A DNA stretch of 64,000 nucleotides, from the IMG/VR virus record IMGVR_UViG_3300047375_001083, positions 20,038 to 84,037 of that record. The stretch is one strand, 5' to 3'. The notes below the pieces were generated by a model that saw only the letters and a list, made by a program, of their open reading frames with translations, made no database searches and was not told where the DNA came from. Shown here in pieces: positions 1-64,000 of this stretch. The position numbers and the translations under genes were made by a program. This DNA comes from a virus. Position 1 is the first letter of the stretch. Each line of letters begins with the position of its first letter.

Positions 1-13
1 CACGAGCTGTCTT

Positions 14-358
14 ATGGCTTACCACGACTACCCTGAGAAAGAGGGCTTCGATCTCTTTGAGGTAGGAGTTCGCTTTGAGCCTGATCCTTCGTCCCCCACT
101 TCCACTGAGTGGATTCCATTCTTACCTGTGTATGTCGAGAGGGGGTCGTCAGATGTTGAGATCAGGAAGGCTTTCCAATCGAGCGTGGAGAGCTATAAGA
201 GCTTCGATCTCAAAGTTGGGTCTGAACTGATCGTAGACGAGGGGGCAGAGGGTATTTTTCGTGTCAATGTTGTGACGCCTCTCGCGGTTTTCGGTGACTT
301 TAACGAAATGACCAAAGAGTGGGTGTCTTGGGCTTCAATCACAGGTGTATTATCTTAA
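14..358 (+). CDS. Hypothetical protein, probably 5'-truncated by the window edge
   Basis: A 114-residue acidic protein that I do not recognise. The reading frame is open upstream to the first base of the window, and there is no Shine-Dalgarno sequence before the ATG at 14, so the true start probably lies outside. It has no membrane segment or signal peptide. The stop lies 10 nt before the next gene, whose ribosome binding site overlaps the end of this one, so the two are probably co-transcribed. Confidence 0.7.
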   Translation: MAYHDYPEKEGFDLFEVGVRFEPDPSSPTSTEWIPFLPVYVERGSSDVEIRKAFQSSVESYKSFDLKVGSELIVDEGAEGIFRVNVVTPLAVFGDFNEMTKEWVSWASITGVLS

Positions 359-368
359 GGAGAAAGAA

Positions 369-956
369 ATGAGCAGAAGCAACTTTGTACGCGAGATGGT
401 CAAAGTTATCGGCGTCGATACTTTCTGTGAAGGTAAAGAGTTTTCAGTGGTGGCGGGCATCCTGCTAAGGAAAAATGGATTTATCGGATCTGACTCTCAC
501 CTTTCAGTCAGAGTAATGAAAAGACCTGACTCTCTGAGAATCGACTTTGAACACAAGAACATGGCTGTAGACGACAACAGAACTCATGCTAAGAATGTTC
601 TAGTTTGTAATGATCATGTGGGCGAGGACAATACCCTTGATTATTGTGCTCTTGAGTGTCTTTGTGAGACTCTAGTTGATTGGGTCACAGAAGTAGAGAA
701 GGGGAGTGTTTTTGCCCACAAGAAAGAAGTAGAGAAGTCCGACATTATCTTAGCTGACATTGGTCATTTTAAGAGAGTCAGCCACCCCTATTTCATAGGA
801 GTAAAGAGGCTCTGTCTTTCAGGAGAAATAAAAGAAATGGTGGTTGACTATATCTCTGCTTATGGAATATCGGGGCATCTCTTACATGGCGTGGGAACCC
901 ACGAGAGAGTCTTCACCAATTGGAGCGGTTTGAAGGGTTTAAACCCATATAAATAA
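369..956 (+). CDS. Hypothetical protein
   Basis: A 195-residue soluble protein of unknown function. The start at 369 is chosen over an in-frame ATG at 345 because AAGGAG sits 8 nt upstream of it; the earlier ATG has no ribosome binding site and overlaps the previous gene. Cysteines occur at scattered positions, with no clear zinc motif. A perfect 9-bp hairpin follows the stop codon. Confidence 0.75.
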   Translation: MSRSNFVREMVKVIGVDTFCEGKEFSVVAGILLRKNGFIGSDSHLSVRVMKRPDSLRIDFEHKNMAVDDNRTHAKNVLVCNDHVGEDNTLDYCALECLCETLVDWVTEVEKGSVFAHKKEVEKSDIILADIGHFKRVSHPYFIGVKRLCLSGEIKEMVVDYISAYGISGHLLHGVGTHERVFTNWSGLKGLNPYK

Positions 957-965
957 AACCACTTA

Positions 966-992
966 AAGCATCAGCCTTAAGAACTGATGCTT
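966..992 (+). terminator. Stem-loop between genes (weak terminator or mRNA-processing hairpin)
   Basis: A perfect 9-bp stem (966-974 with 984-992) closes a 9-nt loop. No U-tract follows (the next bases are CACACACA), so it could attenuate or stabilise transcripts rather than terminate cleanly. It lies in the 57-nt gap between two genes on the same strand. Confidence 0.5.
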
Positions 993-1013
993 CACACACA
1001 CTAAGGAGATCAG

Positions 1014-1517
1014 ATGAGTTACGTTAATATCACCCGAGACGATCTAGAGGGTTGGTTAACTTCTGAGAACTTTGATTGGGAGCGCGTTGATGGTCGAGCG
1101 GGGATTTACCACATCCTCCTTTCAGACAATGTGGCGATTCTTCTTTCTTCTACGCAGACGCGGGATGATAAGTCGATGGGTCATGGGAACGCGAGCATGA
1201 ACCTCCGTCTTGTATCGCGTCTGAACGGATGGACTCTTAACAGAAAGGCGCGGGATAGGAAGCACTTCAAGCGCACTAAAAATTGGCGATCTACTTGGTC
1301 TGCGGGGATTCATCATTGGATGGGAGAGTATTCTTCCAAGACTTCTTTCTACGAGAAGATCTCGGATCGAGAGTCTTACAAGTTCAAGTGGTGTGGGATC
1401 ATCAGCGGATCATCCTCTTACCCCTCTAATCCTTTCTTGAGAGAGGCTTATGAGAAGGTTTCGGGAGGGAAGGTTCTTTGGGATAACGAAGAGATTAAAA
1501 TCTTAGCTTTGGCTTGA
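1014..1517 (+). CDS. Hypothetical protein
   Basis: A 167-residue basic protein rich in Trp and Ser, with no recognised domain. The start follows AAGGAGATCAG, an optimal ribosome binding site. The central part (residues about 65-95) is strongly basic, with several Arg/Lys-Trp pairs, so nucleic-acid contact is possible but unproven. It belongs to the rightward run of small orphan genes at the left of the window. Confidence 0.75.
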   Translation: MSYVNITRDDLEGWLTSENFDWERVDGRAGIYHILLSDNVAILLSSTQTRDDKSMGHGNASMNLRLVSRLNGWTLNRKARDRKHFKRTKNWRSTWSAGIHHWMGEYSSKTSFYEKISDRESYKFKWCGIISGSSSYPSNPFLREAYEKVSGGKVLWDNEEIKILALA

Positions 1518-1530
1518 AAGAGAAAATACA

Positions 1531-1845
1531 ATGAACAATGATAAGAACAGTTGGATCTTGTGGGCGCAGTACGGTTTTGCTTTCTGCTGTGTCGTGAATA
1601 GCAGTCTCACAATCTCAGTGCTCCTCCTACTCTCGATTATCGCGTCGTTTTACCTCAAAGACTTAGAGACGCTTTCTCTTCTTAAAGCGGAGGCTCTGTA
1701 TGTCTTTAAGGAGCGAGGTGGGATTCTGCCTTTCTCTGAGAGAGAGTTTTGGGATCATCTTCATGATGCTTCTTTGATGTTAAACTATCAGAGGGCTATG
1801 GTGATTGCACAATCCTCTCTAGTGCTCCTGTCCTATACTATTTAA
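1531..1845 (+). CDS. Small membrane protein
   Basis: A 104-residue protein with a hydrophobic stretch at about residues 9-41 (one long or two short membrane helices) and a second hydrophobic segment at the extreme C terminus. The middle is amphipathic and charged. It starts 13 nt after the previous stop and is followed 13 nt later by another small membrane protein, so this is a membrane-protein mini-cluster. The function is unknown. Holin or superinfection-exclusion roles are possible for such genes, but nothing here discriminates between them. Confidence 0.65.
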   Translation: MNNDKNSWILWAQYGFAFCCVVNSSLTISVLLLLSIIASFYLKDLETLSLLKAEALYVFKERGGILPFSEREFWDHLHDASLMLNYQRAMVIAQSSLVLLSYTI

Positions 1846-1858
1846 GAGTGGTTAAATC

Positions 1859-2194
1859 ATGTACTACTTAACTCTGTTTCTGTTCTGCGCCTCTATTTTC
1901 TTCAGACAGAAAGAGAAGAAGGCGCTCCATAACCTAATCCTCCGCATACAGGAGGTCATCAAGAGTAAGCCCGATTCCAAGACTTACCTAACTCAAGAGG
2001 TCTTCGAGAGCGCGGTTGAGGAAGGTGAAGAGTTGCTCGTGATTTCTGAGACAGGTCAGGTCTTCAGGAAAGAGGTGATCTTCAGTGACCCTGAGTCTTG
2101 TATGTTAGTCTTAGAGTCTGATCGCATGGGCAACATGAAGATGATATCTTTCTACCTAGCGGTCATCTGTCTCGCTTTCTCTCTCCCTCTTTAA
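1859..2194 (+). CDS. Membrane protein with N- and C-terminal hydrophobic helices
   Basis: A 111-residue protein with a hydrophobic N terminus (residues 1-15), a soluble charged centre, and a hydrophobic C terminus (about residues 94-111). Its first residues, MYYLTLFLF, resemble those of the next small gene (MLYLTLVFI), and both genes are preceded by the same TTTAAGAGTG leader, in which the upstream stop codon overlaps AAGAG. This suggests a local duplication with divergence. No family is recognised. Confidence 0.65.
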   Translation: MYYLTLFLFCASIFFRQKEKKALHNLILRIQEVIKSKPDSKTYLTQEVFESAVEEGEELLVISETGQVFRKEVIFSDPESCMLVLESDRMGNMKMISFYLAVICLAFSLPL

Positions 2195-2205
2195 GAGTGA
2201 TCGCT

Positions 2206-2343
2206 ATGCTTTATCTCACGCTTGTGTTCATCATCTTTCTCTCGTTTCATTTCCATAAGGTGGGAAAGTATGATCTCTCACTATTAGTGAAATTTATTTT
2301 AGTGGTTTGCGCGGTAGTTGAGACGATCCTAGCTTTGTATTAA
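2206..2343 (+). CDS. 45-residue hydrophobic peptide
   Basis: A short gene running from ATG 2206 to TAA 2341-2343. The product is almost entirely hydrophobic apart from a short polar turn (HKVGKYD, residues about 17-23), so it is probably a two-helix hairpin membrane peptide. Its beginning resembles the start of the preceding gene, and the leader TTTAAGAGTG is shared. The function is unknown. It fills the gap between two clear genes and has no competing frame. Confidence 0.55.
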   Translation: MLYLTLVFIIFLSFHFHKVGKYDLSLLVKFILVVCAVVETILALY

Positions 2344-2355
2344 GAAAGAAACCTG

Positions 2356-2757
2356 ATGGAGATACAACACTGTGATCGGTGCGCCTACCCGATGGAGAGT
2401 TCACCTTACGCCCACTGTTACGACTGTTGGAAAGAGATCAACGGTTGGGAGAGGAATAAGAGTGACGAGAAATACTTCGAGCTTCAGAAGATCATACAGG
2501 GTCTTCTGATTGAGGGATCTTCATCAGAGATGACTCACTTGAGGGAGAGAGTGAAAGACCTTGAAGAAGAGGCTCACAGGCTCAAGATGGACTTGCTAGA
2601 GTCTCAGAGTAACGTAGAGGAGGCGATGAGTCAGATCATCTTGAGCCCATCCTTCTTAAAGAAGCTGATTAGCTTCTGTCATCCCGACAAGAACCCTAAT
2701 AAAGAAGACCAAGCTCTTGAAATCACTCGGGAACTATTAAAAATGAGACAAAAGTAG
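2356..2757 (+). CDS. Zinc-ribbon protein with a coiled coil and truncated J-domain-like C terminus
   Basis: 133 residues. The N terminus has a four-cysteine zinc finger (CDRC near residue 6 and HCYDC near residue 20). The centre (about residues 55-92) is a heptad-like coiled coil. The C terminus contains LKKLISFCHPDKNPNKEDQ, matching the helix II-HPD-helix III core of DnaJ J-domains, where the HPD tripeptide stimulates Hsp70 ATPase. Helix I of a normal J-domain is missing or replaced by the coiled coil. Inference: a host DnaK recruiter or decoy. The start has only a weak AAGAAAGAA-type ribosome binding site. Confidence 0.7.
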   Translation: MEIQHCDRCAYPMESSPYAHCYDCWKEINGWERNKSDEKYFELQKIIQGLLIEGSSSEMTHLRERVKDLEEEAHRLKMDLLESQSNVEEAMSQIILSPSFLKKLISFCHPDKNPNKEDQALEITRELLKMRQK

Positions 2758-2813
2758 GAGTTGAGGTATTGGTGAGGTATCGGGTTTGGGATATGTGTTA
2801 GAAGGAGGTAAAG

Positions 2814-3263
2814 ATGAAGGCATTTGAAGAGAGGGGGGTCGATTCCCCTTTTAGGAGAGTAAGCATGAACAACCTTACACAGAAACAAGAGCACTGCTTT
2901 AGGCTACTTAACGGAGTAGCCGACCCACTACTCAACGAGTTCGGATACGACGAGGTTTACTCGACTTCAGAGTATCGTCAGAACCCGTCAAAAGGTGGTC
3001 GGATGGTTACGCTCACAAAGAAAGAGGTGATGTTCGTAGGTCGGAAAGAGACGGTCAAGTACACCTTGTTTTCTGAGGTTCGCATGGACGTCGAGAGCGA
3101 GATCTTGAAGATCAGAGCAATCCTTGAGGGAGAGGGTCGAGTCCGTATCCGCACTAAGTGGGTTAAATCGACTCTTAACGACTCCGCGCCCTACATCAAG
3201 GGCATCGAGGAGGCTCTTTGGAAAGCCTTTAAGAGAGATCAACTTGAGTTGGACTGTACTTGA
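2814..3263 (+). CDS. Hypothetical protein with two possible starts
   Basis: 149 residues from ATG 2814, which has an excellent AAGGAGGT site. A second in-frame ATG at 2865 has its own good GGAGAG site 6 nt upstream, giving a 132-residue form. The extra 17 residues are charged. No known domain was seen; the sequence looks like a mixed alpha/beta soluble protein. The stop overlaps the start region of the next gene. Either start could be used, and dual initiation is possible. Confidence 0.75.
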   Translation: MKAFEERGVDSPFRRVSMNNLTQKQEHCFRLLNGVADPLLNEFGYDEVYSTSEYRQNPSKGGRMVTLTKKEVMFVGRKETVKYTLFSEVRMDVESEILKIRAILEGEGRVRIRTKWVKSTLNDSAPYIKGIEEALWKAFKRDQLELDCT

Positions 3264-3277
3264 GGGGGGTGGCCGTG

Positions 3278-3637
3278 ATGATAGATGTTAAGAAAGATCT
3301 CTACAGAGGAGGCTACTTCCGCATCCCCTACGCTAAAGACTTACCGCAAGGCGTTTCTTTGTGGGTCAAGCCTGAAGGAAGTTGGTGGGAGTACCCTGAT
3401 TATCAAGAATATCTAGCGGTTTTTGTCCATGACATTGAGGGTCAGGGGGTCACCTATGGACTGAGCTTCTCTTACTTTCGAGCGCATAGAAACAAGGATA
3501 TCAAGTCTTACTTAGGGGACAAGTCGGCGGAGAAGCTCAAGAACCTCAAGATAGAAGACGTGTGGGGCTGGAAAGAGAAAGCTACGCAGACTCTGAGAAA
3601 GAATAGTTTAAACAGATCCCCCGAGCTTCAAGTTTGA
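3278..3637 (+). CDS. Hypothetical protein
   Basis: A 119-residue soluble protein of unknown function, rich in Tyr and Trp. An in-frame TTG at 3260 would overlap the previous gene by 4 nt, but the ATG at 3278 follows GAGGGGGGT and is preferred. A small inverted repeat (CCGAA/TTCGG, 3639-3653) follows the stop. Confidence 0.7.
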   Translation: MIDVKKDLYRGGYFRIPYAKDLPQGVSLWVKPEGSWWEYPDYQEYLAVFVHDIEGQGVTYGLSFSYFRAHRNKDIKSYLGDKSAEKLKNLKIEDVWGWKEKATQTLRKNSLNRSPELQV

Positions 3638-3695
3638 CCGAATCCGTTTCGGACAGTTACACTTTAAGAAACCGACCACCTATAGGAGAAAGAAG

Positions 3696-3851
3696 ATGGG
3701 CATCTCTATCATTGAAAGAGTGGAGGAGCGTCAACAGAGAGAGGTGGAGGAGGATCACAGGGTTTACCTTGAAATACCACCGCCACCGATAGAGCGCCCG
3801 AAGAAAGAAACCAAGCGCGAACCAAAGCGAGTGATCGAGATACAGCTTTAA
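3696..3851 (+). CDS. 51-residue charged peptide
   Basis: A short gene with a strong ribosome binding site (TAGGAGAAAGAAG before ATG 3696) and a clean stop at 3849-3851. The N-terminal half is a Glu/Arg-rich amphipathic helix; the C-terminal half has a PPPP run and then Lys/Arg/Glu repeats. No family is recognised. The high charge and proline hinge are typical of small phage regulators that bind host proteins, but that is only a guess. Confidence 0.6.
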   Translation: MGISIIERVEERQQREVEEDHRVYLEIPPPPIERPKKETKREPKRVIEIQL

Positions 3852-3867
3852 GAATCAGGAGGAAACG

Positions 3868-4191
3868 ATGAGTAGACGAAACAGCAGAGCAAGAAGAAAG
3901 AACCGTAAAGAGCGCCTAGAGGCTTTACGCCAAGCTAAGGCTGACTTTAACACTAAGTTCCCCGAGAGAGGCACTACGCCCACAGCTCTCATGCTCAACA
4001 TGATCGCGCTCAAGTACGGTCGGGAGGAGGCGAGCGCAAGGCTCTCTGAAGCTACCGACCCACTTAAGTTCGACAATATCTTAATGAAGAAGAAAGCAGA
4101 GCTTCGCAAAGAGTTCTTTCGCAACGACAAATGGAGAGAGGGCGTTGAATCTCTTGACCACAGTGGTTGGGCGAAGCCTCAGATTAACTAG
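3868..4191 (+). CDS. Basic hypothetical protein
   Basis: 107 residues, starting after AGGAGGAAACG. The first 25 residues are extremely Arg/Lys-rich and are followed by helical segments. The gene ends 8 nt inside the convergent leftward gene at 4184-4837. The basic N terminus suggests RNA or DNA binding, but no domain is recognised. It is the last gene of the leftmost rightward run. Confidence 0.7.
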   Translation: MSRRNSRARRKNRKERLEALRQAKADFNTKFPERGTTPTALMLNMIALKYGREEASARLSEATDPLKFDNILMKKKAELRKEFFRNDKWREGVESLDHSGWAKPQIN

Positions 4192-4837
4192 CAACCGCCA
4201 AGATGTCTGAGGTCTTGATAGGGCTTGTGCGATTCCAATCAAGAGGGTTGTTCCAATTGAAGCCGATGTCGAAAGAGCCACCTCGACCTCTAGAATAGAG
4301 GTCTTTCGCACTGCTCAGACTAATCTGAGTTGCCATATCTTTATCTACAGCGAAAGTGACTTTCCCTGTCTGCTCATACATAGCGAGAGGGTTTGTTGAG
4401 CTAGACCAAATGAAGCCGTCTTGCTCGAAGTGGTTTGAGATTCTGAGCGCGTCTGCCCATGAGACAGGGGCGAGGATTGCAAAGCTCTGCTCCTGAGTCG
4501 GTACGTCCGAGTTTTCCTCAAGCCATTGAGACTTGAGCTTAACAATCTTACTGACAGGGACGCCGAGAGAAAGAATCATCTGCCTGAGCTCTTCGTTTCT
4601 TTCTTTGTTCTGCTTGCGTGAGAACTGATTGCGGTAAGCTGAGACGATGAAGATACCTGACTGAGCATATCTTAAAAGCTTAGAGATCGGTAACCCCTTG
4701 GATGCTTCTTTCATAAGAAGCCCTTCAGCTCGATCTATCGCTGATGCAACTCTGTCTGTAGCTTGAATAATACGAAGAACCTGCTCCCTCATGTGGGGGT
4801 TTTGATGAGCGATTCTTATCATTTGATTTCTGTTCAT
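4184..4837 (-). CDS. Hypothetical protein with an RVA-type helical N terminus; possible virion-associated protein
   Basis: 217 residues. The N-terminal ~65 residues are helical and contain DRVASAIDRA, a short motif of a kind that recurs in several other products in the window. The C-terminal half (from about residue 85) is alpha/beta and includes a segment built around QEQSFAIL and WADALRISNHFEQDGFI that is reminiscent of small DUF3293-like proteins. That likeness is weak. The start is ATG with AAAGGAG about 6 nt upstream. It converges on and overlaps the gene at 3868-4191. Confidence 0.65.
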   Translation of the reverse strand: MNRNQMIRIAHQNPHMREQVLRIIQATDRVASAIDRAEGLLMKEASKGLPISKLLRYAQSGIFIVSAYRNQFSRKQNKERNEELRQMILSLGVPVSKIVKLKSQWLEENSDVPTQEQSFAILAPVSWADALRISNHFEQDGFIWSSSTNPLAMYEQTGKVTFAVDKDMATQISLSSAKDLYSRGRGGSFDIGFNWNNPLDWNRTSPIKTSDILAVAS

Positions 4838-4897
4838 GCGAAACTCCTTTTACGATATAAGACTAACCCACCGATTTTATAGAAAGGTTATTGAATA

Positions 4898-5830
4898 ATG
4901 ATCGTCATTCTCTCACCCACTGCTCAACTCGCATCAGACACCCTGAGCCTCGATAAACCTCCCTCTTTGACTGTAGAAGCTGAGTACGGCGCGTTCGTGT
5001 GCGAGGGAACTCGCTATACCGCTGCCCACCATCAGCCTGTGGGTTCAGACTATGTGGGGAGACACCTCCACCCCGAAGGCCGACCCGCGCCCTGTAATGA
5101 TAAGAATATTCCTGTTCTCTCGGACGATGAGGTCGCTTTGATTTCCCACCTCGACCTCGACACTATCGGCGGTCTGATGAGAGCGACAGGTCTCTACAAC
5201 TCGTCTTTCTCTGATCACAGTGATTTTTGGGACTTGGCTGAGAAATGCGATGTTGATGGAGTACACTCTCTCGATGAGAAAGACCCTTACTATTTCTGCT
5301 TGATGGGCATTCAGAAAGAAATCAAGGACACACGCCCTCAGTTCCCTAAAGACCACAACCTTGAGGTCAGTTCTTTCGTCAGTTCTATTTCTAACTACAT
5401 TTCTGACGCCCTTTCTTCTCCCTTTGAGGGAAGCAACTATGAAAAGGGTTTAGGGTTTGTTCAGGGTGAGCGAGATCTGAATCTTAAGACCTTTCAGTAC
5501 ATGACACCCCTCTCGGTGGTGATCCGAAGATCGCCTGATGGAGACTTCTGCAACCACTTATACTCTGACCCTGATGGAGTAAGAGGTATCGCAGTTGTCA
5601 CTTACAATGAGAAATGGAGATCAATCTCTGTAAGTCTCGCCGAACCCATTGAGGGTTTCTCATGTAGAGAAATTGTTCAAGAGCTTTGGGGAGATGAGGC
5701 AGGAGGCCATCAGGGTATTGCAGGTTCTCCGCGTGGAATCCCTATGAGCGAGGAGCAGTTTTACCAAGCTGTGAGCTACTTCACCGACCGCCTGATTCCT
5801 TGTCTCTACGAGCCTAGTCGTCAACATTAA
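4898..5830 (+). CDS. Putative DHHA1-like phosphoesterase-type protein
   Basis: 310 residues. Two short motifs stand out: ISHLDLDTIGG (about residues 83-93) and GGHQGIAGSPRG near residue 270. The second resembles the GGGH..A(A)G nucleotide-phosphate loop of DHHA1 domains in RecJ/NrnA-type phosphoesterases. The canonical DHH motif itself is not seen, so catalysis is uncertain. An isolated rightward gene, it is followed by a strong intrinsic terminator at 6001-6042. The ribosome binding site is AAAGG about 9 nt before the ATG. Confidence 0.55.
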   Translation: MIVILSPTAQLASDTLSLDKPPSLTVEAEYGAFVCEGTRYTAAHHQPVGSDYVGRHLHPEGRPAPCNDKNIPVLSDDEVALISHLDLDTIGGLMRATGLYNSSFSDHSDFWDLAEKCDVDGVHSLDEKDPYYFCLMGIQKEIKDTRPQFPKDHNLEVSSFVSSISNYISDALSSPFEGSNYEKGLGFVQGERDLNLKTFQYMTPLSVVIRRSPDGDFCNHLYSDPDGVRGIAVVTYNEKWRSISVSLAEPIEGFSCREIVQELWGDEAGGHQGIAGSPRGIPMSEEQFYQAVSYFTDRLIPCLYEPSRQH

Positions 5831-6245
5831 GACAGGGTTCTAATAGGTGTGTAGGGACAACCCACGTTCTCTCGGGCTTACTCACCCCTAGCTCCGAGAG
5901 TAGCGTGAGGTAGGGGTTGTCCCTTAAGACAAAGCCTCTGATATTAAGCTCAGCCCCACCTACGTCAACAGTCCAAGAGGCTCTAGCCCCAAAACGAAAT
6001 AAGCCCACACCACTTTTTCGGAAAGTGGTGTGGGCTTTTTTTGTTTCCCCCACGCTCAACTGAACATGACCCACATCTTCTGTCTCGGGCGCGTTCACGT
6101 CTAAGATTACCCCATAGATTTCATACGGGCTTAGAGGAAAAGCTCTTTTCTTACAGGACACGAGAAAGTTTCTTTCTTCCACTTGTAAGACTAAGACTTC
6201 CTCTAAAGATGAGGTCAGTAGTCTCTGCCCGACTTTGATCGCCAT
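5814..6245 (-). CDS. Hypothetical protein whose reading frame runs through a terminator hairpin
   Basis: 143 residues, unknown family. The N-terminal half looks like a small beta-rich domain (residues 1-65). The middle (about residues 68-83) is encoded by the 16-bp perfect hairpin at 6001-6037, which can serve as a terminator for the convergent gene. The C-terminal 60 residues are again normal-looking. The start ATG lies inside the end of the upstream kinase gene (31-nt overlap). It is either one continuous protein or a gene into which a terminator evolved. Confidence 0.6.
   Translation of the reverse strand: MAIKVGQRLLTSSLEEVLVLQVEERNFLVSCKKRAFPLSPYEIYGVILDVNAPETEDVGHVQLSVGETKKAHTTFRKSGVGLFRFGARASWTVDVGGAELNIRGFVLRDNPYLTLLSELGVSKPERTWVVPTHLLEPCLNVDD
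6001..6042 (+). terminator. Strong intrinsic terminator (16-bp stem, T-tract)
   Basis: A perfect 16-bp inverted repeat (6001-6016 with 6022-6037) has a TTCGG loop and is followed by TTTTT and then GTTT on the plus strand. It would stop rightward transcription of the gene at 4898-5830, 170 nt after its stop codon. It lies within the convergent leftward reading frame. Confidence 0.9.
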
Positions 6246-6769
6246 TGTCTCGGGTCATTCTGATGAGGAGGGAAATGCGGATATGGAGGCATATTCCACC
6301 CATACATGAACATATTCTTCGGAGCGCGAGGTCGGTTCTTTCTGTGAGGGTGGACGTTGAGATCCCACTTCCCTCTTTGATCGTTAATCTGACGCGGATT
6401 CAGACCATGAACACACCTCTTCGCGAGATCTCCATTGCTTAGTCCTCCATCATAAAGAGAGACAACTTGAACCTCGTAAGAGTATTCTTTCGCGAGATCA
6501 AAGTAGGGCGTTGCTTCCCACTGTTGTTTAAAGGTGTTGTGTACGACAATGACCTCAAGGCCATCTTCCATCATCTCTCTCGTTTCTGACTGACACCAAG
6601 CGTGGGATTCCTTGATCTTCTTAAAGTCGAAGTGATAGTTGCCCTCTTCGTCTAGAAAGAAATCGTCGGCGCACACCTCGCCTGAGTTGTCATTACCCGA
6701 AACGATTGTCTCAGCTAGAGTCGTCTTTCCCGACCCTGATAAGCCTCTGATTAGAATCACTTGTTTCAT
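6215..6769 (-). CDS. P-loop kinase of the AAA_33 / polynucleotide-kinase-like type
   Basis: 184 residues. Walker A GLSGSGKTT lies at about residues 9-17, followed by CADDFF (about residues 33-38), and a strand-loop VVHNTFK at about 75-81 where AAA_33 kinases have the Walker B/lid-proximal motif. Family members phosphorylate nucleic-acid ends or small substrates; this one's substrate is unknown. The C-terminal 50 residues are rich in Pro, Arg, His and Trp and look disordered. The start overlaps the stop of the upstream gene (ATGA), indicating translational coupling. Confidence 0.8.
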   Translation of the reverse strand: MKQVILIRGLSGSGKTTLAETIVSGNDNSGEVCADDFFLDEEGNYHFDFKKIKESHAWCQSETREMMEDGLEVIVVHNTFKQQWEATPYFDLAKEYSYEVQVVSLYDGGLSNGDLAKRCVHGLNPRQINDQRGKWDLNVHPHRKNRPRAPKNMFMYGWNMPPYPHFPPHQNDPRQWRSKSGRDY

Positions 6770-7011
6770 TTAAATCTGTCCTCGAAAATGTTTAAGATTT
6801 TTTCCGATAAGATGTCGAAGAGAAGCTCTACTTTGAGAAAGAAAAACAGGACGAAAGAGGGTTTGTGTACGGCGATTACTCTCGTAAACATTTCGTGCTG
6901 TTTTTCAGTCATTTTATGGATCTCATTCTGAACGGAGATGAGGTTGCCTTCTTCGTCTATGACGAGAAACACCAGGCTCGCCTCTTCAATGTCTTTCTCA
7001 TTCATGATCAT
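6766..7011 (-). CDS. Small hypothetical protein
   Basis: 81 residues, first gene of a short leftward operon with the P-loop kinase (4-nt ATGA overlap). It has an acidic N terminus and a hydrophobic patch at about residues 53-66 (FVLFFFLKVELLF), possibly a buried helix or membrane-peripheral segment. The ribosome binding site AAAGAGGACT precedes the ATG. No domain is recognised. Confidence 0.65.
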   Translation of the reverse strand: MIMNEKDIEEASLVFLVIDEEGNLISVQNEIHKMTEKQHEMFTRVIAVHKPSFVLFFFLKVELLFDILSEKILNIFEDRFK

Positions 7012-7044
7012 AGTCCTCTTTGTTGGGGAGTTTTCTCTAAGAGC

Positions 7045-7092
7045 ACTATAACCACTTTACCGATTCTTATCCGCGTTTGAAGTGGTGATAGT
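7045..7092. promoter_or_regulatory. 13-bp inverted repeat in the divergent control region
   Basis: The arms at 7045-7057 and 7080-7092 are complementary except for one central position, with 22 nt between them. The repeat lies in the 140-nt gap between the leftward gene starting at 7011 and the rightward helicase gene starting at 7152, so it could be an operator or an mRNA hairpin. A TCTTTAT box at 7094-7100 overlaps its right edge and lies 52 nt before the helicase ATG. Confidence 0.5.
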
Positions 7093-7151
7093 CTCTTTAT
7101 GGAGTTGGTTGAATAGAACCTATCTTGAAATAAGAAAGCGAGGGGCGCTGT

Positions 7152-10100
7152 ATGTCCAATCTTAAGAAAGAAGCGGCTACGAACCGCGAAAACTACATAA
7201 CCGCCATTAGGTTGATCGAAGATGCCATTGAATACCGCATGATTGACTCAATCGAGTCGGCATACGCTCTCCTTGAGAAAGGTGTCACAGGCGAAAACAC
7301 TCTTAGATTAGAGGTTGGTCTGAACAAGGCTCAGATCAAATCTCTCAAGAGTATGCCCAAGCCTACCAAAGTTGATCAGAATCAGCAGAAGAGAATGGTG
7401 CTTATCGTCAAGTCTCTTAAAGTTTACTACGATGCGATTGTTGCTTCACACAACAACCCTGACCCATCTCTTTCTGAGGCGGTTTCTGATCTTCAAGATA
7501 GCATTAAGAAGCTCGACGTACAGCACAACGTGTTTTTCGATGTTCAAAGAGACCTCATCAGCGCCATTAGTAACAACAGCGCGAGAACACAGATCAGTCG
7601 CCTCCTCAAGACCGTCAGAGGAAATCTGAACAATGTGAGAGAAATCGCATACGCTGCGAGGGCAACTCATGTGACGCTCAATAAGATTAAAAACACTGAT
7701 CTTCAAGAGGTCAAAGACGTTTTCGACAACGCTAGGGTGAAAGAGCTTCGCTCATTGACCGATGCGCCAACTTTAACAGATATCGTTAACGTCAGCACTA
7801 AGACTCCTCCCGATGGAAGGTCTAAAGCCTTAATCAAGTCCATGCAGAAAGTAGCCGAAGCGTATGGCTCTCCTGCGAAGACTGCGAGCGAATCTGCCGA
7901 GGTTCGGGGTCTACTTAAGTCTCTCAAAGAGAATAGGGAAAGCGGAGCTTCTCTCCCCGAGATTCTTAGAGAGCAGAACAACCTTATCGAAGAGGCGCAG
8001 ACTGAGGGCAATCTAGATAGCTCTATCGTAGAGGTTATCAAGGTCTTGAATGAGGCTAAGGTTCTCGTCACAGACGCTGAGCATAAAACTGATATCGGTG
8101 GCGATCTAGGTCTTACGAGAGAGCAAGAGGACGCGATGCTTTCTGACGGGATGACTATCATTTCTGCGGGCGCGGGATCAGGTAAGACCCGTGTTCTCTC
8201 AGGTAAGGTAGCTCACCTCATCAAAGACAAGGGAGCAGACCCTTACTCTATCCTTGCTTGTTCTTTCTCTAGGAAGTCTGCTAGTGACCTTAAGAAAAAG
8301 ATCGAGGACGCCGTAGGTAGATCACTCAAGAACATTGAGTACACTACGATTGGGCGCACCACTCACTCAATTGCGATTGAGTTTATCAACCGCTTTGACC
8401 CTTCTGCGGGAGTTAAGAAAATAGTTGATGAGTACGATCTTCTTTCTTTCGTACAGAGAGCAGTTAAGCTCGCGAAAGACACGCCCAATTCAGGCTCAAG
8501 ACCTAAGAGTGATAGCTTTTGGTCTGAGAAGATGACTCCAATGAGTGCGAGTGCAGAAAGAGACGACATCCGTGTTCTTTCTATGATCTACACCGTTGAG
8601 AATTGGCGTGAGGAGAAAGGATACGAGAAAGAAAACGTGTCTTCTGTCGTCTTGGGTATTAGAGAGAGCTATAAGAAAAACGGAGTAGGGAGCGTAACTA
8701 CCGAGAACGTCAGCCTCATTGACTCTATCTTGAAAACGTCGAGAGGCGAGAAAATCTTGGCGAGAGCTTTCGGCGGAAACCAAGAGAAAATCGACTCTTA
8801 TTCTTTCCCTAGTGCAGTGGAGAAGAAAGGAAAGAAAGCATCTACTGAGTCTGCTTGGTGGGGCATCATGGGGATGGGAAGTCAAGGGGCTGAGATTAAG
8901 ATCCCTTCAGCTAAGAAATGTCAGCTCTTCATTACTAAATGTAAGGCGCGTATGCTATCCCCTTCTGAGGCTTGGGTAAAAGTCTCAGGTAAGGGTGATC
9001 TCTTTGAGATGCAAGCGAGAGTCTATGGTGCTTATCAGCATCTCTTAAACATTGACGACCGAATGGACTTCGACGATGTTCTGATCAAAGCTACGAGGCT
9101 TCTTTCTTATAAGAAAAACCTTGATGAGATCCGCGCTCAATACAAGCACATCATTGTTGACGAAGCTCAAGACTTGAACCTTGTCCAGCACGCTTTCTTC
9201 GGCATGATTGCGGGAACATACTCAGCTAAGGGTTCTAACTCTAAGCCTGTTCCTGTGAAAGCCCCTGTAGCGACTCAGGGTACGAGCTTCACTCTCATCG
9301 GCGATGAGAATCAGAGTATCTACGGCTTCCGAGGCGCGACCTCACAAGAGTTCACGAGTAAGTCTAAGACTAATCAAGGCTCTTTCGATCTTATGTCTAT
9401 CGGGCTTAACTTCCGCTCAGGTGAGAACATTGTCAGCGCAGCCAACCGACTCGCGAGTAAGGGTCTAGGGCTTTCTTGCGTCGCTTCTTTCAAGGGTAGT
9501 CAAGACTCTATTAAGCACGAAAGAAAGAAGAACGCGAATGAGTCTGCTCGTAGCCTCGCTTCAGACATTAAGACAGCTATCACTAGTAGTGTTCAGACGA
9601 GCACACCTAGCGATTTCGGTATCGCTTGCCGAACCAACGCTGAGGTCATCCCATACGCCCTCGCTTTACTTGAGCAAGACATCCCTTTCGTATCAGGCGT
9701 AGATCCCTTCAACCACACCTCTACAAAGTCAATCATCAGAGTAATGGGCGCGTCAAGCTCAGACGTTTCTCTCAGAATGAGTGCTCTCTTCAACTCATGG
9801 AGAGATTTCGGGTACGACTTCCCAAGCTCTTTCAACGGAAAGACGCTCGGAAAAGTGGCTGACTCTTTTAAAGTAAAAGTTGAAGATCTGCCTGATCATA
9901 TCATGGATCAAGTTGACGAGGGTCAAGAAGATAACTTCTACACCCTTTTAGAAGCTCTTGGCATTGATTCTAAAGATAAGAAGAAGAACGAGATTTTTAA
10001 GTATTTGGAGATGCTTGCTCATTGGGGTGGTGAGGGTACGGCTAGACCTAAAGAGGCTTTCGACATCGCTCTCGGATATAAGCCCATCTATGAGGGAGAC

Positions 10101-10802
10101 GAAGACTTCTATGTAGAAGGACCTAATGGAAAGAAACTCCATGAAATCCTCGCTTCAAAGGTGAAGGCTTCTGACACGGAGTACCTTAGCAAGATGGTTT
10201 CTGACGGAGGTGGTGAAATTGAGCCGAGCGTCGAATCTGAAGGCGACAGTCAAGGCGACCCTGAAGAGTACAACCTTGCTCCTCTCCCTTCTCTGCGATC
10301 TCTCTTCAATAAGCATGAGAGCGTCCAAGAAGCTCTTGATAAGATTAAGGTCATGAAGAGCAAGGCTAAGAGAGGGTTCGCCAAGAGCGATGAGGATGCT
10401 GTTGTCCTCGACACCGTTCACGGTTGGAAGGGTCTTGAAGTTCCGAACCTTTACGTCCCGATGATCGAAGGCAAGTTCCCCTCAGACAAAGTGGATTTCG
10501 ACCCTATCATCCACGCTAACGAAGCTCAGGCTCAGGCTGATAAAGCAGAACAAGAGCAGAAGCTCGCCTACGTCGCAGTCACTCGCGGTATGAAGAGCGT
10601 CACGGTTCTTTCTTACGAGCAGAATGAAAAGGGAGAGGAGCTTGAGCCTTCAGAGTTCATCGGGAAGATGGGTCTTGATTGTGGCTCTAAGACGGGTTCA
10701 ACGAAGCTCGCGACAGCCCTTGAGATTCTTTCAGAGGATGTCACCATCGAGGATGACGATATGACTGACGCAGAGATCGACGAGGCGCTCAGCCTCTACT
10801 GA
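7152..10802 (+). CDS. UvrD/Rep-family superfamily 1 helicase with a long N-terminal extension
   Basis: 1216 residues. The helicase core begins near residue 325, with Walker A SAGAGSGKTRV. It is followed by IIVDEAQD (motif II), GDENQSIYGFRG (motif III), LNFRSGENI (motif IV), DTVHGWKGLE (motif V) and AYVAVTRG (motif VI), so all ATPase and 3'-5' translocase motifs are present. The first ~320 residues are helical, with no recognised domain, and are much longer than in UvrD; a partner-binding or DNA-loading role is inferred. A putative TCTTTAT box lies upstream and a strong terminator downstream, so it forms a single-gene unit. Confidence 0.92.
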   Translation: MSNLKKEAATNRENYITAIRLIEDAIEYRMIDSIESAYALLEKGVTGENTLRLEVGLNKAQIKSLKSMPKPTKVDQNQQKRMVLIVKSLKVYYDAIVASHNNPDPSLSEAVSDLQDSIKKLDVQHNVFFDVQRDLISAISNNSARTQISRLLKTVRGNLNNVREIAYAARATHVTLNKIKNTDLQEVKDVFDNARVKELRSLTDAPTLTDIVNVSTKTPPDGRSKALIKSMQKVAEAYGSPAKTASESAEVRGLLKSLKENRESGASLPEILREQNNLIEEAQTEGNLDSSIVEVIKVLNEAKVLVTDAEHKTDIGGDLGLTREQEDAMLSDGMTIISAGAGSGKTRVLSGKVAHLIKDKGADPYSILACSFSRKSASDLKKKIEDAVGRSLKNIEYTTIGRTTHSIAIEFINRFDPSAGVKKIVDEYDLLSFVQRAVKLAKDTPNSGSRPKSDSFWSEKMTPMSASAERDDIRVLSMIYTVENWREEKGYEKENVSSVVLGIRESYKKNGVGSVTTENVSLIDSILKTSRGEKILARAFGGNQEKIDSYSFPSAVEKKGKKASTESAWWGIMGMGSQGAEIKIPSAKKCQLFITKCKARMLSPSEAWVKVSGKGDLFEMQARVYGAYQHLLNIDDRMDFDDVLIKATRLLSYKKNLDEIRAQYKHIIVDEAQDLNLVQHAFFGMIAGTYSAKGSNSKPVPVKAPVATQGTSFTLIGDENQSIYGFRGATSQEFTSKSKTNQGSFDLMSIGLNFRSGENIVSAANRLASKGLGLSCVASFKGSQDSIKHERKKNANESARSLASDIKTAITSSVQTSTPSDFGIACRTNAEVIPYALALLEQDIPFVSGVDPFNHTSTKSIIRVMGASSSDVSLRMSALFNSWRDFGYDFPSSFNGKTLGKVADSFKVKVEDLPDHIMDQVDEGQEDNFYTLLEALGIDSKDKKKNEIFKYLEMLAHWGGEGTARPKEAFDIALGYKPIYEGDEDFYVEGPNGKKLHEILASKVKASDTEYLSKMVSDGGGEIEPSVESEGDSQGDPEEYNLAPLPSLRSLFNKHESVQEALDKIKVMKSKAKRGFAKSDEDAVVLDTVHGWKGLEVPNLYVPMIEGKFPSDKVDFDPIIHANEAQAQADKAEQEQKLAYVAVTRGMKSVTVLSYEQNEKGEELEPSEFIGKMGLDCGSKTGSTKLATALEILSEDVTIEDDDMTDAEIDEALSLY

Positions 10803-10838
10803 GATCATTGTCTCTGACAGGAGCTTTTCTTAAGCTCT

Positions 10839-10890
10839 AAAGGGGGGCTTGTTGGGTGGTCTTTTAGAAATGCCTAGCAAGCCCCCCTTT
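10839..10890. terminator. Bidirectional terminator hairpin between convergent genes
   Basis: A 13-bp perfect stem, rich in G/C (10839-10851 with 10878-10890), carries a 26-nt loop and has T/A-rich flanks on both sides. It separates the rightward helicase gene from the leftward MazG operon and could serve both. Confidence 0.8.
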
Positions 10891-10896
10891 CTCGTT

Positions 10897-11376
10897 TTAT
10901 CGGTCGTCTCCTGAGCCACCTAGAACTTCCCTGTTCTTTCGGCTGATGAGCTTATCCATGTTCAGCTCCGCTACTTCAGAAAGAGAACCGCCGAGCTCAT
11001 CTACGAAGCGAGCGCAGTACCAAAGGACATCACCGATTTCCTTTACCATTTGAGATCGGGTTGTGGGGCTCACTTGACCGTCTTCATCTCGGATGATCTT
11101 CTTAAGTTTCCCCGCTACTTCACCCGCTTCAGATGCGAGCCCTAAACACAGATACTCAAGGGCTCTGCTTTGAGGGTAGATAGCGGTTTGCTTAGTGAAA
11201 TCTTGATACTCATTGAAAGTAATATCTGAGTAGACGGAGGCGTTGACTTCGTTGAGATAGTCAAAGACGGCGCGCTCTTTCTCTTCTTCTGTCATGTCAT
11301 TCTTAGTGACGAGAAACTCGATCTCTTCCCTAGAGACGATGATCGTTTTCCCATCCTCATTAAAGGCGTACTTCAA
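10897..11376 (-). CDS. MazG-like nucleoside triphosphate pyrophosphohydrolase
   Basis: 159 residues. The MazG-type four-helix metal site is visible: LASEAGEVAGK (about residues 80-90) and EIGDVLWY (about residues 113-120), which supply the Glu/Asp Mg ligands. The family hydrolyses (d)NTPs to monophosphates; phage versions are thought to clean nucleotide pools or lower alarmone levels. The N-terminal ~50 residues are an extra segment. The start appears to be TTG overlapping the previous stop (TTGA), which suggests coupling. It is the last gene of the leftward block. Confidence 0.85.
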   Translation of the reverse strand: MKYAFNEDGKTIIVSREEIEFLVTKNDMTEEEKERAVFDYLNEVNASVYSDITFNEYQDFTKQTAIYPQSRALEYLCLGLASEAGEVAGKLKKIIRDEDGQVSPTTRSQMVKEIGDVLWYCARFVDELGGSLSEVAELNMDKLISRKNREVLGGSGDDR

Positions 11377-11555
11377 AGCGAATCTTCTTTCTCAATCTTA
11401 GTGAGTACACACTCATCTTCAGTCTCGTAGTAAGGCGATCCGTCCATGAACTGAGCAGTCCAATCATGGAAGCGATCTCCCCATGAATCGGGTAAGAAAG
11501 GGATGAGTGGGTGTGCGATGCAGTTATGGATCACAGAGCCGAGCCAATATCTCAT
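11373..11555 (-). CDS. 60-residue hypothetical protein
   Basis: The start at 11555 follows AGAGGATCTTG and overlaps the upstream stop (ATGA). A longer in-frame extension to 11621 would overlap the upstream gene heavily and is disfavoured. The product has a conserved-looking core, VIHNCIAHPLIPFLPDSWGDRFHD (split here only by description), with a His-Asn-Cys and a DRFHDWT element typical of small uncharacterised phage proteins. No function is assigned. Confidence 0.65.
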   Translation of the reverse strand: MRYWLGSVIHNCIAHPLIPFLPDSWGDRFHDWTAQFMDGSPYYETEDECVLTKIEKEDSL

Positions 11556-12007
11556 ACAAGATCCTCTAACAGACCCTCGTCTTCGCTCTCTTCGTCTTTC
11601 TCTGAGAGGTCGGGACGCCAATGTCCGTTACGCTCAACCTCAGAAGAGAAATAAGAGATATCAGGAGTCGTGAGGTGATATTTCATCTCGCCCGACTTCT
11701 GATCTTCCTCGCCTCCGATAAAGCAGAGCTGATGGTCGAGGAGGGAGTTTTTCTGAACGTCGTCAAGCTGATTCCAAGTGTCAGCGGCAAGCTCAATCAC
11801 GAACTGATACTCGCGCTCACCGAGAAGAGAAATAAGGGAAGGTGCTTTGGAGGTCTTACCGAGTACGGGCTGACCGCCCTTTCGGGACGCTTTCTCTTTG
11901 AAGATCACGATGATGTCGTCGCAGATATCTACGAGATGAGGGTGTGCTTGACCGATAAGATTTCTGATTTGCTCTTGGACTTGATCGCCCGCTTTCCATC
12001 TATCCAT
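11552..12007 (-). CDS. Putative phage metallopeptidase-fold protein
   Basis: 151 residues. The central region reads EYQFVIELAADTWNQL, then SLLDHQLCFI, then TTPDISYF and a GHWRPDL end. This is the layout of the 'putative phage metallopeptidase' family, in which a DHEL-type motif and a downstream Asp are metal ligands. Here the second position is Gln (DHQL) rather than Glu, so proteolytic activity may be lost. The C terminus is acidic and ends EDEGLLEDLV, similar to the tails of the SSB and RecA-like proteins in this window. Confidence 0.65.
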   Translation of the reverse strand: MDRWKAGDQVQEQIRNLIGQAHPHLVDICDDIIVIFKEKASRKGGQPVLGKTSKAPSLISLLGEREYQFVIELAADTWNQLDDVQKNSLLDHQLCFIGGEEDQKSGEMKYHLTTPDISYFSSEVERNGHWRPDLSEKDEESEDEGLLEDLV

Positions 12008-12476
12008 TGTGATGGCTCTCCTGATTTTCTGAGAGGTAGGTGATACCTCTCGATGGGTTATGGATGAGGGGGTATTTCTTTCCCCCGATGATAATGATGC
12101 ACCCTAGTAAGCTAGGGTTTTTAGGTACGACAGCGTTGCCAACTTTTCGGGTTTCAGAGATACCTAGAGAAAGCATCCTTTGCCCCGCTGTGTTACTACA
12201 TATCTGAATGATGCCCCACTGCTCTTCAGTTCCTCGATTTTTTATCATGCGCTCCATCTCTGAAAGAATATCCTCTACGGAGCACTCAATCCCCCAAGAA
12301 AGAATCGTACCTCTGACTGAAGGTGCTTCTACCCACTTAAGAAGATCAGACCCTTCTTTGGGGTTTCCCACGAGGTAAGGGAAAGACTTTTCAGGCACAG
12401 GCATTTCGAGCATGAGGGGAGTCTTATCTTTCTTCATCTGTATGATCTCTAGGATCTGAGGGTTCATCATCTTCAT
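12000..12476 (-). CDS. Hypothetical protein
   Basis: 158 residues, mixed alpha/beta, no recognised family. Hydrophobic strands near the C terminus (LLGCIIIIGGKKYPLI) suggest a compact beta-sheet rather than a membrane helix. It overlaps both neighbours (8 nt downstream, 53 nt upstream), so the exact start among the N-terminal methionines is uncertain. It is part of the leftward operon running from the sliding clamp to MazG. Confidence 0.6.
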   Translation of the reverse strand: MKMMNPQILEIIQMKKDKTPLMLEMPVPEKSFPYLVGNPKEGSDLLKWVEAPSVRGTILSWGIECSVEDILSEMERMIKNRGTEEQWGIIQICSNTAGQRMLSLGISETRKVGNAVVPKNPSLLGCIIIIGGKKYPLIHNPSRGITYLSENQESHHNG

Positions 12477-12858
12477 TTCTTTCTTCAGAGTTTATGTCAA
12501 CACCCGCGAGAACCCAAAGAAGGGCAGCGATATCAGGATACTTCGATGCTATGATACCCATGTCACCACTATTTAAGAGTTCATCGACCTCTGCCTGAAC
12601 TTCACCCTTGCTCTTTCTAGGTTGAAAGAACGGACAGGTGTTCGGAACGCTCGCGTCACAGATCATCCCCTCCCACTCATCGGGTTTATCTGAATCCATG
12701 AGGCACACATGGAAAAGAGGTTCGGAAGCACTACCTCTCACGACACCACTGTGCTTACAGTTACAGGGCTTCTTTGAGGTAGCTTTCCGCATCTCTTTCT
12801 GAGTGATGCGGTGTTTCACTTGCTTGAGCTTGTGTTTGATCTTTCCTTCAGATTTCAT
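12424..12858 (-). CDS. Cysteine-rich putative zinc-binding protein
   Basis: 144 residues with a very basic N terminus (residues 1-30) followed by a cysteine cluster: CNCKH (about residues 33-37), HVCLM (about 50-54), CD (about 67) and CPFF (about 75-78). The last resembles small phage proteins that bind one zinc through four to five cysteines. The C-terminal 60 residues are acidic and helical. It starts 3 nt after the stop of the upstream Rad50-like half, so it is co-translated with recombination genes. Confidence 0.7.
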   Translation of the reverse strand: MKSEGKIKHKLKQVKHRITQKEMRKATSKKPCNCKHSGVVRGSASEPLFHVCLMDSDKPDEWEGMICDASVPNTCPFFQPRKSKGEVQAEVDELLNSGDMGIIASKYPDIAALLWVLAGVDINSEERNEDDEPSDPRDHTDEER

Positions 12859-12861
12859 AGC

Positions 12862-13479
12862 TCAACTCATCTCGGTGAACACCGCTCCGTTTTTCGTAGC
12901 TTTGACCTTGTATGATCGGTCAGCACTATCGGCTAGAGAGGTGTTGTGGGAAACACATAATATATCCATGTCCAATCTTGAACATAGAGCCTTTAAGAAA
13001 TCGACGAGGAGTTCCACGCGATTCTCATCTACGGCGGGGAAAGTCTCATCGAGAACGAGGACAGGTCTAAGACCTCTCTTAAGTAAGAGCGAGACGCGCA
13101 ACAGGAGGCTCTGTACTGTACTCACAGCGCCTCCAAATGTGTCAAGCCCCTCTCCCTCTACTTCGATACCATCCTTGCCCTTAACGACCGTTTTAAGACG
13201 GACAGAGACTTTTCCTCTGATCTTTGTGATCTCAGCTACCTGACTGATATCTTGCTCAGGGAAGATTGCTTTCAACCCCTCATCAAGTAGTGCGATATAC
13301 GTCTTAACACCCTCCTCGACTTCTTTCTCTGCGAGGAGGTCAAGCACTCCCTGTGCTTGTTGTTTGACATCTAAGTCTGACTCAAGGATCGCGATCTCAA
13401 GATCGAGGTTATTGACTTTCTTCTGCTCTGTTTCTTGAAGGGTCTTTACCTTAAGAAAGCGTTCCTTGAGTGTATACAT
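12862..13479 (-). CDS. C-terminal half of a split Rad50/SbcC-type ATPase
   Basis: 205 residues. It starts with a coiled-coil arm (residues 1-60), then an ABC-type head lobe. The visible motifs are a degenerate signature motif in FGGAVSTVQSLLL (about residues 115-127), Walker B LVLDETFPAVDE (about residues 140-151) and the H-loop CVSHN (about residues 175-179). Walker A is absent, and it is found in the gene at 17922-19052, which has the N-terminal half. The two products could assemble a functional head with the Mre11-like nuclease at 16960-17934. Its upstream neighbour is the sliding clamp. Confidence 0.85.
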   Translation of the reverse strand: MYTLKERFLKVKTLQETEQKKVNNLDLEIAILESDLDVKQQAQGVLDLLAEKEVEEGVKTYIALLDEGLKAIFPEQDISQVAEITKIRGKVSVRLKTVVKGKDGIEVEGEGLDTFGGAVSTVQSLLLRVSLLLKRGLRPVLVLDETFPAVDENRVELLVDFLKALCSRLDMDILCVSHNTSLADSADRSYKVKATKNGAVFTEMS

Positions 13480-13483
13480 TAGC

Positions 13484-14743
13484 TTATAACATCCAACCTA
13501 AGATTGACACGATTTCGACACCGCTAGAGGTCGATTGCTTGAAGAGCATATAACCGCGCTTCTCTCCCTCTCGGTTACAGCCGAATGTGATTATATCGGA
13601 AGTCACATCTAGGCTTCGCTTCATGTAGCTCAGATTAAAGTGGAAAGAGTCAATGTCCTCTCCCTCTGTCTCGCCTTTCTTATCCTCAAGCAGACGTGAG
13701 GCATACAGGCGCTCCTCGATGTCTTCAATCGTGTTGAGGTCAAAGTCATCTGTAAGCTCCACGCTCAGACTAACAGGGTCGAGGTTATACGAGATTACAC
13801 TGCGTCCGTTGTAGGCATCCATCTCTAGGCGAGGGGGAGAAAGAGTCTCGGCCTCCGCGTCAATGAGCTTTACTTTCATGTTGGAACCATCAGCGCCCGA
13901 AGAAAGAAACTTAAGCGCGTTGGAGAAGTCAGCCTTCTTAATACGCCATACACGGCGAGGTGTCCAATCAAACGCATCCATGTATTTCTGAGTGATAACT
14001 GTAGGCATGTCAAATGGTACATCCATAAGACCGAAGATTGCCCCGTCCTCAGCTTTGAGAAACACTGCCTTGTCTGACTTAGAAACCTCAACAGAGTGAC
14101 CCTCATGAGCCTTTAAGAACTTGACTGCGGGAGACACGTCCTTGAGGTGGAACTTGACTTCTAGGTCTTTGAAGCCCTCAGACTTAGCCATAGAAAGACC
14201 AAACCCATCACACGAGAAAGCCATACCATCTTTGACGTAGACCTGAGCGAGCTCAGGGCGTCGAGCCTCATCGGTAGACGCGAAAGGCTTAGAGATGAGG
14301 AGAGTGTCATGGAGCACACCTGAAGGGACTTCAGACTGCTTCTGAGCGTCCTTGAGCATATCTCTCCAAGGGGGAAACACTGTAGGATCGAGACTAGACA
14401 GATCGACAGTTCCCTTGTCGGAGACGATAGAAACCTGACCCTCTGAAATAGAGATAGAAAGAAGACCTTCTACTGCATCAATCGCTTGAAGCACGCGCTT
14501 ACCTTCAATAGTAAATGCTTGAAAGGCGCTCTCTGTCTCACCATCGTCATTCTCAACCTCATCGACTTTTGCTCCCTTGAGCGGAATAGAGGAGTAAATG
14601 CGCGGTGGGTTACACGCAGAAACGAAAACTTCGCCACTCACGCTTTCAAATAAGAAATGTGAGGTGATGTCAGGCCCGCTTCCGAGCGTCGCCTGTGCGA
14701 TTGAAAGAGTTTCCTTCAAGTCATTCTTAGATATCTTCATCAT
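13484..14743 (-). CDS. dnaN: Sliding clamp (DNA polymerase III beta-like)
   Basis: 419 residues, close to bacterial DnaN in size (~366) but divergent. A repeated clamp-domain signature is visible: the segment KPFASTDEARRPELAQVYV, followed by a DGFGLSMAK turn, matches the 'sateatRp.L.gv...DgyRL' pattern of beta clamps. Three roughly equal lobes are plausible. The clamp tethers polymerase to DNA and also recruits repair factors. The clamp loader is encoded elsewhere in the window (27655, 50241 and 50822). The start overlaps the upstream coiled-coil gene by 4 nt. Confidence 0.8.
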   Translation of the reverse strand: MMKISKNDLKETLSIAQATLGSGPDITSHFLFESVSGEVFVSACNPPRIYSSIPLKGAKVDEVENDDGETESAFQAFTIEGKRVLQAIDAVEGLLSISISEGQVSIVSDKGTVDLSSLDPTVFPPWRDMLKDAQKQSEVPSGVLHDTLLISKPFASTDEARRPELAQVYVKDGMAFSCDGFGLSMAKSEGFKDLEVKFHLKDVSPAVKFLKAHEGHSVEVSKSDKAVFLKAEDGAIFGLMDVPFDMPTVITQKYMDAFDWTPRRVWRIKKADFSNALKFLSSGADGSNMKVKLIDAEAETLSPPRLEMDAYNGRSVISYNLDPVSLSVELTDDFDLNTIEDIEERLYASRLLEDKKGETEGEDIDSFHFNLSYMKRSLDVTSDIITFGCNREGEKRGYMLFKQSTSSGVEIVSILGWML

Positions 14744-15012
14744 AGGTTTCTAATCCTGTCTTCTATGGTGGTGATGATTTCTTCAGCTTCTTCAAGCTCT
14801 TGTTTAAATTTAGCGAGTGCGAGGTCGCGCTCTGATCTCAGGCGCTCTATTTCAGCGTCTAGGTCTGAGGGGTCAAGACCCATTTCAGAAAGGCGAGTGT
14901 CGATCTCTCCGAGAGCAGATTTGGCAGACTCTAGCTTACCGCTGAGTTTGGCTTTACGGCTCTCGATTTCGTCTCGTCTTTCTACTAGGTCTTGGACTGT
15001 AGGTTCAGACAT
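14740..15012 (-). CDS. Small coiled-coil protein
   Basis: 90 residues, almost wholly a heptad-type coiled coil rich in Glu, Arg and Leu. First gene of the operon with the sliding clamp and the Rad50 C-terminal half. A TTCTGATAT box at 15046-15059 lies 34 nt upstream. The function is unknown; it may bridge clamp and ATPase components. The ribosome binding site GGAGAAAGG is present. Confidence 0.75.
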   Translation of the reverse strand: MSEPTVQDLVERRDEIESRKAKLSGKLESAKSALGEIDTRLSEMGLDPSDLDAEIERLRSERDLALAKFKQELEEAEEIITTIEDRIRNL

Positions 15013-15045
15013 AAGTCTTTCCTTTCTCCGAGATTAGGGGAGCTA

Positions 15046-15059
15046 GGATATATCAGAAA
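15046..15059 (-). promoter_or_regulatory. TTCTGATAT-box putative promoter for the sliding-clamp operon
   Basis: On the minus strand the sequence reads TTTCTGATATATCC, 34 nt before the ATG at 15012. It matches the boxes found before the SSB, RecD-like and delta' genes. No TTGACA-like -35 element was seen. Confidence 0.6.
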
Positions 15060-15075
15060 ATAAGGAGGGCTGAGC

Positions 15076-16059
15076 TTATTTTTTCACACCAAAAGACAGA
15101 TCTAAGAATCCTGTTTCTCCCCTGTCTTTAAGTGGGTCGGGTGTGCTTGTTCTTCTTAACCCTCTCTTGGCTGCGTTTCTTTGCTTTTGGGCTTGGCGCT
15201 CTTCGCATACAGACTCGTAGACACACATTGTGCAGTGCTTCGGGACAGGGTTGGGCTCGAACACACCTCTGTGGATCGCCTTGCTTGTCTCTACCGCTTC
15301 TTTCGCGAGTCTCTTAATGTCGCTGATATCGCAGTCTACCTCAATGAACCCTGTCCAATCCTCTCTGTATTTCTCATCAACGTGGCTGAGGTTTCCAGGT
15401 GGATTGTCTGAAGGATATCGAAAGTAAAAGAAACCGAGACGATGAGGCATCTGACCATACTGTAAACGGAAACAGAGCGCATACCACCTGAGCTGATCCT
15501 CATCCTCATATTTCCCTGGCGTTGAGGCGTTCTTTCCATCAAGAATATGGATTTGATCTTGTTTGTCTCGATACACAAGATCCGCGATCCCTGACGCATT
15601 GAAATACTTGTTCACTGAGGGTGTCATCTTAAGCTCTGACTTGTTCCACACTCCGAGCAAGCGGTTCTCTTTCATTATTCTGAGGTAGTTGAGCGCACCT
15701 TTCACGCAGATGTCGATGCAGTCTTCTCGCGTCATGTACGTCCACAGACAGTAGCGCCTCTGTTCCTCAAAAACGAACTCTTTCCGAGCGATCTCCTCAA
15801 CCTTTTGAGGGAGATTCTTAGGTTCTTTCCAAAGCTCATGGTTATAAAGGTCTTCAACCACCTTAGAAAGCACACTACCCATCAATAGGTGATGCTCAGA
15901 CTGTCTCTGATCTTCAGGGGGGAGTGGCTTTCGCTTTCCTTGTCCAGCTCCGAGATCATGGAGTGGGTGACCCTTATGCCAAAGGAACTTCTGAGGACAT
16001 TCCCTCATCATCTTAACGTGTGACCAATATAGGTTCTTCATCTCGTCGTCCTGATTCAA
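15076..16059 (-). CDS. RecB-family PD-(D/E)XK nuclease with a probable Fe-S cluster
   Basis: 327 residues. The nuclease core has GIADLVYR (about residues 157-164), ILDGKN (about 172-177, the D-x-K active-site strand) and a following DQLRWYALCF helix (motif IV). A cysteine near the N terminus (MRECPQKF) plus CTMCVYESVC near residue 277 match the iron-sulfur staple of AddB/Cas4-type exonucleases. The start is TTG with AGGAGGT 7 nt upstream; an ATG six codons later lacks such a site. A variant TTCCGATATG promoter box precedes it. Likely role: DNA end processing with RecA. Confidence 0.88.
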   Translation of the reverse strand: MNQDDEMKNLYWSHVKMMRECPQKFLWHKGHPLHDLGAGQGKRKPLPPEDQRQSEHHLLMGSVLSKVVEDLYNHELWKEPKNLPQKVEEIARKEFVFEEQRRYCLWTYMTREDCIDICVKGALNYLRIMKENRLLGVWNKSELKMTPSVNKYFNASGIADLVYRDKQDQIHILDGKNASTPGKYEDEDQLRWYALCFRLQYGQMPHRLGFFYFRYPSDNPPGNLSHVDEKYREDWTGFIEVDCDISDIKRLAKEAVETSKAIHRGVFEPNPVPKHCTMCVYESVCEERQAQKQRNAAKRGLRRTSTPDPLKDRGETGFLDLSFGVKK

Positions 16060-16093
16060 ATCTGTTACCTCCTACAATACCGAATCTAGGACT

Positions 16094-16107
16094 ACTCATA
16101 TCGGAAC
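16094..16107 (-). promoter_or_regulatory. TTCCGATAT-box, variant putative promoter for the RecB-like nuclease
   Basis: The minus strand reads GTTCCGATATGAGT, 35 nt before the TTG start at 16059. It differs by one base from the TTCTGATAT boxes, and its GATATGAGTAG tail closely resembles the box before dnaX at 27607-27621. Confidence 0.5.
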
Positions 16108-16120
16108 AAGGTAAGACAGA

Positions 16121-16963
16121 TCAGTAAATCCTCCCTCTTGAGCTGACTAGGAGTGGGAAAGGATCAAAGCAGTCTTGGTCTGAGTGGTACAGATCTTCAC
16201 ATAGGAGGAGGTCAGTTACTCTGACTTCAATGTGCTTCGTAGTGGGGCTGTGTTCTTTCCCAAGAAAGTCTCTCATCTCTTTGACAGAGATGCCCACCCG
16301 TAGTGCTTCTTCCTTTAGCTCATTCTTAGACAAATAGCGAGGGTGTTCGTAGTTGGGGTGAGACTTGAGACGTACCGACTTGATCTTGAAGAATAAGAAG
16401 ATCTTAGTGTGCGTGAGAAACAGTCCTTCAAGACCGCCTCCAATAAAGCGACCCACCGAAAAGAAAACAGGCTCGTCGAGGTCTGCTACAGGCATAAGGT
16501 TCGTAGCGACGAAGCCTGATAACTCTGAGGACGCGGTGTCCACTTGCTGATTAACTCCTCTGAGCAAAGCCCTTAGCTTTTTTTTCTTTCTGTCATAGCG
16601 CCACGCTCTGATGTCATCGGTGTAGTCAACTAGATTCGGCTCTAAGAAGCAGAAGGTTTTGAGAGGTAGGCTTGCCCTGTCTCTCTTTAAGGCTTTCAGG
16701 CGAACCTTATACTCGCGAGTGGTCTTGTATCGAGCTCTGCTGACCTCAGTAATGGGGTCATTGTCTTGAGGCTTGTAACTGAAGACATCACTATTTCTTA
16801 GTGCCTCTAGACCTTCCCACAAGCATCTCTTCTGATTAAAGGAGCTGATGCACTTGGGAAAGAACCTCTGATAGCTCGCCTTGCACTCTTCGAGCCTCTT
16901 CTCAAAAGCATGGGCGTTCAAAGGGATAGAAACCAATATTAAGAAAGTAAATAGATTCTTCAT
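16121..16963 (-). CDS. Secreted or periplasmic protein of unknown function
   Basis: 280 residues. A clear Sec signal peptide is present at residues 1-19 (hydrophobic core FTFLILVSIPL, cleavage after AHA). The mature part has eight or so cysteines, consistent with disulfides outside the cytoplasm, and a basic helix around residues 120-135. No family is recognised. It is embedded between Mre11 and the RecB-like nuclease and overlaps Mre11 by 4 nt, although an exported protein has no obvious role in recombination. It may act in superinfection exclusion or cell-surface alteration. Confidence 0.7.
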   Translation of the reverse strand: MKNLFTFLILVSIPLNAHAFEKRLEECKASYQRFFPKCISSFNQKRCLWEGLEALRNSDVFSYKPQDNDPITEVSRARYKTTREYKVRLKALKRDRASLPLKTFCFLEPNLVDYTDDIRAWRYDRKKKKLRALLRGVNQQVDTASSELSGFVATNLMPVADLDEPVFFSVGRFIGGGLEGLFLTHTKIFLFFKIKSVRLKSHPNYEHPRYLSKNELKEEALRVGISVKEMRDFLGKEHSPTTKHIEVRVTDLLLCEDLYHSDQDCFDPFPLLVSSRGRIY

Positions 16964-17934
16964 TTCGCTGTCTCCTCCAAGTAAGATATGACCTTCTCCC
17001 TCACTTCATTTGAGAGAGACATTCCGCTGACCTTATCAATGAGCGTCATGCCCGACCAACCTGATGTAGCTACAGCCTTCATCTTCTCAACAATCTCTAT
17101 CATGCGATCTGAGTCCTCATTCTCTCTCACCGCTTCCTCTATCTTAAAAGCATCCTTTGTATCCCTCACGGGTACGTTGTGGCGCGTGAATCTGATCCCT
17201 TCTTTCGTGGCTTCAACCTCTACTACACAAGGCTTCCGATCTAAGTCGTCTAGGTGGAGCGACCCTCTCGTTAAAGAACCCACATTGACTACTGTAGAGC
17301 CGTTCTTAAGAGTCTTTATGCCCTGATCCTTATGCCAATGACCAAAGAACCAACCATCAACTCCCTGTATGGAGTTCAGAAAGTCATACCCGATGATATC
17401 CTCACCCTCAAACATCGAGCCTGTCTTTCCGCGCCTCGCTAGAAGATGACAAGCCACGAGCAAGTAGTCCTCATCTTTCTTAGTGATAGATGAGAGCCTA
17501 TCGAAGTCATACTCCACCCCATGATAAGGGATTCCGACCACTCTGACTTTGACTCCATCACCCTCTAAGATTATTTCTTTCTCGTCTCCGAACTGCTTGA
17601 ACACACCCGAAGAGAAGAGGACACCTAGAGGTTGCTCAGGTAGGTAGTCGATGTTGCCATACTTAACATCATGATTCCCAACGAGCGCATAGACAGGACA
17701 GGGGTATTCTGAGTGAGTCTCACAGCTCTTTCTAACAAGGTTGTGGGAGTTTTTAGCGGGCGACTTAACGTCGAAGAAATCGCCCCCATCAATCACAGCG
17801 TCAGCTCCTATCTCTTTCGCTTTCTCTCCAACCCATTTGAGTTTCTTAACCACATCGGCGCACCAATCTCCTGTGCGTCGGCGCGGTGTCCTATCTCCCA
17901 TATGAACATCTGTTCGCCACACTAGCTTAGGCAT
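16960..17934 (-). CDS. Mre11/SbcD-like metallophosphoesterase nuclease
   Basis: 324 residues. All calcineurin-like phosphoesterase motifs are visible: TDVHMGD (D-x-H), IDGGDFFD, VGNHD, ACHLL and GHWHKD. This is the nuclease partner of Rad50/SbcC, acting on DNA ends and hairpins. It overlaps the downstream end of the Rad50 N-terminal-half gene by 13 nt, so the two are coupled. The C-terminal 60 residues are helical, as expected for Rad50 coiled-coil binding. Confidence 0.9.
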   Translation of the reverse strand: MPKLVWRTDVHMGDRTPRRRTGDWCADVVKKLKWVGEKAKEIGADAVIDGGDFFDVKSPAKNSHNLVRKSCETHSEYPCPVYALVGNHDVKYGNIDYLPEQPLGVLFSSGVFKQFGDEKEIILEGDGVKVRVVGIPYHGVEYDFDRLSSITKKDEDYLLVACHLLARRGKTGSMFEGEDIIGYDFLNSIQGVDGWFFGHWHKDQGIKTLKNGSTVVNVGSLTRGSLHLDDLDRKPCVVEVEATKEGIRFTRHNVPVRDTKDAFKIEEAVRENEDSDRMIEIVEKMKAVATSGWSGMTLIDKVSGMSLSNEVREKVISYLEETAK

Positions 17935-19052
17935 GAGTCTCCCTCTCTCAGACAGACAGGGCAGATGCCCTCTGTAATCTTCTTCTGAACCATTGTTCTT
18001 TCCTTTCCGAGAGTCCGAATCTCTTTCTCAACGAGGACGATACCCCAACCGAGCTTCTTCTTTCTCTCTAGCATATTGATCGTCTCAGAGTGGTCCTCCA
18101 TCGGGATCAGCTCAGGTGCTTTTGCTATATCGGAAAGCACCCCTACTGCGCGACTGAGCTTGACCCTTCGAGCCCTTAGCCTCTCTATCTCTGAGGTGTC
18201 TCTCACGTTTGGAGTCACAGGAGCGGAGTAACTATCGAGTCCGACCTCAATGATTAAGATAAGGTTCTCTATCTTGTTTTTCTTTCTTCTCGCGGTTACG
18301 GCTTCATCTAGGTGACTGAACTTCGATTGGTCGAGCTTAGGTAAAGTCACGCGATCTGCTTCAGAAAGAGCGTCGATGATCGAGGTGATCTTGGCTCTTT
18401 TTTCTGCGAGCTTCTCCGCTTTAAGAAGAAGAGCCTCAGTCTCGTTCTTTCTCTGCTCAGCTTGCTCGTAAGAAAGGACTTTGGAGTAGTCAAAACCCAC
18501 ATAGGCATTGAGGTTACTCTGAGCTTGCGTTAGGTCTTCTCTCTTGACCTTCATTCTCGACTTGATATCTCGGACTTCTGATCGCGCTTTTGCAGATGCT
18601 TTCTCAAGCTGTTGGATCACATTAACATCAGAGAGCGCAGAGGACAGTGCGCTTGGAGGGAGGTCTAAGAGAAAGATGTTTTGAAACTGCTTCGCGATCT
18701 GAGGGTACAGCTCTTTCCCATCGACCTCTACACCGCTGACACCTAGACTCTTAACTTCGTCAGGGACACCCGATCCAACCTTAGCGATCTCTTTCCCATT
18801 TACAACATACCGATTGACCTTCTTGCCCTTCTCCCATAGGACTTCATTCCCATCTTCAAAGGAGACGCACACAGAAGAATGAGACTCGCCATTCCTCACA
18901 TGAGCATTACCTCTAAGATTCGTGAACACCCCATTGAAAGCGCGAGCGAGAGCCGACTTTCCGATGCTGTTCTCACCTGTGATCACAGTGAGTCCTTTAA
19001 CCTCTATCTCTGTGTTCTTGATAGACTGAAAGTTCTCTACTTTGATCTTCAT
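17922..19052 (-). CDS. N-terminal half of a split Rad50/SbcC ATPase ending at a zinc hook
   Basis: 376 residues. It begins MKIKVENFQSIKN, then Walker A TGENSIGKSALAR (about residues 25-37), a Q-loop region KQFQNIFLLDLP, then coiled coil, and ends 7 residues after GICPVC (CPVC zinc hook). It therefore has half of a Rad50; signature and Walker B are missing and lie in the gene at 12862-13479. The start at 19052 is chosen because the Rad50 fold begins there; an upstream in-frame ATG at 19115 lacks a ribosome binding site and a conserved N terminus. It overlaps the downstream Mre11 gene. Confidence 0.88.
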   Translation of the reverse strand: MKIKVENFQSIKNTEIEVKGLTVITGENSIGKSALARAFNGVFTNLRGNAHVRNGESHSSVCVSFEDGNEVLWEKGKKVNRYVVNGKEIAKVGSGVPDEVKSLGVSGVEVDGKELYPQIAKQFQNIFLLDLPPSALSSALSDVNVIQQLEKASAKARSEVRDIKSRMKVKREDLTQAQSNLNAYVGFDYSKVLSYEQAEQRKNETEALLLKAEKLAEKRAKITSIIDALSEADRVTLPKLDQSKFSHLDEAVTARRKKNKIENLILIIEVGLDSYSAPVTPNVRDTSEIERLRARRVKLSRAVGVLSDIAKAPELIPMEDHSETINMLERKKKLGWGIVLVEKEIRTLGKERTMVQKKITEGICPVCLREGDSCLS

Positions 19053-19066
19053 GGTTTCTCTCTTTC

Positions 19067-19327
19067 TTAGAGTGGGTGAGGCAACTTGCGACGCCTTCTT
19101 CTTAAGCTCATCCACTTATGAACACTAATATCAGCCGATCTGCAAGAGGACTTAGAAAATACACCTCTCTTCAGAAAGTCTCGGTAGTGTTCTTTCTCGC
19201 CCACGAAAAAAAGGCGCTCACGGCTGTCTCTACATGCATACAAAGTTACCTTTTCATCAGGCTTCGCTTTATACGCATTAACGATCATCGTGAAGATGAG
19301 AAGGATCAATAAGAAATACGCTTTCAC
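19067..19327 (-). CDS. Small exported or membrane-anchored protein
   Basis: 86 residues. The N terminus (about residues 4-18, YFLLILLIFTMIVNA) is a signal peptide or anchor; the rest is basic with two cysteines. The start is GTG overlapping the RecA-like stop (GTGA). It ends just before the Rad50 N-half gene. The function is unknown. Like the exported protein at 16121-16963, it is inserted in the recombination operon. Confidence 0.6.
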   Translation of the reverse strand: MKAYFLLILLIFTMIVNAYKAKPDEKVTLYACRDSRERLFFVGEKEHYRDFLKRGVFSKSSCRSADISVHKWMSLRRRRRKLPHPL

Positions 19328-20487
19328 AAATCCCCTAGAAGATCGTCATCCTCATCGCCTCCGAGATTTGCGAGATCCTCAAGGCTCGGCGCTTCTTCGC
19401 TCTTCGCTTTCTTCGGGTCAGCGAGGAACGGCTTAACTTGAGCGAAAATCTGAGAGACGTGATCGTCGGTGAGCATATCCTTGAAAGAGTTAAGACCTTG
19501 ACCTCGAACCTCACCCTCACTCCCCGTCCAAGAGAACCAAGATCCCTTCTTGCTTACCACGCCTGTCTTAACGCCAAGCTCAAGGACAGTACGGACGTTA
19601 TCGACACCTTCTCCCGACATCAGATAGAAATCAACTTCCTTGTGCGCCGAGTCAGAAACCTTGCACTTGTCGAGCTTCGCCCTCACCGCAGTACCGAGTA
19701 CGGTTTCCACGACCTTTCCTTGCATACCGTCCCACTGTTTTCCTTTCTCTTTTCCGACTACGCGAAGCATAATCTGAAGGGTCGAGTAGAACGTCCAAGC
19801 CTTACCACCTTGAGGGATCTTCTTAGGGCCTGCGAAGGACATTCCCCCGATGGACTCACGGAGCTGAGAAATGCCTATTATTGCAGTCTCAGAGGATTTG
19901 ATCTTACTCTTGATCTTAGGGAGGTAGGTGCTCCAAAGACGAGCGTTAAGACCTACGGGCGTAGGGCCATCGTCATTCTTTTCAAAGACGGCTTTCGGAA
20001 CAGCCGCGCCCACAGAGTCGATGACGATGAGGTCTACTCCCGCATCAGTCATGGTAAAGATGTAGCGCAGTCCCGCCTCAAGAGTATCAGGCTGAATCAG
20101 GAGAAACTTGGAGGGGTCAGAAACAGGAACACCTAAGACTGAGGCGTATCTATGGTCAACTTCGTGCTCCCAATCAATATAAACACAAGTACCGCCCTCC
20201 GCGCACACCTGAGCGGCAGTCTGAAGCGCGATTGTAGTCTTTCCCGCACCCGCCAAGCCGTAAAGGTTTGTGATATTTCCTTTCGGTATTCCTGGACATG
20301 GGCGCACTCCATGTTCGTTCTCTTTCCCCCCGATGAGATAATCGAGAGCTACTGACCCTGTTGAAACGTGAGGTCTGCTTTCTTTAAGACTGTTTGGGTC
20401 GAGAGAAACAACATGATCCTCTTTCAAAACGCCTGCTACGACTTTTGCCGCCGCCATTAAATCTGTCTTTCTCTTTCCTTTAGCCAT
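19324..20487 (-). CDS. recA: RecA-like recombinase
   Basis: 387 residues, near RecA length. Walker A is GLAGAGKTTIALQ (about residues 75-87), Walker B LIVIDSVGAAVP (about residues 153-164), with a RecA-type SQLRES segment (L2-proximal) after residue 207. It forms filaments for strand exchange with the SSB and UvsY-like proteins encoded on the right. The C terminus is very acidic, ending DEDDDLLGDL, like other replication proteins here. First gene of a leftward operon with Rad50-N and Mre11; a CTCTGATATAAG box lies 44 nt upstream. Confidence 0.92.
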   Translation of the reverse strand: MAKGKRKTDLMAAAKVVAGVLKEDHVVSLDPNSLKESRPHVSTGSVALDYLIGGKENEHGVRPCPGIPKGNITNLYGLAGAGKTTIALQTAAQVCAEGGTCVYIDWEHEVDHRYASVLGVPVSDPSKFLLIQPDTLEAGLRYIFTMTDAGVDLIVIDSVGAAVPKAVFEKNDDGPTPVGLNARLWSTYLPKIKSKIKSSETAIIGISQLRESIGGMSFAGPKKIPQGGKAWTFYSTLQIMLRVVGKEKGKQWDGMQGKVVETVLGTAVRAKLDKCKVSDSAHKEVDFYLMSGEGVDNVRTVLELGVKTGVVSKKGSWFSWTGSEGEVRGQGLNSFKDMLTDDHVSQIFAQVKPFLADPKKAKSEEAPSLEDLANLGGDEDDDLLGDL

Positions 20488-20530
20488 GTTCTCGGCTTCC
20501 TTTCCTCTTAGGGATCAAAGGTGACACACC

Positions 20531-20542
20531 CTTATATCAGAG
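20531..20542 (-). promoter_or_regulatory. CTCTGATAT-box putative promoter for the recA operon
   Basis: The minus strand reads CTCTGATATAAG, 44 nt before the ATG at 20487, and belongs to the shared TTCTGATAT set. It is the only clear element in the 83-nt gap between recA and the RuvC-like gene. Confidence 0.6.
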
Positions 20543-20570
20543 TCGTGAGGGCGCACACCGAATAAAAAAC

Positions 20571-21221
20571 TTAATCTTCAGACCAACGGAAATATCTGTC
20601 GTTTTCCTTGTAGGTTATGCCTTTCCTTTTGGTCTTGCCCGCCTTCTTTCCGCGCACATATTTCTCATAATCAGTGAATTGCCTACGCTCTAAGTCTGAG
20701 AGATCATCTCGGGTGATCGTACCCTCGGTCAGTTGCCAAAACCGACCCGCAGTGCGCCCGACCCAATAAGCGTCTGCTTGGTGGTGATTCCACCTCTTCG
20801 CGCCCTGACCCTCAGTGGCTTCCTTAACCGCGTCCACCATGTCTCCTTTCTGCATCTTCCACCCTTTCGGTCGATTTAAGAAAGAAGCGGCGTGAGCTTT
20901 GACTTGATTGGGCGACAAGTACACCGTGTCACACTTCTCTAGCATGAGAGCTTCGTTAGAGTAGAGAAAGAGTCCGTACATACCCTCAGAGTAAAGGTCG
21001 TTGAAGATGGGTGACTCGATACCTACTCTGAGCGTCTTATCAGGGTGATCTGCTCGTACTTTCTGAACGACTTCTCGCAGACCTTCTCTGAGAAAGACAT
21101 ACCTCTCAACGAAGACCATGCTCGCTTCTGTAGACATCATTCCTTTGTCTAAGAAGATGCCGTCATCTTCCATGAGAACCCACCCGAAGTTTCGGAGAGA
21201 GGGGTCTAATCCAAGTATCAT
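20571..21221 (-). CDS. RuvC-like Holliday junction resolvase
   Basis: 216 residues. The RNase H-fold acidic residues are in place: ILGLDPSLRNFGW (first Asp), RVGIESP (Glu) and NHHQADAYWVG (C-terminal Asp). The middle VYLSPNQVKAHAA matches the substrate-loop helix of RuvC-type enzymes. The C-terminal 50 residues are basic. The start at 21221 follows AAAGGAG; an upstream in-frame start at 21254 would add 11 residues before the first strand and is disfavoured. Role: resolving branched DNA before packaging. Confidence 0.85.
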   Translation of the reverse strand: MILGLDPSLRNFGWVLMEDDGIFLDKGMMSTEASMVFVERYVFLREGLREVVQKVRADHPDKTLRVGIESPIFNDLYSEGMYGLFLYSNEALMLEKCDTVYLSPNQVKAHAASFLNRPKGWKMQKGDMVDAVKEATEGQGAKRWNHHQADAYWVGRTAGRFWQLTEGTITRDDLSDLERRQFTDYEKYVRGKKAGKTKRKGITYKENDRYFRWSED

Positions 21222-21288
21222 ATGTAATCTCCTTTCGATAAGTCTTACATCCACATACTGTGTGTATACTAACTAAGGAGGCTATTTG

Positions 21289-21393
21289 ATGTGTTTTTTA
21301 TTCTTACTTTTTATCTCTCTGCTCCCTCTGTTCTTCTCAGTGAAAATAGAGAGTCCTGAGTACAAAGCAGAGCGATGGTACGAGAGATATTAG
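21289..21393 (+). CDS. 34-residue membrane peptide, divergent from RuvC
   Basis: The ATG at 21289 follows an excellent AAGGAGG site and the frame closes at TAG 21391-21393, overlapping the convergent methyltransferase by 4 nt. The first 17 residues are strongly hydrophobic (FLFLLFISLLPLFF), then a short polar tail containing ESPEYKAERWYERY. It is a lone rightward micro-gene in a leftward block. Function unknown; a single-pass membrane toxin or leader peptide is possible. Confidence 0.55.
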   Translation: MCFLFLLFISLLPLFFSVKIESPEYKAERWYERY

Positions 21394-22091
21394 AAGAGGT
21401 CGAAGATGGAAAGAGTCCTCCCCTCTTTCTCTTCGGTCTTTCCTACCTCTGCTTCAGAGTTAACCTCAGTGCCTATGGGCATCCAATACCGAATACGCGC
21501 CTCGCAGATTTTAGCGTACTCAGGCTGAAGCTCTATCCCCACAAAGCAATGCCCTAAACGAGACATCGCAATGCCTGTCGTACCCGAGCCTAAGAATGGG
21601 TCTACAACAGTGGAGTTGGGTGGGGTGTCTCTAGCGCACCACTCCATGATAGAAATGGGCTTCACTGTAGGATGTGTGTTAGCTCGCGCCCCCTCTTTCT
21701 CAGGTGTTAATCCCGATTCTCTTTCTGAACGGCTCGCTTTTGACGTGTAATAAAAGCTCTCAGCGTCTTCTGCTACAAAGATTGCATCTCGAACCTCACA
21801 TCCAATGTCCTCTAACTCTATGACACCCTTATGTCCGATTAGGGTGTCTTCGCTTGGGATTAGCACGATGTGGGCGCCAGGTTTAAGTATTGAGAAAATA
21901 AGCTCCGCCTCTTTCTCAGTGGGTTCGGAAAGTAATATTAATCCATGAACAGAGGGCTTATAGGTTGGGATTATCCCACTGTTGTCTAGATACTTATCAT
22001 AGTCTATTTCTGAAGGCTTTGAGACGAGAACTAAAGCGTCCTCAATCGGAGGGGTTATCATCGCTAGGAAATAGTCGATCATTTCTTTCAT
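21390..22091 (-). CDS. DNA methyltransferase carrying the SAM-binding C-terminal lobe
   Basis: 233 residues. The C-terminal part has NTHPTVKPISIMEW and VVDPFLGSGTTGIAMSRLG (SAM-binding FxGxG motif I of beta-class amino-methyltransferases), followed by FVGIELQPEYAKI. The expected catalytic DPPY motif is not present at its usual place, where the sequence reads LILLSEPTE. That motif does occur in the separate gene at 22772-23353. Either this enzyme works with that partner, or it is an inactive paralogue. It overlaps the dCMP deaminase by 4 nt. Confidence 0.8.
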   Translation of the reverse strand: MKEMIDYFLAMITPPIEDALVLVSKPSEIDYDKYLDNSGIIPTYKPSVHGLILLSEPTEKEAELIFSILKPGAHIVLIPSEDTLIGHKGVIELEDIGCEVRDAIFVAEDAESFYYTSKASRSERESGLTPEKEGARANTHPTVKPISIMEWCARDTPPNSTVVDPFLGSGTTGIAMSRLGHCFVGIELQPEYAKICEARIRYWMPIGTEVNSEAEVGKTEEKEGRTLSIFDLF

Positions 22092-22564
22092 GGGTCTTCC
22101 TCTGTGGTAGGCAGTGCTTCGAGTGAGATGCCATTATTCTTGAGATATTCAAGACCCTCTATGTGATCTCCCGAAGATAGGTTGGGGGCGAATAGTTTCT
22201 CAATACCAGCATGATGTATCGCTTTCGCGCACATCAGGCATGGGTCGCAGTTGGCGATAAGCCATTTTCCAAGTGTAGATTGCCCTACCCTTGAAGCATT
22301 AAGTATTGCGTTCATTTCTGCGTGGTGACATCCGACATCGTTTCTCGTCCCGCTCGGGATAGCCATCTCTTCGCGTTCACAGAGATACTCCCCACCGCAG
22401 TATCTTTTGTCTGATCCTCTAGGAGTGCCGTTGTAACCCTCGCTGATTACCACATTAGTCTGAGGGTCAATGATAAGAGCACCCACTTTCCTACGAGGGC
22501 ATGGAGAGTTTGAGGATATCAAATCGCACTGAGCGACTCTTACTCTAAGATGCTTAGGGTTCAT
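22088..22564 (-). CDS. dCMP deaminase (ComEB-like cytidine deaminase fold)
   Basis: 158 residues. The zinc-dependent deaminase motifs are clear: CHHAEMNAIL (His ligand and catalytic Glu) and CDPCLMCAKAIHHAGI (Cys ligands PCxxC). The extra His/Cys cluster (CGGEYLCERE) fits phage and bacterial dCMP deaminases that bind a second metal. It makes dUMP for dTMP synthesis and so works with ribonucleotide reductase and MazG. It is translationally coupled on both sides (4-nt overlaps). Confidence 0.93.
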   Translation of the reverse strand: MNPKHLRVRVAQCDLISSNSPCPRRKVGALIIDPQTNVVISEGYNGTPRGSDKRYCGGEYLCEREEMAIPSGTRNDVGCHHAEMNAILNASRVGQSTLGKWLIANCDPCLMCAKAIHHAGIEKLFAPNLSSGDHIEGLEYLKNNGISLEALPTTEEDP

Positions 22565-22779
22565 TGTTTTCTGCGCTCAATTTCTCTCTGTAGATACCAA
22601 ACGGCTTTACTGAGGTCTTCAGTGGCTTTCTCTGAAGGTTTCTTTCCCGCTCTCAAGATGTACTTGACCGCAGACCCTAAAGAAAAGTTGAGGCGGAAAG
22701 CCTCTATCACGTCGATGGCTTCGATGCGCTCACTCTGATAGTGGTCAGGGTGGTCTACTTTCTCGTACTCTTTACTCAT
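22561..22779 (-). CDS. DUF3310-type small protein
   Basis: 72 residues matching the well-known phage pattern: VDHPDHYQSERIEAIDVIEA at the start, SLGSAVKYILRAGKK in the middle and EDLSKAVWYLQREIE at the end. Family members occur next to nucleotide-metabolism genes in many phages; the biochemical role is not established to my knowledge. It overlaps both the methyltransferase fragment upstream and the deaminase downstream. Confidence 0.88.
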   Translation of the reverse strand: MSKEYEKVDHPDHYQSERIEAIDVIEAFRLNFSLGSAVKYILRAGKKPSEKATEDLSKAVWYLQREIERRKQ

Positions 22780-23353
22780 GTTTTTCTTTCTTAATCCCTA
22801 CACACACAGGCTCCCATGAGGGTTTGAGCGCAGTCCCCCAACCTTCCCAAGTCTTTGCCTCTTCTGTGACGAGAGCTCTCACAGGTAAGTCTACTACTTT
22901 CTGAACAATACCCACAGCGCCTCTTCCGATCCCTCCGTAGCCTTGAGAGTCTTCCACTGAAACCCCCTTAGAGTAACCGACTATATCACCTTCTACACCC
23001 GCTCTCTTTTCAAACTGTTTCGAGAGGCTATGTGACTTTGGGAAGCCTGATCCGTAAGTCCATGCTTCTACCCGTAACTCTGAGAAGCCTATTTCTTCCA
23101 TCATCGCTATCAGATGATGGAAAGTCCTTGTGCCTGAGAAAGCCTTGAGGACTCCACTTGACTTAAGAACTCTGTGGGCTTCAGTTAGCCAAGCTCTATG
23201 CCATTCTCTCTGCTGACTACCGTCACCGATGTCATCCCATCCTTTAGACATAAACTTAAGTCCATAAGGAGGGTCGCAGATGATTGCGTCAACTGAGTTA
23301 TCTTCTAGGTCTTTGAGGCGATCTACACAATCACCTATCTTTATTTCTATCAT
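22772..23353 (-). CDS. DNA methyltransferase N-terminal lobe (DPPY catalytic half)
   Basis: 193 residues. It begins like phage adenine/cytosine-N4 methyltransferases and contains VDAIICDPPYGLKFMSKGWD (catalytic motif IV), then FSGTRTFHHL and YGSGFPKS. It stops at the point where homologues continue: the sequence ends WGTALKPSWEPVCVGIKK plus five residues. The missing middle block is encoded in the adjacent upstream gene (23350-23670), and a SAM-binding lobe in 21390-22091. It therefore looks like one fragment of a broken or split enzyme. Confidence 0.82.
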   Translation of the reverse strand: MIEIKIGDCVDRLKDLEDNSVDAIICDPPYGLKFMSKGWDDIGDGSQQREWHRAWLTEAHRVLKSSGVLKAFSGTRTFHHLIAMMEEIGFSELRVEAWTYGSGFPKSHSLSKQFEKRAGVEGDIVGYSKGVSVEDSQGYGGIGRGAVGIVQKVVDLPVRALVTEEAKTWEGWGTALKPSWEPVCVGIKKEKHE

Positions 23354-23670
23354 TGGTCATTATCTTTCTTGAACTGCTTAAAAAAATTTGACCCTTCACA
23401 TTTGATATTACTAGTTAAGAAGAAGTTAGCAGGCCATCTGCCCTTTTCTTTATACATCTGTATGTCAGAACCAACTTGCGCGACATGACCAGACCACCCG
23501 CTCTCTTTGTAGGAAGCTGTTTGCTGTCTTTGTCGGGCTTTGAAATTGATGCTTTCGTTATCATCAAAAGAAACTCTAGTGGCATCTATATTAATCGCCC
23601 CACATCCATGTTTAAGGGTGTTTTCAGCTACTGTCCCCTCTAAGGGTTTTCTAAGTAATGTGATGATCAT
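23350..23670 (-). CDS. DNA methyltransferase middle fragment (from a second gene copy)
   Basis: 106 residues. It begins with a few residues, then RKPLEGTVAENTLKHGCGAI and later GRWPANFFLTSN, which is the central block of phage beta-class DNA methyltransferases that normally follows the KPxxEPV segment. It has neither DPPY nor FxGxG. It sits just downstream of a 35-codon remnant of the methyltransferase N terminus (23667-23774), overlapping it as ATGA. It is best read as a surviving piece of a duplicated, internally deleted copy; it could still complement the N-terminal lobe. Confidence 0.72.
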   Translation of the reverse strand: MIITLLRKPLEGTVAENTLKHGCGAINIDATRVSFDDNESINFKARQRQQTASYKESGWSGHVAQVGSDIQMYKEKGRWPANFFLTSNIKCEGSNFFKQFKKDNDQ

Positions 23671-23774
23671 TTCTTAATCCTTATACATAGAGGATCACAG
23701 ATGATTGCGCCCACAGAGTTATCCTCTAGACCCTTGAGTCTTTCTGTGCCGTTATCTATCTTTATTTCTATCAT
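23667..23774 (-). pseudogene. 35-codon remnant of a duplicated methyltransferase N terminus
   Basis: The frame starts MIEIKIDNGTERLKGLEDNS, nearly the same as the intact copy at 23353 (MIEIKIGDCVDRLKDLEDNS). It breaks off at ICDP, where the catalytic DPPY would be, and then jumps to CIRIKK, which corresponds to the CVGIKK near the end of the intact copy. DNA on both sides of the jump is still clearly similar to the other copy. This is a direct duplication with an internal deletion of about 150 codons. The ATG follows the chaperonin stop directly. Confidence 0.75.
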
Positions 23775-25142
23775 TTACTTCCCCTTAATAATCTTAGCAA
23801 CTGAACAAAGCGTGGTGGCTACTGAAAAGCTTTTCCGAACCAACGAGAGAGCTCTTTCTGTCGGGAATGGATCTCTTAATCGAGGAGAAAGAGATTTAGC
23901 ACTCTCTAGGTTAGCGATGTTGTTGTTGAGCGCGACTACTCTAAGCGGAGCTAACAAAGCTCGGTCAACAATAGGGTGTACCCCCTGTATTTCTGAAAGA
24001 ATTGGGATAACACCCTCCACGCAACCTCCTTGTAACATCATACCCATAGAGGTGATCGCCTTTTCTGCCTTATTCCTATTCACGCGCCCCTCTGCTTCAG
24101 TCACCCCTCCCACTTTCAAGCGAATAAGAGTTCCTCCGAGCATGGACGCCCTCTTTCTCCACAAGTCCCTTGTGTGCGCGTGAGGTGACTGACTCGCCTC
24201 ATGTAGAAGCTGACTGATTCTCTGCGCGGTGCATTCAGCGTGATCATCATAAGGTTCTATGATGATCTCATTAGGCTTGAGAGTTACTTCTCTCGCTGAG
24301 CCGTACATCTCTAAGCCGTATTCAGAGTATACCATAGGGTCGTAGAGCGTCCCTCCTGTGAAAGAGGCGATATCCTCTAACCAACCGCGCCCCCATGAGA
24401 CTAGAGGGGCTTCAACACCGTATACTTCAACGACACCACCATCTCTGTTCTTCTTAATAGTGGCGAGTGCTTCCCCCCTGATCATCGGGGCAACAATCAG
24501 AAGAGGTCTATTTGGGAAAGAACCCATGAGCTCTAAGGGCTCAGCTATATCTTGGAAAGAAGATAGCCTCTTAGGGATTAGAGCTACCATAGCGCCCTTG
24601 AGAGAGACTTGCTCTGACACGCCCATTGAGCGCACTTCAGAGTATAGACTCTCGGACTCAACGACTTCACACCCAATACCTTCGTATTTCTCAAGGGATA
24701 TATGAGACTCCGCTCCTGATAGAAAAACCGCATCGGCGAGTCTCTCAGCAAAGGGCAAGTCTTGAGCTAGGCTGACGAGATCATTTCTTCCTGCGCCCCT
24801 CGATCTTGAGATAATCTGAGCTTCTATTTCAGGGAGGTGGCTGAGCACTTCCCTCGTAAGATCAGGATGCCCACCATGTTTGTGTTTGGCTAAACTTCTG
24901 ATGAGAGAAATAGCGAGAAAGCAACCTAGCTTCCCTCCATCACCCTCGCCAATGATCTCTAAGAATGCTTTTTGTACGAAATGGTGTCGAGGAGTCCATT
25001 GATTGACTGTAGACTTGGCTGATAAGTTAGTGAAAACTTGCCCATTTCTACAGATCGCGACAGTTTTCCCACTAGAGGCGTGGGAGCAGACTAGGAGAGC
25101 TGATATTTCTTCAATGTCGGGTATAAATAAACGGAAGCTCAT
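23775..25142 (-). CDS. GroEL-like chaperonin, divergent and shortened
   Basis: 455 residues against ~548 for GroEL. The apical domain is easily recognised: PLLIVAPMIRGEALATIKKN followed by EDIASFTGGTL matches GroEL's PLLIIAED..GEALATLVVN and EDIAILTGGTV. The intermediate/equatorial return reads GGTLIRLKVGGVTEAEGR (GroEL GGVAVIKVGAATEVEMK). Near the N terminus GEGDGGKLGCFLAISLI matches the GDGTTTATVLA ATP loop, keeping the catalytic-type Asp. The residue equivalent to GroEL Asp398 appears not to be Asp (alignment uncertain). The C-terminal equatorial part is shortened. It probably folds phage proteins, with host or no GroES. No groES gene is seen. Confidence 0.85.
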   Translation of the reverse strand: MSFRLFIPDIEEISALLVCSHASSGKTVAICRNGQVFTNLSAKSTVNQWTPRHHFVQKAFLEIIGEGDGGKLGCFLAISLIRSLAKHKHGGHPDLTREVLSHLPEIEAQIISRSRGAGRNDLVSLAQDLPFAERLADAVFLSGAESHISLEKYEGIGCEVVESESLYSEVRSMGVSEQVSLKGAMVALIPKRLSSFQDIAEPLELMGSFPNRPLLIVAPMIRGEALATIKKNRDGGVVEVYGVEAPLVSWGRGWLEDIASFTGGTLYDPMVYSEYGLEMYGSAREVTLKPNEIIIEPYDDHAECTAQRISQLLHEASQSPHAHTRDLWRKRASMLGGTLIRLKVGGVTEAEGRVNRNKAEKAITSMGMMLQGGCVEGVIPILSEIQGVHPIVDRALLAPLRVVALNNNIANLESAKSLSPRLRDPFPTERALSLVRKSFSVATTLCSVAKIIKGK

Positions 25143-25191
25143 TGCTTTCCTCTCTCAATAACCTTCTTTAAGAAAGAAAAGAGGTCATTTT

Positions 25192-26142
25192 ATGTCAAGT
25201 TTGATCACACAGACGAAAAAGAGTGCTTGCACTTACAATCTGAAAGCATCTTCAAGTGTCGGTTGGGGCGGTTCTATCCCCTGTGGTGCTATAGAAGCAT
25301 ATCCGAATCTCGACGCGCCTTATGACTCAGTAGAGTTCGCTTTAGCGGTTGAGTCTTTCCAAGAAGACACCTACGGCTCAGGTAGTCAAGTAGATGGTAA
25401 GATGGGGCGCGGAACATGGTCAGTTCTCCTTAAGAAATTCGATCACGTTGACGATACCCAACCCTTTTGGACACTGAACGACAGGCGCATCAACGTAGAG
25501 ATTGATGGAGACGTTCATACTATCAACTTCGATCAGAGTGGTGGTCTTGATCTCCACCGCTTTGGTCACTTCTCTTCTAGAAACGGCAGAAAGCCTACGT
25601 TCATCGTCGTGCATTGGGGAGGGCTCGACCCCACACACTGTCATAGGATATTCTCAAACCCTGACAGAAAGGTTTCTAGTCATGCGGGTATCGGACTTAG
25701 CCCTAGCGGAGATCCTACGATTTATCAGTATCTCGACCTCAACCACAAGTCGTGGCATGGAGGTTGGTCAAACTCTTATTCAGTAGGGATCGACATCTGT
25801 CAGCAACCTAGCCTGAAGTGGAAAGACCACTACACTAAAAAAGGCTACAATCTTTCAGTGGAAGAGAACACAACAGGGCGCGGAGACAAGAAGGTCTTGA
25901 CGCTTGACCCAAGAGTCGCGCTCGCAGTTCGTGAGGCGATTAAGTCTCTCTGCGACGTGCTCGACATCCCTTATCAGTGTCCTCGCGGTGTGGACGGTCA
26001 GTCCTACGAGGGAGATTTCTATCATGGAGTCATGGATAAGAGTTACATGACGAGTTCTTTTACAGGCGTTGTAGGACATCACCATATCACCGCTAACAAG
26101 TGGGATTGTGCCTGTTGGTGGAGTCAGATTTGGGAGGACTAG
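25192..26142 (+). CDS. Endolysin: N-acetylmuramoyl-L-alanine amidase with a peptidoglycan-binding domain
   Basis: 316 residues. The N-terminal third has a PG_binding_1-like repeat (ALAVESFQEDTYG...DGKMGRGTWSVLL, about residues 47-80). The catalytic amidase_2-type domain starts near residue 138 with FIVVHWGGL (first zinc His), followed by SHAGIGLSP, WHGGWSNSYSVGIDI and GHHHITANKWDCACW near the end (further zinc His and Cys ligands). It cuts the peptidoglycan stem peptide for lysis. No signal peptide, so a holin would be needed. It is divergent from the chaperonin, with only 49 nt between them. Confidence 0.9.
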   Translation: MSSLITQTKKSACTYNLKASSSVGWGGSIPCGAIEAYPNLDAPYDSVEFALAVESFQEDTYGSGSQVDGKMGRGTWSVLLKKFDHVDDTQPFWTLNDRRINVEIDGDVHTINFDQSGGLDLHRFGHFSSRNGRKPTFIVVHWGGLDPTHCHRIFSNPDRKVSSHAGIGLSPSGDPTIYQYLDLNHKSWHGGWSNSYSVGIDICQQPSLKWKDHYTKKGYNLSVEENTTGRGDKKVLTLDPRVALAVREAIKSLCDVLDIPYQCPRGVDGQSYEGDFYHGVMDKSYMTSSFTGVVGHHHITANKWDCACWWSQIWED

Positions 26143-26582
26143 ACACCCTTTCTTTCGAGGCTTACAGCCTCTATTCTCAGGGCATGACATACCGAGAGAT
26201 CGCGTATGCTTTGGGCATTAAGAAAGAAAGAGTGAGGTATCAGGTCGTCAAGTACGCGAGAAAGACGAGCGCACCCTATCCTTTGCCTACTAGAAAATAC
26301 AACGGAGACTACCTTCATGCGCTTTTTATGAACGGCATGAGCGTTCGGGATATTTCTCAGCTTGTAGGGCTTCACAAAGACAAGGTTTACTATCGAATCA
26401 GAAGATATTGTGAGGACAAGAGCCTACCTAACCCTTTCATAGACAAGAGAGCGGAGTTCGCTTACAAGTTAAGAAAGAAAAATGGCTGGTCTTATGAAAA
26501 GATCGCCAAAATAGCGGGCTTTACTGACAGGTCTAACTGTTACCGCGCTGTCAAGAGACATAGAAAGAGACTTGAAGAGTAG
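26130..26582 (+). CDS. Protein with three tandem helix-turn-helix units
   Basis: About 150 residues. Three successive HTH motifs are visible: MTYREIAYALGIKKERVRYQ, MSVRDISQLVGLHKDKVYYR and WSYEKIAKIAGFTDRSNCYR, each about 50 residues apart. They look like internal duplication of a sigma-4/resolvase-type HTH. The start is taken as TTG 26130, after GGTGGAG, overlapping the endolysin stop by 13 nt; GTG 26100 is an alternative. Inference: a sequence-specific DNA-binding regulator that recognises a tripartite site. Confidence 0.75.
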   Translation: MGGLDTLSFEAYSLYSQGMTYREIAYALGIKKERVRYQVVKYARKTSAPYPLPTRKYNGDYLHALFMNGMSVRDISQLVGLHKDKVYYRIRRYCEDKSLPNPFIDKRAEFAYKLRKKNGWSYEKIAKIAGFTDRSNCYRAVKRHRKRLEE

Positions 26583-26587
26583 TACCT

Positions 26588-26616
26588 CGTTTATAGTCAG
26601 CTCTTTCTGAAGAGCT
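26588..26616 (+). promoter_or_regulatory. TTTATA box plus 5'-UTR hairpin before the beta-helix gene
   Basis: CGTTTATAG (26588-26596) lies about 35 nt before ATG 26631 and fits the putative late-promoter set. It is followed at once by a perfect 7-bp hairpin (26599-26605 with 26610-26616, loop TCTG) that ends just before AAAGGAG. The hairpin may stabilise the message or control translation. Confidence 0.5.
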
Positions 26617-26630
26617 AAAGGAGAACGGTT

Positions 26631-27608
26631 ATGAACCCTATAAAAGCAGATAAGATTCAGTTCGGTAGTCTAGCGAGCCATCCCAACATCCAAAGAGACA
26701 CAACCTCTAGCCTAGTGTTTTACGACACAAGTGTCGGGAGCATTTCGCTTAAGGCTCTTGTAGGGGAAAGAGCCGTCGATGACGTGGTTTCTGTCTCTAA
26801 GAGTAATCAGGGAGCTGACTTCAATAGCGTACAGGAAGCCATTGACTTCCTCCCTCAAAGTGGGGGCGTGGTTGTCGTTTATCAAGGCACTTACTCTGAG
26901 TCACTCTCTATCTCTAAGCCTGTGGTGATGTTCTCAAGGGGAGAGGTGGTTATAGACTCAACGGACGCGCCCTGTATCACCCTCTCAGATGCTTCGTTGA
27001 AAGGTTATAATCTGAGTCTTGTGATCAGGGATCTCGTCGGTAACAATAACCCTTCGATCATTGAAGTTACCGCGCAAGACACAACGCAATCCATCGAGCT
27101 TGTCGGCTGTTCTCTTGACACGACTGATCACCCCGATTCTTCTTTCTTAAGCTCGTCTAAGGTGAGCGTACTCGCGTCAGGATGTTCTTTCTCAGGGCAA
27201 GGTTCTATCTCTGTTTCTGAGGCGAGTCATTTAGAGGTAGTAGGCGCTCGCGCGCCCGACATCACTCTCGTCGATATGATCAGTCAGAGTTTCGTTTCTG
27301 TGTCGAGCGTTCTTGATGTGGCGCTGACTAACTCTAATCTCTACTTGAGTGGGAACGCCAATACTTGTGTTGGCGATGTCGGAAGCACGCTGAAGCAGAG
27401 TGTCGTGAGCGGATCTTCAGACTTTGACAATGAAGCGGAGAAAGAAATCTCTCTCCCATGTCCTTTGGAGGGCGCGGAGTACACGATCTCAGTACAGCCC
27501 TCATCACAAGGTGTTATGCCTTCAATATCTAATCAGACTAATCAGGGATTCACGTTGACCTACGGGAATCCGATTGACGAGACGATAAGGTGGTCAGCTC
27601 TCTCCTAA
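26631..27608 (+). CDS. Virion protein with a pectate-lyase-like beta-helix
   Basis: 325 residues. After an 80-residue head, the sequence DFNSVQEAIDFLPQSGGVV followed by VYQGTYSESLSI is the typical entry into a right-handed beta-helix (pectin lyase fold). It continues with short Val/Ser/Asn-rich rungs to about residue 255 and a separate C-terminal domain. Such proteins form tail spikes or adhesins. No polysaccharide-lyase catalytic residues are evident. It has its own putative late promoter and stands just upstream of dnaX. Confidence 0.72.
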   Translation: MNPIKADKIQFGSLASHPNIQRDTTSSLVFYDTSVGSISLKALVGERAVDDVVSVSKSNQGADFNSVQEAIDFLPQSGGVVVVYQGTYSESLSISKPVVMFSRGEVVIDSTDAPCITLSDASLKGYNLSLVIRDLVGNNNPSIIEVTAQDTTQSIELVGCSLDTTDHPDSSFLSSSKVSVLASGCSFSGQGSISVSEASHLEVVGARAPDITLVDMISQSFVSVSSVLDVALTNSNLYLSGNANTCVGDVGSTLKQSVVSGSSDFDNEAEKEISLPCPLEGAEYTISVQPSSQGVMPSISNQTNQGFTLTYGNPIDETIRWSALS

Positions 27609-27621
27609 TCCTATATGAGTA
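27607..27621 (+). promoter_or_regulatory. ATATGAG-type putative promoter for dnaX
   Basis: The sequence ATCCTATATGAGTAG lies 34 nt before the dnaX ATG. It matches the variant box before the RecB-like nuclease (GATATGAGTAG) and differs from the TTCTGATAT consensus at two positions. It overlaps the stop codon of the previous gene. Confidence 0.4.
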
Positions 27622-27654
27622 GGGGTGTTAAACCTATGCTGTTAAGAGGAAGAG

Positions 27655-28965
27655 ATGAGCTTAGATACAAAGTATAGACCTCGCACCTATGAAGATGTGT
27701 TGGGTCAATCAGGTGCGGTCAAGACCTTAAGAGGAATCGTCTCGGAAGGAGCGGGGTGGAAGCAGTCTTACCTGTTCGCAGGCCCGTTCGGATCAGGGAA
27801 AACGACGCTAGGGAGAATCCTAGCTCGCGCTCTTTTATGTGAGAACCCAAGCGAGGGAAACCCCTGTGACGAGTGTTCATCTTGCAAGGGTATGCTTGAG
27901 GGAGGGAGTGACGCTTTTGTCGAAGTGGACGCAGCCACCAACAGCGGTAAAGCTGACGTTAAGAAAATCCTCGAAGAGTTGGACTACAGTGCTTTCTCAG
28001 GTAGGCGTAAGCTCTACCTCTTTGACGAGTCGCATCAGCTCTCCCCTAGCGCCCTCGACGCTCTCTTAAAGCCTATGGAGGACAATCGCAAAGGGTCTGA
28101 AGAGAAGAGGCTCGTTTGCATCTTCTGTACTACAGAGCCCGAGAAGATGAGAGCCACAGTTCTTTCTCGATGCGCTCCCGCCTTTATCATCCACCATGTC
28201 GATTCTGAAGAGATCGCAAGTAGGCTTGCTGTGGTCTGTGATCAGGAGGGTTTCTCATACGAAAGAGAAGCTCTCATACTCATCGCAGACTTCACTGAGG
28301 GTCACATCCGAGACGCGCTCAAGGGAGTTGAGGGAGTTGCTTCATCGAACTCTAAGAGTGTGTCACTAGAGGCGGTTCGCTCTTATCTTCATGTAGACAG
28401 GAATGACCTCATCTGCAAGCTCTTGGTGAGCGATGAAAAAGAAGCTCTAAGAATATCCGATGAGGTTCTTTCGAGCACTCCTGTGGGGGTGGCTTTCGAC
28501 AGGCTCTTATCAGCCACGATGCTTGCGATCAGCTTGGGTATGGGCGTGGGCAACCCTCCTCCTTATTGGAACAAAGATGTTCTTTCTCAGGCTTGGGAGA
28601 AGAATGGAGACAAGCTCATTTTCTTAGCAGAAGCAATCTCTTCAAAACCGCGCCGTTCTACAGAGGCGCTGTTCAAGTGTGAACTCTTGAAGTGGCTTCG
28701 ATTTAGGGGAGTTAAGATAGAGGCGGTCGCCCCTTCTACGGAAGAGTCTGCGGTCGCTTCTTTGGACACAGCCCCCGAAAACGCAAAAAACGCACCTTCG
28801 GATAAAGAAACTAGCGAGAAAGAAGAGGAAGTTTCATTGATGTTATTCTCGAAATGGGTAAAGAGAATAATAGAGAGATCAAACTCTTACAGAGGGAGTG
28901 TAGATGAGAAAGAGATCGACTTGGGTGGTGATGCAAACATCGCCGAAGGGGGAGGAAGAAGCTAA
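27655..28965 (+). CDS. dnaX: DNA polymerase III clamp-loader subunit gamma/tau (DnaX)
   Basis: 436 residues, about the size of the gamma form. It opens with KYRPRTYEDVLGQ, then Walker A GPFGSGKTTLGR (about residues 43-54), a zinc module CDECSSCKG near residues 67-80, LYLFDESHQLS (Walker B variant) and sensor/arginine-finger motif VLSRCAPAF. The C-terminal 80 residues are acidic and divergent and lack an obvious tau polymerase-binding domain. With delta' (50241) and delta (50822) it completes a bacterial-type clamp loader for the clamp at 13484. Confidence 0.95.
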   Translation: MSLDTKYRPRTYEDVLGQSGAVKTLRGIVSEGAGWKQSYLFAGPFGSGKTTLGRILARALLCENPSEGNPCDECSSCKGMLEGGSDAFVEVDAATNSGKADVKKILEELDYSAFSGRRKLYLFDESHQLSPSALDALLKPMEDNRKGSEEKRLVCIFCTTEPEKMRATVLSRCAPAFIIHHVDSEEIASRLAVVCDQEGFSYEREALILIADFTEGHIRDALKGVEGVASSNSKSVSLEAVRSYLHVDRNDLICKLLVSDEKEALRISDEVLSSTPVGVAFDRLLSATMLAISLGMGVGNPPPYWNKDVLSQAWEKNGDKLIFLAEAISSKPRRSTEALFKCELLKWLRFRGVKIEAVAPSTEESAVASLDTAPENAKNAPSDKETSEKEEEVSLMLFSKWVKRIIERSNSYRGSVDEKEIDLGGDANIAEGGGRS

Positions 28966-29440
28966 GCTAGGACTTTTAGCGCAACGGCTGAAAGACTTAG
29001 CTGAGGTAAGCCTTGAAGACATCTACATACCGATCTTAAGAGGAGGTTCTTCAAAAGCGACCTTTCTTATAGAAGGGTATATCTTCGTCAAGTCTGGCTA
29101 TCCCTCAGCTAAGTATTATGACTTAGCGAGGTCTGTTTACATAGACAGCATGATCAGTCAATACGACACCCGAAGCGACATGATATCTCAAGGAACGATA
29201 AGCGAGTCCGACTTAAGAAAGATGATCTCTGAGGCTTACAGTCGTGGTGGGAACTACCGATTGGGGGATGAGGTTGAAATCACGGGGGGTGACTTTAAAG
29301 GGTGCGTAGGGATTGTCCTCGATATCTTGGAAAAAGAAAGCGAGTTTGAGGGTGGACGGTACTCGATATTGATCACTCTGAGGAGCGCGGAAGTGATTCT
29401 CACAGTGGATTCTTTCTCAGTAGGAGATTCTAATGGATAG
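28904..29440 (+). CDS. NusG-like transcription elongation/antitermination protein
   Basis: 178 residues. The N terminus begins TWVVMQTSPKGEEEAK, and its strand-helix order with LIEGYIFVKS fits an NGN domain. The C-terminal part has NYRLGDEVEITGGDFKGCVG, a typical KOW motif (residues about 120-140). NusG paralogues bind RNA polymerase and alter pausing or termination. It overlaps dnaX by 62 nt and has its own GGGAG ribosome binding site. It may promote read-through of the long phage operons. Confidence 0.82.
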   Translation: MRKRSTWVVMQTSPKGEEEAKLGLLAQRLKDLAEVSLEDIYIPILRGGSSKATFLIEGYIFVKSGYPSAKYYDLARSVYIDSMISQYDTRSDMISQGTISESDLRKMISEAYSRGGNYRLGDEVEITGGDFKGCVGIVLDILEKESEFEGGRYSILITLRSAEVILTVDSFSVGDSNG

Positions 29441-30002
29441 CCACATCATGGAGAGAATCTTCTCTAATGAGCACTCAATGTCGAACTTCCCAACGTACTC
29501 AGAAGAATCAAGCGAGGAGACTTTAGAGAGGCTTGAGTGTGTCCTCGACCACATGGGTCGGATTAGCCCTGTGGAGGCTGATATGATCGAGCTTCACGTC
29601 TTGAAAGGTGTGCCTCAATCATCTCTCGGTAAGATATTCGGGTACACTCAGCCGAACATACACTATCGTGTGAATCGGGCTATGGATAGACTCAGAGTAT
29701 TGCTCACGATACCTGTCTTCACAGAAGCATACTTACAAGATAATCTTTCTCGGTACTTTTCTGATAAGAAGGATATAAGAGTAATGATACTTCTTTATCT
29801 CTACTCTAGTCAAAGCCATGCGGCTAGGGAAATCGGAGAGTCTCAAGGGAAAGTAAGGTATAGGTTTCTAAGATGTCTCAGCGCACTAGAAAAGATCGAG
29901 GACTTGAAAGAGATCCACCTAGCTCTAAGCACAGTCAACTCAAACCTCACCCTCCTAAGAAAGACAGGGGGGGGTCAGGAAGTAAGGCGAGTTCTTCTGT
30001 GA
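29433..30002 (+). CDS. Sigma-region-4-like HTH transcription factor
   Basis: 189 residues. The segment ISPVEADMIELHVLKGVPQS plus SLGKIFGYTQPNIHYRVNRA (about residues 44-82) is the region 4.2-type helix-turn-helix used by sigma factors to contact -35 elements. A second HTH-like part follows (SHAAREIGESQGKVRYRFLR, about residues 130-149). Region 2, needed for -10 melting, is not visible, so it may be a co-activator or an atypical sigma. It is next to the NusG-like gene (8-nt overlap), which supports a transcription-control module. Confidence 0.72.
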   Translation: MDSHIMERIFSNEHSMSNFPTYSEESSEETLERLECVLDHMGRISPVEADMIELHVLKGVPQSSLGKIFGYTQPNIHYRVNRAMDRLRVLLTIPVFTEAYLQDNLSRYFSDKKDIRVMILLYLYSSQSHAAREIGESQGKVRYRFLRCLSALEKIEDLKEIHLALSTVNSNLTLLRKTGGGQEVRRVLL

Positions 30003-30247
30003 GCATTATCAGCAAGAAAGTAGCAGATAAGTGGTTAGAGAGAATTATTAAGAAAGAATACTCTGTGACCGTCCACCCTCAGTATGGAGAGTTCTCTGAG
30101 AGGTTTCTTAGAACCCTTAAAGAGAAAGAGGAGTGGGAGTGTTCGCTCAAAGAGAACAAGCTCGTAGTCACGTCAAATGACCCCTATAAGATTGTCTCTT
30201 TAATGGCTTATCTCAAGAGCAAAGGTTACTTTGTAGAGGAGTGCTGA
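29873..30247 (+). CDS. Hypothetical protein; start uncertain
   Basis: 124 residues from ATG 29873, which overlaps the sigma-like gene by 130 nt. The first 45 residues would be basic and low-complexity. A GTG at 29998 would give an 83-residue form starting just before SIISKKVADKWLERIIKKEY, where normal-looking sequence begins. The downstream part is a compact alpha/beta domain ending SKGYFVEEC. The KKVADKW element resembles the short R/K-V-A motif of other products here. Function unknown. Confidence 0.6.
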   Translation: MSQRTRKDRGLERDPPSSKHSQLKPHPPKKDRGGSGSKASSSVSIISKKVADKWLERIIKKEYSVTVHPQYGEFSERFLRTLKEKEEWECSLKENKLVVTSNDPYKIVSLMAYLKSKGYFVEEC

Positions 30248-30248
30248 A

Positions 30249-30662
30249 ATGATACTGCAAGAAACTACTCTTTCTTACTCTTACCCGTCTACTCAGGGGC
30301 TATTCAAGTTCTCTGTGTCGGCTAACAAGTACGGGTCTATTTCCGTATCAAGCGTCACTAAAGACAATATAGCTTTCTTAGGGTCTTACCCTGTAGAGGT
30401 TCAAAGAGCGATCAGTGATGCTATTTCAAACTTGGAGGTTATCATGTCTAACATTTCTACCCTGAGCGGTACGGTTACTTTTGCGAACCAATCTGAAGCT
30501 AGCGTTTTCTTTGACTCCCCTATGCCCAACATTAACTATCGAGTCCTCTTTTTCGTGGGAGACTTCGTTTTTGCGCGAGCCAAGAGTAAGTCTACCACAG
30601 GGTTTGTAGTTGAGTTATCGACGGCTTTTACAGGAGACGTCAAGTACGATGTTATCGTGTAG
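30249..30662 (+). CDS. Beta-rich phage structural protein (tail-fibre tip-like)
   Basis: 137 residues, almost wholly beta-strand. The C-terminal half, with NINYRVLFFVGDF followed by KSTTGFVVELSTAFTG and a final DVIV, follows the pattern seen in the last domain of many phage fibre or baseplate proteins (NYRV ... K..TGF.v ... G.v.~.v). It starts 2 nt after the previous stop. Role inferred as virion adhesin or baseplate part. Confidence 0.6.
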   Translation: MILQETTLSYSYPSTQGLFKFSVSANKYGSISVSSVTKDNIAFLGSYPVEVQRAISDAISNLEVIMSNISTLSGTVTFANQSEASVFFDSPMPNINYRVLFFVGDFVFARAKSKSTTGFVVELSTAFTGDVKYDVIV

Positions 30663-30716
30663 GCGTCGCTCTCATTCCCTATGATCAAAGACCTCTTTCT
30701 TCTTAGGGATAGTTTA

Positions 30717-30722
30717 TTTATC
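30717..30722 (+). promoter_or_regulatory. TTTATC box upstream of gene 30766
   Basis: TTTATC within GTTTATTTATCTAAC, 44 nt before ATG 30766. A small inverted repeat (TCCCTA/TAGGGA) lies just upstream. It fits the putative late-promoter set. Confidence 0.35.
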
Positions 30723-30765
30723 TAACACTGTGTGTGAGATGAACTTCAGAGAAAAGGACATAGAA

Positions 30766-31269
30766 ATGAATCCCACAATAACTCAAGTTAAGAAAGAGTT
30801 TTCTAAAAGAGGACTCTCTTCGACTTACCTTCCTAGTGAAGAGAGCTTACGCATCGACTTTTTCGGTGACTTAAGAGAACAGTGCGTAGAGATAGCTAGT
30901 GTTGAAGCGGAGAAGTACCTTCGCAAGTGCTTGTCGGCGCTCACTTTGGATATCGAAACCCTTACTGTCAATAAGGGCTTGATCTGTCTGACTGTAGTTG
31001 GTTTCTCTTCTGTAGAAGTTCGCCATTACTTAAGAAAGACATCGCTCCACTCGGTTTCTAAAGCGACCAAAGAGTGCCTAGAGATCGAAGCCTTTAACTT
31101 TGACATCTCTCTCAAAGAGCGCATGAAAGAGGAACGAGCCTCCGCTATCGAGGACTTTAAGAAATCTTTTAAGGTCTGCGTAGATAGAGGTCTCTTGGCT
31201 AAGGGTAACTCTTTCCACAAAGAGTCCGACCGAAACACAGGTAATCTTTCTTTCTTCGTAAAGGTGTGA
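30766..31269 (+). CDS. Hypothetical protein
   Basis: 167 residues, mixed alpha/beta, lysine-rich, no recognised domain. The ATG at 30766 is chosen because AAAGGA precedes it; in-frame GTG 30730 and ATG 30739 lack good sites. It lies immediately before a 300-nt stretch carrying a reverse-strand phosphoribosyltransferase-like remnant. Confidence 0.65.
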   Translation: MNPTITQVKKEFSKRGLSSTYLPSEESLRIDFFGDLREQCVEIASVEAEKYLRKCLSALTLDIETLTVNKGLICLTVVGFSSVEVRHYLRKTSLHSVSKATKECLEIEAFNFDISLKERMKEERASAIEDFKKSFKVCVDRGLLAKGNSFHKESDRNTGNLSFFVKV

Positions 31270-31560
31270 CCCTCTCCCTCGTCCCCCCATTCTCTTAAAA
31301 AAGCGAAGAAGAAGGGTGTCAGCGAGTTTTGGGGGCGTAATACCGTTCGTAGCGTAAAGGTTTTCACCCTTTCTCTTTGCGCGAGGAAACGGGGAGGCTT
31401 TAATCAAGCTCTCATAGCCTATGCCTTCAGAAGAAAGAACCTCTTTCAAAGCATCGGTGCGGTCTATCACACAGATAACCTTATCCACTTTGTAGTCTTC
31501 TCCTTCTCGGTCTTGGTTGATTAAGTCTTTATATGTCTCTTGGAGAAAGAAGAGAGACAT
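31270..31560 (-). pseudogene. Truncated orotate-phosphoribosyltransferase-like C-terminal remnant
   Basis: The minus-strand frame from ATG 31560 reads VDKVICVIDRTDALKEVL and then GIGYESLIKAS. This closely follows the last strands of PyrE-type phosphoribosyltransferases (vICVVDR..g....L...GI...SL...s). The upstream part with the phosphoribosyl-pyrophosphate loop is absent, and the frame runs without a stop into the neighbouring gene. No ribosome binding site was seen. The fibre gene starts where the N-terminal part would have been, so this is probably a leftover cut by a rearrangement. It explains an otherwise gene-free stretch. Confidence 0.5.
31526..31533 (+). promoter_or_regulatory. TCTTTATA box before the first fibre gene
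   Basis: TCTTTATA lies 43 nt before ATG 31576, the same spacing as the other putative late promoters. Confidence 0.45.
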
Positions 31561-31575
31561 ATAAAGGAGTTCGAT

Positions 31576-34500
31576 ATGAGTTCTTTCGGCACAGGCACGA
31601 CCACAACGGGCGGTTCTTCGATTGTTTTGACCGCTTTCACAGGAACAGATGGAGCGCAAGCGGGTACTGACGGGCTTGTACCCGGACCCTCCATCAACCA
31701 ATCAGGCTATATTCTAGGGTCAGGAGGTGATTGGACTTTAAGTATCTTAGGTGGCATCCCACTTAATGAGAGTTCAGGTCGCATCGCCACCACAGAGTTC
31801 GTCCAAGATGTTGTAGGAAACGCAGTCTTAGGGGGGAACGCTCAACTCGCTCAGCTATCTGACGTGACGATAGCGGGACTCGCTGATGATCAGTTTCTTC
31901 AGTACAACGTGGGAGCTGGGAAATGGGAAAACGCGACCCTTACTCTGAGCTTGATTTCTGACGTAAATCTAGTAGGTCTAGTTGACGGAAACGCCTTAGT
32001 CTATGATGCGAACGTGGGTCAGTGGGTACCAGGTCAAGGTGGCGGTGGTGGCGCAGCTAATCTGAATGATCTCGGAGATGCTTCTGTCGCGAACCCCGCG
32101 CTCAATGAGTTCCTTGTTTTTGACGGAAACAACTTCGCGAATCAGACGATATCAACATCCGAGCTTTCAGACTCCGCCGATGTTGTCTTGACTAGCTCAG
32201 GGTCTACTTTCGGCGCTTTCGCTTACGACTTCACTCTTTCTACAGTGAGTGTTCAAGATCCTACTCTTGATGCCCACGCATCGACTAAGAAATACGTTGA
32301 TGACGAGGTGGCTACAAAACAGTCTCTCGACGCGACTTTGACAGGTTTATCCGCGCTCGCTCCTGTAGACAATGACCTGATCATCGCTACAGGAAACGAC
32401 ACTTTTGGCGTCATCAACATCAGTGCTGACTTAGAGTCTTTCTTAAGCACTGACGCTGAGATCGGAAACCTTTCTAACGTCACACTTGGCGGAGTGGGGC
32501 TCGCTAATAGCCAAGTCTTGAAGTACGAGAACGGCGCTTGGATTAACGAAGATCTTGATTTCTCTGAGCTGTCAGGGACAGGAGATGTCGCTCTCCTCAG
32601 CGCCAATCAGACTTTCACAGGAACAGTATTAGCCACCACTCAGAACGCAAGCGACAACTCAACGAAACTCGCCACCACTGCTTATGTAGACGCTCAGATT
32701 GACACAGACATCCTCGCGCTCGCTCTTGGCACTGCTTCTCAGAGTAATGTAGGGGACTTTCTCGCTTCAGGTGCTTCCATCTCTGATCTTTCTGACGTCA
32801 ACTCGATTGCGAACATTCAAGACGGAAACGTCCTCGCTTGGGTGGCGGGGAACAACCGATTTGAGTTTACAGCTCCTACTCAGACTTACACAGACGAAAT
32901 GGCAAGGGACGCTGTTGGCACAGCTCTACAAGGTGGAGCTCACACAGGTGTTTCTTTCTCCCCTAACGATAACGCAGACACGATAGACGCAACTGTAAGT
33001 CTTGGGGGGTTCTCTGCTGGTGATCTTTCTGATGTCGATCTCGTAGGTGTCGTTGACGGAAAGATTCTTAAGTATAACAATGGGTCTTTCGAGGTCGCTG
33101 ACGAAACAGATACGGATACTCAGCTTTCTGATGAGCAAGTCCAAGATATAGTCGGCCCAATGTTCACCGCAAACAACGTGGGTAACACAGGGATCACTTT
33201 CTCTTATGACGACACAGAGGGGGTGAATGACGGCACAGTCACAGCGACAGTGAGCATTGCTTCTACAGACCTCACAGACACCGCTAATGTCGCTCGGCTC
33301 AATGCCGTTCAGACTTTCTCCGCGAATAACACCTTTACTGCTGATGTAGACCTTACAGGCGCGAACGCTACGGCTACCACTCAGAACGCAAGCGACAACT
33401 CAACGAAGCTCGCTACTACGGCCTATGTAGACGCTCAGATTGACACAGACATAACTGCGCTCGACCTCGCCAATACGTATCAAGCTAAAGATGCTTCTCT
33501 TGATGGCATCACAGGGATCGCTGACGGTGATTTACTCTTAGGTAATGGCGTTGACTCTTTCGAGAAGGTCAGTGTCACAGAGGGCGTAGAGTCTTTCCTC
33601 AAGAGCGTGGGAGCTTCAGACAATCTTTCTGACACTACAATCGGTGTGAAGGCCGAGGGTCAGGTCCTAAGAATCGGAGCGGATGACTCAACCTTTGAGA
33701 ACAGCATTCTTTCTTTCGGCGACCTCTCTAACACAGGTAATGTAGTTCAGACGAGCGTGGGAGCTACCTTCGGGGCTTTCGCTTACGATTTCACGCTTTC
33801 TACTGTCAGTGTCCAAGATCCTACTCTTGATGCCCACGCCTCCACTAAGAAATACGTAGATGACGCGATTGATGCAGACATAACTGCGCTCGACCTCGCC
33901 AACACATACCAAGCCAAAGATGCTTCTCTCGATACCATTACAGGGATCGCTGACGGTGATTTACTCTTAGGTAATGGAGCTGATTCTTTCGAGAAGGTCA
34001 GCATTCAGCTTGGAGTAGAGAACTTCTTGAGAAGCACTGCGAGGATCGACGCTCTTTCTGATGTGTCTTTGGATGGAGATGAACTCGTCAACGCTAACCA
34101 TTTCTTAGTGAGTACAGGAAATGGTGGTTTTGCGAATCAGACGATTTCTACGTCTAACCTCTCAGACAACGCAAGCATCGCGCTCACCACAAGAGCTACT
34201 ACTTTCGGGGCTTTCGCATATAACTTTGAGGTGGGTACTCTTACTTCAGCAACTCCTGACCTCGCCTCTGATGACACTACAGTAGCGACTACTGAGTGGG
34301 TCAATGACGTCATGCAAGCAGCAGGCAACGTCTCTAGCCTCGATGACCTCAACGATGTCCTCCTCGCCGACGTCGCAGACGCTCAGATTATCGTCTACGA
34401 CTCCGATGGGGGTGCGGACGACAATCAATGGAAGAACGTATCTCTCTCGGGTGATGTTTCTATCTCCAACGAGGGCTTGGCTACCATAAGTAACGATGCT

Positions 34501-37074
34501 GTAACCACCGCTAAGATTTTGAACGGCAACATCACTGAAGCGAAGCTCGACGCTGACTCCGTTACTACGGCTAAAATCGTAGATGGGAACGTCACTGAGG
34601 CGAAGCTCGATGCCGACTCTGTTACGACTGCTAAGATTGTTGATGGAGACGTCACGAACGATAAGCTCGCGAACAGCTCTTTGACTGTAGGTTCAACATC
34701 CATTTCTTTGGGAGGGGCTTCCACAACTCTTAGTGGCATGACAGGAATCGACTTCACCAACGCAGATGCAACAATCGGCGCGACGATGACTACCAATAAT
34801 GGCAACCCTTCAGTCTTAACGCTCGGAGGTGTTGGGTCGAAGGTTATCGTAAGTGGTGATCTTCAAGTTCAGGGCGACACGACAACAGTCAACACTTCTA
34901 CACTAGATGTAGAAGATACGATTGTCAGACTTAATAAAGGCGTTGATGGCGGAGCTAACCCCAATGACATCGGTCTTTTCTTCGAGCGTGGGACTACGGG
35001 AAATGACGCGGTGTTCTTTTTTGACGAGAGCACAGACACGTTCAAGCTAGGCACGACCACTGATGCCCACACCGCCACAGAGTTTAATGACGCCAACCTG
35101 ACTCTTTCTCCATTAAGAGTGGAAAGCCCTGATCTCGGTGATGATTCAACTCTCGTCGCCACTACTGCTTATGTTCAAGCAGAGATCACAGACTTGGATC
35201 TCGCAAACACTTATCAGCCTCTCGACAGCACCTTGAGTGCTATTTCTGATCTCGGAACGGGAGCTGATAAGCTCATATATACTACGGGATTGGATACTTG
35301 GGCTGAAGCAACTCTTTCTGCTTTCGCTAGAACAATCTTAGATGACGCTAACTCAGCAGATGCTAGAGCGACCCTCGGTCTTACCCCTACTGCGACAACA
35401 GACCTCGCTGATCTTCTTCTGTCAGCTAACAATCTTAATGACTTAGATAACGTCGCGAATGCGAGGGCTAATCTCGGTGTCGCTATCGGGTCTGACGTTC
35501 AAGCTTTTGACGCCACCTTGAGTGCTATTTCTGATCTCGGGACGGGAGCTGATAAGCTCATATATACTACGGGAGTAGACACTTGGGCTGAAGCCACCCT
35601 TTCTGCTTTCTCTAGGACACTCTTAGACGATGCTAACTCAGCGACCGCTCGAACTACTCTTGGGTTAGAGATCGACACTGATATTCAAGCCTACGATGCG
35701 ACGTTAGCTTCTCTCTCCGCGCTCGGAACGGGGGCTGATAAGCTCGCTTACACTACGGGAGTAGACACTTGGGCTGAGGCCACCCTTTCTGCTTTCTCTA
35801 GAACACTCTTAGACGATGCTGATGCTAACACAGCGAGAACTACCCTCGGCCTCACTTCGACAGCCACAACAGACATTGGCAATCTTCTTCAGTCAGCTAA
35901 TAATCTTAATGACTTAGATAACGTCGCGAATGCGAGGGGTAACTTAGGTGTTGAGATCGGCTCTGATGTTCAGGCTTATGATGCTACATTACAAGCTTTA
36001 GCTGGTGTTAATACGGGCGCTGATAGACTCATTTATGCAAGTGGCGTAGATACTTTCTCAATCACCATCTTTACGGCGTTCGCTAGATCTCTCTTAGATG
36101 ACGCTAACTCAGCGACGGCTCGAACTACTCTTGGGTTAGAGATCGACACTGACGTCCAAGCCTACGATGCTACTCTTCAGAGTATTTCTGATCTCGGGAC
36201 AGGCGCTAACAAGCTCATATATACTACGGGAGTAGATACTTGGGCTGAAGCCACCCTTTCTGCTTTCTCTAGGACACTCTTAGATGACGCTGACTCAGCG
36301 ACGGCTCGAACTACTCTTGGGTTAGAGATCGACACTGACGTCCAAGCTTTTGACGCCACCTTGAGTGCTATTTCTGATCTCGGGACGGGCGCTGATAAGC
36401 TCATATATACTACAGGAGTAGATACTTGGGCTGAGGCTGATGTAACAGCCTTTGCGAGAACACTTTTGGATGACGCGGATTCCGCGACAGCTAGGTCTAC
36501 TCTCGGTCTTACTTCAACAGCGACTACAGACATTTCAGACTTGCTTCAGGTCGGCAACAGTCTTTCTGAGATTTCTGATGGGGGAAATGAAGCGGTAGCG
36601 AGAGGCAACTTAGGACTCGGCTCTGCTTCTACACTCGACACTACTATTAATGGCGGAGGTGGTGAGAACGGCAAGGCGGTTGTTACAGATGGAGAAGGTA
36701 AGTTAGGGGCGTTAGATGGCTCAAATCTTACCGTCTTGGGCTCAGTTGAAACGCACTCCGATGTTGACTTGACTGATTTGGCCGATGGTCAGGGTCTTGT
36801 CTACAACGCCAACAACAGTAGATTTGAGCCGGGTACTGTTCCAACTATAGGTACAGACGTTAACGAGAGTCCTGTGATTACGTCTCAGAGTATTTCTCTG
36901 AACCCGAACGCTCTCGTTGGAGGCGACCTCGTAATCTATGGTCGAGTCATGGAAGTCATCGACTACGGCTCGGTAGCCGACGCTTTCGGGGAGGGTGACT
37001 TTAACATTGATTTCGGCTCGGTGGCTGACACGGTACTCTACTGCGCTGACGACTACGGGGTCTTAGTGGTTTAG
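31576..37074 (+). CDS. Giant tail-fibre protein 1
   Basis: 1832 residues. The start at 31576 follows AAAGGAG; an ATG 12 codons earlier has no site. The chain is built of short beta modules typical of phage fibres: LSDV..-DGN-LVYD-type units in the first 500 residues, repeated NSTKLATTAYVDAQID blocks, a segment with TTTVNTSTLDVEDTIVRLN and FFFDESTDTFKLGT near residues 1100-1160, and tandem WAEATLSAFARTLLDDA/TARTTLGL units at about 1210-1655. The C terminus is Asp-rich, ending YCADDYGVLVV. It probably mediates host attachment. Confidence 0.88.
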   Translation: MSSFGTGTTTTGGSSIVLTAFTGTDGAQAGTDGLVPGPSINQSGYILGSGGDWTLSILGGIPLNESSGRIATTEFVQDVVGNAVLGGNAQLAQLSDVTIAGLADDQFLQYNVGAGKWENATLTLSLISDVNLVGLVDGNALVYDANVGQWVPGQGGGGGAANLNDLGDASVANPALNEFLVFDGNNFANQTISTSELSDSADVVLTSSGSTFGAFAYDFTLSTVSVQDPTLDAHASTKKYVDDEVATKQSLDATLTGLSALAPVDNDLIIATGNDTFGVINISADLESFLSTDAEIGNLSNVTLGGVGLANSQVLKYENGAWINEDLDFSELSGTGDVALLSANQTFTGTVLATTQNASDNSTKLATTAYVDAQIDTDILALALGTASQSNVGDFLASGASISDLSDVNSIANIQDGNVLAWVAGNNRFEFTAPTQTYTDEMARDAVGTALQGGAHTGVSFSPNDNADTIDATVSLGGFSAGDLSDVDLVGVVDGKILKYNNGSFEVADETDTDTQLSDEQVQDIVGPMFTANNVGNTGITFSYDDTEGVNDGTVTATVSIASTDLTDTANVARLNAVQTFSANNTFTADVDLTGANATATTQNASDNSTKLATTAYVDAQIDTDITALDLANTYQAKDASLDGITGIADGDLLLGNGVDSFEKVSVTEGVESFLKSVGASDNLSDTTIGVKAEGQVLRIGADDSTFENSILSFGDLSNTGNVVQTSVGATFGAFAYDFTLSTVSVQDPTLDAHASTKKYVDDAIDADITALDLANTYQAKDASLDTITGIADGDLLLGNGADSFEKVSIQLGVENFLRSTARIDALSDVSLDGDELVNANHFLVSTGNGGFANQTISTSNLSDNASIALTTRATTFGAFAYNFEVGTLTSATPDLASDDTTVATTEWVNDVMQAAGNVSSLDDLNDVLLADVADAQIIVYDSDGGADDNQWKNVSLSGDVSISNEGLATISNDAVTTAKILNGNITEAKLDADSVTTAKIVDGNVTEAKLDADSVTTAKIVDGDVTNDKLANSSLTVGSTSISLGGASTTLSGMTGIDFTNADATIGATMTTNNGNPSVLTLGGVGSKVIVSGDLQVQGDTTTVNTSTLDVEDTIVRLNKGVDGGANPNDIGLFFERGTTGNDAVFFFDESTDTFKLGTTTDAHTATEFNDANLTLSPLRVESPDLGDDSTLVATTAYVQAEITDLDLANTYQPLDSTLSAISDLGTGADKLIYTTGLDTWAEATLSAFARTILDDANSADARATLGLTPTATTDLADLLLSANNLNDLDNVANARANLGVAIGSDVQAFDATLSAISDLGTGADKLIYTTGVDTWAEATLSAFSRTLLDDANSATARTTLGLEIDTDIQAYDATLASLSALGTGADKLAYTTGVDTWAEATLSAFSRTLLDDADANTARTTLGLTSTATTDIGNLLQSANNLNDLDNVANARGNLGVEIGSDVQAYDATLQALAGVNTGADRLIYASGVDTFSITIFTAFARSLLDDANSATARTTLGLEIDTDVQAYDATLQSISDLGTGANKLIYTTGVDTWAEATLSAFSRTLLDDADSATARTTLGLEIDTDVQAFDATLSAISDLGTGADKLIYTTGVDTWAEADVTAFARTLLDDADSATARSTLGLTSTATTDISDLLQVGNSLSEISDGGNEAVARGNLGLGSASTLDTTINGGGGENGKAVVTDGEGKLGALDGSNLTVLGSVETHSDVDLTDLADGQGLVYNANNSRFEPGTVPTIGTDVNESPVITSQSISLNPNALVGGDLVIYGRVMEVIDYGSVADAFGEGDFNIDFGSVADTVLYCADDYGVLVV
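35215..36540 (+). repeat. Tandem coding repeats in fibre 1
   Basis: Several near-identical copies of a unit encoding GADKLIYTTGVDTWAEATLS and DDADSATARTTLGLEIDTD occur in series, with stretches of almost identical DNA such as CTCATATATACTACGGGAGT. Some units carry an alternative linker (TSTATTDI.NLL). The variation suggests recombination between units, a way to lengthen, shorten or diversify the fibre shaft. Confidence 0.8.
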
Positions 37075-37079
37075 TAGAG

Positions 37080-37089
37080 TGTTTATATA
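37080..37089 (+). promoter_or_regulatory. TGTTTATATA putative promoter for fibre 2
   Basis: TGTTTATATA lies just after the fibre 1 stop, 46 nt before ATG 37136. It is the best -10-like match of the TTTAT(A/C) set. Confidence 0.5.
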
Positions 37090-37135
37090 AAACGTAAGAA
37101 TAGAGAACCCTCCCATCTTTCTAGGAGAACAAGAA

Positions 37136-40100
37136 ATGGCTGTAAGAAGAGTACAATTACGCAGAGGCACTACTGCTGAGAACAATGCCTTTACGGGCGC
37201 AATCGGTGAGGTCACGGTAGATACCACTACTGAGTCTATCCGCGTCCACAACGGCGCAGATGCGGGAGGCGCAGACCTTCTTCGCGCCGATATGTCTAAC
37301 AATGCTTCAATCACCTCAAACATAGGGGTGACAGGATCAATCGTGATTGGTCCTACTCTTGGAGCCAACACGATCACATTAGGTCAAGCCAACTCGATCA
37401 TTTCTATTCCTGGGACACTTAACGTAACCACTCAGAATACTACGAATGATCTTCTCGTTCAGGATAGAGTTATCGTCTTGGCTGATGGGAGTGAGGGTAA
37501 CGCCCACGATGCGAATGGAACAAACGGAGACTCCATCGGCATCATCTTCACACGACCACTTCAGACTGATGGAGAGGGTGGTGGGGCTCAGAACCCTGGC
37601 GTTTTCTATTTCGATGAAGAGAACAACTATTTCGCTCTAGGTACTGCTGACGTGACCGAGAATGACAACTCTTGGAACGCTGACTTTACATCAGGGACTC
37701 TCTCTCTTGGATCTCTTAATGTTAACGAAGGAAACATCACTAACGTGGGTGACATCGCCCTAGATAGTATCTCCGCCGATAACAACACCATTTCTATTAG
37801 TCTTACGGACAATCAAGCGTCGTCTCTTGACATTACTGAGGGAGCTAACTCTTACCTCAAGTTCGTAACAACTGACGAGGGTGAGAAAGTGGTCTTCGGG
37901 AAAGTATTTGAGAGTGTCTCAGGGTCTGCCGTAGGGACTCTTACTCTCGCTGACGGGTCGATCACTGACTCAGGTGGGGCGATTTCTTTCGGGGATGAGA
38001 ACCTCTCAACTACGGGAACTCTCGGAGCGGGTGTGGCTACACTTGCTTCAGGCTCGACAGTTGGAACTCTTACTCTCGCTGATGGCTCGATTACTGACTC
38101 AGGCGGTTCGATTTCTTTCGGGGATGAGAACCTCTCAACTTCAGGTACTCTCGGAGCTGGAGCAACCACTGTCACTTCATTAAGTGTTACTGACGGAAAT
38201 ATCACGAATGTAGGCGATATCTCCCTAGATAGCATTTCTGCTGACGGAAATGCCATTTCTATCAGCCTTACAGACAACCAAGAGTCTTCACTCGACATTA
38301 CTGAGGGTGTTAACTCTTACCTCAAGTTCGTAACAACTGACGCAGGTGAGAAAGTGGTCTTCGGAAAGGTTTCTGAGGGAGTCTCAGGGTCTACCGTAGG
38401 AACTCTTACTCTCGCTGACGGGTCGATTACTGACTCAGGTGGAGCTATTTCTTTCGGGGACGAAAACCTCTCAACTACGGGAACTCTCGGCGCGGGGGTA
38501 GCCACACTTGCTTCAGGATCTACCGTAGGAACTCTTACTCTCGCTGACGGGTCGATTACCGACTCAGGGGGCGCTATTTCCTTTGGGAACGAGAACCTCT
38601 CGACAACAGGTACTCTCGGCGCGGGGGCTACCACTGTCACTTCATTAAGTGTTACTGACGGAAATATCACTAACGTAGGGGATATCGCCCTCGACAGCAT
38701 TTCTGCTGACGGCAGTACCCTCACCATCACTTTGACGGATAACGAAGCTACCGCGCTCAATATCACAGAAGCGGGTAACTCTTACCTTAACTTCGTCACC
38801 ACGAATGAAGGTGAGAAGGTAGTCTTCGGGAAAGTGTCTGAGGGAGTCTCAGGGTCTACCGTAGGAACTCTCACTCTCGCTGACGGCTCTATTACTGACT
38901 CAGGTGGAGCTATTTCTTTCGGGAACGAGAACCTCTCAACTACGGGAACTCTCGGAGTGGGGTCTGCCACTGTCACTTCATTAAGTGTTACTGACGGAAA
39001 TATCACTAACGTAGGTGATGTCGCCCTTGATAGTATTTCTGCTGATGGGAATACCATTTCTATCAGTCTTACGGATGCTCAAGCAACGGCTCTCGACATC
39101 ACTGAGGGTGTTAACTCTTACCTCAAGTTCGTAACAACTGACGCTGATGAGAAGGTAGTCTTCGGGAAGGTTTCTGAGGGAGTCTCAGGATCGTCTGTTG
39201 GAAATCTTACTCTCGCTGATGGCTCGATTACTGACTCAGGGGGCGCGATTTCCTTTGGAGATGAGAACCTCTCAACTACGGGAACTCTCGGATCGGGCGC
39301 AACCACTGTTACCTCGTTAAGTGTTACTGATGGGGACATCACGAATGTAGGGGATATCGCCCTCGATAGTATCTCCGCCGATGGAGACACCCTCACCATC
39401 TCTTTAACAGATGCTCAGGCGACTGCTCTCGACATCACTGAGGGAGCTAACTCTTACCTCAAGTTCGTAACAACTGACGCTGATGAGAAGGTAGTCTTCG
39501 GGAAGGTTTCTGAGGGAGTCTCAGGATCGTCTGTTGGAACTCTTACTATTGCCGATGGTTCGATCACTGACTCAGGTGGTTCGATTTCTTTCGGGGATGA
39601 GAACCTTTCTACCACAGGTACTCTCGGAGCGGGGGTGGCTACACTTGCTTCAGGGTCTACCGTAGGGACTCTTACTCTCGCTGACGGTTCTATTACCTCC
39701 ACAGGTGGGACAATCACTTTTGATGATGAGAACCTGACCACTACAGGTTCTATCACCTGTACGAACATTACCGTAAACGGCACTCAGACTATCATCAGTA
39801 CAACCAACCTTTCTGTTGCAGATCAAGTGATTGAGCTCAACAAGGACATTGGGGATAATAACAATAACTCTGATATCGGGATCTTCCTGAATAGAGGTCT
39901 TGAGGACGATGCTCTTATCATTTGGGATGAGGGTGAAGGTAAATTCTTACTAGGCACTCACAGCGGTGCGGTAAATGGAACTACTACCGACTTCTCAGGT
40001 GTTGTGGGTCTTTCTAAGGCTGGTTTACTTGTCAGCACTCTTGAGGCTACAGGCACAGTCTCGGGAGCAACAGGATCTACCTTTGGAGATCTTACTCTTG

Positions 40101-42550
40101 CTGATGGGTCGATCACTGACTCAAGTGGAGCTATTTCTTTCGGGGACGAGAACCTCTCGACAACAGGTACTCTCGGCGCGGGAGCTACCACTGTCACTTC
40201 ATTAAGTGTTACTGATGGGGACATCTCCAACGTAGGGGACATCGCCCTAGATAGTATTTCTGCTGACGGAAATACCATTTCCATCAGTCTCACTGATAAC
40301 CAAGCGTCTTCACTCGACATTACTGAGGGAGCTAACTCTTACCTCAAGTTCGTAACTACAGACGCTGATGAGAAGGTAGTTTTCGGGAAGGTGTCTGAGG
40401 GAGTCTCAGGATCGTCTGTTGGAACTCTTACTCTCGCTGATGGCTCGATTACTGACTCAGGGGGCGCTGTTTCCTTTGGGGACGAAAACCTTTCTACTAC
40501 AGGTACTCTCGGGGCGGGCGCAACCACTGTCACTTCATTAAGTGTTGCTGATGGAGACATCAGCAACGTAGGGGATATTGCTCTCGATAGTATTTCTGCT
40601 GACGGGAACTCGATCACCCTTAACCTCACTGATAACCAAGCGTCTTCACTCGACATTACTGAGGGAGCTAACTCTTACCTCAAGTTCGTCACCACTGACG
40701 CTGATGAGAAGGTAGTCTTCGGGAAGGTTTCTGAGGGAGTCTCAGGCTCGACAGTTGGAACTCTTACTCTCGCTGACGGGTCGATCACCGACTCAGGGGG
40801 CGCGATTTCCTTTGGGAACGAGAACCTTTCTACTACAGGTACTCTCGGGGCGGGGTCTGCCACTGTTACCTCGTTAAGTGTTACTGATGGGGACATCACT
40901 AACGTAGGGGATATTGCTCTCGATAGTATTTCTGCTGACGGAAACGCGATCACCCTTAACCTCACTGATAACCAAGCATCATCACTTGATATCACAGAGG
41001 GTGTTAACTCTTACCTCAAGTTCGTAACAACTGACGCTGGTGAGAAGGTAGTCTTCGGAAAGGTTTCTGAGGGAGTCTCAGGCTCGACAGTTGGAACTCT
41101 TACTCTCGCTGACGGCTCTATTACTGACTCAAGCGGAGCTATTTCCTTTGGAGATGAGAACCTCTCAACTACGGGAACTCTCGGAGCGGGCGCAACCACT
41201 GTTACCTCGTTAAGTGTTGCTGATGGAGACATCACTAACGTAGGCGATATCTCCCTAGATAGTATCTCCGCCGATGGAAATACCATTTCTATCAGTCTTA
41301 CGGATGCTCAGGCGACTGCTCTCGACATCGCAGAGGGAGCTAACTCTTACCTCAAGTTCGTCACCACGAATGAAGGTGAGAAAGTAGTCTTCGGGAAAGT
41401 GTCTGAGGGAGTCTCAGGCTCATCTGTTGGAACTCTTACTCTTGCTGACGGTTCTATTACCGACTCGGGGGGGGTTATTTCTTTCGGAGATGAGAACCTT
41501 TCAACTACAGGGTCACTCACATCGAACAGTCTTACTGTTAGCGGTGGAGGTGTAGCTCTAGGTGATGGAAGCAACGCGACCTCTATTTCTGTGACTACTC
41601 AGACTGACGAAGACACCGTAGGTGAGAACCTCACTATTTCCTCGGGTGTTGGTAATGGGACAGGCACAGGCGGTTCGGTTATCTTTCAGACAGGTGGAGA
41701 TAATGCGGGTGCTCTTTCAACTGTTCTGACTCTTAGCTCTGCAAACAAGGCTACGTTTACGGGCGAGGTAGAGACAGGCAGTAACCTTATTCTTGGGAAT
41801 AACGTCATTCAGAACTCAGACGGAGAGACTACGATCACTCTGACAGCAGATCAGAAAGTGACTCTCTCGGGCGATCTTGATGTCACAGGTGTGATCACAG
41901 GAAACAGCGCGGTTTCAGGGTCTTTAAGATTCAAAGACCCTACCCTATATGTGGGCTACACTAATACAGCATCAACTCGCGATCTCGGTTTTGTAGGTGC
42001 TTACGGTGATTCTAACTTTGCTGACTTCCTTATGGGTGTCGTATATGAGGTAGACAACACCGTAGGCGGTAAGTCAGGCGCGTTTAAGATTTTTCATGGT
42101 CGAGCTGACATAACTGAGCCGGCTGCATCTTATTCCGTTCCTGACTCAGATCTCGCTCCCCTTGACGTAGGTAGCTTGAATGTCAAGAACGGTGGTCTTA
42201 CAGTCGCTAAGACTACAGGTCTTACAGGTGACGAGGGCGTGACTAACGCGCCTCTCTTTAGCACCAACACTAAGGCTTTCCAAGTCGCGGTGACAACCGA
42301 TACCGCGATAGCAGATGATGCTCACTCAATCGGATTTGTGGTCAATAACACTTCAGTGTTATCTACAAGCGTCATCATGGCTACAGTGGCCTCTGCTGAT
42401 AATGGAGGAGACATTCTCGCTGAGGGCGGTATCGAGGTATACGCGCATTCGATCACGAACGCTACGAGCTTCGAGTTCAGCCTTGTCAACAGGATAGGTT
42501 CTCAGATTAACGCAGACAGTGTGATCACGATCAACTTTGTGATCCTCTAA
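37136..42550 (+). CDS. Giant repeat tail-fibre/adhesin protein 2
   Basis: 1804 residues. The N terminus (VQLRRGTTAENNAFTGAIGE and the following VTVDTTTESIRVHNG) is the 'RRGTTAEN' head found at the start of many marine phage tail proteins. Residues about 195-1430 consist of nine copies of a ~112-residue beta module (SISADGNTISISLTDNQ, SYLKFVTT, EKVVFGKVSEGVSGS, LADGSITDSGG). A different segment with an IIWDEGEGKFLLGT element separates copies 5 and 6. The C-terminal ~370 residues are non-repetitive and include SARFKDPTLYVGYTN-like sequence, probably the receptor or trimer-forming tip. The ribosome binding site is AGGAG. Confidence 0.88.
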   Translation: MAVRRVQLRRGTTAENNAFTGAIGEVTVDTTTESIRVHNGADAGGADLLRADMSNNASITSNIGVTGSIVIGPTLGANTITLGQANSIISIPGTLNVTTQNTTNDLLVQDRVIVLADGSEGNAHDANGTNGDSIGIIFTRPLQTDGEGGGAQNPGVFYFDEENNYFALGTADVTENDNSWNADFTSGTLSLGSLNVNEGNITNVGDIALDSISADNNTISISLTDNQASSLDITEGANSYLKFVTTDEGEKVVFGKVFESVSGSAVGTLTLADGSITDSGGAISFGDENLSTTGTLGAGVATLASGSTVGTLTLADGSITDSGGSISFGDENLSTSGTLGAGATTVTSLSVTDGNITNVGDISLDSISADGNAISISLTDNQESSLDITEGVNSYLKFVTTDAGEKVVFGKVSEGVSGSTVGTLTLADGSITDSGGAISFGDENLSTTGTLGAGVATLASGSTVGTLTLADGSITDSGGAISFGNENLSTTGTLGAGATTVTSLSVTDGNITNVGDIALDSISADGSTLTITLTDNEATALNITEAGNSYLNFVTTNEGEKVVFGKVSEGVSGSTVGTLTLADGSITDSGGAISFGNENLSTTGTLGVGSATVTSLSVTDGNITNVGDVALDSISADGNTISISLTDAQATALDITEGVNSYLKFVTTDADEKVVFGKVSEGVSGSSVGNLTLADGSITDSGGAISFGDENLSTTGTLGSGATTVTSLSVTDGDITNVGDIALDSISADGDTLTISLTDAQATALDITEGANSYLKFVTTDADEKVVFGKVSEGVSGSSVGTLTIADGSITDSGGSISFGDENLSTTGTLGAGVATLASGSTVGTLTLADGSITSTGGTITFDDENLTTTGSITCTNITVNGTQTIISTTNLSVADQVIELNKDIGDNNNNSDIGIFLNRGLEDDALIIWDEGEGKFLLGTHSGAVNGTTTDFSGVVGLSKAGLLVSTLEATGTVSGATGSTFGDLTLADGSITDSSGAISFGDENLSTTGTLGAGATTVTSLSVTDGDISNVGDIALDSISADGNTISISLTDNQASSLDITEGANSYLKFVTTDADEKVVFGKVSEGVSGSSVGTLTLADGSITDSGGAVSFGDENLSTTGTLGAGATTVTSLSVADGDISNVGDIALDSISADGNSITLNLTDNQASSLDITEGANSYLKFVTTDADEKVVFGKVSEGVSGSTVGTLTLADGSITDSGGAISFGNENLSTTGTLGAGSATVTSLSVTDGDITNVGDIALDSISADGNAITLNLTDNQASSLDITEGVNSYLKFVTTDAGEKVVFGKVSEGVSGSTVGTLTLADGSITDSSGAISFGDENLSTTGTLGAGATTVTSLSVADGDITNVGDISLDSISADGNTISISLTDAQATALDIAEGANSYLKFVTTNEGEKVVFGKVSEGVSGSSVGTLTLADGSITDSGGVISFGDENLSTTGSLTSNSLTVSGGGVALGDGSNATSISVTTQTDEDTVGENLTISSGVGNGTGTGGSVIFQTGGDNAGALSTVLTLSSANKATFTGEVETGSNLILGNNVIQNSDGETTITLTADQKVTLSGDLDVTGVITGNSAVSGSLRFKDPTLYVGYTNTASTRDLGFVGAYGDSNFADFLMGVVYEVDNTVGGKSGAFKIFHGRADITEPAASYSVPDSDLAPLDVGSLNVKNGGLTVAKTTGLTGDEGVTNAPLFSTNTKAFQVAVTTDTAIADDAHSIGFVVNNTSVLSTSVIMATVASADNGGDILAEGGIEVYAHSITNATSFEFSLVNRIGSQINADSVITINFVIL
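37700..41430 (+). repeat. Nine-copy 336-bp coding repeat array in fibre 2
   Basis: The marker CTTACCT(C/T)AA recurs at 37851, 38316, 38781, 39117, 39453, 40338, 40674, 41010 and 41346. The spacing is 336 bp six times and 465 bp twice (an extra 129-bp half-module), with one 885-bp step that contains the unique segment. Copies are highly similar at DNA level, so unequal crossing-over can change the number. Confidence 0.92.
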
Positions 42551-43002
42551 GAAAGCCTGAGTAGAAAGGTGAGGAAGCTCACATAAGAAAGAGTGAGCTG
42601 ATAGTACCTGACTAGGTAAGGACTCACCCTCCAATGACTGCAATAGACTTTACAGTCAGAGTCATTGGGGAGTGATCCCCTGAGCATATCGTAGCATCCT
42701 AATGTAGCTACTAAGATGATCACTAGAGATCCTTTATCGACAGTGAACGGTAGGAGTATTAAGAAGAGAGCATTAGTGAGGCGTGGGGCGAAGGCAATCC
42801 AAGCTTCTTCTGACTTTGTTCTTGCTCTCTTATAAGTGATTGAGACAGATCCTCCTACAAGCCCTAATTCTTTGTGTTTATGGATGAAGGGTTTGATGGA
42901 GTATTGATCTACACCTACTAAGAGTTGAGCCATACCGACATGACTGTACTCGTGGGCTAATGTGGTTAGAAAAACAGATAAGATTAGGTATGTCAACCAC
43001 AT
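42547..43002 (-). CDS. Membrane metalloprotease-like protein with an HExxH motif (M50/site-2-protease-like)
   Basis: 151 residues. Zinc motif AHEYSHVGMAQ lies at about residues 16-26, inside the first hydrophobic segment. Further hydrophobic segments occur at about residues 70-105 and near the C terminus, as expected for intramembrane M50-type proteases. The third ligand, usually an Asp in a later helix, could be in LPNDSDC but is not certain. It is the only leftward gene between the fibres and the SNF2-type gene and overlaps fibre 2 tail-to-tail by 4 nt. It might process a host membrane regulator or phage membrane protein. Confidence 0.7.
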   Translation of the reverse strand: MWLTYLILSVFLTTLAHEYSHVGMAQLLVGVDQYSIKPFIHKHKELGLVGGSVSITYKRARTKSEEAWIAFAPRLTNALFLILLPFTVDKGSLVIILVATLGCYDMLRGSLPNDSDCKVYCSHWRVSPYLVRYYQLTLSYVSFLTFLLRLS

Positions 43003-43023
43003 CTCTTTCTCCTCGATAGTAGT

Positions 43024-43029
43024 TTTATC
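43024..43029 (+). promoter_or_regulatory. TTTATC box before the SNF2-type gene
   Basis: GTTTTATCTACT lies 57 nt before ATG 43086, flanked by a short inverted repeat (AGTAG/CTACT). It belongs to the putative late-promoter set. Confidence 0.35.
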
Positions 43030-43085
43030 TACTCAGCTCTATTGGTTTAAGAGAAATAACCTCACTTGTCACAAGGGGTACATAT

Positions 43086-46000
43086 ATGAAGAACAGGCAG
43101 ACAGTCATCCCTTTTAGGGGTCGCCTTACAGATGTTGTTAAGAGGCGTTATGGTAAGAGGCGTAAGCTCTCTGAGGAGGAAATCTTAGAGAGAAAGGAAA
43201 AAGGTCTTGAGGATCGAGTGTTTATCGCCGTTCGTCGCAAAGAGATCGACGCGCTCTTTACGGTATATACTCACCTCATCACGCCTAACGAGTTCATGCT
43301 TAAAATCTTGGCGAAAGCCGACAGGTTTAAGAACTACAATATCCTTCTCGTGGATAAGTTCGATGAGGGTACTAAGTACCTCCGTAGAAAGTTCGCAAGC
43401 GAGATGTCGGAGTCTTTCATCCAAGACACTCAGAGAATGAGAGCTGAGATCGAGGACTTCGAGAAATTCATCCGTGAAACCTCAGAGATCAACACTCCTG
43501 TAGATGACCGCATCAGGCGCATCAGAAAGTATGTCAGAAAAGCGACCTACAAGAACCGCCTTGTTGAGAATTACTCTGATCTCCTTGGACGTGTCTTCAA
43601 GCTGATGGGTATTGAGGTGTCTACGAAGCAGAAAAGAAACAGCTCCGTCAATCTCCCCTATATTCAGTTCGCTCTTCCCTCAAGCCTTGAGAGCGCGCTC
43701 AACAAGTCCTCGAAAGATGATACTGAGGAATATGATGTTCTTAAGAGAGCTTTCGACATTCAGCAGAAAGAGCTTGAGACGACACTTGAGCAACAGGGTT
43801 TTGTCGTAGGAAAGACTAGAGACTACCTCGGCGTCGGTGGCGCTAAGACTGCTACAGTCGCTTATGACCCTCAAGTAAAGTCACTAGGTAAGCCACCTCG
43901 CAGACCATCTAAGAGAAGAGGAGAGTCGCGGGAGTCATATGAGGCGCGCGTAGAGGCGAGTGGGTACGAGAAGGCGATGAAAGCCTATGAGGAGAGGCTT
44001 GAGCCCTTCATCAAGGGAATCTACTCTCCATACTTGGTGGATGAGGAGACTTCAGACTATCAGATGTTCTCCTCGAAAGATGATTACGAGGAGGCGTTCG
44101 AGAGCCGAATCGGAAAGGAAATGGCTCTCTTCAATCAGATGCCTACAATCGAAGAAGAGCGTATTCAGGTCGGCGTTAAGAAAGTAAAGAAGCGTCAGCC
44201 AAAGGGATATGAGGGCGAGGATGTCTTTCAGGAGACTCCTGTCTATGAGTACCTTTCTAAGATTACCTATGAGGGCGCTGAAGAGAGTTTCCCTCTCACT
44301 CGCTATGACGTCTCCGCTCTTTCAGGGGATATGAGGACAGCTCAGCTCACAGATGCGAAGGGTAGTTCAAAGAGGGCGCTGACTCGTGTAATTAAAGTTA
44401 AGAAGATGATCGTTGGCGACACGATGGTTGACGTGATCGTTGAGGGTCAATATAAAGGCTTTCTCTTAGAAGATCTCGTCAATGCTTCAGGCCGTCTCAT
44501 CGAGGGTAGCTTCTACACGCGCACCGCAGATGGAGAAACTCAGAAGATCGAGATGATCGAGGGTGACTTTGTAAGAAATGAGGTAGGCGATCTCGTACCT
44601 GACGGTGAAGAGGTTAGCTTCCTTGATCTTGGCGAAGGCTCTGCGCGCGCCAAGTACATGAAGGTCGTGAATAACCGCTTAAGAGAGCCCTATATCACTC
44701 TTTCTGCGAACAAGAAGAGACTCGTTCTTGGCATCCCTAGCTCTAACGCGAGCAAGCAAGACCGCAACGCGATCAAAGATCTTGCTAAGATTATGAAGCC
44801 TTCCATCGAGCAGAAGAAAGACCCTAGACTCGCTCCCACTGTGAACGGTCTGAACCCTTTCTATTACTTCGACCCATCTGCTTACGAGTCGATTAGAGAC
44901 ACGCTCGGCTCATGCGCTGTTTCTAAGCCTGCTCTTGACTACCTTGACGAGTACTACCGTGAGCTCACAGCTCGTGACCGCGCTCTCAATGAAGAGAACC
45001 TTAAGAAATTCACTCCCGATGCTATCGGAGGATTCGTCTCAGAGTTTAAGGGGCGTCCTTTCCGTTTCAACAACAAGCAGATGGAGGCGATGGCTTGGCT
45101 TGAGGCGAACGCATACTCAGGTCTAATGGCTCTCGACACAGGTGTGGGTAAGACTCTCTTGGCGGGCGGTGCTATGCGCCACTACATGAAGACCAAAGAA
45201 GCTCCTGGATCTGAGAAACAATTCTTGTTCGTTTCTCCGAAGAGACTGCAAGGTAACTTCTCAAGAGAAATGAAAGACTTCATGACTGATCACGGCGTCG
45301 TAGATAACCGCATCTACGAGATGAACTACACCAAGTTCGCTAAGATTGTCAGAGGCATCGACCGCGTTGAGGAGTTCCTCGCTGAGAAAGACCCGAAGAA
45401 GAGGGAGCGTAGGCTCAGGGATATCCCTTCAGACTATTGGAAAGACCCCTCTAAGCCTGAGATGGGTAGCAACTACGCTGACTCTACTGAGTACTTCAAA
45501 GACAAATACGCGATCTGTTTCTTTGATGAAGTCAATGAGGCGCTCACAGGAACTAAGAGAAAGGCTCTCTCTGACCTGAAGCACCCTCGTAAGATTCTTC
45601 TCACAGCTTCTGCGATGGAGAGAGATCCACTCGACCTTTACAGGTTCGTCGCAGTCGCGAGGGGCGCGGAGTTCTCAGCAGAGAAGGAAAGAGCTTTCGC
45701 TGAGAGATTCGGGAACGTCATCGGCGGTCGATTCGTCGGCCTTAAGAAAGGAACTCGCGAAGAGTTCAACACATGGGTCAAGGCGAACGCTTATTTCGCT
45801 TTCAAACAGGACGTGAATCTTGAAGAAATCGGACTCCCTAAGCTTCAGAAGCCCACTTCACAAGTCATCACAGTTCGGCTCAACGAGCGCGTCGAGAAAG
45901 AGTACCGCAAGCTCTCAGGAGCACTCGCTCGCGAGCTTAAGGCGATGGTCAAGAAGTACAGAGACGTAATTAAGAAAGGGGACAAGTATCAGGAGTCCTC

Positions 46001-48299
46001 TTTCAAGAACATCGTGGACTTCGCTCAAGCTAAGAGTGTCTCCAAGATCAGGGATCTCATCACCCTGACCACGAACCCCTCAAAGTATTTCAATGAGAAA
46101 GTGCCTAACCCGAAGCTCGATCAAGCTGAGAAAATCTTGATGGACAGGCCGGGGAAGGCGGTGTGTTATTTCTCAGCAGATCAGACTATCGTCAGACAGA
46201 ACGCAGTTAAGTGCAGTAAGTCGGGCGTTGGCGGTGTTCACGTCGCGCTCCGTAGGGACTCCATCGAGTTCTATCGAGCGGGTAAGAATATCGGCGCGAT
46301 CAAGAAAGACACAGGGAAGACTGAGCTTTCTAGGGTCAACCTTGACAGTCGTAGGTTCGCGTCTTTATCTGCACTTGAGCGTAGGCTTGTAGACTATTCT
46401 TTCTTAAATGCTCACCCAAAAGCGGGAGAAGAGTTTAGGGAGGAGGTTCAGGATCTTTTCGAGCTCGTAGAGTTCAACCTCAACAAGTATGACAGCGTAC
46501 TTGAGGAAGAGGAGAAAGAGGTTATTGAGACTCCTTTCAACGATCTCTTCAAGGCTCTCACCGATAAGGATGTGAAGAGGGTCAAGTCTTCAAGGAACGC
46601 TCTTAAGAAAGTTTACTTCAACCCTAATGGCGTCTTCGCTTTCGTTTCCGAGCAGTGGGCTATTTCCGCTACTAAGATGATCTTTAAAGACAACCCAAGC
46701 ATCAAGTCGATCAGTTGCACCGACGAGTACGCGAAGGGCTTCAACTTTCAGTTCATCGGAACGGTGGTTCACCTTGATCGCGGTGAGGGTTTTGACTCTG
46801 AGCTTGTTAAGCAGAGGACAGCGCGCGCATACCGCACAGGTCAAAACAAGCAAGTAGAGGTTATCTACCTTGACGCGGTGATCGCTAAGGGTGGCGATAG
46901 GACTTCAGGCTATGGCGACTCAGACAAAGCATCTGCTTTTGGAAAAGACGCTATGGACATGACCATTGATGAGATGAAAGACTTGATTCAGGGCGCGGAT
47001 CAGGACTTCTTCATGGACATCATCAGAAAGGGCATGGAGACTGATCTGATCGCAGACTACGATAGCGTTGAGAGGACTACAGGTGAGTCGATCAGGATCA
47101 ATAAGAATCTTGTCTCGATGCTCCTCGACCCCTCTGCTAGTAACATCAAAGATGTCTCAGAGGCCCTTGAGAACGAGGACGAGAACCCACTTAAGTATCT
47201 CGCGCTCGACCCCTCTCGCTTCAGGTCAGATCCTCTGTTCTCTTCTGTAATTCAAGAATCAAAAGACCCCTCTGAAGCTAGGAGAGTCTCAGATCTCACG
47301 GGGCTCTCTTCGATTGTTTCTTATCAGTTCACGTCAGACGATGACTTCGCGATCATTGAAGAGGGTCATGTTCTTTCTCAGAGTGAGGACATCAACCTTG
47401 AGGTCTTCGTTGAAGAAAATCTCGACATGACGAGGACGATCTACAATAAGGCTCTTTCTTTCTCTAAGTGTCTGCCTTCGGACGTTCCTTCGAGGCTCAT
47501 CTTCGGTCAGATTGTGAGCGCGAGAGCAGATAAGAATGTGTCTTCTATCAAGGCCGACATGGACAGCAGTGACCTTATGACCTTGCCTTCTCTCGGCTTC
47601 AGCTCAGACATTCAGATTGACTTCCTCGATCTTGATCATGAGGTGCTTTCTAAGGAGGAGATCGCGATTAAAGATTGGCTCGTAGACAATGATCGCATCC
47701 GAAACGGAAATGAGGTTAGCTTGTCTGACCTCTTCCTCTGTACTGACGATAACAAGACTGAGCTCATCGGTCAGAGGTGGTGGTCTGCGAATGGGACTCC
47801 GCTCAAGAGGATGTCTCTTTCTCTGAACGATAGCGACGTAGCACAGCGCGTACTCAACGTGTATTTCAAGATGAAGTGCAACGAGTTTGAGATGGGTCTT
47901 TCAGATTACCTGAAGCGCCCCTCTGAGCCCTTCGACGTAGATGACGCTTCATGTTGGGAGTCTTACATGAGCAGAAGGTCTGCACAGGACGTACTAGAGG
48001 CGATTTCGACCTACTCTAACGAGTTTAAGATCGCCTACTACTCAAACGACAATGTGCGCTCGATGACTGACGTTGGCACTATCGAGAAGCTCAAACTCAA
48101 GTCAAAGGGCTTCAGTAAACTCTTAAGCCCTGAGAGAGAGAGGGACGCGCTGACAGACCTCATGAGAAAGAGCGACGTCATTCTTGAAGAAGCTTGGCTT
48201 TCGGTCGCTAAGTCAGTAGAAAGAAACTCCCTCATCAGGGAGAAGTTCATGGACGAGGGCGACTATCAGACCGCCTCAGAGTTTGAAGACAAGGAGTAA
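43086..48299 (+). CDS. Very large protein with a SNF2-type superfamily 2 helicase domain
   Basis: 1737 residues. The first ~660 residues are helical, highly charged and unrecognised. The ATPase core follows: LMALDTGVGKTLLAGGAM (Walker A, near residue 690), ICFFDEVNEAL (motif II with DEVN in place of DEAH), ILLTASAME (motif III), and VVHLDRGEGFD with QRTARAYRTGQ (motifs V-VI) near residue 1245. The last ~450 residues are again unrecognised. SNF2-like proteins move along duplex DNA. Co-injected phage defence proteins such as P1 DarB combine a helicase with other domains, so a virion-delivered role is possible, but no methyltransferase motif was seen. Confidence 0.85.
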   Translation: MKNRQTVIPFRGRLTDVVKRRYGKRRKLSEEEILERKEKGLEDRVFIAVRRKEIDALFTVYTHLITPNEFMLKILAKADRFKNYNILLVDKFDEGTKYLRRKFASEMSESFIQDTQRMRAEIEDFEKFIRETSEINTPVDDRIRRIRKYVRKATYKNRLVENYSDLLGRVFKLMGIEVSTKQKRNSSVNLPYIQFALPSSLESALNKSSKDDTEEYDVLKRAFDIQQKELETTLEQQGFVVGKTRDYLGVGGAKTATVAYDPQVKSLGKPPRRPSKRRGESRESYEARVEASGYEKAMKAYEERLEPFIKGIYSPYLVDEETSDYQMFSSKDDYEEAFESRIGKEMALFNQMPTIEEERIQVGVKKVKKRQPKGYEGEDVFQETPVYEYLSKITYEGAEESFPLTRYDVSALSGDMRTAQLTDAKGSSKRALTRVIKVKKMIVGDTMVDVIVEGQYKGFLLEDLVNASGRLIEGSFYTRTADGETQKIEMIEGDFVRNEVGDLVPDGEEVSFLDLGEGSARAKYMKVVNNRLREPYITLSANKKRLVLGIPSSNASKQDRNAIKDLAKIMKPSIEQKKDPRLAPTVNGLNPFYYFDPSAYESIRDTLGSCAVSKPALDYLDEYYRELTARDRALNEENLKKFTPDAIGGFVSEFKGRPFRFNNKQMEAMAWLEANAYSGLMALDTGVGKTLLAGGAMRHYMKTKEAPGSEKQFLFVSPKRLQGNFSREMKDFMTDHGVVDNRIYEMNYTKFAKIVRGIDRVEEFLAEKDPKKRERRLRDIPSDYWKDPSKPEMGSNYADSTEYFKDKYAICFFDEVNEALTGTKRKALSDLKHPRKILLTASAMERDPLDLYRFVAVARGAEFSAEKERAFAERFGNVIGGRFVGLKKGTREEFNTWVKANAYFAFKQDVNLEEIGLPKLQKPTSQVITVRLNERVEKEYRKLSGALARELKAMVKKYRDVIKKGDKYQESSFKNIVDFAQAKSVSKIRDLITLTTNPSKYFNEKVPNPKLDQAEKILMDRPGKAVCYFSADQTIVRQNAVKCSKSGVGGVHVALRRDSIEFYRAGKNIGAIKKDTGKTELSRVNLDSRRFASLSALERRLVDYSFLNAHPKAGEEFREEVQDLFELVEFNLNKYDSVLEEEEKEVIETPFNDLFKALTDKDVKRVKSSRNALKKVYFNPNGVFAFVSEQWAISATKMIFKDNPSIKSISCTDEYAKGFNFQFIGTVVHLDRGEGFDSELVKQRTARAYRTGQNKQVEVIYLDAVIAKGGDRTSGYGDSDKASAFGKDAMDMTIDEMKDLIQGADQDFFMDIIRKGMETDLIADYDSVERTTGESIRINKNLVSMLLDPSASNIKDVSEALENEDENPLKYLALDPSRFRSDPLFSSVIQESKDPSEARRVSDLTGLSSIVSYQFTSDDDFAIIEEGHVLSQSEDINLEVFVEENLDMTRTIYNKALSFSKCLPSDVPSRLIFGQIVSARADKNVSSIKADMDSSDLMTLPSLGFSSDIQIDFLDLDHEVLSKEEIAIKDWLVDNDRIRNGNEVSLSDLFLCTDDNKTELIGQRWWSANGTPLKRMSLSLNDSDVAQRVLNVYFKMKCNEFEMGLSDYLKRPSEPFDVDDASCWESYMSRRSAQDVLEAISTYSNEFKIAYYSNDNVRSMTDVGTIEKLKLKSKGFSKLLSPERERDALTDLMRKSDVILEEAWLSVAKSVERNSLIREKFMDEGDYQTASEFEDKE

Positions 48300-48304
48300 T
48301 AGAA

Positions 48305-48613
48305 ATGGGTATGACGACACCTGTAACCACTGAAGAGTGGGTTGGCTATATTCTCGACGAGATCCCTACTGAAGACCTGATCCATCAGAGTAGGGTGGCG
48401 GGATCTAATGCTTTCCTTCGCACGTTGAAAGAGGAGGGATTTGAAGCCTCTTCGCTCGCTTCAATCCATCGAGCTTTTGCTCTAAGATTTGTCCGTGAGG
48501 GAATGCGTGTCCCATCTCGAATGGACGGCTGTCACATTGACTATAATGCGATGGTTGAGAATCCTGATAGTGAGCTGAAAGAGAAGATCGCGGAGTTCAA
48601 CGCAGAGAGTTAA
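48305..48613 (+). CDS. Hypothetical protein
   Basis: 102 residues, helical, acidic, unrecognised. Its ATG lies 5 nt after the SNF2-type stop and uses the GGAG that overlaps that stop, so the two are co-translated and may work together. It ends by overlapping the convergent gene by 4 nt. Confidence 0.7.
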   Translation: MGMTTPVTTEEWVGYILDEIPTEDLIHQSRVAGSNAFLRTLKEEGFEASSLASIHRAFALRFVREGMRVPSRMDGCHIDYNAMVENPDSELKEKIAEFNAES

Positions 48614-49014
48614 GAATTCTCAACGACGTCTATAACCCCTTCAGGGAGGAAATAGACTCTCGCTGAGGCACTGACACCTCTCTCTTCGACAACCTTGCTT
48701 AGAAGCGCGTATGAGGCTTCTGAGAGGGCGTATCGAGTGACGCCTCCTTCTCGGCTAATCACTACGCCGTTGAGAGAGGTCTTTATGTAGTCGTGTAGGG
48801 GCGTACTCTCTAAATAAGAGTGATAGAGATTGATCAGCCCTGTCACAGCGTGTTCTTTCAGCGCCGACTCTACTTTCCGATCAAAAGTCTTGTAGAACTG
48901 ATTCCTCAGAGAGAGAAGCTCTTTGATGTGATTCTCTAGAGCCTTCGGAAACTCTACAGCGAGTAGCTCGGGCGGTTTACTTTCTGTGTTCGCTCTGAAC
49001 TTTCTTAACCACAT
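48610..49014 (-). CDS. Hypothetical protein
   Basis: 134 residues, mostly helical, basic N terminus, unrecognised. The last gene of a three-gene leftward group (49315 to 48610). The stop of the tiny upstream gene lies 2 nt before its ATG. Confidence 0.65.
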   Translation of the reverse strand: MWLRKFRANTESKPPELLAVEFPKALENHIKELLSLRNQFYKTFDRKVESALKEHAVTGLINLYHSYLESTPLHDYIKTSLNGVVISREGGVTRYALSEASYALLSKVVEERGVSASARVYFLPEGVIDVVENS

Positions 49015-49016
49015 GA

Positions 49017-49115
49017 TCAGATCCCTTTGACGCGGTTTCGGATACAGCGCGTCAGCGTGACATACTTGAAGTCACACTTATAGAAGGTCGTCCCATCTGC
49101 AATCGAGAATCTCAC
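49017..49115 (-). CDS. 32-residue basic peptide
   Basis: A GTG start at 49115 overlaps the stop of the upstream gene (GTGA) and is preceded by AGGAG. The frame ends at 49017, 2 nt before the next ATG. The peptide is basic with two cysteines (YKC, RC) and ends NRVKGI. Tight spacing on both sides and the ribosome binding site argue that it is a real, coupled micro-gene. Confidence 0.5.
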   Translation of the reverse strand: MRFSIADGTTFYKCDFKYVTLTRCIRNRVKGI

Positions 49116-49315
49116 GAAAGTGCTCCTGAAAAATCTGATGGGGAAAGCTCATTATCCTCTAGATCATCAGGTTGAAGTTCTTCAAACAGGCTGTCCCTGT
49201 AAGTCCCTCCGATGAACTTAGCCCTCTTAAGAGAGCTTGTGTTGAAGATAGACCCTGATAGGTCTATCCCTCCGAAGTCCATATCATCTAGATTTTGTTC
49301 TGAAAAGTCGATCAT
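49112..49315 (-). CDS. Small pentapeptide-repeat-like acidic protein
   Basis: 67 residues. The middle reads NLDDMDFGGIDLSGSIFNTS and then LKRAKFIGGTY, that is, a few A(D/N)LxF-type pentapeptide steps (about residues 8-40) that would form one or two coils of a right-handed quadrilateral helix. The rest is acidic. Longer proteins of this kind mimic DNA, but this one is short. First gene of its group; ribosome binding site weak. Confidence 0.6.
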   Translation of the reverse strand: MIDFSEQNLDDMDFGGIDLSGSIFNTSSLKRAKFIGGTYRDSLFEELQPDDLEDNELSPSDFSGALS

Positions 49316-49325
49316 GATTCTTATC

Positions 49326-49381
49326 CCTAGTGTTCTTTCATGCTTCCACTAGGTAGGAGCCTATAAGTCACCTATATAGGT
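49326..49381. repeat. Inverted repeats at the left edge of the gene-free region
   Basis: CCTAGTG (49326-49332) pairs with CACTAGG (49347-49353), and a perfect 12-bp palindrome ACCTATATAGGT lies at 49370-49381. They sit between the leftward gene start (49315) and the candidate RNA, where divergent promoters or an operator would be expected. Confidence 0.55.
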
Positions 49382-49386
49382 ACTTT

Positions 49387-50160
49387 CTTATCTATAGTCT
49401 TTTTTTTCTAAAGTAGTTTCTATAAGTAGGTTCTTTCTTAACCTACTTCTTTCTTTTTTTAGTGTATGTTCATCTATAGTATCTGTTCATGTATGTGTAG
49501 CTGTACTAGTTGGAGTAGTATTACTTGTAGATGTAGTAAGACTAGTAGTTGTTGTAGTATGAGCTGTATGTGTTGTTGTAGTAGTAGGACTATTAGTTGT
49601 AGGTGTAGTTGGTTGAGGATTAGTAAGAGTACTTGTAGTAGTACGAGTAGTTTTTCTTTTGGTTTTTAGGAGGACTTACTAAGTCTTCTCTAGTTACTTA
49701 CTTCTAATTCATATTCTTCTTAGAAGAGTAACTATACTTCCTATCTCTACTAAAGAGAGATACTAAGATAGTTTCTATCTGAGACAACCTACTAGGTAAG
49801 GGAAAGAATAAACCTAGAGGCTCACAAGAGACTATCAAGGGAGTGAGAAAGAGCAGACTGTTTATCAGGTTCTATCAACGGAGTTGACCAACCTACAGGG
49901 TACTTACTCTGAGAGAGTAGTTGCCGAGTCTCGTTACTGATTGAGATCCATCGGTACGCTTTTCAACCGAGTGACTTACGTCACATGAGGGTTTCTGCCC
50001 TAAGAGCTTTCTCAAGCTCAGTAGGGTTGCCTCCTTTTAGTCGGGATAAGATTATCCTCAGTTTCGCTAGTCGGAGGGAAGAGCCCATGAGACTCAAACC
50101 GTTGTTGAGTCAGATCGTGAACCTGTATATCGGAGGCAGAGACGAGGTTCAAGCAGAAAC
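49387..50160 (+). ncRNA. Candidate large structured non-coding RNA
   Basis: No credible gene lies between 49315 and 50241. Instead, the plus strand carries a chain of stem-loops. Examples: 9 bp at 49424-49448; a compound 14-bp stem at 49691-49734; 7 bp at 49742-49762; 6 bp at 49766-49780; 5+5 bp at 49867-49894; 6 bp at 49905-49919; 5 bp at 49951-49970; 5 bp at 49971-49984; 6 bp at 50004-50019; 5 bp at 50044-50057; 7 bp at 50091-50111; and 6 bp at 50119-50150. A CTTATC box at 49387-49392 could start it, and a TTCTGATAT promoter for the next operon lies just after it. Size and phage setting recall the GOLLD and ROOL RNA classes, but I cannot match their consensus. Confidence 0.6.
49466..49660 (+). 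repeat. C-poor, three-base-periodic low-complexity tract
   Basis: The plus strand is dominated by TGT, AGT and TAG-type triplets with few C residues. One plus frame would give a Cys/Ser-rich 67-mer and one minus frame a Thr-rich peptide. Neither has a ribosome binding site, and the minus frame has no standard start. It lies in the 5' part of the candidate RNA and may be a microsatellite-like expansion. Confidence 0.65.
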
Positions 50161-50203
50161 TTAAGATAACCTCCTGTATGGATATCTCTTACCTTGATGG
50201 GTG

Positions 50204-50215
50204 TTCTGATATAGG
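50204..50215 (+). promoter_or_regulatory. TTCTGATAT-box putative promoter for the clamp-loader/RNR region
   Basis: TTCTGATATAGG lies 26 nt before ATG 50241 and is identical in its core to the boxes before the SSB and RecD-like genes. Its position supports 50241 rather than 50178 as the start of the delta' gene. Confidence 0.6.
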
Positions 50216-50240
50216 TAAGGGTCACAAGAGAGGAGACAGC

Positions 50241-50825
50241 ATGATTTTCATTCATCATGGAAGGGGCGTTAAGAACGGCCTCGCTGAAGAGCTAGAGGGC
50301 TATGAGCTTGTTCATGAGCCGATCACAAATCTGAAGGTAGACGGAGTGAGGCTATTGATGAGCCTCTTCACTCAGGTTTACCCCCATAAGAATCCCTGTC
50401 TAGTAGCAGGTCCACTCGATGAGGCTGATCCGTCAGCCCTTGATATTCTTCTTAAGCGCATCGAAGAGCCTACGCCCAACAGCCCAACCCTTTTCCTATG
50501 GGCGAATGACTTAGGTGGCGTTCCTAATACTATCCGATCTCGCTGTGGAGAGAAGTTTCATTACGCGCCCCGACAGGAGCATGATCTCTATGAAGACGCA
50601 GAGGCTCTGTATGGCGCTCTGAGCGAAGATAACCTCTTAAGAGGACTCAAGGTACTTGCGAAGGTGGAGAAGGGATCTGAGAGGGCATTTATGGAAGCCT
50701 ATCTTGAAGTCCTTATCAAAGAGGAGGACACCGACTTGTATACAGACGAGCTGAGGTCACTCTTAGCGAGGAAGAGGGTTTCTCACTCCGCCCTCAGTGG
50801 ATACTTTCTAGGAGTCCACAAATGA
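50241..50825 (+). CDS. holB: DNA polymerase III delta' (HolB)-like clamp-loader subunit
   Basis: 194 residues. It lacks a Walker A motif, as delta' subunits often do. It has the typical LVAGPLDEADPSALDILLKR followed by IEEPTPNSPTLFLWANDL and then TIRSRCGEKF (the conserved SRC arginine-finger motif). The start follows GAGGAGACAGC; an upstream in-frame ATG at 50178 would precede the promoter box. It overlaps the delta gene by 4 nt. Shorter than E. coli HolB (334 residues), it probably keeps only the core and a short collar. Confidence 0.85.
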   Translation: MIFIHHGRGVKNGLAEELEGYELVHEPITNLKVDGVRLLMSLFTQVYPHKNPCLVAGPLDEADPSALDILLKRIEEPTPNSPTLFLWANDLGGVPNTIRSRCGEKFHYAPRQEHDLYEDAEALYGALSEDNLLRGLKVLAKVEKGSERAFMEAYLEVLIKEEDTDLYTDELRSLLARKRVSHSALSGYFLGVHK

Positions 50826-51757
50826 AGAAAGAACACAGAGTCATCTACGGTACGTTCAAAGACCTCGCCTTTCATGCTTCAAGAGAAATCATCAACGATG
50901 CTTATGCGCTCGGATGGGAGGTGATCTACCTAGATGGAAAGAAATCCTCTAAGAGTGAGATCGAGGAAGCCTTTGATTTGGGACTCTTTGACGTGGTGGA
51001 TAAGCTCATCGTGATCTCGAACCCGACAGGGTTAAAGAACCTCGCACACATCCCTCAGAAAGAGGGCTTCGGTGTTCTCTATTTAGCAGACCGCGTAGTG
51101 CCGAAAGCACTCATGGGAGTCAAAAAGAAAGACTGTTACGAGATACCTAAGAGTAAGAAGAAGCTCGCGGAGTGGTATGCGAAGTTCTTTCAGAAGATGG
51201 TGGCGGATCAGGGGAAGCAGATCAGTCTGTCTATCTGTGAGAGTGTGGTTCAGCGAGTAGGTCAAGATGTTGGAGTCTTAACCTACGAGGCTCTGAAGAT
51301 CGGCTACGTCGCTGAGGGGAGTGAGGTCACTCCCATAGAGGTCTTGTCGGTGATTGCGCCCTTGAAAGAAATGGATGGAGTGCTTCTGACTGATGCGGTG
51401 ATCTCATGGAATCCGACTAACTTTCTTAAAACTTGCGCTCGCTTTGAGAAGAACAGAGACAAAGACCCGACGATGGGATTGGTCGCGGGTCTACTTCACA
51501 AGAATATAGTTCAGCTCTTATCGGTAAGACTTTGTATCGACAGAGGGGTCACTTCTGTGCAAGGTATCTCTGAAGAAATAGGCGTTCAAAGTTGGCTTGT
51601 GGGTGATGTGCTCGTTCCTAGAGCGCGTAGGTTCACTACAAAAAAATTGAGAGAAATCTTAGGTGTCCTCTATCATTGCGAAAACCTTGCAATTAGCGGA
51701 GTTGTGTCGCCGTTTTCGGCGTTCAAAACGGGGTTGCTCCGTCTTATGGTTTCTTAA
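50822..51757 (+). CDS. holA: DNA polymerase III delta (HolA)-like clamp-loader subunit
   Basis: 311 residues, similar in length to HolA. Family layout is visible: an N-terminal region without a P-loop (VIYLDGKKSSKSE; LFDVVDKLIVI), a middle DVGVLTYEALKIGYVA, and a C-terminal collar with HCENLAISGVVSPFSAFKTG. Delta opens the sliding clamp. ATGA-type overlap with delta' indicates coupled synthesis. An intrinsic terminator follows. Confidence 0.8.
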   Translation: MKKEHRVIYGTFKDLAFHASREIINDAYALGWEVIYLDGKKSSKSEIEEAFDLGLFDVVDKLIVISNPTGLKNLAHIPQKEGFGVLYLADRVVPKALMGVKKKDCYEIPKSKKKLAEWYAKFFQKMVADQGKQISLSICESVVQRVGQDVGVLTYEALKIGYVAEGSEVTPIEVLSVIAPLKEMDGVLLTDAVISWNPTNFLKTCARFEKNRDKDPTMGLVAGLLHKNIVQLLSVRLCIDRGVTSVQGISEEIGVQSWLVGDVLVPRARRFTTKKLREILGVLYHCENLAISGVVSPFSAFKTGLLRLMVS

Positions 51758-51790
51758 TACCGCTCCACTTAGACCTATTTTGTCGAGCTA

Positions 51791-51845
51791 GACCCTGACC
51801 CTCTCCCCCCTCAACTGCGAGGGAGGAGGTTAGGGTCGCTTTTTA
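51791..51845 (+). terminator. Intrinsic terminator after the clamp-loader genes
   Basis: GACCCT (51791-51796) pairs with AGGGTC (51832-51837), with additional CCTC/GAGG-type pairing inside, followed by GCTTTTTAA. It lies in the 115-nt gap before nrdA. Confidence 0.75.
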
Positions 51846-51872
51846 ACTTAGAGTCTTAATGGAGAGAGACGG

Positions 51873-53597
51873 ATGACAGGTTTCGAGTTTTCAACACACG
51901 CCAAGTCCCTACTGAAGAAATACTACATGAAAGAAGGTGAGGAGAATCCACAAGAGGCTTTTAAGAGAGCCTCGCATTTTTACGCGAGAGATGAAGGGCT
52001 CGCAGAAAGAATCTATGAGTACGCTTGCAAAGGGTGGTTCATGTTCAGCTCACCGATCCTCTCCAACGCGGGGGGGAAAGGTATGCCGATCAGTTGCTTC
52101 CTCACTTTTGTTCCTGACTCAGTTAAGGGACTCATTTCTCATACAGAAGAGCTCAGAATGATGAGCGTGATGGGAGGTGGTGTTGGAGGGCATTGGTCGA
52201 GTGTGCGCTCAGTCTCAGACAAGTCACCTGGACCTATCCCTTTTCTTAAGACCGTTGACGCGGATATGGTTGCGTATCGACAAGGGTCAACTAGAAAGGG
52301 AAGCTACGCAGCCTACCTCAACATCTCTCACCCTGACGTGATTGAGTTTCTTAACATGAGACTTCCTACAGGTGGAGACACTAACAGAAAGTGCTTCAAC
52401 CTCAACAACGCGCTCAATATCACAGATGACTTTATGGAGGCAGTTCTTAAGGGTGACTCTTGGGACTTGCTTGATCCTTCAGATGGGTCAGTGAGAGACA
52501 CTTTCGACGCTCGCGACCTATGGCAGAGAATATTGAAGGTGCGCTTCAAGACAGGTGAGCCTTATCTTAACTTCATCGACGAGGCTAACCGCCACCTCCC
52601 CGAGCCCCTCAAAGAGAAAGGCTTGAAGATTAACGGATCTAACCTTTGTAACGAAATTCATCTCCCAACAGGAGAGAACAGGTCAGCGGTTTGTTGTCTT
52701 TCTAGTCTTAATGTGGAGCACTTCGACGCTTGGAAAGAAACCACGATTGTAGAGGACTTGATTGAGTTCCTTGATGATGTCTTAGAGTATTTCATAGAGA
52801 ACGCGCCTGAGTCTCTTTCTAGAGCCATCAGCTCCGCCAAGAAAGAGAGATCGCTCGGCTTAGGGACGATGGGCTTTCACTCGTATCTTCAGAGTAAAGG
52901 AGTTCCTTTCGAGTCGGTCTTCGCGGTGTCTGCTAATAGGAAGATCTACTCTACCATCAAAGAGAAAGCTCTGAGCGCCACGAGATCCCTCGCAGAGAAG
53001 AGAGGGGAGTACTTGGACGGTGAGGGTAGCGGAGTAAGAAACAGCCATCTCCTCGCGATTGCTCCGAATGCGAACTCGGCGATCATTCTGAATACGTCTC
53101 CTAGCATTGAGCCTTGGAAGTCTAATGCCTTCACCTACAGAACGCGCGCAGGTTCTTTCTTACAGGTGAACGAACATCTACTGAACCTAATTCAGAAGAA
53201 GAAAGAAGAGAAGGGCGAGTCTGATAGTTGGGTAGACGAGCAGATTTCTGACGTGATTCTGAATCAGGGGAGCGTACAGCATCTAGACTACTTTTCTGAT
53301 CTTGAGAAAGAGGTGTTCAAGACGGCGTTTGAACTTGATCAGATGTGGGTAGTGGAACACGCGGGCGTCAGGCAAGAGTGGGTCTGTCAGGGGCAGAGTG
53401 TGAACCTCTTTTTCCCTTCGGGTAGCGACGCGAACTATGTCAACGCGGTTCATCTCTCAGCTTATAAGAAGAAGCTCAAGGGTCTTTATTATTTGAGGAC
53501 AAATGCGGGTGTTACAGGAGAGAAAGTCTCTGAAAAGGTAGAGCGAAAGGCACTCAAAGACTTTCAAATAGATGAGTGTATGAGTTGTCAGGGCTGA
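51873..53597 (+). CDS. nrdA: Class I ribonucleotide reductase large (alpha) subunit
   Basis: 574 residues. Key residues are visible: MPISCFLTF (redox Cys), NGSNLCNEIHLP (active-site Asn, thiyl Cys and Glu), AVCCLSSLN (second redox Cys), IAPNANSA and SPSIEPWKSN loops, YYLRTNAG (radical-transfer Tyr pair), and a C-terminal CMSC swinging-arm pair. No ATP-cone precedes the catalytic barrel (the family is often ~750 residues), so allosteric dATP inhibition is probably missing, which suits high dNTP production in infection. The paired beta subunit is at 54586. Confidence 0.97.
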   Translation: MTGFEFSTHAKSLLKKYYMKEGEENPQEAFKRASHFYARDEGLAERIYEYACKGWFMFSSPILSNAGGKGMPISCFLTFVPDSVKGLISHTEELRMMSVMGGGVGGHWSSVRSVSDKSPGPIPFLKTVDADMVAYRQGSTRKGSYAAYLNISHPDVIEFLNMRLPTGGDTNRKCFNLNNALNITDDFMEAVLKGDSWDLLDPSDGSVRDTFDARDLWQRILKVRFKTGEPYLNFIDEANRHLPEPLKEKGLKINGSNLCNEIHLPTGENRSAVCCLSSLNVEHFDAWKETTIVEDLIEFLDDVLEYFIENAPESLSRAISSAKKERSLGLGTMGFHSYLQSKGVPFESVFAVSANRKIYSTIKEKALSATRSLAEKRGEYLDGEGSGVRNSHLLAIAPNANSAIILNTSPSIEPWKSNAFTYRTRAGSFLQVNEHLLNLIQKKKEEKGESDSWVDEQISDVILNQGSVQHLDYFSDLEKEVFKTAFELDQMWVVEHAGVRQEWVCQGQSVNLFFPSGSDANYVNAVHLSAYKKKLKGLYYLRTNAGVTGEKVSEKVERKALKDFQIDECMSCQG

Positions 53598-53610
53598 TAG
53601 TTTCTTAATC

Positions 53611-53618
53611 TCTTTATC
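53611..53618 (+). promoter_or_regulatory. TCTTTATC box between nrdA and the ParB-like gene
   Basis: TCTTTATCGTAGG lies 49 nt before ATG 53667; member of the putative late-promoter set. Confidence 0.45.
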
Positions 53619-53666
53619 GTAGGCAGTAAACCAACTTCTCGATACACCTATGGTAAGGAGAAAAAA

Positions 53667-54500
53667 ATGAGAAGAACCGCATCAGAAGTCCTTAGAGATT
53701 TAGAAATAAGAGTCGCTCGTATGGAGCGCACCGCTCGTGTCTTAGCGCCTGAAGAGGTGTATAGAGAGATTCAGAACGCTGGTCGTCTTTCAAACGTAGA
53801 TGCCGATCTCGCTAAGCACTTGGTTGATTCAGGCGATAACAAGAGCGATAAGATTTCTGTGAGAAAGACGAAGGCTCAAGCGAGCAACCTCAAACCTTCT
53901 CAGACCACAATGGTTCTCGGTAAGTCTGTGGGTATGGCTCTCGCTATGCTTGATGGAAAGCTTACTACTGATCTTGGTGCGATCATTTCTAATGACGGTC
54001 AGATTATGGACGGACACCACAGATGGTCAGCAGCCATCATCGCTTTCGGACCTAATGTCAAGGTGGGGGGTTATGTCGCAGACCTTGAGGGCAAGACACT
54101 TCTTAAGGTTCTCAACATCATCACAAAGGGTCTTTTCCCAACGAGAAATGGGAATCCCGGTAAGGGCGACATCACTCGTTACACAGATCAGAATGTGATG
54201 AACGAGATCAAGAACCTCGCTATCAACGGTAACGAGTTCACCTCACCAAAGAAGGTTCAGGACATTCTCATTAAGAGCTTCGGTTCTGTCAACGAAGGCA
54301 TCAAGCAGATGGGTGCAAATGTTCGCGCGATGAACAAGCAAGTACCAGGCTGGGCGCCCGCCCGAGTTGATATGCCTGTCATTAACCCTGATGAAGTGCC
54401 GAGAGCTCAAAAGCTGATGGAAGAGGGTGAGATTGAGTGGAAGCCTCCGTACAAGGAAGTTAAGCTCGCTAGGCGTAGGTATCGGAGGGATTACCTCTAA
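53667..54500 (+). CDS. ParB/Srx-fold protein with RVA-type N terminus; possible virion protein
   Basis: 277 residues. The central region has GAIISNDGQIMDGHHRWSAA (about residues 103-122), the DGHHR-centred loop of ParB N-terminal/sulfiredoxin-fold domains, which hydrolyse or bind nucleotides. The first 30 residues are a basic helix with RRTASEVL, IRVARME and ERTARVL, and the C terminus ends in an Arg/Tyr-rich tail. It has its own putative late promoter and splits the nrdA-nrdB pair. An injected or capsid-associated enzyme is one possibility. Confidence 0.75.
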   Translation: MRRTASEVLRDLEIRVARMERTARVLAPEEVYREIQNAGRLSNVDADLAKHLVDSGDNKSDKISVRKTKAQASNLKPSQTTMVLGKSVGMALAMLDGKLTTDLGAIISNDGQIMDGHHRWSAAIIAFGPNVKVGGYVADLEGKTLLKVLNIITKGLFPTRNGNPGKGDITRYTDQNVMNEIKNLAINGNEFTSPKKVQDILIKSFGSVNEGIKQMGANVRAMNKQVPGWAPARVDMPVINPDEVPRAQKLMEEGEIEWKPPYKEVKLARRRYRRDYL

Positions 54501-54526
54501 GATCGGTACTTTAACAGGTACTAGCT

Positions 54527-54534
54527 CTTTTATG
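54527..54534 (+). promoter_or_regulatory. TTTATG box and GGTACT repeats before nrdB
   Basis: CTCTTTTATG lies 53 nt before ATG 54586. Three GGTACT direct repeats surround it (54505, 54517 and 54546), a possible regulator site; they do not match the NrdR box. Confidence 0.35.
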
Positions 54535-54585
54535 TTCTCCGAGAGGGTACTATGCTATCCCTTTCAACACAGGAGGACATAAAAT

Positions 54586-55563
54586 ATGTCTCTTACAGAG
54601 TTCAGTAAGACTTATAAGCCCTTTCAGTACGCATGGGCGATGACCTTTGCGGAAGACCATGAGAAGATCCATTGGGGTACTTGGGAAGCCAAGCTCCAAG
54701 AGGATGTCTCTCAGTGGAAGGGCAGTGAAATCTCAAAGTCTGAGAAAGAACACATTACTCAGATTTTGAGAATCTTCACTCAAAGTGATGTCGCAGTTGG
54801 TGGTAACTACTGTGAGGTCTTTATTCCTTTCTTCAAGAATAACGAAGTGAGGAATATGCTTCTTTCTTTCGCCAACCGCGAGGGTACTCATCAAAGGGCG
54901 TATGCGCTCTTGAATGACACTCTCGGGTTTGCAGAGAAAGAATACTCAGCTTTCTTAGAGTTTGATGCTATGAGAGAGAAGATCGAGTTCATGATGGAAG
55001 CTCCAAAAGGTCTTTCAGATGAAGCTCACATGGCGTTCGAGATGGCGCGCTCGGTGTGTAACGAGGGCATGAGTCTCTTTTCTGCTTTCGTGATGCTCCT
55101 CAACTTTCAGAGATTCGGAAAGATGAAGGGTATGTGTGAGGTAGTTGAATGGTCTATCCGTGACGAGACGACACACGTTGAGGGTATGACTAAGCTCTTT
55201 CACACATACTGCACTGAGAACCCTCAAGTAGTGACAGATGAGCTCAAGAGTTACATCTACACGAACTACACGAAAGCGGTAGGGCTTGAGGACGCGCTTG
55301 TCGATCTCGTCTACGGATCAAACGACACGATTAATGAGCTGACCTCTCAGGACATTAAGACATACGTCAGGTACTTGGCAGATCGTAGACTGCTTCAGCT
55401 TGGTTTGAAGCCGATCTTTAAGCAGAAAGAAAACCCTCTTTCTTGGCTCGATTGGATCATCTCAGGAGACTCCATGAAGAATTTCTTTGAGGGTACTGTC
55501 ACAGATTATTCGGCGAATGGGATGGTTGGGGACTTTGATTGGTCGGTCATAGGGGTTTCTTAA
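54586..55563 (+). CDS. nrdB: Class I ribonucleotide reductase small (beta) subunit
   Basis: 325 residues. Di-iron ligands are visible: FTQSDV (Asp), NREGTHQRAY (Glu-x2-His and, 4 residues on, the radical Tyr), NEGMSLFSA (Glu) and RDETTHVEGM (Glu-x2-His). The tyrosyl radical and iron site therefore look intact, as in class Ia/Ib enzymes. The C terminus, which docks to the alpha subunit, is short and hydrophobic. It supplies dNTPs together with nrdA, the two genes separated by one unrelated gene. Confidence 0.97.
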   Translation: MSLTEFSKTYKPFQYAWAMTFAEDHEKIHWGTWEAKLQEDVSQWKGSEISKSEKEHITQILRIFTQSDVAVGGNYCEVFIPFFKNNEVRNMLLSFANREGTHQRAYALLNDTLGFAEKEYSAFLEFDAMREKIEFMMEAPKGLSDEAHMAFEMARSVCNEGMSLFSAFVMLLNFQRFGKMKGMCEVVEWSIRDETTHVEGMTKLFHTYCTENPQVVTDELKSYIYTNYTKAVGLEDALVDLVYGSNDTINELTSQDIKTYVRYLADRRLLQLGLKPIFKQKENPLSWLDWIISGDSMKNFFEGTVTDYSANGMVGDFDWSVIGVS

Positions 55564-55568
55564 TAGAG

Positions 55569-55576
55569 TCTTTATC
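55569..55576 (+). promoter_or_regulatory. TCTTTATC box before gene 55624
   Basis: GTCTTTATCTCGC, 48 nt before ATG 55624; fits the putative late-promoter set. Confidence 0.45.
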
Positions 55577-55623
55577 TCGCTCTCTCAGGTAGTTGAAGAA
55601 ATAACACTTAGGGAGTGATCACA

Positions 55624-56742
55624 ATGATTTCTAAAAGAGCTTTTGCGCGTAGGGTCGCGAGTATCCATATCGCCTCTAATATCGACTACACGAAAGTCGA
55701 TGCTATTGGTTTTTCTGAGGATAATCTCGCTGAGGAGATGGCTTCGATCCTCTATAATCTCGTGACTCAAACACCTCTATGGAGAAAGTCTGAGAAGATC
55801 CTCGTAGATCAGTACAGATCTGAGGGTGAAGGTGCTTTCATTGGAGGTAACGCGAGGAGGATTCGCAGAAAGAATAGCCTCGTCACTCGCCTTTTGAGTC
55901 AGATTACCAATCAGGACATTTCTAGGGCTCTAGACTCATTCTACGACTACGATGAGATGAAAGAACTAGCGACAAACGATAAACTTAAAAGCCTTGTTGC
56001 GCCATACGTCGATGCAAGTGAAGTACTCGAAGAGGCTGTGAATGGGGGCGAGTCTGCTTACTCTAGAGCATCTTCCTTTCTTAAAGAAAATGTGCTTCCA
56101 ATGGTCGCTCGAAGATACTTTCCTCAGTACTTAGCATCTAAGATGCCCGACATTTCTAAGAGGGTTACGTCTAGGGATGAGAGGCGGAGAGAAATATCTC
56201 GGCAAAAGGCTCAAGATTCAGGGTCGAGCGCAGAGACTCCCGTAAGAAGAGGTTTTCATCCAAGAGCTAGGGTGAAGAAGTTCTTTAGCGCCAATCCTCT
56301 AGCTTCAGATATTGAGGCGGAGATCAGAAGCAGAACCTTTTCAGTCTTGGATGATGGTGAACTTGCTGAGATGGTTGAAGAGGCTGCGAAATACGTTGAC
56401 TTCAGCGTGAGAGGCTCTATTAAAGCGCGTCGGTTAAGAGACAGAGTTAAGGCTGAAGCTAAGAGTTACGCGCGAGACATTGTGGGGACTTACTTGGATA
56501 GCGCAGACCCTTCCATGTTTGAAGGGCTATTTCCTTCAGAAATAGGAGAAGAGACTAGAGCAGAGATCGTTAGGGTCGGTAGGAAATACTTACAGGGTAT
56601 GAGATCTAGACTGATGACTATTAGTACCCTTATAATAGAAAAGGAAGTCTTAAAGGGAATCAATCAGTTGAACTTATCTGAACCTCTGACTCCAGAAGAG
56701 TTAGATGACATAAAGAAATGGGAAGCTCAATATCGAAACTAG
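55624..56742 (+). CDS. Hypothetical helical protein with an RVAS N terminus; possible virion protein
   Basis: 372 residues, mostly alpha-helical and highly charged. It starts MISKRAFARRVASIHIASN, one of several products here with a basic R-V-A-S N-terminal helix. A basic, Ser-rich linker lies near residues 190-225. No enzymatic motif was seen. The start at 55624 follows AGGGAG; a GTG at 55615 is less likely. Its own promoter box and the N-terminal motif suggest a virion or injected protein. Confidence 0.65.
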   Translation: MISKRAFARRVASIHIASNIDYTKVDAIGFSEDNLAEEMASILYNLVTQTPLWRKSEKILVDQYRSEGEGAFIGGNARRIRRKNSLVTRLLSQITNQDISRALDSFYDYDEMKELATNDKLKSLVAPYVDASEVLEEAVNGGESAYSRASSFLKENVLPMVARRYFPQYLASKMPDISKRVTSRDERRREISRQKAQDSGSSAETPVRRGFHPRARVKKFFSANPLASDIEAEIRSRTFSVLDDGELAEMVEEAAKYVDFSVRGSIKARRLRDRVKAEAKSYARDIVGTYLDSADPSMFEGLFPSEIGEETRAEIVRVGRKYLQGMRSRLMTISTLIIEKEVLKGINQLNLSEPLTPEELDDIKKWEAQYRN

Positions 56743-56752
56743 TTTCGGTAAA

Positions 56753-56765
56753 TTCTGATATGTAG
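56753..56765 (+). promoter_or_regulatory. TTCTGATAT-box putative promoter for the recD-like operon
   Basis: TTCTGATATGTAG, 39 nt before the GTG start at 56804; core identical to the boxes at 50204 and 60042. Confidence 0.6.
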
Positions 56766-56803
56766 AACACAGGTAAAACCCCCTTCTCACAGAAAGGTAT
56801 ACT

Positions 56804-58891
56804 GTGTACTGCGTAGCAAAAGTCTTAGGGCAGGTGTTTGCGAACCCTCCCTTTTATGTTTTGAGGTGTCTCGTTTCTTACGAGGGTGAGACTACCTCTG
56901 CTGTTGTCAAAGGTAAGATAGCTGGCCCTGTAGGGCGCGGTACTGTCTTCACTTTCAAGGGCAAGAAAACCTTCGATAAGCAAGGTCGTCCCGCCATTGA
57001 AATAGATAGGACTCCTATCAACCCTAAGTTTCTTAAAGGTAGCTCACTGACCCAATGGAAAGATTGGTCTGACCCTAACGCCCAAGAGAGTATCGAGATA
57101 CTTTCCACGCTCGCGGAAAGTGGGGCTAATGTAGCCGTCCTTAACTCTTTATGGAAAGAAATCTCGGCGAACCCTAAGATTATCGCTCAGAACCCTTGGG
57201 TGCTCGTCCAAAAAGGTCTTTCTTTCAAGGTCGCTGATAACATCGCCCGAAGGCTCATAGGAGATTTCGATCCCTCTAGAAAAGAGCGCGTATCCGCCTC
57301 TATTCTGTGGTCGGTGAAGCAAGCCTCTCAACAGGGTCACTGCTTTCTTGACTCAGGGACGGTGTTCAGAGATGCATCTATCTTGACAGGCTTATCCGAT
57401 GTGCGAGAGATCGCTAATGTCGTTAAAGCATTAAGAGAAGACGGCGACCTTGTGGTCGATAAGATCGAGGGAAAGAACGCGCTCTACCTACCCTCGATGT
57501 ACCGAATGGAAAACGATGTTGCTTCTTCTCTACAGAGCGAAGAGAGAAGAACTCAATCTGAAGATCTTTATCAGGAGATCTCAGATGATGATATCAGGAA
57601 GTATTCTCGCTTTGAGTTGACCGATGAGCAGATCAGAGCAGTCAAACAAGGTCTGATAGAGCCTGTGAGCATTGTGACGGGTCTTCCAGGGACAGGAAAG
57701 ACGACAATACTTAATACGCTCTGCAAGGCGCTCATAGAAAAGAAAGAGAAGATCCTCCTCGTAGCACCGACAGGGATAGCCGCGAAGAGGGTGTCGTCAC
57801 TAACAGGGTTAGAAGCTCAGACTATCCACAGAGCTTTCGGCGCAGGTATGCCTGATGACGATAAGAAAAAGAAGGCTGACTACGAGGGTGTCAAGCGAGA
57901 TGAGGAGTCTTCAGACTTGAGTGCGAAAGCCGATTCAGACCGCCACAAAGAGCATTGGAAGTTCAACCCTCACAACCCTCGTAGTGAGAGCGTGGTAATC
58001 ATAGACGAAGCTTCTATGGTTGACCTCCATCTCATGTGGCGACTCTTAAGAGGTATTTCGCGCTCTTGTCGGGTCATTATGGTGGGGGATATAGCACAGC
58101 TTCCACCTGTAGGGGCGGGCTTTGTCTTACAAGAGATTATTGAGGCGAATGTGCTCCCTAGAATTCACCTCGCCACGATCTTTAGGCAGGGTGAGGGTAG
58201 CGGTGTCGTAAAAGCGGCTCATAAGATTCACGCGGGAGAAATACCGACGGAAGAGGGTGAGTATCAGATGGTTGATCGCTACACCAAGTTCGACACTCTC
58301 GACTTTATCTTAGAGAAGTGCCGAGAGCTTCAGCTCGACGGTATTGATTTCCATGTAATGAGTCCTACACATCACGGTGTGCTAGGCGTCACGAACCTTA
58401 ACCGAGAGCTGAGGGCGGTGCTTAACCCGAACGCGCTCGGTCATCGCTCAGTTAGGGTAGGGAATGACGAAGTACGCATAGGTGATCGTGTGATGTTCAC
58501 TAAGAATGACTATGAGCTAGAGGTGTTTAATGGTGACGTCGGCACTGTTCACCATATCTCAGGGTCAGATGTAGAGATCATTATCAAGGGCAGTAAGAGT
58601 CAGCTTGTTTCTATCCCTGTAGAAAGAGTTGGGAGTCTCCTAAGACTCGCTTATGCGACAACTGTCCACAAGGCTCAGGGTCAGGAGTATCAGACTATCT
58701 TGATGCCGATGTCACTCGACCATAACAGTAATCTCTTGCAGAGGAGCTTACTCTACACAGGTGTGACGAGAGCGAAGGAGAAAGTATTCTTAGTTGGGGA
58801 AAGAGAAGTGGTGGCTGTCTGCGTATCAAATGTCTCTTCAGATAACCTAATGTGTGGACTGCACTCTAGATTCCGATATGAGGAAGGGTAA
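56804..58891 (+). CDS. RecD-like (RecD2-type) superfamily 1B helicase
   Basis: 695 residues, near RecD2 length. N-terminal ~240 residues include an OB-like start and HhH-like segments. The motor has TGLPGTGKTTILN (Walker A, about residues 292-304), VAPTGIAAKRV (Ia), VVIIDEASMVDL (II), MVGDIAQLPPVGAG (III), LATIFRQ (IV), YATTVHKAQGQEY (V) and YTGVTRAKEKV (VI). These are 5'-3' helicases. The start is GTG with AGAAAGG upstream. First gene of an operon with 58919 and the UvsY-like gene. Confidence 0.93.
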   Translation: MYCVAKVLGQVFANPPFYVLRCLVSYEGETTSAVVKGKIAGPVGRGTVFTFKGKKTFDKQGRPAIEIDRTPINPKFLKGSSLTQWKDWSDPNAQESIEILSTLAESGANVAVLNSLWKEISANPKIIAQNPWVLVQKGLSFKVADNIARRLIGDFDPSRKERVSASILWSVKQASQQGHCFLDSGTVFRDASILTGLSDVREIANVVKALREDGDLVVDKIEGKNALYLPSMYRMENDVASSLQSEERRTQSEDLYQEISDDDIRKYSRFELTDEQIRAVKQGLIEPVSIVTGLPGTGKTTILNTLCKALIEKKEKILLVAPTGIAAKRVSSLTGLEAQTIHRAFGAGMPDDDKKKKADYEGVKRDEESSDLSAKADSDRHKEHWKFNPHNPRSESVVIIDEASMVDLHLMWRLLRGISRSCRVIMVGDIAQLPPVGAGFVLQEIIEANVLPRIHLATIFRQGEGSGVVKAAHKIHAGEIPTEEGEYQMVDRYTKFDTLDFILEKCRELQLDGIDFHVMSPTHHGVLGVTNLNRELRAVLNPNALGHRSVRVGNDEVRIGDRVMFTKNDYELEVFNGDVGTVHHISGSDVEIIIKGSKSQLVSIPVERVGSLLRLAYATTVHKAQGQEYQTILMPMSLDHNSNLLQRSLLYTGVTRAKEKVFLVGEREVVAVCVSNVSSDNLMCGLHSRFRYEEG

Positions 58892-58918
58892 GATTAACCC
58901 TCTCATACGGAGAAAGAT

Positions 58919-59269
58919 ATGACAGAGGACAAGCTGAAAGAGTTGAAAGAGAAAATCACCATTATCAAAAAGGGTACAAAAGTCTCTCAGATTATGGTTT
59001 CTCGTATTGTCAAAGCCCCTCGCAGTGGCGGTGATGTATTCCTGTCAATGACTGTAAATTATGGAAGCCCCGATGATACAGATGGTGGTGAGATGCTCTC
59101 TCTTGAGGATGCTAAGATTGCATCCCACATTCTAGGGAAAGAAGTGAACATTCTCGCCCATGAGCAAGCCGCCGCGGGTGGTCTGATCACACAGAGCCAA
59201 ATGGAATCGGTAAATAAGAAGATCAAGGGTAACTACACCCACCTTATCACGAAGTTAGGTGAGAAATGA
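58919..59269 (+). CDS. Hypothetical protein of the recombination operon
   Basis: 116 residues, no recognised domain; the sequence has an AAAGG-free basic N-terminal helix, a beta-rich centre and a helical end. It lies between the RecD-like helicase and the UvsY-like gene and overlaps the latter by 4 nt (ATGA), so it probably serves replication or recombination. Ribosome binding site GGAGAAAG. Confidence 0.75.
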   Translation: MTEDKLKELKEKITIIKKGTKVSQIMVSRIVKAPRSGGDVFLSMTVNYGSPDDTDGGEMLSLEDAKIASHILGKEVNILAHEQAAAGGLITQSQMESVNKKIKGNYTHLITKLGEK

Positions 59270-60015
59270 GCGTAGATTTAAAGTACATTGAGAGCATCTA
59301 TACGCGCCTCTCGACAATGGACGTTTCTCTTGACTCTGATCCTATCGAGTTCGGACCTTCTCGGCTGAATAATAAGATTGCTCAAATCAGAGCCTTTCTT
59401 TCACAGACCGAGAAGACTTTCATGGAGGTGTCTCAGAATCTCCACAAGTACAAGCGCGACCTGTTGGTTTCTGAGACTCAGTACAACTTGGAGCAAACTC
59501 AGCTCATGGCTACTGACCCTCATGTTAGATCGGGTCGGAGTCAGCAAGAAAGAGAAGCTCTCGCATCAACTCAGCTCGTCCATATTCAATCTAATATTAA
59601 CAACGGCAAGCTCGCGGTACATGACTTAGAGGATGTGCTGAAAGTGATCAAAGCTAAGCGCACTGACCTTAAGGATTTGCAAGGGCGTATTAGGGATCAG
59701 CTCAAGCTCTGTCAAGAGCAAGTGTCGCTCGGTCAGCGGTGGGGTATGAAGGTCGATAGACACATCGCGGGCGAGGTTCTTTCTGTGGAGTCTTCTGAGG
59801 GCGCTGATGTTCTCATCCGAGCTGACTCAAGCGTTTTTTCTGAGACTGATCAGTACGTCGATGACTTACTTTCTGAGGCGGTTGGCGAAGAGAAGCTCCC
59901 TGAGAAAGAAACCGCGTCTGAGGATGTGGAAAACTTTTTTAAGAGTCCTTTGGAGTCCTATGACCCTCAAAAGGTCGAGGATTTCGACCTCGACGCGCTC
60001 CTCGAAGATTTTTGA
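59266..60015 (+). CDS. Putative UvsY-like recombination mediator / helical accessory protein
   Basis: 249 residues. The N-terminal 170 residues are two long helices with a pattern common to phage mediator-type proteins: KYKRDLLVSETQYNLEQTQL, REALASTQLVHIQSNINNGK and LKDLQGRIRDQLKLCQEQVS followed by LGQRWGMK. The C-terminal 70 residues are acidic and end DFDLDALLEDF, similar to the SSB and RecA tails. Position directly before ssb, and the fold pattern, suggest loading RecA on SSB-coated DNA. This is inference. Confidence 0.6.
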   Translation: MSVDLKYIESIYTRLSTMDVSLDSDPIEFGPSRLNNKIAQIRAFLSQTEKTFMEVSQNLHKYKRDLLVSETQYNLEQTQLMATDPHVRSGRSQQEREALASTQLVHIQSNINNGKLAVHDLEDVLKVIKAKRTDLKDLQGRIRDQLKLCQEQVSLGQRWGMKVDRHIAGEVLSVESSEGADVLIRADSSVFSETDQYVDDLLSEAVGEEKLPEKETASEDVENFFKSPLESYDPQKVEDFDLDALLEDF

Positions 60016-60041
60016 TCTTTTTTTGCCTACCCCCTAATCCT

Positions 60042-60054
60042 TTCTGATATATAC
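60042..60054 (+). promoter_or_regulatory. TTCTGATAT-box putative promoter for ssb
   Basis: TTCTGATATATAC, 90 nt before ATG 60144, giving a long leader that holds the hairpin at 60109-60122. A T7 run at 60019-60025 just upstream may weakly terminate the preceding operon. Confidence 0.6.
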
Positions 60055-60108
60055 CTTTCGAGCAACGGGACATCACTTCGGATGACCTCCACAGCTCTTA
60101 CTTAAACA

Positions 60109-60122
60109 AGCCGATTTCGGCT
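60109..60122 (+). promoter_or_regulatory. Leader hairpin upstream of ssb
   Basis: AGCCGA pairs with TCGGCT around a very short loop, 21 nt before the ATG and just ahead of the AGGAG site. A second small stem (CATC/GATG, around 60071-60084) precedes it. T4 gene 32 autoregulates through a leader RNA structure; a similar control by this SSB is possible but unproven. Confidence 0.35.
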
Positions 60123-60143
60123 CAACACAACAGGAGATTCCAC

Positions 60144-60848
60144 ATGGGTGGTTTTTCAGATTTCTCTCTCGGTGGCAACAGCCCTATTCTTTCTGCAGGT
60201 AAGGCGCGTTGGAAGCCCCAAAAGGGCAAGTACCGTGTTTCTTTCATCGCTCTCCCTGGTCTTGAGAATGGCAATCCTAATCTTGACGCAGACGCACCCG
60301 TCTTCAAGGGTGGTCGTCGTCTCTACGCTAAGGGTGTCGGATATTATTTGGATCATGGACCTGAGTATCAGAAGATCGCGGGTGGACCTTCTAAGACTGC
60401 TATTGCAACTACGCTCGTCTTTTGGCCTGTAGACGCGAATGGTGTGCTTGATAAAGGTCGCCTTTCAGGTGGTGAGTTTCAGGTTCAGACTTGGGTTTTC
60501 AGCCTCGACAAGTATCGTCAACTTGAGGCGATTCACGCGGAGTTCCCACTCACGAAGCATGACCTTAACATCGTGGTGACTGACCCTCAGTATCACAAGA
60601 TGACGTTCTCACCTTGCCGTGACTCGCTGCTCTCAACTCTGAAGGAGAAGAAGGTCGATTTCTTCAACACTGTGGTTTCTACTGCTAAGAGTATCCACGA
60701 CAACCTTCAGAACGACATCGCTCAAGACTTGACGATTGATCAGATTCGCGAGAAGCTCTCGGGTGAGGTTGGTTCTCCTACAGTGAGCGGTGGCGGTATG
60801 TCCTCAAGCCTCGACGTAGATGACGTTCTTGACGATGTTCTCGGCTGA
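60144..60848 (+). CDS. ssb: Single-stranded DNA-binding protein (phage type)
   Basis: 234 residues. The N-terminal part begins with a Gly-rich head, then WKPQKGKYRVSFIALPG, as in phage SSBs where a K..YR(V/I) strand opens the OB-fold. It continues TWVFSLDKYRQLEAI and PLTKHDLNIVVTDPQY, matching the central fold of T7/T4-like marine phage SSBs. The C-terminal tail is acidic and ends SLDVDDVLDDVLG, the usual protein-recruitment tip. Its own promoter and structured leader suggest high, controlled expression. Confidence 0.82.
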   Translation: MGGFSDFSLGGNSPILSAGKARWKPQKGKYRVSFIALPGLENGNPNLDADAPVFKGGRRLYAKGVGYYLDHGPEYQKIAGGPSKTAIATTLVFWPVDANGVLDKGRLSGGEFQVQTWVFSLDKYRQLEAIHAEFPLTKHDLNIVVTDPQYHKMTFSPCRDSLLSTLKEKKVDFFNTVVSTAKSIHDNLQNDIAQDLTIDQIREKLSGEVGSPTVSGGGMSSSLDVDDVLDDVLG

Positions 60849-60867
60849 TACTCTGAGTGTCTTCTAG

Positions 60868-60934
60868 GCTGATTTGATCAGCACCCAAGCGAATCTAGTT
60901 AGCTTCTAACTCAAGAACCTTTCTAGGTTCGCTT
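60868..60934 (+). terminator. Two stem-loops after ssb
   Basis: A 6-bp stem (60868-60873 with 60877-60882) is followed by a larger compound hairpin (60887-60893 with 60928-60934, plus CTAG/CTAG and an inner 5-bp stem at 60898-60910). A/T-rich sequence follows. It is probably a terminator or processing signal between ssb and the next unit. Confidence 0.6.
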
Positions 60935-60938
60935 AATT

Positions 60939-60947
60939 GTTTATAAT
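60939..60947 (+). promoter_or_regulatory. GTTTATAAT putative promoter before gene 60987
   Basis: GTTTATAAT contains a perfect TATAAT -10 (60942-60947) with no good -35. It lies 40 nt before ATG 60987 and belongs to the TTTAT(A/C) set. Confidence 0.5.
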
Positions 60948-60986
60948 CCTTCTTTCTTAGGTACACAGAAAAGAAAGAGGGGTATT

Positions 60987-61529
60987 ATGAGTGATTCATG
61001 GCTCAATGATATGTTTGCGAGTGCTCAAAAGACCGCAAGCATGGACGAGGTGATTAACACCAAAGTCTCAGACTTAGTTGACGTTAACCGAACAGTCACG
61101 TCTAAGAGGCTCGCTAAGTTCACTGAGGGCGTTAGAGTAGTCTCTACTACCAACAATGGACTCTTAATCCCAAATAGGCTTCCTATGGCGGGTAGAAAGG
61201 GATCTGTTGTTAAGGTTCGCACTGCTTCGGGTGAGGTCACGTCTATGGACGGAGAGGTGTTCGTTCAGTGGGATGGTAGGGGGGATAAGATTGACCGTGT
61301 GAGCGTCAACTTTCTCAGAGTAGCTTCGATGAGGGTGGCTAGTCTAGATGACTTCATCATCCTCTCAGGTCCGTCTCTCTTAACCGCCTTTGGCGCTTCA
61401 AATGCGAATGCTACAGGCGAGCTCGTACACAAGTCTACAAAAGACCTTTGGTCTGTGAAAGTAGGTGAGGGCGGAGAGTTTGAGATTGAGCGTCTTTTTG
61501 ACCCTAATGGCGATCCTCTTAAGGTCTAA
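60987..61529 (+). CDS. Hypothetical protein with repeated K/R-x-AS motifs
   Basis: 180 residues. The N terminus has FASAQKTASMDEV and the middle FLRVASMRVASLDDF, short motifs shared with other putative virion proteins in this window. Residues about 45-105 form a small KOW/SH3-like beta-domain (GLLIPNRLPMAGRKGSVVKV, then VFVQWDGRG) often seen in phage proteins. Function unknown; a structural or injected protein is suggested by the shared motif and promoter box. Confidence 0.65.
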   Translation: MSDSWLNDMFASAQKTASMDEVINTKVSDLVDVNRTVTSKRLAKFTEGVRVVSTTNNGLLIPNRLPMAGRKGSVVKVRTASGEVTSMDGEVFVQWDGRGDKIDRVSVNFLRVASMRVASLDDFIILSGPSLLTAFGASNANATGELVHKSTKDLWSVKVGEGGEFEIERLFDPNGDPLKV

Positions 61530-61534
61530 TTACC

Positions 61535-61738
61535 GTGTCCGATACCGTAAATACAAAGCCTCAGTACCCTAACTGTAGATGTGTCGATCCCTCTCTGGAC
61601 GTATGCTTCTACTGTGAGGACACTCTTGATGGCGCTCAGGAGGGCGATGATGAAAAAGATGATACTGACCGCAGTCGCCTCTGTGATCACTCTTTCTGCG
61701 TGTGCGGAAGAGGCAGACTTAACTCCGAAAGAAGTTAA
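61535..61738 (+). CDS. Doubtful Cys-rich ORF overlapping the lipoprotein gene
   Basis: 67 residues from GTG 61535. It holds CRC, CFYC and CVC pairs that could bind zinc. The last 92 nt overlap the lipoprotein gene in another frame, and the ribosome binding site (AAGG) is far. It may be a real small gene ahead of the lipoprotein or a shadow; kept because it fills the 117-nt gap. Confidence 0.3.
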   Translation: MSDTVNTKPQYPNCRCVDPSLDVCFYCEDTLDGAQEGDDEKDDTDRSRLCDHSFCVCGRGRLNSERS

Positions 61739-61886
61739 ACCGCTTTGTGAGCAAGTCGTAGACAAGATAACTTTCTGTCTCGGCGCGCGAGTTCCTTTGG
61801 GCTCTTGTAGTAGAGAATCGGCTGAGCTTATCTTAAACTCAGAGTGCGACGCTGTACTTAGATACATCAGGGGAGAGATCCCTTGA
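61647..61886 (+). CDS. Small lipoprotein
   Basis: 79 residues from ATG 61647, or 78 from the adjacent ATG 61650, after a perfect AGGAGG site. It has a type II signal peptide: basic MKK start, hydrophobic core ILTAVASVITL, lipobox LSAC. The mature ~60 residues carry five more cysteines. It overlaps the cyclase start (TTGA). It may be an outer-membrane lysis (spanin-like) or exclusion protein; an Rz1-like proline-rich composition is absent. Confidence 0.75.
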   Translation: MMKKMILTAVASVITLSACAEEADLTPKEVKPLCEQVVDKITFCLGARVPLGSCSRESAELILNSECDAVLRYIRGEIP

Positions 61887-62737
61887 ACTACGAATTGACG
61901 ATGAAAGAGAGGTACTTAGCCATAGTCCTCTTGGACATCATTGGTTCAACTGCGTTTGTTCAGAAATACGGCGCACAGAAAGCGGCTCAGTGGTTTCAGT
62001 TCCATGACCGACTCGCGAGGAGCTTGTGCTACAAGTTCAACGGTCGCGAGATTGACAGGTCTGACGGGTTTCTCCTTTCTTTCGACACCATTATAGATGC
62101 GGTCAACTTCGCCCTTCATTACCAAAAGAAAGTGCCTCCTAAGACTCGTCTACAGACGAGGATCGGAATCCATTGGGGGCGCGTCATCGAGGTTCAACAG
62201 GATGATGTCTTTGTAGGGGCGGGTGCTAAGAGGATTGAGCTAGAGGGTCTAGCTAAGAATATCGCCGCGAGGACGATGAGTGTGTGCGCGGAAGGCCAAG
62301 TGCTTTTGACTGAAGAGGCTATGGGAAAGACGAGAGGGAGAGTAAATATACACACTCCTAAAGGTACTAGGTACGTCTGTGTCGGTCTTTACCGATTTAA
62401 GGGCGTGAAGAAGCCTCAGAAAATATTTGCAGTGGGGGAGTCTATTGAGTCTCTTCAGCCTCCTAAGAGTTCCGAGAAAGTAAAGAGGCTCGGAGGTCCG
62501 AAGTACATCAGGTCGAGGGCTAGGGACAGAAAGCTGAAAGAATGGGTGGCTTGGGTCTTTTGGAGAGTAGCATTCATCGCTTCAGTATTTTGGATTTACA
62601 TACTCTTTCAGATTATAGTGCGCCCTATGGCTAGAAATATGTTTCTAGGGCTCCCCCTCTATATGCCTGTTGTAGACGAGACTTATGCTTTCCTTGTCTA
62701 TGTGTGGCAAGATCTGATCAAGATAATTAAGGGGTAG
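61883..62737 (+). CDS. Membrane-anchored class III nucleotide cyclase
   Basis: 284 residues. The catalytic domain (residues about 10-185) has VLLDIIGSTAFV (first metal Asp), REIDRSDGFLLSFD (second metal Asp), IGIHWGRVIEV, and LAKNIAARTMSVCAEGQVLL with the transition-state Asn and Arg. The residue before the second Asp loop that usually selects adenine or guanine is atypical, so the product may be cAMP, cGMP or a pyrimidine cyclic nucleotide. One or two membrane segments follow at about residues 225-250 and near the C terminus. The start is TTG with GGGGAGAG upstream, overlapping the lipoprotein stop. The next gene is also a membrane protein. Confidence 0.85.
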   Translation: MNYELTMKERYLAIVLLDIIGSTAFVQKYGAQKAAQWFQFHDRLARSLCYKFNGREIDRSDGFLLSFDTIIDAVNFALHYQKKVPPKTRLQTRIGIHWGRVIEVQQDDVFVGAGAKRIELEGLAKNIAARTMSVCAEGQVLLTEEAMGKTRGRVNIHTPKGTRYVCVGLYRFKGVKKPQKIFAVGESIESLQPPKSSEKVKRLGGPKYIRSRARDRKLKEWVAWVFWRVAFIASVFWIYILFQIIVRPMARNMFLGLPLYMPVVDETYAFLVYVWQDLIKIIKG

Positions 62738-62741
62738 AATC

Positions 62742-63254
62742 ATGTCAGAAGGTTCACATAAACAGTTCACTCAGAGTGAGAAAGCGAAGAGAGGGTGGTG
62801 GGCGAGCGTAGTCTTCATGTTCCTGATCTGCGTTCTTATCTACTTTCTATCTACCCACGAAATAGTGGAGAAGAATAGAGATATTCTTATCGGCATCATC
62901 GGGATGCTGACAGGCTCTATTTCTAGTATGCTCGCGATAGCTTCGGGGCGCGATCCTAGTGAGGTCGAAGAGCTGAAAGATAAGCTCGCCTCAGCAAACG
63001 GAGACAGAGCTGCGCTGATCGCTCGGTTAAGAGATGCTCAGATACAGATGCAACTCCTCAGAGAGCAGATATTCGAGCTTCAGTCAGCCGTGATTGAGAA
63101 GCTCTCTGTCTTTAGTGGGCAGTCCGTCATTAAGACAAAGACGGAAGATCAGGTGCAGTTAAAAGGCGTAGTTCAGGATTGGATAGACCCCATTAAGAAG
63201 ACAGATAAGCCCGAAAAAATAGAAATCGACTTCGAGGATGAAGATGAGGCTTAA
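62742..63254 (+). CDS. Two-helix membrane protein with a coiled coil
   Basis: 170 residues. Membrane helices lie at about residues 20-38 (SVVFMFLICVLIYFL) and 48-68 (ILIGIIGMLTGSISSMLAIA), followed by a Glu/Gln/Leu-rich coiled coil (about residues 75-120) and an acidic tail. The helix hairpin plus coiled coil resembles phage holin-like or scaffold proteins. It starts 4 nt after the cyclase stop, so it may be the cyclase's partner or effector. The ribosome binding site is AAGGGG. Confidence 0.72.
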   Translation: MSEGSHKQFTQSEKAKRGWWASVVFMFLICVLIYFLSTHEIVEKNRDILIGIIGMLTGSISSMLAIASGRDPSEVEELKDKLASANGDRAALIARLRDAQIQMQLLREQIFELQSAVIEKLSVFSGQSVIKTKTEDQVQLKGVVQDWIDPIKKTDKPEKIEIDFEDEDEA

Positions 63255-63267
63255 TAGTCTTTCTATT

Positions 63268-63273
63268 CTTATC
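63268..63273 (+). promoter_or_regulatory. CTTATC box before gene 63314
   Basis: TTCTTATCATTAAC, 41 nt before ATG 63314; a variant of the putative late-promoter set. Confidence 0.35.
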
Positions 63274-63313
63274 ATTAACTAGTCAGAACCCCCTACGTCT
63301 ATGGAGAGAGTAC

Positions 63314-63892
63314 ATGGATATTTTTGATCGCATCGCTAGTGAGTTTCAGAAAGAAGCTCGCATCCCTAAAGGTGACACTAAAGCTTACGAAGAGTGGAAG
63401 AAGAACTTTAAGAAGAAAAACCCTGAAGCCGCAGAAGATTGGGATAAGTACGAGGGTGCTTTCGATCCTTCAACGGGCGAGATGAGTCAAGACCGTATTA
63501 AGAAAAACATGGGTAACGACAAAGAAGACATCTCAGCTCTTGGTCAGCTTGGTAAGAAAGCTTCTTTCTACGATGATGAGATCATTGATGATATCGGTCT
63601 TGAGCGCGTTGCTTTGTGGGGATACCAAACTCCCGCTGTGAGGCGCGACCCGATAATTAAGGGTAATATTGCCCACAGGCTTATGCATCTTAACCGTCAG
63701 AAATCAAAGGGCATGCTCACTCGCGAAGAGGAGATGGAATTGATGGATCTTGAGGAGAAGCAACCTAAGAGTCATAATCATTATTTTTATCAAGCGATGA
63801 AAAATCGTAGGGCTTCTTTCTACGATGATGAGATCATTGATGATATCGGTCTTGATCGCGTTGCTTCAGAGGACTTTTTTTTTCAGATTTGA
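63314..63892 (+). CDS. Repeat protein with RxAS motifs, ending at a T9 frameshift tract
   Basis: 192 residues in the zero frame. The N terminus reads MDIFDRIASEFQKEARIPKG. Two almost identical 18-residue repeats, ASFYDDEIIDDIGL followed by ERVA or DRVA, occur at about residues 85-105 and 168-187. The frame then meets nine T residues (63875-63883) and stops at TGA 63890. A -1 shift on the T-run continues the coding sequence with another DRTAS motif to the window end. It is probably a virion or scaffold-type protein made in two lengths, or the tract is a sequencing or mutational error. Confidence 0.75.
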   Translation: MDIFDRIASEFQKEARIPKGDTKAYEEWKKNFKKKNPEAAEDWDKYEGAFDPSTGEMSQDRIKKNMGNDKEDISALGQLGKKASFYDDEIIDDIGLERVALWGYQTPAVRRDPIIKGNIAHRLMHLNRQKSKGMLTREEEMELMDLEEKQPKSHNHYFYQAMKNRRASFYDDEIIDDIGLDRVASEDFFFQI

Positions 63893-64000
63893 GCACTGAC
63901 CGCACTGCTTCAGATAAAGAAGCAGAGCTACTCGCAGAGGATCTTATGGTCTTGGCTGACGAGATCATGTCAGGAAAGAGGAGAGGTCCTCTCAAGTCGT
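63883..64000 (+). CDS. Downstream frame of the interrupted repeat protein (partial)
   Basis: After the T9 tract the -1 frame is open to the last base and reads SDLSTDRTASDKEAELLAED, followed by more helical sequence. It has no start of its own near the junction, and its DRTAS motif continues the series in the upstream frame. It is truncated by the window edge. Confidence 0.6.

Follow-up and report, generated by a model that had tools for sequence, protein, structure and literature searches.

A conserved structured element, probably RNA, beside the clamp-loader genes of phages

To our knowledge, few large structured RNAs of phages are known. In the parts of PMC12286853 drawn on here, GOLLD is described as a large RNA of many stems that occurs in phages, part of it a variable linker and its function unknown, and ROOL as large, pseudoknotted and phage-borne, with a disordered linker that has little similarity across homologues; excerpts of PMC13282480 report that phiKZ expresses non-coding RNAs. 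The element described here lies in a 64,000-nt stretch of viral DNA (the window, meaning the whole stretch that was analyzed) taken from an 84-kb virus record; the 8 kb compared around the element recur unchanged within a 275-kb IMG/VR contig (L001). The region matches none of the 4227 families of Rfam 15 (GOLLD, ROOL, group I intron, RNase P and tmRNA included), even at E<=5, in keeping with the possible new class that an earlier note on this DNA had raised; in five relatives, a search at E<=1 gave six miRNA or snoRNA matches and nothing else, none of them reaching its gathering score. ARAGORN finds no tmRNA in the window, and the 64 kb hold no tRNA genes. No description of the element was found in literature listings that carry the beginnings of abstracts and leave most subscription papers outside their coverage, and a word search of PMC12619734 matched no passage. 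An element new to Rfam that is large, conserved, structured and carried by phages is supported, and it is probably a new structured element made of RNA.

The gene-free region and its neighbors

The earlier note had pointed to nearly 900 bp without a gene as a candidate large non-coding RNA. The gap is in fact longer, at 925 bp (49316-50240), and lies directly upstream of a gene for a Pol III delta-prime-type clamp-loader subunit. Because an ATG at 50178 is not conserved and the delta-prime gene of the relative L002 starts at an ATG aligned with 50241, we take 50241 as the true start and extend the gap to 50240. By a greedy gene call this is the largest gap in the window, even with a doubtful 67-codon ORF (49466-49669) counted as a gene, which leaves 571 bp versus 467 bp for the next gap (28966-29432); 10960-11372 (413 bp) and 61868-62275 (408 bp) follow. 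The left neighbor in the window is a minus-strand ORF of 67 aa that starts at 49315. From left to right, the region holds some hairpins (one terminator-like on the plus strand), a tract and a folded core:

49316-50240, no strand: whole gene-free region, from the minus-strand 67-aa ORF to the delta-prime gene
49424-49448, plus strand: 9-bp hairpin with a T-rich run, terminator-like; seen in the window
49487-49675, no strand: triplet-phased tract, nearly C-free on the plus strand (G-free on the minus strand), at the left edge of the fold in 10/10 members
49666-50215, strand left open: folded core
50241-50825, plus strand: delta-prime-like clamp-loader subunit gene, adjoining the element in 10/10 members
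50822-51757, plus strand: delta-like clamp-loader subunit gene (PF21694, E 0.0011, below the cut-off)

Pfam matches among the window genes include one RecA-like protein, one DnaX-like and one delta-prime-like clamp-loader subunit, UvrD-like and RecD-like helicases and one SNF2-type helicase, and both ribonucleotide-reductase (RNR) subunits are present (PHROGs). In a tblastn search of 50,697 phage records, delta-prime and delta each had a single distant relative, both in one record, and nothing matched 1349 aa of the SNF2-type helicase. Farther to the left, 37136-42550 encodes an 1804-aa protein with an N-terminal major-tropism-determinant domain (PF18454).

Signals had also been proposed at both ends of the region. 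The letters of a TTATC-type box are present at the left end (49321) but are not kept in L002, and the replication-type promoter placed at the right end was not recovered, as 48500-51000 contains no sigma-70-like site in a scan for the sigma-70 type only. Across the window, TATAA/TATAAG is ~5-7 times enriched in the 70 nt upstream of genes on both strands, at variable distances from the start codon, and is perhaps a phage promoter box.

Relatives of the element and their covarying stems

Relatives were obtained through delta-prime and RNR searches, and identical or nearly identical contigs were merged. Twelve distinct phage loci carry a close delta-prime gene, and ten of them have the element: the window, L002, L073, L076, L061, L066, L087, L088, L094 and L097, on contigs of up to 376 kb. 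Since L087, L088 and L094 are closely related (delta-prime identity 96-98%), these ten members do not amount to ten independent cases. L077 lacks the element, its place being taken by an ORF followed by 66 nt of A+T-rich sequence, and the L091 contig is too short on that side, beginning 248 nt before the delta-prime gene. L063 and L067, found by RNR matches only, were left out of the count; L063 has no delta-prime match in the stretch examined. Two more distant loci, L053 (LR745208.1) and L142, have no tract; L053 also matches neither of the covariance models described below (R1, R3), and L142, the single distant match of a genome scan, was checked for the tract alone. Exact-motif scans of IMG/VR returned 47 and 5 stretches, significant only for the phage of the window and for L002; a match in L017 (E 0.013) lies inside a coding gene and was taken as chance.

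The left neighbor varies across members. It is a minus-strand ORF of 67, 192, 134, 439 or 105-115 aa, or in L097 a Thr-rich one of 82 aa; L073 and L076 have a plus-strand gene there instead (113 and 115 aa). In L087, L088 and L094, three extra hairpins lacking a T-run are seen by eye between the tract and the left-hand gene, and given these the element may be longer in that subgroup. Several side observations concern the same loci. The nrdA (RNR large subunit) matches of L066/L075, L097 and L077 are split into two parts 0.7-1.1 kb apart, which suggests an intron or intein; the 485-kb phage L053 has, at ~6900-7050 and near clamp-loader genes, CRISPR-like repeats ending in GTGGATTGAAAC (by eye); and L097 has at 1526-1626 a long near-perfect hairpin with an A+T-rich loop and a miRNA-like Rfam match below the gathering score.

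No protein frame is conserved across the ten elements in blastp comparisons of their 220 stop-free segments (E<=0.01); a conserved frame was among the outcomes that, by the earlier note, would refute its proposal. The window and L002 share one 25-aa match and have none with the other eight members; the close pairs L073/L076 and L061/L066 match in many frames on both strands, and L061 or L066 gives some matches with the L088 kin.

The core of the window contains the following features:

49673-49685, no strand: hairpin beside the tract (GACTT/AAGTC)
49742-49762, no strand: 7-bp hairpin; L073 and L076 have a 7-bp hairpin of different sequence
49844-49848, no strand: pseudoknot strand 1 (TGAGA), partner 50010-50014; covaries among the window, L002, L073 and L076
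49867-49894, no strand: stem S1 (AGGTT/AACCT) with inner stem S2; 6/7 pairs changed on both sides
49905-49919, no strand: hairpin S3
49951-49970, no strand: hairpin TCGGT/ACCGA; 3/5 pairs changed on both sides
49971-49984, no strand: hairpin S5 (GTGAC/GTCAC); 4/5 pairs changed on both sides
49998-50026, no strand: hairpin S6, its loop containing pseudoknot strand 2 (50010-50014, TCTCA)
50030-50077, no strand: stem S8 (CCTCC/GGAGG) enclosing an inner hairpin; one C-A mismatch each in L073 and L076
50091-50111, no strand: hairpin S9 (GACTCAA/TTGAGTC); a stem with other letters in L002, L073 and L076
50126-50213, no strand: possible closing helix, TATATC (50126-50131) with GATATA (50208-50213), by eye; L087, L088 and L094 have a counterpart

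The many stems first noticed are there, with ten hairpins of 5-7 bp within 49673-50111 and more to the left (e.g., 9 bp at 49424-49448), but the single-sequence fold barely beats shuffles: over 888 bp, z is -1.86 on the plus strand (1/20 shuffles as good) and -2.42 on the minus strand (0/20), and for the 550-nt core it is -3.71 and -1.80, respectively. Counting stems in a single sequence is by itself weak evidence. That the stems exceed chance follows from covariation in the relatives, the check that had been proposed for them.

Group A (the window and L002) and group B (L073 and L076) are homologous by sequence, as profiles of either find the other (E 4e-9 to 1e-6). A covariance model built from the window and L002 alone (R3) finds the unseen L073 and L076 with 60.5 and 49.1 bits (E 2.7e-16 and 7.2e-13), and a sequence-only model scores the same two at 28.4 and 17.5 bits (E 2e-7 and 5e-4), so that structure adds ~32 bits each, a gain that is partly built in because the information target of the structured model is higher. 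An R3 search of the genome records missed the L073 copy (a 7-bit match elsewhere only), which a separate R3 search finds; an R3 match in L077 (15.5 bits, E 0.008) is antisense within the delta-prime gene and was taken as chance. In the four-row A/B alignment, which is fitted to the structure model, 17/25 pairs are changed on both sides (shuffles average 9.5, and 0/500 reach 17), 96% of 99 cells are paired, and controls with slid partners give 0-3 such pairs; one of five measures, the count of further pair types, is not above shuffles (328/500 reach it). A wobble-symmetric scan found, in addition, a pseudoknot helix that joins 49844-49848 to the S6 loop, reading UGAGA/UCUCA in the window and L073, UGUGA/UCACA in L002 and UUAGA/UCUAA in L076; a stem of this type arises in 0/100 column shuffles.

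Group C (L061, L066, L087, L088 and L094) occupies the same place with a different sequence. The covariance model R1, built on group C without L097, finds the unseen L097 (54.2 bits, E 1.8e-12). With L097 included, the fitted alignment has 10/23 pairs changed on both sides (0/500 shuffles), 97.8% of 134 cells paired and at most 2 pairs in slid controls; the count of further pair types is again within the shuffles (296/500 reach it). The unfitted five-row alignment is weaker, with 5/23 pairs changed on both sides (16/500 shuffles reach 5) and a covariation score reached by 0/500. A search of that whole alignment for stems with at least two compensated pairs found none; outside the R1 stretch, L087, L088 and L094 share one stem (AUCUGA/UCAGAU, AGCUGA/UCAGCU and GACUGA/UCAGUC).

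In each of the four subgroups, and on either strand, RNAalifold energies are better than those of shuffled columns (60 shuffles each, z between -4.4 and -7.9). The two-sided pairs in these folds outnumber every shuffle only for group A on the plus strand (25 vs 24) and for L087/L088/L094 on both strands (5 and 6 vs 3), and do not for group B. Compensatory changes keep pairs in homologues, as expected of a structured RNA, in the fitted alignments of both A/B and C. R1 finds no A/B member and R3 no C member, and so we do not claim one family by sequence; a single MAFFT alignment of all groups was discarded as unreliable between groups. Place, tract and arrangement make a common origin of A/B and C plausible. 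What the ten members have is a conserved fold of ~375-550 nt (~860 in L097) with covarying stems, at a fixed place beside clamp-loader genes.

The triplet-phased tract and the choice of strand

The three-base-periodic, C-poor tract picked out by the earlier note is more strongly periodic than any other of 638 samples of the window (20.3 vs 5.8 at the 99th percentile), with 3% C at 49507-49626. Each of the ten members has its counterpart: the lowest-C 120 nt of every element (C 0-10%) are three-periodic, with a signal 8-21 times the mean power that is reached by 0/300 letter shuffles per member. One triplet phase has at most 7% G+C in 9/10 members, and the next is richest in G on the plus strand (the phase called by G is ambiguous in L061). 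The letters drift across the ten members, while the base exclusion and the three-base phase stay. We know of no other RNA with a long tract that nearly excludes one base type and keeps a three-base phase.

The strand was approached from several sides. Among 40 four-base loops, seven are GNRA on the minus strand and one on the plus strand; of the seven, the single hairpin S5 accounts for four, the pseudoknot loop for one and a 4-bp stem for another. The S5 loop on the minus strand reads GUAA, GAAA, GAAA and GUAA in the four A/B members, varying at the free position alone, and L066 has a GCAA loop on that strand. The tract is also less paired on the minus strand in 10/10 members (0.45-0.86 vs 0.31-0.44, in a window shifted for L087, L088 and L094). 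Folding z is lower on the plus strand in six members (the window, L002, L073, L087, L088, L094) and on the minus strand in four (L076, L061, L066 and, in part, L097). Wobble pairs, folding energy and the share of A in loops give no clear answer, the wobble pairs of a broad test being strand-symmetric (58 on the plus strand vs 68 on the minus strand). Tetraloops and the less-paired tract give the minus strand something just short of an even chance; the plus strand, favored by constant delta-prime adjacency and the lower z of six members, has a clearly smaller one, and an element of DNA with no RNA strand seems unlikely. In the model helices, which were chosen from Watson-Crick pairs, wobble pairs fill 2/233 cells; because this near-absence is odd for RNA and expected of DNA hairpins, it leaves room for a DNA role.

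Explanations of the element and comparison with known systems

A structured RNA of some kind is likely. Of the large phage non-coding RNA first proposed, the conserved structured element stands, through its homologues, covariation and pseudoknot, and it may act as a free non-coding RNA, an mRNA leader or a DNA element. Tentatively, we favor a free non-coding RNA. The element would be transcribed, slightly more probably from the minus strand and thus divergently from the delta-prime gene; the RNA would act as non-coding, its rigid fold carrying a long linker or tail that is single-stranded, and may be made together with the replication genes. Such a layout recalls GOLLD and ROOL, in which, by the portions of PMC12286853 consulted, linkers that are disordered and not conserved connect the folded parts.

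On the plus strand, the fold could instead be a cis-acting leader, the 5' untranslated region of an operon of delta-prime, delta and (in many members) RNR, tuning its translation or transcription. We consider this rather unlikely, although the constant neighbor fits it as well as or better than a free RNA: all ten members have delta-prime next, in one constant orientation, whereas the left neighbor changes. The possible closing helix, with TATA-rich pairs at a comparable place in other members (by eye), lies ~18-36 nt upstream of the delta-prime ATG in nine members (by eye), and no terminator-like site separates the fold from the delta-prime gene in the window. However, a leader leaves the triplet-phased tract unaccounted for and has the GNRA loops on its opposite strand, and TATAAG boxes just before delta-prime in L061, L066, L087, L088 and L094 (by eye) make an own promoter of that gene possible. 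The regulatory leaders and riboswitches known to us are, moreover, far smaller.

Both DnaA and RecA-like proteins bind to single strands three bases at a time, and the element could act at the DNA level, for example as a replication origin whose tract is an opening or filament-loading site and whose fold-backs act in single-stranded DNA or in an R-loop transcript. Covariance-model searches give one strong match per record in nine phage records, the element sits among replication genes, and L061, L066 and the L087 kin have a divergent gene junction at this place; the tract, where one triplet phase is A/T and another mostly G, the scarcity of wobble pairs in the model helices and their strand symmetry in the broad test point the same way. 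Against this, GC skew keeps its sign across the region within the 64-kb window, a covarying pseudoknot requires a folded single strand, a Pfam scan of 18 window proteins, out of 77 called genes, shows no DnaA-like initiator, and the comparison with the DnaA-trio draws on abstracts. We regard the DNA reading as improbable, and still more so a new type of replication-control element, in which a pseudoknotted RNA (or fold-back DNA) domain would be joined to a strictly triplet-phased single-stranded platform, and a filament protein (RecA/DnaA-like, three bases per protomer) assembling on that platform would start or load the adjacent Pol III-type replisome.

It is very unlikely that the tract encodes, on the minus strand, a Thr/Ser/Pro/Asn-rich peptide or N-terminal extension, with a non-AUG start from the folded RNA. 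The Thr-rich ACW frame is open in most members, has the fewest stops of the six frames (5 vs 17-100 over ten tracts of 126 nt) and runs on in frame into the left-hand gene in L066 and L061, but it has no ATG, GTG or TTG at all in the window, L073, L088 and L094, and its starts lie after the repeat only in L002, L061, L066 and L076 and within it in L087 and L097. The window has a second minus-strand frame that is equally open, and no minus-strand gene lies there in L073 or L076. ACC and ACG make up 1/32 of the Thr codons of the window tract versus 33% in 11 window genes. Because no start precedes the repeat and, in the window, the wobble letters depart from phage codon use, we do not call the Thr-rich frame a gene. 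Chance or decayed sequence without function, to which the weakly unusual single-sequence folding might point, is hardly credible, as it is contradicted by covariation that 0/500 shuffles reach in an element kept at the same place in ten members.

The family is found on long phage contigs, tied to replisome genes and absent from Rfam, and its two covariation-defined folds and its tract are open to direct test. In the parts of the sources consulted, GOLLD resembles it in being large, many-stemmed and phage-borne, with a variable linker, and ROOL in being large and phage-borne, with a pseudoknot (here in A/B) and folded parts joined by a disordered linker. GOLLD often lies near tRNA genes, whereas this element lies beside a clamp loader in a window without tRNAs and has no Rfam match (E<=5 in the region, E<=1 in five relatives). 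ROOL is a multimeric RNA cage; the element differs from it in having no Rfam match and in a tract of its own that is compositionally strict and triplet-phased. Like the DnaA-trio of bacterial origins, the tract has repeated trinucleotides such as TAG on one strand; a DnaA-trio consists of few triplets, in contrast to a tract of 120 nt and more, many triplets here are of the TTG and TGT types, and the scanned proteins include no DnaA. With long 5' leaders and riboswitches the element shares a fold immediately upstream of a gene, which is the same gene in each of the ten members.
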